Below, one piece after another: positions 1-32,316 of a DNA stretch of 32,316 bases (position 1 is its first letter; each line of letters opens with the position of its first letter). Under the pieces are notes generated by a model. It was not told the origin of the DNA and did not search any database. It worked only from the letters and a program-made list of their open reading frames with translations. A program made the translations under genes and the position numbers. Location of the stretch: the NCBI GenBank assembly GCA_014189875.1, contig BJFP01000007.1:1-32316 (forward strand), given 5' to 3'. Origin of the DNA: Verrucomicrobiota bacterium. Lineage in GTDB: Bacteria; Verrucomicrobiota; Verrucomicrobiia; Chthoniobacterales; Chthoniobacteraceae.

Positions 1-117
1 GTACCGGACTGGCAGAAACGCGAATTGGAAAAACGCTACGAGGAATATCTCCGCAATCCCGGCGAGGGATCGCCGTGGCCCGAGGTGCGGGAGCGTCTTC
101 TGCGGACGCTTCAATGA
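1..117 (+). CDS. Antitoxin of a type II TA pair, C-terminal part (addiction-module / TIGR02574-like)
   Basis: The open frame runs in from the window edge and ends with TGA at 115-117, so only the last 38 residues are seen. They contain the pattern VPDWQKRELEKRYEEYL, then NPGEGSPWPEVRERL. This resembles the short 'addiction module component' antitoxins (Unstab_antitox/TIGR02574), which carry a W-x-x-x-E-L helix and a G-S-P-W-x-E-V motif. Such antitoxins bind and neutralise the toxin encoded immediately downstream and usually repress their own operon. The stop overlaps the toxin ATG (ATGA), the coupling expected for a TA operon. The family call rests on motif resemblance and on the neighbour. 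Confidence 0.72.
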   Translation, partial: VPDWQKRELEKRYEEYLRNPGEGSPWPEVRERLLRTLQ

Positions 118-437
118 GCCATGCGCTTATCATTCGCCGCCGCGCGGAGCACGACATGGCGGAAGCGGGCCTTTGGTATGAAAGCCGCCGCATCGGGACG
201 GGCCTCCATTTCATCCGGTGTATTGATGCCGCGATTGCGCTCATCACCCGCCATCCCGAAACCGGGCCGGTGCAGTTTGGGAAGTTTCGCCGTGCCCTCG
301 TCTCCCGGTTTCCCTTTGGCGTTTTCTACACGCTCGAATCGGACACCGTGATCGTTCACGCCGTTTTTCACTCCTCGCGTGATCCAAACAAGATTCGCAA
401 ATTGCTGGAGTCAGAGAGCGATGAACCAACAGCATGA
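114..437 (+). CDS. ParE/RelE-family toxin
   Basis: A 107-residue protein with the RelE/ParE superfamily plan. An N-terminal helix (RRAEHDMAEAGLWYESR, about residues 8-24) is followed by a second helix (GLHFIRCIDAAIALI), the HPETGPVQFGKFRRALVSRFPF strand region, and a final VFYTLE...VIVHAVFHSSRDP hairpin. In this superfamily the C-terminal H-x-x-R-D-P strand is diagnostic. Members either cut mRNA at the ribosome or poison gyrase; the ParE branch is more likely here because of the F-R-R-x-L-V-x-R-F-P-F motif. The ATG at 114 was preferred to an upstream in-frame GTG (75) because it overlaps the antitoxin stop as ATGA and begins at the first conserved strand. The antitoxin in the preceding frame would be its partner. 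Confidence 0.8.
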   Translation: MSHALIIRRRAEHDMAEAGLWYESRRIGTGLHFIRCIDAAIALITRHPETGPVQFGKFRRALVSRFPFGVFYTLESDTVIVHAVFHSSRDPNKIRKLLESESDEPTA

Positions 438-528
438 ACATCCGCGGCAGCGGCCAGCCACTTTCAACCCGCGCACCATCACGCCCGCGGATTTTGCGAG
501 AATTTATGAGCCTGTGTTGGACGACTGA
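421..528 (+). CDS. Possible 35-residue small protein overlapping the toxin end
   Basis: ATG at 421 opens a 35-codon frame ending in TGA (526-528) and overlaps the last 17 bases of the toxin gene in another frame. The protein is polar and has no signal peptide or membrane segment. Its C-terminal half (TITPADFARIYEPVLDD) reads like ordinary folded protein, and GAGAG precedes the ATG by a few bases. No family is recognised. It could be a translationally coupled small gene of the TA operon, the remnant of a longer gene, or chance. Confidence is low because it is so short. Confidence 0.3.
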   Translation: MNQQHEHPRQRPATFNPRTITPADFARIYEPVLDD

Positions 529-537
529 GAGTGGGTC

Positions 538-1071
538 GTGAAAATGAAAATTCTCCTGCTTTCGCTATTCCTATTCGTCGCCCAAGTCCACGCTGGGGAA
601 TTCCGCTATCACCACATGGAAACTACCGGACTTTGCGCCGTGGTTTATGCCGAGAACGGACAGGCAACTACCGTCATCTTTACAAAGGATTCCGACGCGG
701 CGGCTCTTGCAATTCTCAAAGCACTCCTCGCCAAGCTAATCTACGGCACGAAAGGCGTCGAGAATCATGAAGGGGCTAGATGGGAACAACGGATTATGCT
801 CATCGGGGATTTCACCTCGAAAACGAAGCGGACCGAATCCAGACCGAATACTGCAAGCCCGGAGGATTACCGCGATTTCCGAGTCACTGGCGTCAAGATT
901 TACTTCCCTTTGTCACGTTTTGAGATCGCTGCCGGTGGCAATCCGATTCTCGGCCCAGTGATTATCGAGACGCACTTTGGCTTTGATTCACTTTTCCCGC
1001 ACGGAATTACGCTCAAGGGGAAACCAATTGATCTCAGCAAACACGCAACCAAGCGCAGCGATTCCAAATGA
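538..1071 (+). CDS. Small exported protein of unknown function
   Basis: A 177-residue protein starting at GTG 538; an ATG at 544 is equally possible. A GAGAG stretch lies just upstream. Residues 1-19 (MKMKILLLSLFLFVAQVHA) form a clear Sec signal peptide with an A-x-A-like cleavage site (V-H-A|GEF). The mature part is about 158 residues of mixed alpha/beta character with a single cysteine (GLCAVVY). No catalytic motif or known domain is recognised. The C-terminus is basic (KHATKRSDSK). The TGA stop overlaps the ATG of the PQQ-repeat protein, so the two are probably cotranslated, and both products are predicted to cross the inner membrane. Confidence 0.6.
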   Translation: MKMKILLLSLFLFVAQVHAGEFRYHHMETTGLCAVVYAENGQATTVIFTKDSDAAALAILKALLAKLIYGTKGVENHEGARWEQRIMLIGDFTSKTKRTESRPNTASPEDYRDFRVTGVKIYFPLSRFEIAAGGNPILGPVIIETHFGFDSLFPHGITLKGKPIDLSKHATKRSDSK

Positions 1072-2213
1072 CACAAACATCAATGCTGAACCAATCGCTG
1101 CGGCTAAGCATCGCAGCCGCCTTCCTTGCCGTCCTCGCGATTTCGCAGAGCTTCGCCGGCGACTGGCCGATGCACCGGGGCGGGCCGTTGCTGCAAGGGC
1201 GCGCGGATGAGGCGGCTCCGGCGCAGGTGGCGCTGCGGTGGACTTTCAAGGCGGGGGCTCCGGTGAAGGGCAGCGCGGCGATTGTGGGCGGGCGTGTTTT
1301 TTTGGGAGATGACAATGGCGTGATCCACTGCGTCGCGCTCGCGGATGGGAAGGAGGCGTGGAAGTTCAAGACCGAGGGCGGCGTCGAGGCCACGCCGCTG
1401 CTGCTCGACGGGCTGTGCTACGTCGGCGCGACGGACGGGTTCCTGTATGCGCTCGACGCGGCGACCGGCGCTTTGAAATGGAAGCACGAGACGGGCGACA
1501 AAATCATGGGCGGCGCGAATTGGACGAAGGCGCCGGACTCGGACGCGAAGTGGGTGATTGTGGGCAGCCATGACTTTTCGCTGTACGCGCTGGAAGCGAA
1601 GACCGGGAAGCCCGTGTGGAAGCTGGAGACGGACAATTTCATCAACGGCACGCCGGCGATCACCGGCAAGGGCGAGACGGTCTTTGGCGGATGCGATGCG
1701 ATCCTGCACGTCGTATCGGTGAAGGACGGCAAGCAGGTGCGCCAGATGGAGGTGAATGCCTACGTGCAGGGCAGCGTCGCGGCGGATGGCGCGATGGTGT
1801 ATTTTGGGAACCACAGCAACCAGGTCTATGCGTTCGACACGGCGACGGGGGCCAACTCCTGGAAATATCGTGCGCGCAATTTTCCTTACACGGCGTCGCC
1901 GGCGATTGACGACGAGGTGGTGATCATCGGCGGGCACGACAAGCGGCTCCACTGCATTGACCGCAAGACGGGTGACGGCCGCTGGATTTTCCCGACGCGC
2001 GGCCACATCGAAAGTTCCGCCGTCCTGTGCAAGGATGGCGGGATCATCTTCGGCAGCGAAGACGGCAGCCTCTACTGCGTGAACAAGGCCGACGGCAAGG
2101 AGCGCTGGAGCTACGAAATCGGCTCGCCGATCACCGCGAGCGCGGCGGTGGCGGGAGGCGCGATCGTGATCGGGGCGGAGGATGGGAATGTGTATTGTTT
2201 TGGGGCGAAGTGA
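1068..2213 (+). CDS. Exported PQQ-like beta-propeller repeat protein
   Basis: A 381-residue protein with a signal peptide (hydrophobic core AAAFLAVLAISQSFAG, cleaved near residue 31). It then carries repeated blades of the PQQ/pyrrolo-quinoline type, each with an A-x-D-G-x-x-x-W core: LADGKEAWKF, DAATGALKWKHE, EAKTGKPVWKLE, DTATGANSWKYR, DRKTGDGRWIF and NKADGKERWSYE. Six to seven blades fill the mature chain, as in BamB-like and PF13360 proteins. It ends on a blade strand (DGNVYCFGAK). The dehydrogenase active-site motifs of true PQQ enzymes are absent, so it is more likely a scaffold or binding propeller than an enzyme. Start at 1068 overlaps the upstream stop; ATG 1083 would also give a good signal peptide. 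Many planctomycetes and verrucomicrobia have large families of such proteins. Confidence 0.85.
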   Translation: MTQTSMLNQSLRLSIAAAFLAVLAISQSFAGDWPMHRGGPLLQGRADEAAPAQVALRWTFKAGAPVKGSAAIVGGRVFLGDDNGVIHCVALADGKEAWKFKTEGGVEATPLLLDGLCYVGATDGFLYALDAATGALKWKHETGDKIMGGANWTKAPDSDAKWVIVGSHDFSLYALEAKTGKPVWKLETDNFINGTPAITGKGETVFGGCDAILHVVSVKDGKQVRQMEVNAYVQGSVAADGAMVYFGNHSNQVYAFDTATGANSWKYRARNFPYTASPAIDDEVVIIGGHDKRLHCIDRKTGDGRWIFPTRGHIESSAVLCKDGGIIFGSEDGSLYCVNKADGKERWSYEIGSPITASAAVAGGAIVIGAEDGNVYCFGAK

Positions 2214-2249
2214 GGGGCGGGGAAAGCACAGGTGACGTCCTGTTTTGTT

Positions 2250-2387
2250 GTTTGGAGTTGGGAGTTTGGCGTTTGGCGTTTGGCCCCGCGCAGCGGCGTT
2301 GCGGTGGCACGGAGCGCATCCAAATTCGTGACGCGCCTGCGGCGGGCCAAACTTCAAACGCCAAACACCCAACTCCAAACGCCAAAT
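2250..2387. repeat. Heptad-armed palindrome A (GTTTGGC words)
   Basis: The left arm at 2250-2286 is a tandem of 7-bp words (GTTTGGA, GTTGGGA, GTTTGGC, GTTTGGC, GTTTGGC). The right arm at 2344-2387 is its inverted counterpart, with about three mismatches over 38 positions. The middle is GC-rich and non-repetitive. It lies between the PQQ-protein gene and the response regulator and probably forms a long hairpin in the transcript. No transposase is associated. Confidence 0.8.
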
Positions 2388-2498
2388 GAGGATGCTCCCG
2401 CGCCGGGCGCGACTTTAAACAGCCTCGTCCCACACGACCAATTCCCTTGCAGCCTCGCCTTGCGCGGCGACCTTTCCGCGGCTACATCCGGCGCCCCT

Positions 2499-3941
2499 GT
2501 GCAACCCACCATCCTCATCGTTGACGACGAAAAGCATACCCGCGAAGGGTTGCGCGCGTCTTTGGAGGATTCGTTCGACGTTTACATCGCGCCGGATACC
2601 GCGGGCGCGCTCACGGTGCTGGAGTCCGAGCATGTGGACCTCATGCTCACCGACCTGCGGCTCGGCGGAGAGGACGGCATGGTGCTCATCGAAAAGGCGC
2701 TCGCCCGCGCGCATCCGCCGATCGTGATCATGATGACGGCTTACGGCGGCGTGGACACGGCGGTCGAGGCGATGAAGCGCGGCGCGTATGATTTCGTCAC
2801 CAAGCCGCTGAACATTGACCGGCTCGAAATTCTGATCCGCCGCGCGCTGCGTTCGCAGAAAGTGGAGAAGGAAGTGGTCGAACTGAAGCAAAAGGTGGAG
2901 ACGAAATACGGCCTCGAAAAACTCATCGGCCACTCGCCGGTGATCGAGGAAATCTTCGACACCGTGAAGCAGGTCGCACCGAGCCGCGCGACGGTGCTCA
3001 TCACGGGCGAGAGTGGCACGGGCAAGGAGCTCGTCGCGCAGGCGGTCCATGCGCTGAGCGGACGGGCGAAGGAAAAATTTGTCGCCGTTCACATGGCTGC
3101 ATTTTCAGCGCAGCTTCTCGAGAGCGAGCTTTTCGGCCACGAGAAAGGCGCGTTCACCGGCGCGACCGAGCGGCGCATCGGGCGCTTCGAGCAGGCAAAT
3201 GGCGGCACGCTATTCCTCGATGAAATCGGCGAGATTGACAAAAACACGCAGGTGAAACTCCTGCGCGTGCTCGGCGAGGATCGCAGCTTCGAGCGCGTCG
3301 GCGGCAACACGCCGATCAAGGTGGACGTGCGCCTCGTCGCTGCGACGAACCGCGACATCGAGGACATGGTCGGCAAGGGCGAGTTCCGCGACGACCTCTA
3401 CTTCCGCCTCAGCGTCGTGCGCGTCCACATGCCGCCGCTGCGGCAGCGCAGGGAGGACATCCCGCTCATTGCTCATCATTTCCTGCGCGTCGCTGCGGAG
3501 GAAAACGGCAAGCCCGTGCGAGAGATGACTGCCGATGCAATGGAACTGCTCGAGCGCTACCCGTGGCCCGGCAACATCCGCGAGCTGCGCGCAGCCATCG
3601 AGCGCGCAGTCGTGATGGCAGGCGGTGCAAAAATAACCGTGCGTGATCTGCCTCACTCGGTGCGCGACGGCGCGTCGGCGATTCCCGCAAGCATCGCGGG
3701 GCTGAAACTTCCCGCACTTTCCAAGCCCGGCCAGCACCTGAACCTCCAGGAAACCGAGCAGCGCATGATCGTTCGCGCGCTCGACGAATGCGGCGGCAAC
3801 GTCACAAAGGCCGCGCACGTGCTCGGCCTCAGCCGCCGCACGCTACACCGCCGGCTGAAGGAATTCCGCGAGGCCGACACCACGGAGCACGCCGCAACTG
3901 CGGGTGCCGCAACCGCACAACACACTTCCAATGGCAGCTGA
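2499..3941 (+). CDS. Sigma-54-dependent response regulator (NtrC family)
   Basis: A 480-residue protein with three domains. The receiver domain (residues 3-120) has the acidic pair D9-D10, phospho-acceptor D52 (LMLTDLRLGGEDG), a T in MMTAYGG, and K in FVTKPL. The AAA+ domain (about 140-375) has Walker A GESGTGKE near 169, the sigma-54 contact loop GAFTGA near 217, Walker B GGTLFLDEIGEI, and arginine-finger region DDLYFRL. The C-terminal Fis-type HTH is NVTKAAHVLGLSRRTLHRRL. It would activate RNA polymerase-sigma54 from enhancer sites once phosphorylated. The GTG at 2499 was chosen because the receiver fold begins two residues later. The frame stays open further upstream, but that part translates palindrome A. 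No histidine kinase gene lies within the window. The 3' end overlaps the next gene by 11 bases. Confidence 0.93.
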   Translation: MQPTILIVDDEKHTREGLRASLEDSFDVYIAPDTAGALTVLESEHVDLMLTDLRLGGEDGMVLIEKALARAHPPIVIMMTAYGGVDTAVEAMKRGAYDFVTKPLNIDRLEILIRRALRSQKVEKEVVELKQKVETKYGLEKLIGHSPVIEEIFDTVKQVAPSRATVLITGESGTGKELVAQAVHALSGRAKEKFVAVHMAAFSAQLLESELFGHEKGAFTGATERRIGRFEQANGGTLFLDEIGEIDKNTQVKLLRVLGEDRSFERVGGNTPIKVDVRLVAATNRDIEDMVGKGEFRDDLYFRLSVVRVHMPPLRQRREDIPLIAHHFLRVAAEENGKPVREMTADAMELLERYPWPGNIRELRAAIERAVVMAGGAKITVRDLPHSVRDGASAIPASIAGLKLPALSKPGQHLNLQETEQRMIVRALDECGGNVTKAAHVLGLSRRTLHRRLKEFREADTTEHAATAGAATAQHTSNGS

Positions 3942-5805
3942 AATCAAGGCACAGGAACTCGTCCATGCGCTCGAGCACGGCGGCGGGCGGCGCTGGATCG
4001 TGCTCTTGCTCATCATCGCGTTCGCGCTTTTCCAGTCCGTCGCGCAGGTGCTGATCAATCCGATGAACCGCCTCGGCGGGCAGGCCGCGCTCTTCGTCGG
4101 CATCACGCACCCGAAGGGCCAGGAGCAAGCCGTCATCGCGCGCGAGATCGCGCGGGGCCACGGATTTTCCACGAAGGTGATCAAGCCCGCGGCCATCGCG
4201 CTTATGGAGAAAAACCGCGGCGCAAACGGCTTCTCAGCGTTCCTCGATCCCGAGGGTCCGACCGGCGGCAACATCCCGGACCTCTACCACGCACCGCTGA
4301 ACCCGTGGCTGAATTCCTGCGCGCTCTTCACCGCCGTCCGCATCAGCGACGCGCTCAAGCTGCGCACGGATGCGAAGGGCGACGTGGATTTCTGGGGCAT
4401 GCGCAAGGGCGAATACATCCACCCGGCGGACCGCATCATCGCCGCCGTCAGCGTGCTATGCTTCCTCATCGCGGTGTGGGTGAGCTTCCTCACGGTGCGG
4501 CGGCTTTTCGACGAGCGGCTCGCGACGATCACCACCGTGCTCATGCTGCTGTGCAACGAATTCTGGCGCCACACTGCCACCGGCCTGCCGCAGATGCTCA
4601 TGCTCATGCTCTTCACCGTGGCGCTCTACTTCTCCGTGCGGGCGCTGGGCGCGAGGGAAAATGAGGAGCGCACATGGCCTTGGCACGCCGCCGCGGGGCT
4701 CGCGTTCGGGCTGCTCGCGCTCGCGCATCCGCTCACGATCTTCCTTTTCGCTGGCGCGCTCATCCACACCGCCGTCGCATTTTCCCCGCGCGGGCGCGAT
4801 GCGGCGGTCATGTTCGCCGTCTTCCTCACCTGCCTGAGCCCGTGGCTCATCCGAAATGCGAACGTCTGCGGTTCGCCCTTCGGCATCGCCGGCCAGACAC
4901 GCCTGACCAGCCTGGTCGGCACGGAATCGCAAATCATGCGCACGCTCACCGAGCCGGACAAGACGGTCCCCGTGCATTTTTTCCGCAGCAAGGTGCAATC
5001 GGAACTGCTCGGCCAGTTCGACTCGCTCCTCGGCCGGTTCGGGAAAATCTTCCTCGCGCCGCTGTTCTTCCTCACGCTCCTCCACTCGTTCAGGAAAAAT
5101 GAGACGCGATCGTTCCGCTGGGGATTCCTGCTCATGATCCTCTCCGGGATGATCGGCATGGCCGTCTTTGGTTTCACCGATGCCAGCCTGCAGACGGATC
5201 TCGAATCAAACAACCTCTACCCCCTCTTCATCCCGCTCGCCACCGCGTACGGCCTCGCGCTCGTGCTCATCATGTGGAGCCGAGTGCAGGTCGCCGGCCG
5301 CGAACTCGTGTCCGTCCGCCAGGTCAACATCACCTTCCACGTCGTCATCATCTTCCTGAACGCGCTCCCGCTGCTGAACGTGTACAGCGATCCGCCGAAG
5401 CTGCCCTTCGTCTGGCCGCCCTACTACCCGTCCGCGATCAATGAGATCGCCGACTGGTATTCCGACGACGACATCATCTGCACCGACATGCCCTGGGCCG
5501 TCGCGTGGTACGGGGACCGCAAAAGCCTGTGGCTGCCGCTCACCATCGCCGATTTCAACGACCTGAACGAATTCCGCTTCCGCGGAAAAATCACCGGGCT
5601 GCTCGTCACACCCGTGACAGGATTTCGCGGCCTGCTCAGCGACGTCGGCGTCGGCGAATTCAAGGACTGGAAAGCGTTCATCATGCGCGACCCGCGCGCC
5701 GCGCAGAATTTCGTGCTCAAGGTCGCACACCCGATTTTCCTCATGAACGCATTTCACTACCTGCTCTTCGCAGACCGCGACCGCTGGACGCCGCGCAACA
5801 ACTGA
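3931..5805 (+). CDS. Polytopic membrane protein, GT39/ArnT-like glycosyltransferase
   Basis: A 624-residue protein. A first membrane helix (WIVLLLIIAFALFQSVAQVLI, about residues 21-41) is followed by a soluble loop. Roughly eight more helices follow, including LCFLIAVWVSFLTV, MLMLMLFTVALYFSV, AAGLAFGLLALAHPLTIFLFAGALI and FHVVIIFLNALPLLNVY. A C-terminal soluble domain starts around residue 500 (DDIICTDMPWAVAWYGDRKS). This is the layout of GT-C family enzymes that use lipid-linked sugars at the outer face of the membrane. The catalytic acidic residue in the first loop is not obvious, so activity is inferred only from architecture. ATG 3931 was preferred to an upstream in-frame GTG (3904). It overlaps the response-regulator stop, so the pair is cotranslated, but a regulatory link is not shown. 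Confidence 0.68.
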   Translation: MAAEIKAQELVHALEHGGGRRWIVLLLIIAFALFQSVAQVLINPMNRLGGQAALFVGITHPKGQEQAVIAREIARGHGFSTKVIKPAAIALMEKNRGANGFSAFLDPEGPTGGNIPDLYHAPLNPWLNSCALFTAVRISDALKLRTDAKGDVDFWGMRKGEYIHPADRIIAAVSVLCFLIAVWVSFLTVRRLFDERLATITTVLMLLCNEFWRHTATGLPQMLMLMLFTVALYFSVRALGARENEERTWPWHAAAGLAFGLLALAHPLTIFLFAGALIHTAVAFSPRGRDAAVMFAVFLTCLSPWLIRNANVCGSPFGIAGQTRLTSLVGTESQIMRTLTEPDKTVPVHFFRSKVQSELLGQFDSLLGRFGKIFLAPLFFLTLLHSFRKNETRSFRWGFLLMILSGMIGMAVFGFTDASLQTDLESNNLYPLFIPLATAYGLALVLIMWSRVQVAGRELVSVRQVNITFHVVIIFLNALPLLNVYSDPPKLPFVWPPYYPSAINEIADWYSDDDIICTDMPWAVAWYGDRKSLWLPLTIADFNDLNEFRFRGKITGLLVTPVTGFRGLLSDVGVGEFKDWKAFIMRDPRAAQNFVLKVAHPIFLMNAFHYLLFADRDRWTPRNN

Positions 5806-5844
5806 GCGGGGGGAGTTGAGAGGAATTCGGCGGGAAAAATTCCG

Positions 5845-5872
5845 TTGACGGCCCGGACTCGGCCCGTATCGT
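5845..5872 (+). promoter_or_regulatory. Sigma-70-type promoter for the SAM riboswitch transcript
   Basis: TTGACG (5845-5850), a 16-bp spacer and TATCGT (5867-5872) fit a vegetative promoter. Initiation about 7-8 bases further on would start the RNA at about 5880, right before the first base of riboswitch stem P1 (5881). This placement supports the assignment. Confidence 0.65.
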
Positions 5873-5880
5873 GCGCGCCT

Positions 5881-6078
5881 CTCTTATCCAGAGTGGCTGA
5901 GGGTTCTGGCCCTGCGACGCCACGGCAACCGCTTCGGCGAGTTGAGTGATGAGAGTTGAGAGAAAAGCAACGCGCGCAGCGCGCTAGCCGGCCTCTCAAC
6001 TCCTCAACTCTCAACTCCGCCGCAAGGACCAGGTGCCAAATCCAGCTCCGTGCCGCAGGGCGTGGGGACAGATGAGAG
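5881..6078 (+). ncRNA. SAM-I (S-box) riboswitch with an enlarged P3 stem
   Basis: The S-box core is present. P1 is formed by CTCTTATC (5881-5888) and GATGAGAG (6071-6078), pairing over all 8 positions with one G-U. The P2 region has GAGGGTTCTGGCCC and then CGGCAACC. The conserved joining strand is AGGTGCCAAATCCAGC (about 6031-6046). P4 is CCGTGCC/GGCGTGG. SAM binding in this family switches off methionine and SAM biosynthesis genes. Unusually, the P3 loop is replaced by a palindrome (5939-6017), making the aptamer about 198 nt instead of roughly 100-120. P3 base pairs (CTT-CGGCG with CGCCG-AAG, one bulge) lead directly into the inserted hairpin. No U-run follows, so control is more likely translational. 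Confidence 0.9.
5939..6017. repeat. Heptad-armed palindrome B inside the riboswitch (GAGTTGA words)
   Basis: The left arm at 5939-5962 reads GAGTTGA, GTGATGA, GAGTTGA, GAG. The right arm at 5993-6017 is the inverted counterpart (CTCTCAACTCCTCAACTCTC and on). The centre contains a small self-complementary GCGCGC-AGCGCGC stretch. The arms stack on riboswitch stem P3, so the element extends that helix rather than breaking the aptamer. Confidence 0.85.
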
Positions 6079-6139
6079 CGAAGCGGTGATTTGTCGTCAC
6101 CCCTCGCCACTCCGGGAAGAGCTGAAAATCTGCATAGCC

Positions 6140-7411
6140 ATGCAAAAAAACACACCTTCCTACTTCTCGAACCTCAAGTGCCGCGAGTGCGGACGCCTCT
6201 ACCCGAAACAGGCCATCCACGTCTGCGATTTCGACTTCGGCCCCCTCGAGGCCGCGTACGACTACGACGCCATCAAGGCGGTGCTCACGCGCGATCTCAT
6301 CGAGTCGCGCCCGAAGAGCATGTGGCGCTACCGCGAGCTGCTGCCGATTGATGGCGAGCCCACCGTCGGCACGCAGGTCGGCTTCACGCCGCTCGTGAAG
6401 GCGGATCGCCTCGCCGAGAAGCTCGGCATCAAGGCGCTCTACATCAAGAACGACACCGTCAACTACCCCACCCTCTCGTTCAAGGATCGCGTCGTGAGCG
6501 TCGCCCTCAGCCGCGCGAAGGAGCTGGGCTTCAAAGTCGTCGCCTGCGCCTCGACTGGAAACCTCGCAAACTCCGTCGCTGCCAACGCCGCGAGCGCCGG
6601 ACTGAAAAGCTACGTCCTCATCCCCGCCGACCTCGAGCAGGGCAAAGTGCTCGGCTCGCTCGTGTACGGCACGAACGTCATCGGCATCCACGGCCCCTAC
6701 GATCAGGTGAACCGTCTCTGCTCCGAAATCGCCGGCAAATACGGCTGGGGCTTCGTGAACGTGAACCTGCGCCCGTATTACGCCGAAGGCAGCAAGAGCA
6801 TGGGCTTTGAAATCATGGAGCAGCTCGGCTGGCGCATCCCGCGCCACACCGTCGTCCCGATGGCCTCCGGTTCGCTCCTCACGAAAATCCACAAGTCCTA
6901 CGGCGAATTCGCAAAAATTGGCCTCGTGGACGAAGCGCCATTTTCGATCTTCGGCGCACAGGCCACCGGCTGCGCACCGATCGCGCACGCCATGAAAAAA
7001 GGCACCGACATCGTGAAGCCCGTGCCGAAGCCCGACACGATCGCCAAGTCCCTCGCCATCGGCACGCCCGCCGACGGCTACTACGCCATCCACGTCATGC
7101 GCCAGACCGGCGGCACCGCCGAGGACGTGACGGACGATGAAATCGTCGAGGGCATCAAACTCCTCGCCGAGTACGCCGGCATCTTCGCCGAGACCGCCGG
7201 CGGCGTCACCGTCGCCTGCGCAAAGAAGCTCATCGAAAGCGGAAAAATCCCGCGCGACGAGGAAGCCGTCCTCTGCATCACCGGCCACGGCCTGAAGACG
7301 CAGGAAGCCATCGCCGGAAAATGCGGCGAACTGCGCCTCATCAAGCCGAGCCTGCGTGAGTTCGAGGAACAAATCTACCTCCCCGACCAGGCCGTTTCCT
7401 CTCAAACTTAA
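6140..7411 (+). CDS. thrC: Threonine-synthase-family PLP enzyme
   Basis: A 423-residue fold-type II PLP enzyme. It begins with a rubredoxin-like metal-binding stretch (C14, C17, C29: LKCRECGRLYP...HVCDF), as in the archaeal/actinobacterial ThrC branch. K115 in PTLSFKDR is the Schiff-base lysine. The phosphate-binding loop is ACASTGNLANSVAANAA, and the C-terminal ITGHGLKTQEA motif is typical. The family converts O-phosphohomoserine to threonine and phosphate. ATG 6140 lies 61 bases after the riboswitch; the in-frame GTG at 6050 falls inside the aptamer and is rejected. Control by a SAM riboswitch, and the sulfur carrier and metH downstream, are odd for a plain threonine synthase. They raise the possibility of a sulfur-transfer (homocysteine-forming) role on the same substrate. 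Confidence 0.88.
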   Translation: MQKNTPSYFSNLKCRECGRLYPKQAIHVCDFDFGPLEAAYDYDAIKAVLTRDLIESRPKSMWRYRELLPIDGEPTVGTQVGFTPLVKADRLAEKLGIKALYIKNDTVNYPTLSFKDRVVSVALSRAKELGFKVVACASTGNLANSVAANAASAGLKSYVLIPADLEQGKVLGSLVYGTNVIGIHGPYDQVNRLCSEIAGKYGWGFVNVNLRPYYAEGSKSMGFEIMEQLGWRIPRHTVVPMASGSLLTKIHKSYGEFAKIGLVDEAPFSIFGAQATGCAPIAHAMKKGTDIVKPVPKPDTIAKSLAIGTPADGYYAIHVMRQTGGTAEDVTDDEIVEGIKLLAEYAGIFAETAGGVTVACAKKLIESGKIPRDEEAVLCITGHGLKTQEAIAGKCGELRLIKPSLREFEEQIYLPDQAVSSQT

Positions 7412-7457
7412 TCTTATTCTCCGCGCCGCGTGTCAGCCCTCACCGCCGCACAGGATT

Positions 7458-7548
7458 CAGATGAAGATTGAGAGCAAGCTTAAGACTTCCCCGCACAAAG
7501 CAGCCTTCCAACTTCAAATCTTAAATCCTAATTCTTAAATCTTAAATC
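7458..7548. repeat. Heptad-repeat element C (AAATCTT words)
   Basis: The right part (about 7505-7548) is a clean tandem of 7-bp units; read on the minus strand they are GATTTAA, GATTTAA, GAATTAG, GATTTAA, GATTTGA. A decayed inverted counterpart may lie at 7458-7490 (GGATTCAGATGAAGATTGAG), with poor matching. It fills the gap between the threonine-synthase and MoaD-like genes and ends at the MoaD start, so that gene has no Shine-Dalgarno sequence. Confidence 0.6.
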
Positions 7549-7550
7549 AC

Positions 7551-7823
7551 ATGGCCTCCGTCCGCATCCCCACCCCACTCCGCAAACTTACCAACGACCT
7601 CGAAGTCGTCTCCGCCGCCGGCGCGAACGTCGGCGAGCTCATCGCCAATCTCGACCTCGCCTTCCCCGGCCTGCGCGAGCGCATCTGCGACGAACAGGGC
7701 GCCGTCCGCCGCTTCGTGAATATCTTCGTCAGCGACGAGGACATCCGCTTTTTGCAGGAACTAGCCACGCCGCTGAAGGACACTGATGAAGTGAGCATCG
7801 TTCCCGCGATCGCAGGCGGCTAG
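7551..7823 (+). CDS. MoaD/ThiS-family sulfur-carrier protein
   Basis: A 90-residue beta-grasp protein beginning MASVRIPTPLRKLT and ending VSIVPAIAGG. The C-terminal di-glycine is the hallmark of MoaD, ThiS and CysO carriers. An E1-like enzyme adenylates it and converts it to a thiocarboxylate that donates sulfur. FVNIFVSDEDIRFLQELATPL followed by a turn and DEVSIVPA is the usual beta-grasp end. CysO of mycobacteria is the closest described analogue in context: a MoaD-like donor next to a fold-type II PLP enzyme (CysM). Here the PLP partner would be the threonine-synthase homologue. No E1 or JAMM protease gene is in the window, so activation must come from elsewhere. The start is preceded by repeat DNA and lacks an SD site. 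Confidence 0.88.
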   Translation: MASVRIPTPLRKLTNDLEVVSAAGANVGELIANLDLAFPGLRERICDEQGAVRRFVNIFVSDEDIRFLQELATPLKDTDEVSIVPAIAGG

Positions 7824-7839
7824 ACGCTCGTCCGCCTGC
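7812..7839 (+). other. GC-rich hairpin across the MoaD-like stop codon
   Basis: GCAGGCGG (7812-7819) pairs perfectly with CCGCCTGC (7832-7839) around a 12-base loop. A second perfect hairpin follows at once: CTTTCACG (7843-7850) with CGTGAAAG (7856-7863), 5-base loop. The first covers the codons of the essential Gly-Gly end and the stop. Neither is followed by a T-run, so they are not classical terminators. They may limit read-through or protect the 3' end. Confidence 0.5.
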
Positions 7840-7862
7840 CACCTTTCACGCATTCCGTGAAA

Positions 7863-7916
7863 GTGACTGGTAGCTTGTGATTGGTGACTAGTCACTCTTC
7901 ACCAATCACCAGTCAC
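7863..7916. repeat. Heptad-armed palindrome D (GTGATTG words)
   Basis: The outer arms GTGACTGG (7863-7870) and CCAGTCAC (7909-7916) and the inner arms GTGATTGGTGA (7877-7887) and TCACCAATCAC (7899-7909) are perfect inverted repeats. The left side reads in sevens: GTGACTG, GTAGCTT, GTGATTG, GTGAC. The right side on the opposite strand reads GTGACTG, GTGATTG, GTGAAGA, GTGAC. It lies between the sulfur-carrier and NIL genes. Confidence 0.8.
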
Positions 7917-7967
7917 AACCACGGCTCCCAAAACATTTCCCGGTCAACACGCACCCCACGCACCCAC

Positions 7968-8216
7968 ATGGCAAACGACACATCCCGCCTCTGGCTCATG
8001 TATCCCACCCGGCTCGTCACGCGGCCGATCATCTGGGAACTGTGCAAAAAATTCGAGGTCATCACAAATCTCCGTCAGGCGAGCGTGAACGAGGAAGTCG
8101 GGCTCGTCTGCCTCGAACTCGACGGAGAGCGCGCAGAAATCAAACGCGCCATCGCCTGGCTCGAGGAACTCGGCGTGAAAGTCGAACCCGTCGAGATCAA
8201 CACGATCGAGGGCTGA
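7968..8216 (+). CDS. NIL-domain protein
   Basis: An 82-residue stand-alone ferredoxin-fold (ACT-like) domain. SRLWLMYPTRLVTRPIIWEL...FEVITNLRQASV, the E-x-G-L-V-C-L-E-L strand, and a C-terminal helix and strand (AIAWLEELGVKVEPVEI) match the NIL domain. That domain is otherwise known at the C-terminus of MetN methionine transporters and in ferredoxin fusions linked to homocysteine synthesis. There it binds methionine or serves as a small accessory domain. ATG 7968 was chosen; an upstream in-frame ATG would add repeat-derived residues (from palindrome D). Its position between a sulfur carrier and metH suggests a sulfur amino-acid role, as a sensor or partner; this is inferred. Confidence 0.8.
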   Translation: MANDTSRLWLMYPTRLVTRPIIWELCKKFEVITNLRQASVNEEVGLVCLELDGERAEIKRAIAWLEELGVKVEPVEINTIEG

Positions 8217-8261
8217 TAACGCTTCGCTCACGACTTCGGCAAGTCAGGCGCGAGCATCAGG

Positions 8262-8332
8262 AAAAGTAGTCCACGGCTTTAGCCGGCATCGCGTCTGAAC
8301 GTCATTGTCGGCGAAAGCCGTGGACTACTTTT
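8262..8332. repeat. Perfect 19-bp inverted repeat upstream of metH
   Basis: AAAAGTAGTCCACGGCTTT (8262-8280) and its exact complement AAAGCCGTGGACTACTTTT (8314-8332) flank a 33-base centre. The arms end in A4 and T4, so the transcript hairpin is followed by U residues and could terminate in either direction. It looks like a dispersed palindromic element rather than a heptad array. It separates the NIL gene from metH. Confidence 0.85.
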
Positions 8333-8497
8333 CAAGACCGCGCACCGTTTGTCCGGAGGAATGCTCTGACTCGGGCCGACTGTGGAATTTTCCAAAGCAC
8401 GCGATCAGTGAGTATAAACTCCATCCATCATTGAATCATGATGCGTCAATTTGTTCTTGGAATACTCTGATTTCCGTGCTCTTTTCCCCTCGAAAAT

Positions 8498-11400
8498 ATG
8501 CACCCGCTCGAACAACTCCTCCGCCAGCGTATCGCTATCATTGACGGCGCGATGGGCACCACGATCCGCACGTACGGGATGACGGAGGCGGACGTGCGCG
8601 GCGAACGGTTCAAGGATGCGAAAAAGGACATGCTAAACTGCGGCGACTTTTTCTCGCTCACGCAGCCGAAGATGATCCGCGACATCCACCGCCGCTTCCT
8701 CGAAGCGGGCGCGGACATCATCGAGACAAACACCTTCGGCGTGACCTCGATCGCGCTCAGCGATTTCTTCGTCGAGGATCCGCGCGAGCACGGCGGGCGG
8801 AAGGATCCGGAATTTTTCCAGAAGATCATCGAGGACAAATTCCTCAACGAACTCTCGTGGGAAATGAGCGAGACCTCCGCGCGCCAGTGCCGCGAGGAGG
8901 CCGATCGCGTGGCGAATGAGACTGGGCGGCAGCGCTTCGTCGCCGGCGCGGTCGGACCCATGCAGGTGTCGCTGTGCTTTGCCCCGGACTCGAACGACAC
9001 AAGCTTCCGCCCGTGCACATTTGAGCAGGTGAAGACGGCCTACATGCAGCACATCCGCGGACTGATCGCGGGCGGTTCGGATGTGATTTTGGTGGAGACG
9101 ATTTTCGATTCGCTGAATGCAAAAGCCGCACTGGTCGCGGTTCAGGAAGTCTTTGAAAAGGACGGTATCGTGCTGCCGGTGATGATCTCCGCAGCGGTCG
9201 GGCGCGGCGGTGAGACCCTCGTGTCGGCGCAGAAAGTGGAGGCTTACTGGAATGCGGTGAAGCATCTGAAACCGCTTTCCGTCGGGCTCAACTGCTCGCT
9301 CGGGCCGGACCTGATGCGTCCATTTTTGGCGGAGCTCGCGGAGAAATCCGGCACCTACGTCTCCGCATATCCGAATGCCGGACTGCCGAATCCGCTGACG
9401 CCGACAGGCTTTGATTTGAAGCCGGAAGACATGGCCCGCTACCTCGGTGATTTCGCCGAAAGCGGCATGCTGAACATCGCGGGCGGCTGCTGCGGCAACA
9501 CGCCGGAGCACATCGCCGCAATTGCAAAGGCGGTCGCCGCCAGCAGGCCGCGCGAGATTCGCGAAGAGACGAAATTTTCCACTGGAGCCGCACTGCCGCT
9601 GCGCCTCTCGGGCTCCGAAGCATTCACGCAGCAGGTCGGCAGTTTCCTGATGATCGGTGAGCGCACAAACGTCGCCGGTTCGCCGAAATTTGCGAAGCTC
9701 ATCAAGGAGGACAAATACAAGGAAGCCGTCGCGATTGCGGAGCAGCAGGTGGAGAACGGGGCCAACATCATAGACATCTGCATGGACGAAGGGATGATTG
9801 ATGGCGTCGCCGCGATGACGCGCTTCCTCAACATGCTCAGCGTGGAGCCGGACGTGGCGAAGGTGCCGTTCATGGTGGACTCGTCGAAGTGGGAAGTCAT
9901 CGAGGCGGGACTGAAATGTTTGCAAGGAAAAGGCATCGTGAATTCGATCTCGCTGAAGGCTGGTGAGGAGGAATTCAAAAAGCACGCGCGGCACATTTTG
10001 AAATACGGCGCGGCGGTCGTCGTGATGGCATTCGACGAGCAGGGGCAGGCGGCGACCTACGCGGAAAAAATCCGCATCTGCGAGCGCGCGTACCGCATCC
10101 TCGTGGACGAGATCGGATTCCCATCCGAGGACATCATTTTCGATCCAAACATCCTCACCGTCGGCACGGGCATCGAGGAGCATAACAACTACGCGGTGGA
10201 CTTCATCGAGGCCACACGGTGGATCAAAAAGAACCTGCCGAATGCGAAGGTGAGCGGCGGCGTGTCGAATGTTTCGTTTGGTTTCCGCGGCAACAATCCC
10301 GTGCGCGAGGCGATGCACAGCGCGTTTCTTTTCCACGCGATCGCCGCCGGGATGGACATGGGCATCGTGAATGCCGGGATGCTCGAAGTGTACGAGGAGA
10401 TCGAGCCGGAGCTGAAGGAACTCGTCGAGGACGTGCTGCTGAACCGCCGCCCCGATGCGACGGAGCGCCTGGTGACGCATGGCGAAAAATTGAAGGCCGC
10501 GAGCAGCGGCACGACCGCAGCCGACAAAAAGGTCGAGGAGGAATGGCGCAAGGGAACCGTCGAGCAGCGCCTCTCGCACGCGCTCGTGCGCGGGATCGAT
10601 CTGCACATTGAAGCCGACACCGCCGAGGCGCTCGCGAAGTACGGCAAGCCGCTCACCGTCATCGAAGGCCCGCTCATGGACGGCATGAGCGTCGTCGGCG
10701 ATCTGTTTGGCGCGGGGAAAATGTTTTTACCGCAGGTCGTGAAGTCCGCGCGCGTGATGAAGAAATCCGTCGCGTGGCTGGAGCCGCACATGCAGGCCGA
10801 AAAGCTCGCGATGGCCGCGCGCGGCGAGGCAGTGAAGGCGCAGGGCAAGGTGCTGCTCGCGACCGTGAAAGGCGACGTGCATGACATCGGCAAGAACATC
10901 GTCGGCGTCGTGCTGGCGTGTAACAACTACGAGGTCGTGGACATGGGCGTGATGGTCGCGTGCGACAAGATTTTGGACAAAGCGATCGAGATCGGCGCGG
11001 ACATCATCGGCCTCAGCGGACTCATCACGCCGTCGCTCGACGAGATGACGCACGTCGCGAAGGAAATGAAACGCCGTGGCTTCAAGCAACCGCTGCTCAT
11101 CGGCGGCGCGACGACTTCGCGCGCGCACACGGCGGTGAAAATCTCGCCGCACTACGACGGCCCGGTCGTGCATGTGCTCGATGCTTCGCGCGCCGTGCCG
11201 GTCGTGAGTTCGCTCTTGAGCTCGGATGGCCGGGCGGATTTCGTCGCGAAGAATGCCGTGGATCAGGAGTCGCTCCGACAGCAGCACGCGGGCAGCGCGG
11301 CAAAGCTCGTGAGCATCGAGGAAGCACGGCTGAAGGCGCCAAAGCTTGAGTTCAGCGATCCGCCGCAGCCGGAGTTTTCCGGCGTGCGCGTGCTGGAAAA

Positions 11401-12379
11401 TTTCCCGCTCGCCGAGCTGCGCCCGTTCATTGACTGGACGCCGTTTTTCCACACCTGGGAACTGCGTGGCGTGTATCCCAAGATCCTCGACCACGAAAAA
11501 TACGGCGAGCAGGCGCGCAAAATTTTCGCCGATGCAAATGCGATGCTCGACCAGTTCATCGCCGACGGCTCGCTCACCGCGCGCGCCGTGTACGGCTTTT
11601 TCCCCGCGAATCGCGACGGCGACGATCTCATCGTGTGGACCGACGAGACCCGCACCACCGAGCGCACGCGCCTGCACCACCTCCGGCAGCAAGTCGCGAA
11701 GGACAACGCCAATCCATACCGCTGTCTCGCAGACTTCGTAGCGCCAATCCCTCCCGTAGCCGCCGATATGAATCGGCGGGCTGCTCTCCGCACTGGCGAA
11801 CAGTCCAAGACCGATCATCCCGCGACCGAGAGTGCCCGCGCTTTCACAAGCGCGGCTACGGATCACATCGCGGCCTTCGCCGTCACGACCGGCATCGGGC
11901 TCGATGAGATGGTGAAAAAATTAAAGGCCGAGCACGACGACTACAACGCCATCATGGCCGAAGCCGTCGCGGATCGCCTTGCGGAGGCATTCGCCGAGTG
12001 CCTGCACAAACGCGTGCGCAACGAGTGGGGCTACGGCAAAACCGAGCAGCTCTCGAACGACGATCTCATCCACGAAAAATACCGCGGCATCCGCCCCGCG
12101 CCCGGCTACCCCGCGTGCCCGGACCACACGGAAAAACGCACACTCTGGACGCTGCTCGACGCGGAGAAAAACGCGGGGATCAAGCTCACCGAGAACTTCG
12201 CCATGTGGCCCGGCAGCAGCGTGAGCGGCTTCTACTTTTCGCACCCGGAGTCGCGCTACTTCGCCGTCGGCAAGCTCGGCGCGGATCAACTCGCGGACTA
12301 CGCGAAGCGCAAGGGCATGTCGCTCGCCGAAGCGGAACGCTGGCTCGGCCCGTGGCTGAACTACACACCCAAGACGTAG
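8498..12379 (+). CDS. metH: Cobalamin-dependent methionine synthase
   Basis: A 1293-residue protein with all four MetH modules in order. The homocysteine-binding barrel (1 to about 350) has zinc ligands in VGLNCS and in GGCCGN near 328. The methyltetrahydrofolate/pterin barrel runs from about 365 to 640 ([26 protein letters not shown]). The cobalamin cap and binding domains have DVHDIGKN near 793, where the His replaces the lower cobalt ligand, then [11 protein letters not shown] and [14 protein letters not shown]. The C-terminal AdoMet reactivation domain has [15 protein letters not shown] and [20 protein letters not shown]. It makes methionine from homocysteine and completes the SAM-controlled cluster upstream. 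It is longer than E. coli MetH (1227), partly because of an in-frame palindrome (residues about 1086-1122). The start has no evident SD sequence. Confidence 0.97.
11754..11861. repeat. In-frame palindromic element inside metH
   Basis: The outer inverted repeats CCGTAGCC (11754-11761) and GGCTACGG (11854-11861) enclose two perfect hairpins: CCGCCGAT-atga-ATCGGCGG (11760-11779) and CCGCGCTT-tcac-AAGCGCGG (11836-11855). Total length is 108 bp, exactly 36 codons. The encoded stretch falls between FVAP and AFAVT, where E. coli MetH has only about ten residues. Confidence 0.82.
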
Positions 12380-12479
12380 AGCAGTGAGGCCGCGATTGGC
12401 GGCGCGCCCGGAAGATTTTTCTCCTGCGTGCGGTGCGGGGCGGGGAAACTTTTTGGCGGAAACGAGCGCTGAACGCGCG

Positions 12480-12869
12480 TCACCCTCCCCTGCCGCTGCA
12501 GATCGCATTCGCCACCGCGTAGTGCTCGCTGTGGCTCATGCTCAAAAATACTTCGGAAACTCCGAGAGTTTTTGCAGTTTCCGCCCCGGTGCCGTGGAGC
12601 ACGACGTGCGGCGCTCCGTTTTCCCTGCGGCAGACCTCCATGTCGCGCCAGCCGAGCTGCGCGCCGATCCCCGTGCCGAGCGCCTTTGCAATGGCCTCCT
12701 TCGCGGCGAAACGCGCAGCGTAACAACGTGCGGGCTCGCGCTGCGGCGAGCAGTACGCCTGCTCAGACGGAAGGAAGAGACGGTCGAGAAACCGCTGCCC
12801 GCCCCGCTCCATCGCGGTTGCGAAGCGCGCGATTTCCACGATGTCCACGCCGAGGCCAAGCACGCCCAT
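12480..12869 (-). CDS. acpS: Holo-[acyl-carrier-protein] synthase
   Basis: A 129-residue protein of typical AcpS length. GLGVDIVEIARF near the N-terminus carries the magnesium-binding Asp9 and neighbouring Glu12. YAARFAAKEAIAKALGTG is the second signature with the metal-binding Glu. FLSMSHSEHYAVANAIC supplies the late S-x-S-H motif. It transfers 4'-phosphopantetheine from CoA to the acyl carrier protein of fatty-acid synthesis, in the cytoplasm. It follows pdxJ with only 4 bases between, so the two are an operon, an arrangement (pdxJ-acpS) known from many bacteria. Convergent with metH; no clear terminator is seen in the 100-base gap. Confidence 0.95.
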   Translation of the reverse strand: MGVLGLGVDIVEIARFATAMERGGQRFLDRLFLPSEQAYCSPQREPARCYAARFAAKEAIAKALGTGIGAQLGWRDMEVCRRENGAPHVVLHGTGAETAKTLGVSEVFLSMSHSEHYAVANAICSGRGG

Positions 12870-12873
12870 GGGG

Positions 12874-13605
12874 TCAGATTTTCATCGCCGCGAGCATCTC
12901 GCGGACGGCGGCATCGAGGCCGGAAAAAACCGCGCGCGCGACGATGCTGTGGCCGATGTTCAGCTCGGCGAGATGCGGCACGGTGCGGATGAGCGCGATG
13001 TTCGTGTAGTTGATTCCGTGCCCGGCATTCACCTGCACGCCGAGGCCGTGCGCGAAGACGGACGCCTCGTGAATCCGCACGAGTTCCGTGCGCTGCGCCT
13101 CGCCGGTCGCATTTGCAAATGCGCCGGTGTGCAGCTCGACGATTTCCGCGCCGAGCCGGTGCGATGCCTCGATTTGCGCGCGTGCCGGCTCGATGAACAT
13201 GCTCACGCGGATGCCCGCACTTTGCAGCCGCGCGACCGTGGGCTTCAACGCATCAAACTGCCCCGCGACATCGAGCCCGCCCTCGGTCGTGACCTCGCGG
13301 CGATGCTCCGGCACGAGGCAGACTTCGGCTGGTTTCACGCGCAATGCGATCTCGAGGATCTCCGGCGTGTTGCCCATTTCGAGGTTCATCTTTGTCGTGA
13401 GTTGCTCGCGCAGGCGGAAGACGTCCGCGTCCTGAATGTGACGCCGGTCTGCGCGCAAGTGGATCGTGATCCCGCTCGCGCCCGCTCCCTCGCAGATCGA
13501 GGCGGCGGCGATCACGTCCGGCTCCGCGTTGTGCGCGTCAATGCCACCCGCGTAGCGCGCCTGGCGCAGCGTGGCGACGTGGTCAATGTTGACGCCTAGT
13601 TTCAT
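12874..13605 (-). CDS. pdxJ: Pyridoxine 5'-phosphate synthase
   Basis: A 243-residue TIM-barrel protein with the N-terminal signature MKLGVNIDHVATLRQAR (active-site His), ITIHLRADRRHIQD, TTKMNLEMGNTPEILEIA, VCLVPEHRREVTTEGG and the phosphate loop NAGHGINYTN. It condenses 3-amino-2-oxopropyl phosphate with deoxyxylulose 5-phosphate to pyridoxine 5'-phosphate, the last step of DXP-dependent vitamin B6 synthesis. Length and both termini match the family. It is first in a two-gene unit with acpS. PLP is also the cofactor of the threonine-synthase homologue nearby, but no regulatory link is visible. Confidence 0.97.
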   Translation of the reverse strand: MKLGVNIDHVATLRQARYAGGIDAHNAEPDVIAAASICEGAGASGITIHLRADRRHIQDADVFRLREQLTTKMNLEMGNTPEILEIALRVKPAEVCLVPEHRREVTTEGGLDVAGQFDALKPTVARLQSAGIRVSMFIEPARAQIEASHRLGAEIVELHTGAFANATGEAQRTELVRIHEASVFAHGLGVQVNAGHGINYTNIALIRTVPHLAELNIGHSIVARAVFSGLDAAVREMLAAMKI

Positions 13606-13613
13606 GGGGAAGC

Positions 13614-13687
13614 AGTGCTCAGTTCTCAGTGGTCAGTTCTCAGAAAATGCAATGCCAGCGAAAACTGAGCACTGCGAACTGAGCACT
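13614..13687. repeat. Heptad-armed palindrome G (AGTNCTC words)
   Basis: The left arm at 13614-13636 reads AGTGCTC, AGTTCTC, AGTGGTC, AG. The right arm at 13665-13687 is its inverse with two mismatches in 23. The left array runs on one more unit to about 13643. It lies between purH and pdxJ, just upstream of the pdxJ start, in the path of any purH-pdxJ transcript. Confidence 0.85.
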
Positions 13688-13690
13688 TCT

Positions 13691-15217
13691 TCAGTGCCGG
13701 AAATGCCGCACCCCCGTGCAAATCATCGCCATGTTGCGTTCATTCGCCGCGGCGATCACTTCGGGATCCTTCACCGAACCGCCGGGTTGGATCGCGCAGG
13801 TTGCGCCGGCTTCCGCGGCGGCGATGAGGCCGTCGGGGAATGGGAAAAATGCGTCGCTGCCGACTGCGCTGCCCTTGAGCGAGAGGCCGGCGTCCTTTGC
13901 CTTCCAGATCGCGATGCGGCTGGAATCCACGCGCGACATCTGGCCTGCGCCGATGCCGAGCGTGCGGTCGCTCGCGGCGTACACGATTGCGTTACTCTTC
14001 ACATGCTTCACGACTTTCCATGCGAAGAGCATCGCGGAAAGCTCGGCCGGCGTCGGCTTGCGGGCGGTGACGATCTTGGACTCGATGTCCGTCTCCGGCG
14101 ACATGTCGCGGCCCTGCACGAGCACTCCGCCGACGACGCTGCGGATGATCTGATCGTCCTTCGTCTGCACCGGGCCGAGCTTGCGCATGAGCCGCAGGTT
14201 TTTCTTTTTTTGCAAAAGCGCGCGCGCATCGGCCTCGAACTCCGGCGCGATGATCACCTCGCTGAAAATCTCGCTGATCGCGCGCGCGAGTTCCTCAGTG
14301 ACAGGACGGTTGCAGATGATGATGCCGCCGAACGGTGCCTGCTTATCCGTTGCAAATGCCTTGTCCCACGCCTCGCGCAAGTCCGCGTCGCTGCCGACAC
14401 CGCACGGGTTTGTGTGCTTCAAAATCGCGACGGTCGGCTCCGAAAATTCCTCGATGAGTTCCGCCGCGGCGGTGATGTCCAGGATGTTATTGTACGAAAG
14501 CTCCTTGCCGTGGAGCTTTTCAAAGTGCTCGTCCCACCGCCCGTAGAGCGCGGCAGCCTGGTGCGGATTTTCGCCGTAGCGGAGCTGGTTCACGAGCGGC
14601 TCGCTGATGCTGAATGAAGACGAGCATTCCTTTTCCTTGTTCAGAAAATTCGCGATCGCGCCGTCGTATTTCGACGTGGTGACGAAGACCTTGATGCCCA
14701 GCCGCTCGCGCAGTTGCAGCGTCGTCGCGCCGTCGTTCGCCTTCATCGCGTCAATCACGTCCGCGTAGTCTGCGGGGTCCACCACGACGGTGACGCTACG
14801 GTAGTTCTTCGCCGCGCTGCGCAGCATCGAGGGGCCGCCGATGTCAATCTGCTCGATGGCCTCCTCCAGCGTCACGCCCGGCTTCGCGATCGTGGCCTCG
14901 AACGGGTACAGATTCACGATGACGAGATCGATCGGCAGGATGCCGTGCGCCTTTGCCTGAGTGACATGCTCGGGATTGTCGCGGAGGTGCAGCAGTCCGC
15001 CGTGGACTTTCGGGTGCAGCGTCTTCACGCGGCCGTCCATCATCTCGGGGAAGCCGGTGTATTCGGAGATTTCCGTGACTTTGATCTTCTCCTTTTGCAG
15101 CAGCTTCGCGGTGCCGCCGGTGGAGATGATCTCGACTCCCATTGCCGAGAGTTCTTTTGCAAAGGCCGCGAGGCCGGTCTTGTCCGAAACGGAAATGAGC
15201 GCGCGAGTGATTTTCAT
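13691..15217 (-). CDS. purH: Bifunctional AICAR formyltransferase / IMP cyclohydrolase
   Basis: A 508-residue protein of normal PurH length. The N-terminal MGS-like IMP cyclohydrolase domain (1 to about 195) shows [43 protein letters not shown] and [17 protein letters not shown]. The AICAR formyltransferase domain follows with LRYGENPHQ, the catalytic KHTNPCGVG motif, [11 protein letters not shown] and the closing [18 protein letters not shown]...RHFRH. It performs the last two steps of purine synthesis to IMP using 10-formyl-THF. It is flanked on both sides by heptad-armed palindromes (13614-13687 and 15277-15348). Confidence 0.98.
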
Positions 15218-15276
15218 CGAAGGGCGCGGAGGCTAGCAGCGACGCCCGGTCGGTCAAGAGGGCCGCGGCGGGGATG

Positions 15277-15348
15277 AGTTCTCAGTTCTCAGTTCTCAGT
15301 CGGCGCACACATTGAATCTGAGCACTGGACACTGGGCACTGCGCACTT
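15277..15348. repeat. Heptad-armed palindrome H (AGTTCTC words)
   Basis: The left arm at 15277-15300 is AGTTCTC repeated three times plus AG. The right arm at about 15318-15348, read on the opposite strand, is AGTGCGC, AGTGCCC, AGTGTCC, AGTGCTC, AG. The two share the 7-bp register but not every base. It lies between purH and the prenyltransferase gene and uses nearly the same word as palindrome G. Confidence 0.78.
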
Positions 15349-15380
15349 TTTCATCTCACCACCCAAACCACACGGAGCCT

Positions 15381-17192
15381 CTACGCCGTCGCGACGACGC
15401 GGGGCTCGGACTTTTCCAGCGAGGCGTCGGTGCCAGTGACGTTGAGGAGATTTTTCGCCTCGAATTCCTTGCACCAGCCCTTGATTTCCGTGTCGTTGAA
15501 AATCTTGCCGACGACGCGGCGGAGCAGGCCCTTGAGGCTCGGATTTTCGAGATCGCGCAACGAACGGATGGCCTCCTCCTTGTATCGCTCGAGGAGTTCC
15601 TTGCAGCGTTCGTCGGCTTTCAAGTCGCGGTAAAGCTGCTCGATTTGCGCGACGGTCGTGGCTTCGGGCAGGCGGCGCTCCCAGAGGGCGCTGGTGAATT
15701 TGCGGTTGTCGCACTCGGCGCGTTCGTGCGCGGCAGCGAGCAACAGGCTCGGGCGCAGGCCGGCGATGTCGCTCGTGTCCTCGGTCTGCCCGAGGTCGGC
15801 GATGTCGTCGCGGATCTGGTAGGCGATGCCGAGGGCTTCGCTGTAGGCGCGGAGAACGTCGGCGACTTCGTCGTGCAATTCGATGCCTGCGAAGATCGCA
15901 CCGATGCGCAGGGCGACCTCGAATGCAGGCGCGGTTTTCTTTTTGAAAATATCGATCACCTGGAGACTGCTGAGCGGCTCGGGCTTGCGTGCCCAGAGCA
16001 GTTCCGCGCCCTGGCCGCGGCTGAGTTCGCGCTGGCCGGCGGCGGCGACGGCGATCATGGCGGCGCGCTGTTCGGCGCTGATGTCCGCGGCGGCGAGCAG
16101 GCGGTAGCCTTCGCCGATGAGGAGGTCGCCGACATTCAGCGCGATGGCGATGCCATGCTCGGCGTGCAGCGTGGGCTCGCCGTAGCGCGTGGCGTCCTCG
16201 TCCTCGATGTCGTCGTGGATGAGCGAGGCCTTGTGGAAGCATTCGACGGCGACGGCGACTTTCTTCAAGTCCTCGGGCATCGCGGCATCCGTGCCGGCGA
16301 GGGCGCGCCATGCGGCGACGGCGAGGAAGGGCCGCCAGCGTTTGCCGGCGCGGGCGAGCCATTCACGGCCGATGCGCTCGGTCTCGTCGGCGGGCGCGCC
16401 CATGATGGCGGTGAGCGATGCGTCGGAGAACCATGCGTCCACTTCGCTGCGCAGTGAGCCGAGGTCGAGGCGGCGCGTCTTGTCGTCGGCGGTGAGGTGG
16501 ATGTAGTCCCACACCCAGTCGAGATCCACGGTCGTATCAATGCAGTCGTCCTGCAGCAGCGGGACGGCCACGCCGGGAATGGCGGCAGCCTCCATGTATG
16601 GGAAACTGCGCTCGAGCACGCTCAGGCACGAGATGCCGACAATGGCCTCGATCTGGCCGGTCTGGATGAGAGACATCACGATCGCGCTGCCTTCCGCCAC
16701 GAGGACCGCGTAGCCGAGACGCTCGGCTTCATTTTGCAAATCCTGAATCGAGCAAAGCCCGCACTGTTTGCACAGCAGGCCGAATTCATCGAAGGGCGCG
16801 GGGCATTTGCTCTCCACGCGCAGGCACTTCGGCATGAGCAGGAGGCGGCGCTCGAAAGGCACAGCGGCAAGCTGCTCGCGCCAGAGTTCGTTATTGATGA
16901 GCACGCCGACGTAATCGCGGTAGATCGGCAGGATGCCGAGGTGCTGCACCAGGCGGTCCGCGTGCTCGGCGAGTTCCGCGACGGGAACGGGGGGCGTGGG
17001 CGAATATTCTGCGACGTAATTCCGCACCGCGTGGAGGATCTGCGTGCGTTCCCCGGGGGTCTGCGGGATGTTCTTTTTCGGCTGCCGGTAGCGCGCGGGT
17101 GCGATCGGCTTTGGGAGGGAGAGCGAGATCGGGGGCACCTCGTTGCGGGGCAGTTCGGACATGTGCGGAGGGTAAATGGTTTCGTGAATCAT
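15381..17192 (-). CDS. DUF116 - polyprenyl diphosphate synthase fusion
   Basis: A protein of about 603 residues in two parts. Residues about 90-225 match DUF116: LLLMPKCLRVESKCPAP, GLLCKQCGLCSI, GYAVLVAEGSAIV, AIVGISCLSVL and DDCIDTTVDLDW. Seven cysteines sit at positions that suggest a metal or Fe-S site. Residues about 260-560 form an all-alpha trans-prenyltransferase: KRWRPFLA, first Asp-rich motif IHDDIEDED near 327, GQRELSRGQGAEL, KKTAPAFEVALR, and second Asp-rich motif YQIRDDIADL near 461. The prenyltransferase chains isopentenyl units into a polyprenyl diphosphate (quinone tail or lipid carrier). Starts at 17192 (MIHETIY) or 17162 (MSELPRN) are both possible; the open frame extends to 17351 but that part translates a palindrome. 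The role of the fused DUF116 is unknown. Confidence 0.88.
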   Translation of the reverse strand: MIHETIYPPHMSELPRNEVPPISLSLPKPIAPARYRQPKKNIPQTPGERTQILHAVRNYVAEYSPTPPVPVAELAEHADRLVQHLGILPIYRDYVGVLINNELWREQLAAVPFERRLLLMPKCLRVESKCPAPFDEFGLLCKQCGLCSIQDLQNEAERLGYAVLVAEGSAIVMSLIQTGQIEAIVGISCLSVLERSFPYMEAAAIPGVAVPLLQDDCIDTTVDLDWVWDYIHLTADDKTRRLDLGSLRSEVDAWFSDASLTAIMGAPADETERIGREWLARAGKRWRPFLAVAAWRALAGTDAAMPEDLKKVAVAVECFHKASLIHDDIEDEDATRYGEPTLHAEHGIAIALNVGDLLIGEGYRLLAAADISAEQRAAMIAVAAAGQRELSRGQGAELLWARKPEPLSSLQVIDIFKKKTAPAFEVALRIGAIFAGIELHDEVADVLRAYSEALGIAYQIRDDIADLGQTEDTSDIAGLRPSLLLAAAHERAECDNRKFTSALWERRLPEATTVAQIEQLYRDLKADERCKELLERYKEEAIRSLRDLENPSLKGLLRRVVGKIFNDTEIKGWCKEFEAKNLLNVTGTDASLEKSEPRVVATA

Positions 17193-17270
17193 CCGCAAGG
17201 GCGGAGGTTTCTTTGTTTTCTTTCGTGGCCGTCCCGTCGTGGTCCGGAACGATTCAGCGCATGCGGTCAT

Positions 17271-17403
17271 TTCCAAACGTAGAGAGGCAGAGGTGAGCGG
17301 AGAGGATCGCGGAGGGAAAAATGAAACTCCCTGCCCTGCCCGGCGCGGCAACCCGCCTACTCTGCGAAACTCTCAAATCCCCTCTGCCTCTCTGCGTTTG
17401 AAA
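17271..17403. repeat. Palindrome with 23-bp arms upstream of the DUF116 fusion gene
   Basis: 17271-17293 (ends GAGAGGCAGAGG) and 17381-17403 (starts CCTCTGCCTCTC) are inverted repeats with two mismatches in 23. The arms contain a GCAGAG word repeated at 8-bp rather than 7-bp spacing, so membership in the heptad family is uncertain. The roughly 87-base centre is unstructured to the eye. Confidence 0.7.
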
Positions 17404-17941
17404 CGTCCGCTGCCAATTTCCAACTGCATCGTCCCGAAAGGGCGGCGCGAGCACGCGGTGTGCGGGGACGCGAAAATATTTTATAAAATTTCTTGCCTTT
17501 CCCTGCTGGTCGCTTAGGAGTCGCGATTCGACTTCGCGGGGTTCATCTAGAGGGCCCCGCATTTGTCGTCCCAAAATATAACCACGACTCCACAGCGCTG
17601 AAGACCACACTTTTTCTCCGGGTTCACACCACGCCGCTTCTTTCAGCCGCTCGGACCCCCTGTGAAAGTGCCTTCGGAAGGACTGGCGTCGCCAACCGCG
17701 CACTCTCTTTGCAACTGTCACCCGTTTCCAGCCTGGCTTCCCTTAGTTTCTCGGAGATTTCGAGAGTGTCGCCACAGCAGCGCAGCAAACGGGCCCAGTC
17801 CTCGCACACATCCCGGTCACTCGGCCGGCATCTCCGTTCACTCGAACGGATCTCCACTTTCTAACCCAGTCCGGGAAGCCGAACCCCGACCCCGGGATTC
17901 GGCGTCCCCAGATGAATCATCCACACACCGCACCACACATC
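17404..17941 (+). promoter_or_regulatory. Long rpoB upstream region with hairpins, no gene seen
   Basis: About 540 bases carry no convincing gene. An AT-rich island (17477-17492) precedes a weak promoter candidate: TTGCCT at 17493, a 16-base spacer, TAGGAG at 17515. Several perfect short hairpins follow: GCGGGG/CCCCGC (17536-17560), CCGTTC-actc-GAACGG (17834-17849) and GCCGAA/TTCGGC (17878-17903). The last ends 38 bases before the rpoB ATG. A transcript from 17493 would have a leader of roughly 420 nt, room for attenuation or translational control of RNA polymerase, but no known leader motif is recognised. Confidence 0.4.
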
Positions 17942-20900
17942 ATGTCTGAACGCATCAACTTCGGAACCATCAAGGAAGGCGCAGAGCCGCCAAATCTCAT
18001 CGAGCTGCAGACCAATTCCTACAAGGAATTCCTGCAGGAGGGCGTCTCGCCCTCGAAGCGCAAGGAGACCGGACTGCAGGCGGTATTCCGCGAGGTGTTC
18101 CCAATCTCGAGCTACGACGAGAAGATCACGCTGAACTTCGCGAGCTACGAGTTGGCGGAGCCGAAGATGAGCATCCGCGAGTGCATGCGCGAGAGCCAGA
18201 CTTACTCCGCGCCGCTCTACGTGACCTTCCACCTCAAGGAGGAAAAGGGCATGAAGGAGGAGAAGGTTTACATGGGCGAAATCCCGCTGATGACGCCCTC
18301 CGGCACGTTCGTCGTGAACGGCGCGGAACGCGTCGTGGTCTCGCAGTTGCACCGTTCGCCGGGCATCTGCTTCGAGAGCTCGATCCATCTGAACGGCAAG
18401 GTGCTCTTCAGCTTCCGCATCATCCCCGATCGCGGGTCGTGGGTGGAATTCCAATACGACACGAACGATCTGCTCTACGCGTACCTCGACCGCCGCAAGC
18501 GCAGGCGGAAAATTTTGGCGACGACCTTCCTCCGCGCGCTCGGCTACGGCGGCGACGAGGACATCCTCAAGCTCTTCTACAAGATCGAGGACCTGAAGCT
18601 GAACGAAAACCTCGAAGACGAGGCGCTCGTGACGAAGGTGCTCACCGCCGACATCAAGGACGGCGAGATCACGCTGGCCCGCGCATTTGAGCCGCTCACG
18701 AAGGCGACCATCCGCCAGGTCATCGCGCTCGGGATCAAGAACGTGAAAGTCGTGGACATTTCGAAGGACGACAGCGTCATCAAGTCGCTGAAGAAGGATC
18801 CCGCGCACGACGAGGAAGAGGCGCTGAAGGACATCTACCGTCGCCTCCGCCCTGGCGATCCGCCGACCATCCCGAACGCCCGCGCCCTGCTGAAGCGTCT
18901 CTTTTTCGACCCGAAAAAGTATGACCTCTCGCGTGTCGGACGTCACAAGATCAACGTCAAGCTCGGCATCACCCTGCCGCTCGATGTGCGCACGGTGGCG
19001 AAGGAAGACTTCGTGGCGGCCATCCGCTACATCGTCGGTCTGCGCACCGGCGAAGGCATGCTCGATGACATCGATCATCTCGGCAGCCGCCGCGTCCGCA
19101 CCGTGGGCGAACTGCTCGCAAACCAGTGCCGCGTGGGCCTCGCCCGCACGGAGCGCCTGGTGAAGGAACGCATGACCCTTTTCGACGCCAATGTCGAAAT
19201 CATGACGCCGCAGAAGCTGATCAACCCGAAGGCGCTGAGCGCGGTCATCCGCGATTTCTTCGGCCGTTCACAGCTCTCGCAGTTCATGGATCAAACGAAC
19301 CCGCTGAGCGAACTCACGCACAAGCGCCGCCTTTCCGCCCTCGGGCCAGGAGGTCTCTCGCGCGACCGCGCAGGCTTCGAAGTCCGCGACGTTCATCCGT
19401 CTCACTACGGCCGCATCTGCCCCATCGAGACGCCGGAAGGTCCGAACATCGGCCTCATCGCCTCGATGAGCACGTATGCGCGGATCAATGATTTCGGCTT
19501 CATCGAGACCCCATACCGCAAGGTCACGAACGGCAAGGTGACCGACCAGATTGACTTCCTCACGGGCGACCAGGAGGAGCACTTCATCGTTGCGCAGGCG
19601 AATGCCAAAATGAGCGACAGCGGCAAGCTGCTCGAAGAGAAGGTCAGCGTCCGTAACCGTGGCGACTTCATCGAAGTCGAGCCGGAGAAGGTGGACTACA
19701 TGGACATCTCGCCGAAGCAGCTCGTCTCCGTCGCAGCAGGGCTCATCCCCTTCCTCGAGCACGACGACGCGAACCGCGCACTCATGGGCTCGAACATGCA
19801 GCGCCAGGGTGTGCCGCTCCTCATTTCCGATGCGCCGATCGTCGGCACCGGAATCGAGGGAAAAGTGGCGCGCGACTCGAAGGCGGTCGTCCTTGCGGAA
19901 GTCGCCGGCAAGGTCGCCAGCGTGACCGCGGATCAGATCATTCTCACCGAGGACGGCGAAATGCCGAACACGAAGAAGCTCAAGCACGATCCCGAGAACG
20001 GCGTGCAGGTGTACGAGCTGCGGAAATTCATGCGCTCGAATGCGAGCACGTGCATCAACCAGAAGCCGATCGTCCACAAGGGCCAGCACGTGAAGAAAGG
20101 CGCGGTCATCGCCGATGGCCCGAACACCGACCAGGGCGAACTCGCCCTCGGCCGCAACGTGCTCGTCGCGTTCATGCCTTGGAACGGCTACAACTTCGAG
20201 GACGCCATCGTCATCTCCAAGCGCATCGTGAAGGAGGACGTGTACACGTCCATCCACATTGATGACTTCGAGATCGGCGCGCGCGACACGAAGCTCGGCC
20301 CCGAGGAAATCACCCGCGACATTCCAAACGTCTCGGAAGAGGCGCTCATGAATCTCGGGCCCGACGGCGTCATCCGCGTCGGCGCCGAGGTGAAGCCTGG
20401 CGACATCCTCTGCGGAAAAATCACGCCCAAGTCCGAGACCGAACTCGCCCCAGAGGAGCGCCTCCTGCGCGCCATCTTCGGCGAGAAGGCCGCGGACGTG
20501 AAGGACACCTCGCTCACCGTGCCCTCCGGCACCTACGGCATCGTGATGGACGTGAAAGTTTCCTCGCGGAAAGAAATCAGCCGCCTGAAGCTCTCGCCTA
20601 TCGAGGCGAAGAAGCAGGCCAAGACGATCGAAGACGATTACCTCAAGAAAAAGGAAGAGCTGCACGAACAGCTCACCGAGGCGCTCTCGAACATCCTGCT
20701 CGGAGAGAAAATCCCGCTCGACGTGGTCAACGCGCAGACTGGCGAAATCATCATCCCCGCAAACCGCAAGATCACCAAGACGCTGCTGCGCAAGCTGGCT
20801 GGCGTCTATGATCACGTGGACATCGACCCCTCGCCGATCCGCAACAAGATCCGCGAGATCATCGGCCAGTTTGAGCGCAAGTTCGCCGAACTGGAACTCG

Positions 20901-21739
20901 ACAAGGAGCGCAAGATGGACTCCATCGAATCCGGCGATGACGTGGACCCCGGCATCATCAAGCAGGTCACCGTCTATGTCGCTAGCAAGCGCAAGCTTTC
21001 GGTCGGTGACAAGATGGCAGGACGCCACGGCAACAAGGGCGTCGTCGCCAAGATTGTGCCGGAAGAAGACATGCCGTTCCTCGCGGACGGAACTCCGGTG
21101 GACATCTGCCTGAACCCGCTCGGCGTGCCTTCGCGTATGAACGTCGGCCAGGTGCTCGAAACGCATCTCGGCGTCGCCGCGCGTGCGCTCGGCTTCAAGG
21201 TCGCCACGCCCGTCTTCGACGGCATCAAGGAAGAGCAGATCTTCGAGTTCGTCCAAAAGGCGCGCAAGGTGAAGGGCTACGAATGGCTCGGCGAAAACGG
21301 CAAGTCGCAGGTCTTCGACGGACGCACAGGCGAGCCGTTCGACCAGTCAGTCGTCGTCGGCGTGATCTACATGCTGAAGCTCGGCCATTTGGTCGCGGAC
21401 AAGATCCACGCCCGTGCCGTCGGCCCATACTCGCTCGTCACCCAGCAACCGCTGGGCGGCAAGGCGCAATACGGCGGCCAGCGTTTCGGAGAGATGGAAG
21501 TGTGGGCGCTCGAGGCCTACGGCGCAGCTTACACGTTGCAGGAACTTCTCACGGTGAAGTCCGACGACGTGCAGGGACGCACCAAGATCTACGAAGCCAT
21601 CGTGAAGGGCGACAGTTCGCTCGAAGCGGGTACGCCCGAGTCGTTCAACGTCCTCATCAAGGAAATGCAGTCGCTCTGCCTCGACGTCAAAGTCGGACGC
21701 AAGAGCGCCGTCGCAGACCTCGCCGAAGGCATCCTCTAA
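17942..21739 (+). CDS. rpoB: DNA-directed RNA polymerase subunit beta
   Basis: A 1265-residue beta subunit. Conserved blocks include the protrusion/lobe start [34 protein letters not shown], and the rifampicin region [18 protein letters not shown] (about residues 438-475) followed by [18 protein letters not shown]. The D, H and S positions that mutate in resistance are wild type. Others are [26 protein letters not shown]-type region [34 protein letters not shown] and the C-terminal [38 protein letters not shown]. The ATG at 17942 was preferred to ATG 17912, which adds ten unconserved residues. No SD precedes either. It is followed by rpoC after 45 bases but not preceded by rplJL. Confidence 0.98.
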
Positions 21740-21784
21740 TTCGCGGGCAACCAACATTCCAAAAACTCAAAGGACAAACACACC

Positions 21785-25900
<4,116 letters not shown>

Positions 25901-25925
25901 TCCGCGAACACACACACACTCAGCG

Positions 25926-25959
25926 AAAGGGCTGTCGCAGAAATGCGGCAGCCCTTTTT
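25926..25959 (+). terminator. Intrinsic terminator after rpoC
   Basis: AGGGCTG (25928-25934) pairs with CAGCCCT (25949-25955), with extra pairing of CGC/GCG inside, and is followed by TTTTT (25955-25959). AAA precedes the stem, so it can also stop transcription arriving from the minus-strand remnant. It lies 26 bases after the rpoC stop. Confidence 0.88.
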
Positions 25960-25966
25960 GCTGCGC

Positions 25967-26165
25967 TCAATCGCAGCGCACGACCAGCCGCTCCGGCTGC
26001 ACGCTGATGACCTTCATCACGCGTGCCGGTTTTTTCTCCGCGCCGCGGAAAAAGGAAAGCTCACCGTTTTCCAAAACGCTCCACGTCCCGCGCTTCTCCG
26101 TCGCGGCATCGCCCGGTCCCGGGCCGCGCTCGACGAGCGCATCCGCCTGAAGCTCGAACGAACAT
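25967..26165 (-). pseudogene. C-terminal fragment of an unrecognised protein
   Basis: On the minus strand a frame ending in TGA at 25967-25969 reads CSFELQADALVERGPGPG, then EKRGTWSVLENGELSFFRG, then ARVMKVISVQPERLVVRCD. This looks like the last beta strands of a small beta-barrel (G-x-W-x-V-x-x-N-G-x-L pattern), with natural codon use and a proper stop. It is in a different frame from the metalloprotease piece immediately upstream on the same strand and has no start of its own. It is read as the surviving 3' end of a separate gene whose 5' part was lost. The family is not known. Confidence 0.5.
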
Positions 26166-26694
26166 TGACGCCGCCGGTCGCGCTCGATTTCACCTCGTCG
26201 TGCGTGCCGAACAAAGCGGTGTCCGTCTTCGTCCGAGTGATGCCCATGGTGGGCTTGCCCTCGGGATCCTTTTTCGCCAGCGCGAAACGAATCCGGGAGT
26301 CAATGATGAGCCCCTTCCACGGCGTCGGCGTCGCGGTCTTGTCGGGATTCGTCGCGCTGTAATCGCGGTTGAGCACCTTGATCTGGCTTTTGACCTGCTT
26401 CACGGAAATATTCTCTTCCGCCGTGCTATACACGACGTGAACAACCACGGGCAGCGTGCGGATTTTCCCGCTGTCAATGCTCTTGGCCGCGCGGCCATTC
26501 AGCATGAAAGTCTCCGCCTGCATGTGGATCAGGCTGCGGCGTGCGCGGAATCCCGGATCGCATTCGCAGAGACGCTGATGAGCTTCGGAAGCGCCGCACA
26601 TGCGGCGCGTGGGTGTGGTGATTTTCTTGGCCTTGGGCTGTTTGCTGGTTGGCTGGTAATTTTTTGAAGCCGCCTGAGAGACAAACGGCTTCAC
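26166..26694 (-). pseudogene. N-terminal remnant of an M43 (pappalysin-like) metalloprotease
   Basis: The frame encodes RMCGASEAHQRLCECDPGF, then LPVVVHVVYSTAEENISVKQ, VKSQIKVLNRDYSATNPDK, then RIRFALAKKDPEGKPTMGIT and a final SSATGGVN. This is the pro-region and N-terminal part of secreted M43 proteases (cytophagalysin/pappalysin type), in which the next residues should be A-W-P and later H-E-x-x-H. Here the M43 match stops at GGVN (about 26166) and the frame runs on for 49 meaningless residues to a stop at 26017. The zinc-binding domain is therefore missing and the product cannot be a protease. No signal peptide is seen at ATG 26694, so the 5' end is probably damaged too. Confidence 0.72.
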
Positions 26695-26865
26695 TCTGCG
26701 GATACATCACGCGCGCGTGTCCGATACCGATCCTCGGGAGAATGGCGCCGGTGTTATCCGTTCGAGTCCCTTGTCCTGATCTGGTGCGCCCGGGCTTCAC
26801 AGCGGCGCATTCGGAAAAATCAGCGTCAATCCCGCCCCTGGATGAAAAGCCTGAATGAAAAGCGT

Positions 26866-26894
26866 TTGACGCACAGAATGACTGCGGCTTAAAT
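26866..26894 (+). promoter_or_regulatory. Promoter of tRNA-Ser
   Basis: TTGACG (26866-26871), a 17-base spacer and TTAAAT (26889-26894) form a good vegetative promoter. Initiation near 26901 would leave an approximately 11-base leader before the tRNA at 26912. Confidence 0.65.
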
Positions 26895-26911
26895 CAACAA
26901 CCACTGCAACC

Positions 26912-27003
26912 GGAGAGATGGCTGAGTGGTCGAAAGCAACGCTTTGCTAAAGCGTCATACGGGTTAAACCGTATCGAGGGTTCGAATCCCTCTCTCTCCG
27001 CCA
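26912..27003 (+). tRNA. serX: tRNA-Ser(GCT)
   Basis: The acceptor stem GGAGAGA (26912-26918) pairs perfectly with TCTCTCC (26993-26999). The D-arm is typical. The anticodon stem ACGCT/AGCGT closes the loop TTGCTAA with anticodon GCT, reading AGC/AGU. A long variable arm (CATACGGGTTAAACCGTAT), as required in tRNA-Ser, and the T-arm GAGGG-TTCGAAT-CCCTC follow. Discriminator G at 27000 and an encoded CCA at 27001-27003 complete it. The gene is intact. The symbol is generic. Confidence 0.96.
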
Positions 27004-27020
27004 CCCTCTACACGAGGGTG
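27002..27020 (+). terminator. Hairpin directly after tRNA-Ser
   Basis: CACCCTC (27002-27008) pairs with GAGGGTG (27014-27020) over a 5-base loop and begins inside the encoded CCA. Only two T residues follow, so it is a weak terminator or a 3'-processing signal. Confidence 0.4.
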
Positions 27021-27334
27021 TTACGCACGAATCGTGTCACAGTCATAATCCTGGTCATAACAAGTTCACCCGTGTCCACTGACGTTCACAGATGTCTTTT
27101 TCGCCCCGCTTTCCCACGGCTGCTGTGTCCGAGTGAGGTCGCGCAGAACTTGTGCAGTGTCGTCACACCAGTTGTTTTTTGAGGAAATCGGTCCGCCAGT
27201 GAAGATTTTTTTCGGTGAGGATTCGACCACTCCCGACGAGGTGCGAAAATTGCGCCGACATCGACTCCCCGAAGTGCGCGATGCGGAGGGAAAGAAATCT
27301 CCAGTTCACCGCGCCCGCCCCACATCCCCATCAC
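27021..27334. other. Gene-free stretch after tRNA-Ser
   Basis: No reading frame here looks like protein, and no integrase start, direct repeat of the tRNA 3' end or terminator was found by eye. The base composition is somewhat lower in GC than the core genes. It probably belongs to the same eroded zone as the kinase fragment next to it. Confidence 0.4.
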
Positions 27335-27540
27335 TCACCCCGCGTCCGAAGTTCCGCGCCCCACGAGCGCAAGAATCGCATCACGCCCCGGAATCGAATG
27401 CTGCGCCCCCACGCCCAGAGTCGCAAGTGCCCCTGCCGCGTTTGCAAAATGAGTGGCTTCTTCCAACGGCATCCCGCTGGCGTAGGCGACTGTGAATGCG
27501 CCCTTGAAGATGTCTCCTGCACCTACGGTTAGCCTTCCGA
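27335..27540 (-). pseudogene. C-terminal remnant of a PfkB-family sugar kinase
   Basis: The minus frame reads RLTVGAGDIFKGAFTVAYAS, then GMPLEEATHFANAAGALATL, then GVGAQHSIPGRDAILALVG. This is the end of ribokinase/PfkB enzymes. G-A-G-D holds the catalytic Asp and anion hole, and the N-A-A-x-A-L helix and G-A-x-x-S-I-P turn follow as usual. Only about 65 of the usual roughly 300 residues remain. Upstream of about 27540 the frame stays open for another 40 residues with no similarity to a kinase, so substrate and most ATP-binding parts are lost. It sits between tRNA-Ser and the polysaccharide cluster. Confidence 0.75.
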
Positions 27541-27799
27541 TGTCGCTGCAACTGGACCAATTCACCAATCGACAGGTGAGGAAAAGGCTATGAAACTGGG
27601 GCACCCGCTTACAAATGGTCGCCCATATGGACATCTTCCCGATACGACTCCGCAGCATCGGCATCATGATGAAGACGGCAAGAAATCCTGCTGCGCCTCC
27701 ATTTGCACGGCATGGTTGGGGTGCGCTCGGCTGTCAGCGACGACCGCGCTGGGGCTTCGGCGCGTTCTGAACAAAGCGTTCCCGCCGCCAGTTCATGAA

Positions 27800-29233
27800 T
27801 TAACTGCTGGCCGGCTTTTCGCGCTCCACATGCAAGTCCTCTGCATAGCGAGGCGTCTCTGAGTGCTTTTGTCCGGCGGCGAGCACCACGCGAACCGTGT
27901 CCAGCAAAATCAGAAAGTCGAATACCATACCTGCGTGCTTCAGGTAGTATAGATCATATTCCAGCTTGGACTTGGCATCCTCAATTGAGGAACCATAGGG
28001 AAAGCAGACCTGGGCCCATCCAGTGAGGCCCGGCTTCATCAGGTGTCTTTCGTCGTAATAGGGTAATGTATCGGAAAGTTGCGTGACGAACTCGGGACGC
28101 TCGGGACGCGGACCGACGAAGGACATGTCACCGCGGAGAATGTTGATGAGCTGCGGAATCTCATCAATTCGATACCGCCGAAGGAAAGCACCTCCCGGAA
28201 ATACTCTCGCATCCTTGGTGCCGGAAGACCAGACCGGCCCGGACCTCTCAGCATCCAGTTTCATGCTGCGGAGCTTGAGTATGTGGAATTTCTTTCCAAA
28301 CCGGCCCACTCGCTCCTGCCGGAAGAAAACAGGACCTTCGGGTGAGAAGCATCTTACAATCAGCATGCCAAGCGCCAGAAATGGCGACAACAAAACCAAC
28401 AGCACGAGTGAAACCGCGACGTCGAAAAATCGCTTCAGCTTGCCGAAGTAGAGATCGCGCGACATCGCGGATTCCGACAGCAACAGCCAGTTCATGGACA
28501 CGAGGTGCAACGGAACATAGTTCAGATGTTTCTCACAAGTTGAACAGATGCTGCTGCAAGGAAACCCAAGGTAATGAAGCCGGCGCAACTCCACCCGTGC
28601 CACGTTGTTCTCCATAATCCCCTCCGAAAAAACAATGCGATCAATGCGGTGGGTGCTGATAATCTTTCGGATATCCGCCAACGTTCCCAGGAACTCTTCT
28701 TCCCCGCTGGCATCTTGATTGATCCCAATCCTGCCAACGATGACCAGGCCCCTCAAGCCGGCGTTGCGCAATAGCCGCCACTCAGCACATCCTTGCTCAA
28801 CATCAGAAACGAAGGCGATCCGCTCCGGGGCAATCTCGTGTTTGTTATAGAGAAACCAATGGTACACAACAATCAACGGGTAGGACAACGCGCAACCCAA
28901 TGCCATAAAGCCGCGCCCGATTCGATGGTCATAATGCACGTACCCAAGCAGTGTGATGATCACAAGGGCGATCAGGAACCCAAAGCTCAGGACGATGAGG
29001 TGCAGGAGAAAAGTGGATCGTCGCTGGGACTCATGGGAGTACAGGCCGAGGACATAGACGACTGAGATGAAGGCAGCGCCGCCGCCAACCATCGGGATGA
29101 GGTAATCGTCCAGCCGCCAAAAAGCCTCAAAACGGATGTAGTTGGCGATCAGATAACCTCCGACGAAAATCAGCAGATCGGGGATCGCCCGTCGAAAAAT
29201 GCTGAACGGATGAAAGTATGTTGCGCTAGCCAT
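27800..29233 (-). CDS. Polyprenyl-phosphate sugar-1-phosphate transferase (initiating EPS glycosyltransferase)
   Basis: A 477-residue protein of the WbaP/WcaJ type. Four N-terminal membrane helices come first (DLLIFVGGYLIANYI, MVGGGAAFISVVYVLGLY, LIVLSFGFLIALVIITLLGYV, FMALGCALSYPLIVVYHWFLY). A CoA-binding-like soluble domain follows (about 140-250). The C-terminal bacterial sugar transferase domain has the membrane re-entrant helix RFFDVAVSLVLLVLLSPFLA, then GPVFFRQERVGRFGKKFHILKLRSM, LRRYRIDEIPQLINILRGDMSFVGPRPERPEF and the final KPGLTGWAQV. It loads the first sugar phosphate onto undecaprenyl phosphate to begin polysaccharide or O-antigen synthesis. It ends with a short polar tail. It is followed, on the same strand, only by the kinase debris, so it is the last gene of its cluster. 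Confidence 0.92.
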   Translation of the reverse strand: MASATYFHPFSIFRRAIPDLLIFVGGYLIANYIRFEAFWRLDDYLIPMVGGGAAFISVVYVLGLYSHESQRRSTFLLHLIVLSFGFLIALVIITLLGYVHYDHRIGRGFMALGCALSYPLIVVYHWFLYNKHEIAPERIAFVSDVEQGCAEWRLLRNAGLRGLVIVGRIGINQDASGEEEFLGTLADIRKIISTHRIDRIVFSEGIMENNVARVELRRLHYLGFPCSSICSTCEKHLNYVPLHLVSMNWLLLSESAMSRDLYFGKLKRFFDVAVSLVLLVLLSPFLALGMLIVRCFSPEGPVFFRQERVGRFGKKFHILKLRSMKLDAERSGPVWSSGTKDARVFPGGAFLRRYRIDEIPQLINILRGDMSFVGPRPERPEFVTQLSDTLPYYDERHLMKPGLTGWAQVCFPYGSSIEDAKSKLEYDLYYLKHAGMVFDFLILLDTVRVVLAAGQKHSETPRYAEDLHVEREKPASS

Positions 29234-29402
29234 GATGGTAGATTGCGTTCCTGAGCGTCCGCGGGCGATAGATCTTCAAATGATTCATTTTTTCGAACAC
29301 CAACTGTAAAACTTAAGGGAGCTACCGTTGTGGCCACATCCCGGCAGCAGGCTGCGCCTTGGTCAAGCGAAAGATTTCCCCCGGCCGTTTTGTTTTTGAA
29401 AT

Positions 29403-30986
29403 TTACAGGCGTTTGTAAACCAGCAGATTTCCATCACTGCCCCTGGCGCGGCTGATCGCCTGCCGGAAGTCGAGCACCCAGCGGTCAGGTGCAAGGCGCA
29501 GGGCCTGTTCGAGACGCTGCTCGTGGGGCTTGCGCCGGGCCTCCCCTGCGGAGAGGTCCAGAAAGACTCTCTGGATTTTCAATTCGTCGAGATGATCCAG
29601 CAGACGCGCCTCGTCGGTGAACGTCGGAGCGTACCCACGCCCCATCCAGTCGCTGGAGGCGAGTTCCTTGCTTCCGCGATAAATTTGAAGCGGAGAAGGA
29701 GATCGTTGAGGGCACCCAAACGCGGCGGCAGCGATGCTGGCGCCTTCGCCGCGCGCGTCAGAGGAGGTCAGCCAGCGCGATGCCTCCGCGGTTGATGTCG
29801 GAATGCCTGCCCTGGTGACCGCTTCCCCGAAACCGCCCACTCGCTTCTCAGGCCAGTCGGCCACCGTTGCAAAGCCTGCTGCCATGATGACCAATACGGC
29901 AGCGGGGCGGAACTTCGGGAACGTGCCGGCAATCCAATCGGCTGCCAGTGCCGCAGCCACGAGAAGCACGGAAATGGCGGGCACCATGTAGCGCGTCGCA
30001 AGGCCGGCCGGGACGAGAAGCATGATGAGACACATTCCGGTCGCGAGGGCGCAGAATGCCGCCGCCGGATGGGCTTGGGAGCCGGGGGCGCGCACGATGA
30101 CGATGCCCAGCCGGATCAGGCCCGCGATGGACAGCAGTGTGAGCACCCAACCCAGCACGTGAGGGAGTGCATCGGCATAAAATGCGACCGCCTCGGGGAT
30201 GAACTGACGCATCGGAATGTGCTCCATGCCTTCAGCGGTGATCCTTGCGGAATATGCCATCCACGGGCCCGCGAGCACGACGACGGGAAGCGCGGAGAGC
30301 CACCACGACGGTTCCTTCAGCAGCTTCCATCGCCGCGTGAAGAGAACGGTCAACGGGGGCAGCACGCAAAGCCCCAGGGCGGAGCCTTTGGTGAGAATCG
30401 CGGCAGCGGCGATCAGTCCGAACTCCAGCGCTCTTCGCTTGGAGGGATGATTCAAATAGGCTGCCCAAGCGATCGTCGCCCAAAGGCACAGGATGGTCAC
30501 AAGCGTGTCCGCCATGACCAACTGAACCTGTTTCAGGCTGAGCGGGAGCGCCGTCATCAGCACCCCGGCCATGATGGAAGCAGGCAGGGAGGCAAACTTG
30601 GAAGCGATTCTGAAAATCAGGGAGCCCAGGACTGCGGAAAGCACCGCCTGCAACAACAACAGGCTGTGCACCGAGGCCGATGGAAGCAGCCATAGGCCGG
30701 CCACGATGTAATATCCCGGCGGGTAATGCCCCAGCGCCACTTTGGGAAAATCGGCATAATATTGCTGGGCAAATCTCAGCGGAGGCTGACGCCAGCCGCC
30801 AGCCACGAAATCACGGACCATGAGGCTGGTGACAGCATGGGCAGCCTCGTCTGGATCTCCTCCCAAGTCGGAGTTCCATGCGCCGCGGCTCGTTTGGAAT
30901 ACCAAGCTCAACGCCAGGCACGCAGCAAACACGATCCATGTCCAGCGACGACGCGGTGGGGGTGGGGCTACGGAAGCGGTTTCCAT
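29403..30986 (-). CDS. Polytopic GT-C glycosyltransferase (GT39/ArnT-like)
   Basis: A 527-residue protein. A proline/arginine-rich start (MAPPPP-type, APPPPRRRWTW) leads into a first helix (WIVFAACLALSLVFQ). The first outer loop contains DLGGDPDEAAHA, the Asp-Glu type catalytic motif expected of GT-C enzymes, and then GHYPPGYYIVAGLWLLPSA. About ten further helices follow, and a C-terminal soluble part begins near residue 400 (GEGASIAAAAFGCPQRSP). The fold uses a polyprenyl-linked sugar donor outside the cytoplasm; the acceptor is unknown. It lies 169 bases upstream (in the transcript) of the sugar-phosphate transferase and 25 bases after the methyltransferase. It shares architecture with the protein at 3931-5805 but little evident sequence. 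Confidence 0.8.
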   Translation of the reverse strand: METASVAPPPPRRRWTWIVFAACLALSLVFQTSRGAWNSDLGGDPDEAAHAVTSLMVRDFVAGGWRQPPLRFAQQYYADFPKVALGHYPPGYYIVAGLWLLPSASVHSLLLLQAVLSAVLGSLIFRIASKFASLPASIMAGVLMTALPLSLKQVQLVMADTLVTILCLWATIAWAAYLNHPSKRRALEFGLIAAAAILTKGSALGLCVLPPLTVLFTRRWKLLKEPSWWLSALPVVVLAGPWMAYSARITAEGMEHIPMRQFIPEAVAFYADALPHVLGWVLTLLSIAGLIRLGIVIVRAPGSQAHPAAAFCALATGMCLIMLLVPAGLATRYMVPAISVLLVAAALAADWIAGTFPKFRPAAVLVIMAAGFATVADWPEKRVGGFGEAVTRAGIPTSTAEASRWLTSSDARGEGASIAAAAFGCPQRSPSPLQIYRGSKELASSDWMGRGYAPTFTDEARLLDHLDELKIQRVFLDLSAGEARRKPHEQRLEQALRLAPDRWVLDFRQAISRARGSDGNLLVYKRL

Positions 30987-31011
30987 GATTTCGATGCTCC
31001 AAAAACCGGCG

Positions 31012-31707
31012 TCAGCCGTCTTTCCGGGCCAGCACGAGATACTGGCCTCCGAGTGGCAGTTTGCAGAGCGCGGGCTCCAGGAACCTCAAACTGCGCAAAG
31101 CTCCGGGAAAAACGAAACAATAGTCGGTGCCGAGGACGGAGAACCCGGCCTTCCGGAGAAGGGCGCGCGCCTGGGACGGGAACAACATCTGCGCATCGCG
31201 GTCGAAGGGCACCCTGCTCATCGCATAATGCACTGCGGGGTTCCACCGGTTGTTCTCCCATAACGCGAAAACTCCGCCGGGTTTCAACGAGCGCCAGACG
31301 AGGCTGACCGCCTGCTCCCTTTGTTCCGGATCGATATGGTGGAAAACCCCGTTACAAAAAGCCAGTTCAAAACCACCGATTTCCAAGGAACTCTGATCCG
31401 ACGTGAATTTCGCAGCACTCCATGTGTTCTGTTGAACCGCCTGCGAGATCGATTCGGCGGACGGATCGAACCCCGAGTAGGACGCAATCTTCAGCTCTTC
31501 TCTCAGGAAAGCCGCCGATGTCCCGGTGCCGCAGCCGAAGTCCAGGCAGTTCGATGGGGTGCAGTGGAACGAGGCCAGTCGCTTGCGCAGCCATTTCACG
31601 CGTCCGGCGGCATAATATTCCTTGGCCTCCCCCGTCAGCGCGAGCCCGCGGTTCAGTGCCTCATCATAGTTGCTGGCGTAGGTGTCGAATTCAGCCACAG
31701 GACACAT
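31012..31707 (-). CDS. Class I SAM-dependent methyltransferase
   Basis: A 231-residue protein with a Rossmann methyltransferase core. Motif I is CLDFGCGTGTSAAFL near residue 51, the SAM ribose acidic residue is in SGFDPSAESISQA, motif IV-like ELAFCNGVFHHIDPEQREQAV lies near 113, and LKPGGVFALWENN follows. It resembles methyltransferases of polysaccharide and small-molecule clusters (Methyltransf_11/12/25). The target is not given by sequence. Its ATG abuts the stop codon of the GT4 gene (stop at 31708-31710), and it is followed after 25 bases by the membrane glycosyltransferase, so it is probably a glycan-modifying or lipid-linked intermediate methylase of the same operon. Confidence 0.88.
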   Translation of the reverse strand: MCPVAEFDTYASNYDEALNRGLALTGEAKEYYAAGRVKWLRKRLASFHCTPSNCLDFGCGTGTSAAFLREELKIASYSGFDPSAESISQAVQQNTWSAAKFTSDQSSLEIGGFELAFCNGVFHHIDPEQREQAVSLVWRSLKPGGVFALWENNRWNPAVHYAMSRVPFDRDAQMLFPSQARALLRKAGFSVLGTDYCFVFPGALRSLRFLEPALCKLPLGGQYLVLARKDG

Positions 31708-32316
31708 CTACCGCATGTCGGGCTTCCGTTGGCACGCACAAAAAGTGCCGTCAGCCGCAATTTCCAAATCCATCATGTTTCCCCCGGCCGCGGCCGTGTA
31801 GAGGCGATCGTATTTCTCCAGCATCGCCTCCAGGGAGAATCCCGAGCGCACATGCTCCGCGGCAGCCGCCCCCATGCTCGCGAGCCTGTCCGGGGATTCC
31901 GCGGCCGCCTGGGCGAGCCCGGCGGCAAGCTGATCCACAGTGGACAGATCGCCAATCCACCCATGCTCGCCATCGCGCGCCAGTTCACGCACACCGCACG
32001 CAGCATTGGCGAGCACCGGGAGTCCGGAGGCCATGCCTTCGAGCACTGCGTTGGGCAGTCCTTCATACGACGAAGCCACCACCAGCGCATCCATCGCCTG
32101 ATACCAAGGCGCCGGATCTTGCTGAAATCCGGCGCAGAAAATATGCGCACGTGCCGGACTGGATTCGACCCTGTCCAGCACCGCCTGCTTTTCCGAACCT
32201 CCATCTCCCACCAAAAGCAGCCTGAGGCGGGGCTGGCTCACGACGGCCTTCTCGAAGGCAGCGATCAGATCCAAGTGCCGTTTGGCCGTTGCGAACCGCG
32301 CCACCTTTCCCAGCCA
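31708..32316 (-). CDS. GT4-family glycosyltransferase, C-terminal part
   Basis: The frame enters from the window edge; about 202 residues are present and the start is outside. It is the nucleotide-sugar-binding half of a GT-B enzyme: GKVARFATAKRHLDLIAAF, LRLLLVGDGGSEKQAV, then FCAGFQQDPAPWYQAMDALV, and ASSYEGLPNAVLEGMASGLP with the E-x7-E motif. AACGVRELARDGEHGWI closes the site. It transfers a sugar from a nucleotide donor to a lipid-linked acceptor in the cytoplasm. The stop codon directly abuts the methyltransferase ATG, so the two are translationally linked. Confidence 0.88.
   Translation of the reverse strand, partial: WLGKVARFATAKRHLDLIAAFEKAVVSQPRLRLLLVGDGGSEKQAVLDRVESSPARAHIFCAGFQQDPAPWYQAMDALVVASSYEGLPNAVLEGMASGLPVLANAACGVRELARDGEHGWIGDLSTVDQLAAGLAQAAAESPDRLASMGAAAAEHVRSGFSLEAMLEKYDRLYTAAAGGNMMDLEIAADGTFCACQRKPDMR

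Follow-up and report, generated by a model that had tools for sequence, protein, structure and literature searches.

The window, a 32,316-nt stretch from the metagenome-assembled draft genome of a lake bacterium of the phylum Verrucomicrobiota (G000, 4.93 Mb), carries a SAM-I riboswitch with an enlarged P3 stem. The first gene behind the switch is thrC-like and encodes a PLP-dependent threonine synthase, and ThiS/MoaD-like, NIL-domain and metH genes follow (Table 1), which is the setting expected for a methionine/SAM switch. Between the ThiS-like and NIL-domain genes lies a GTGACTG heptad palindrome (7855-7924), which is retained in the congener G004 and decayed in the congener G003. In G003 (L233), the interval from thrC to the ThiS-like gene holds an additional AGTGCTC-type palindrome that G004 is without.

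Table 1. Features of the riboswitch and the genes behind it, in window coordinates
Feature	Position	Strand	Basis
SAM-I (S-box) riboswitch aptamer, enlarged P3	5881..6078	+	cmscan RF00162
P1 5' strand, partner 6071-6078	5881..5888	+	MFE fold, CM alignment
P2 hairpin, GUGGC 5893-5897 with GCCAC 5919-5923	5893..5923	+	CM alignment, MFE
P3 base 5' strand, GGCAACCGCUUCGGC	5924..5938	+	CM alignment, MFE
Palindrome left arm, GAGTTGA GTGATGA GAGTTGA GAG	5939..5962	+	Sequence read
Palindrome centre, GC-rich, with hairpin CGCGCGCAGCGCGC	5963..5992	+	Fold and sequence
Palindrome right arm, CTCTCAACTCCTCAACTCTCAACTC	5993..6017	+	Sequence read
P3 base 3' strand and conserved AGGUGCC	6018..6037	+	CM alignment, MFE
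P4 hairpin	6046..6067	+	MFE
P1 3' strand	6071..6078	+	CM alignment, MFE
thrC-like gene (PLP-dependent threonine synthase)	6140..7411	+	Pfam PALP 1e-65
ThiS/MoaD-like gene	7551..7823	+	Pfam ThiS 1.8e-15
NIL-domain gene	7968..8216 as searched, ATG at 7965	+	Pfam NIL 9.1e-13, ORF list
metH, cobalamin-dependent methionine synthase	8498..12379	+	Pfam Met_synt_B12 1.5e-120, S-methyl_trans, Pterin_bind

In the cmscan search, the aptamer matched RF00162 at 65.5 bits (E 2.7e-13) against a gathering score of 44.4, and it is the sole SAM match of the 4.93-Mb genome. Model positions 1-108 were covered end to end with a 95-nt stretch of P3 left unaligned, and the CM alignment contained two non-standard pairs in the part shown. 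The score passes the cut-off, the four-helix fold P1-P4 with its conserved core is present and methionine/SAM-related genes lie downstream; the S-box identity and complete core proposed in an earlier sequence-only reading therefore held. When the whole aptamer was folded, P1, P2 and P4 were kept in the MFE structure and P3 formed one continuous stem with the palindrome, a prediction that agrees with the earlier view that the P3 pairs run into the palindrome stem and that the fold is likely kept. On the 3' side of the aptamer, CGCCACTC at window 6100-6115 is conserved in palindrome carriers and non-carriers. It may serve as the partner of the P2 5' strand within the expression platform, and is the exact complement of that strand in only 17 of 66 leaders.

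The tip of P3 is replaced by a palindrome of 79 nt (5939-6017), which runs from GAGTTGAG to CTCAACTC and consists of GAGTTGAGTGATGAGAGTTGAGAG, AAAAGCAACGCGCGCAGCGCGCTAGCCGGC and CTCTCAACTCCTCAACTCTCAACTC in this order. Its length and its 7-bp words are as first described, with the qualification that the mirroring is imperfect: the arms are tandem heptads (GAGTTGA), with a deviant unit, GTGATGA, on the left and an 8-base step on the right. The predicted folding energy of the P3 stretch is -50 kcal/mol, compared with -33.8 +/- 3.7 in dinucleotide shuffles (z -4.4; none of 200 shuffles as good).

Of 57 related genomes, 40 gave SAM-I matches; together with about 75 thrC leaders taken from named GTDB contigs, these formed the comparison set. 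P3 usually measured 19 to 67 nt, with one at 90 nt, and only five of the thrC leaders had a heptad palindrome in P3. Palindromes of AGTTGAG units were found in G000, G003, G002 and G006, all of one genus, and a 109-nt P3 of GGCGGAA units was found in G031 of another genus. Arrays of AAGGCGGAAGGCGG, the word of the G031 insert, are very numerous in G047 (67) and G054 (29) of the same order. The congeners G001, G004, G005, G007 and G008 have a short P3 of 21 to 23 nt. Since close relatives are without it, the long P3 is not an ancient conserved variant, a result in line with the sequence-only reading. The same reading held P3 to be the one place where such a repeat can be tolerated, and this was not borne out, as P4 length also varies across the relatives.

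Among the five palindrome-bearing leaders, P1, P2, the P3 base and P4 were intact in four of the predicted folds; the MFE of the G003 leader is not the standard aptamer fold. An assembly artefact might be suspected in a draft of 746 contigs with 6 percent contamination. However, inserts of differing sequence occupy the same loop in four more metagenome-assembled genomes that differ in GenBank accession prefix and isolate name, and an artefact is highly improbable.

Outside the genus, G033 and G020 of a neighbouring genus have a short P3, within the range of 21 to 25 nt (an ordinary one of 25 nt in G033, GCTCGCTACGCAAGTAGCGGGGACC). Alignment of the G031, G033 and G020 leaders shows hardly any difference apart from the insert; the basal P3 pairs are retained, and the P3 base shows a paired change from GCTCG/CGGGG to GCTTG/CAGGG. 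In a phylogeny of thrC, a single gene whose tree may differ from the species tree, G031 and the empty G033 are sisters (95/94). G000, G003 and the empty G004 group together (99/99) with a weak G003-G004 fork, and G002 and G006 are sisters in a separate clade with the empty G008 and G001/G005/G007. The fewest changes that parsimony would require are four on the tree as drawn, or three without the weak G003-G004 fork. Judged from these leaders, it seems certain that P3 was filled at least twice, once in the genus and once in G031, given that the two cases differ in word as well as in lineage.

Within the genus, one old insertion at its base might have been inherited by G000, G003, G002 and G006 and lost in G004, G008 and G001/G005/G007, leaving G031 alone as independent. 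The inserts have their GTTGAGNGATGAG start and GCGC-rich centre in common, the unusual second unit (GATGA) that AGTTGAG inserts have in both clades of the genus would likewise be explained, and palindromes are prone to deletion. Nevertheless, a single clade of the four carriers was rejected on the thrC tree (p-AU 1.7e-7), and therefore three losses would be required, each yielding a neat short hairpin. Furthermore, the GCGCAAGC tips of G001 and G008 equal those of the outgroups G014 and G020. Nor is the GTTGAGNGATGAG start confined to P3: G000 has it at six further places and G006 at seven, and it is therefore a recurrent variant of the class. Taken together, a single old insertion seems doubtful, with something to be said for it.

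The words of the insert are widespread in its own genome. In a repeat census of 1.03 of the 4.93 Mb (21 percent), strict tandem segments numbered 94 at period 7, 18 at period 6 and 5 at period 8. Among 150 period-7 segments found with a laxer search, 105 had an inverted partner within 200 nt, compared with 2 in the reversed-sequence control. After merging, 64 heptad-armed palindromes were counted in this area against none in a second-order Markov-simulated genome, and each of the remaining periods between 5 and 12 gave 0 to 9 palindromic elements. If the surveyed sample is typical, the whole genome is estimated to hold about 300 heptad palindromes. The main words are AGTGCTC, AGTTGAG, GGCGTTT, GGCGTTG, GGACGTT and GTGACTG. 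A conserved REP-like centre, GCCCCGCGCAGCGGC...GCCTGCGGCGGGCC, occurs in both orientations, often inside palindromes of GGCGTTT and GGCGTTG. Other repeats of the window include a GTTTGGC heptad palindrome at 2238-2392, enclosing a REP-like double hairpin (GCCCCGCGCAGCGGC...) whose centre recurs genome-wide in both orientations, another CTCAGTT palindrome at 15270-15347, an octad-like inverted repeat at 17271-17403 (CTCTGCC TCTCTGCG), and a 28-nt inverted repeat at 8261-8333 (AAAAGTAGTCCACGGCTTTAGCC...) with a GTAG-like tag, which is likely a REP.

The riboswitch insert is one of 21 distinct elements of the AGTTGAG class, and its heptad arms are inverted as they are at many other sites. Its layout, GTTGAGAG(G)AAAA...CCTCTCAAC, is common to many dispersed AGTTGAG copies. 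The inner junction GTTGAGAGGAAAA...CCTCTCAAC is frequent, not universal, among the elements of the class, and that of the insert, GTTGAGAGAAAA...GGCCTCTCAAC, is one G short of it. These data bear on the possibility that the P3 hairpin grew in place in 7-nt steps, by replication slippage and template switching, with nothing arriving. Such growth would suit the tandem heptads, the unequal arm lengths and unit numbers, and the arms of some elements that have been homogenised to different words (AACGTCC x4-5 versus AACGCCC x5). As a general rule, separate homogenisation of the two arms was unsupported, since among 43 pairs 19 were closer within arms and 22 between arms. Growth in place also does not sit well with identical words that recur at dozens of unrelated loci of a single genome and are nearly missing from congeners, with inner junctions common to the class, or with P3 tips of empty relatives that contain no AGTTGAG seed. 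We consider it unlikely.

The exact AGTTGAG doublet AGTTGAGAGTTGAG occurs at 29 places genome-wide in G000, at 39 in G003, at 39 in G006 and at 10 in G002, all of which carry the insert, and at 0 to 2 in the five short-P3 congeners. The association between repeat richness and P3 insert gives a Fisher p of 0.008 if the genomes are taken as independent, and they are few and related. A reversed-pattern control is useless for AGTTGAG, as reversing this word merely yields one of its rotations. In the short-P3 congener G004, eight heptad palindromes of other words were found per 1.08 Mb, and several G000 elements face empty sites there. Two elements are common to both genomes, namely one of AGTTGAG and the GTGACTG palindrome behind the ThiS-like gene. 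The intergenic slot at 13608-13692 holds a palindrome in both genomes, between the same flanks, made of CTCAGTT units in G000 and of GTGACTGG units in G004 (L316).

The sequence-only reading had called the insert a mobile or expanding repeat. Its membership of a dispersed family was confirmed; movement as such was not, and a dispersed repeat that grows and shrinks would fit equally well. Neither a transposase nor a target-site duplication could be linked to the elements; empty sites were compared by eye, and flank divergence blurred the junctions. The GTAG/CGTC tag is absent at the insert, whose ends are those given above. Y1_Tnp genes are present in 10 of 10 genomes of the genus, with nine matches in G000. 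As a driver, Y1_Tnp copy number was rejected as too weak, with 9, 9, 11 and 6 in the carriers versus 2 to 7 elsewhere.

Based on these results, we propose, with a probability of roughly 0.8, that a dispersed AGTTGAG palindrome came into the P3 tip of a switch that is probably functional, where it is tolerated and not needed. A copy of an AGTTGAG-class palindrome that has become numerous in the lineage would have entered the P3 tip ahead of thrC, taking the place of the ordinary tip (~12 nt), with the basal P3 pairs staying. The arrival would be the copying of a dispersed repeat, after which the arms would have gained and lost 7-nt units. Because the arms of the insert are complementary, its RNA would fold as a rod that prolongs P3, so that P1, P2, P4 and the SAM pocket could form as before. 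In the SAM-I structure, distal P3 is situated away from the SAM pocket, and the switch is for this reason proposed to be still working; judged from folding and conservation, the SAM response is most likely retained with the long P3.

The long stem might instead have been selected for, tuning the switch by changing how fast the RNA folds, how stable it is or which proteins it binds. Pairing has been preserved though the arms diverged, and P3 is filled oftener than a uniform-landing estimate would have it: 0.03 to 0.14 P3-tip hits would be expected over 5 to 10 repeat-rich genomes and 2 to 4 are seen, in a rough, post hoc calculation that assumes 11 percent non-coding DNA and ignores survival. 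There are hints that the P3 loop is favoured or unusually tolerant. However, complementarity is inherent to the repeat and needs no selection, most relatives are without a long stem, and tolerance suffices for survival of the insert; selection for the stem thus seems rather improbable.

Other structured RNAs were searched for similar inserts. RNase P RNA from 30 relatives (the G000 copy excluded) and TPP riboswitches from 8 congeners contained no period-7 array, and Rfam scans of 20 AGTTGAG-array loci and 140 kb of genome revealed no further palindrome-struck riboswitch. In these scans, one TPP riboswitch adjoins an array that lies outside the riboswitch. An array at the end of a cobalamin riboswitch in G000/G003 (AGCCAGAAGCCAGA) is mostly core sequence and was hence rejected as an insert. 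In our searches, which covered the open literature, we came across no earlier description of a dispersed repeat within a riboswitch aptamer.

Barrick and Breaker (2007; PMC2258182) described riboswitches in which particular positions accept long insertions that form stems and are not conserved, and the P3 insert of G000 is one such variable insertion. What differs is that its source is seen here, a dispersed heptad family with empty and refilled loops in relatives. In the group I intron of tRNA-Leu(UAA) of Nostoc, the P6b stem invariably takes its units from one of two 7-nt motifs, which have been repeatedly swapped (PMC4476775). Both cases have a stem of complementary 7-nt repeats, two word classes replacing each other at one place and 7-nt indels. 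The words TDNGATT and NNTGAGT of Nostoc, however, mismatch GAGTTGA and GGCGGAA in all rotations, and the host there is an intron, whereas here it is a riboswitch in another phylum with some relatives repeat-free; we do not claim membership of that family. Rickettsia palindromic elements are present in tmRNA and RNase P RNA (PMC2229807), and likewise represent a dispersed palindrome of about 100 nt in structured RNA genes with no evident harm. Those elements measure 105-146 bp, whereas here the heptad architecture is common and the words vary by class and genome, and the comparison concerns the mode of insertion alone.

Genome-wide tandem heptamers, mostly intergenic as here, have been described in Xanthomonas and Nostoc (PMC4692102), in Beggiatoaceae (TAACTGA; PMC4679880) and in Geobacter (GGGACCG; PMC2700814). 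By description those are mainly direct arrays of one word, in contrast with the several words and mostly inverted pairs found here. REP/RAYT systems (PMC3733652) also consist of dispersed intergenic palindromes, and the presence of Y1_Tnp throughout the genus is a further likeness. Unlike REPs, the insert is without the GTAG/CGTC tag, its arms are tandem heptads, and no link to a Y1_Tnp gene was established.

More speculatively, the heptad palindromes might be a selfish element defined by its architecture, in which the word is changeable and the form and the favoured slots persist, through a hairpin-copying process that prefers hairpin tips. P3 would then be one slot that was filled independently with different words, and the slot at 13608-13692, where G000 and G004 have different words, would be a second such case. 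We regard this as a tentative idea that is probably not correct. The census itself draws attention to inverted heptad arrays of several words, a type of repeat that has been little described and whose copy numbers are very unequal among congeners. Long variable insertions are common in riboswitches and their origin is seldom visible, whereas here the donor family, the empty sites, the independent refilling with another word and the lineage-specific amplification are all visible. This opens the question of how a repeat enters a regulatory RNA without destroying it, and of what effect a long P3 rod has on the switch.
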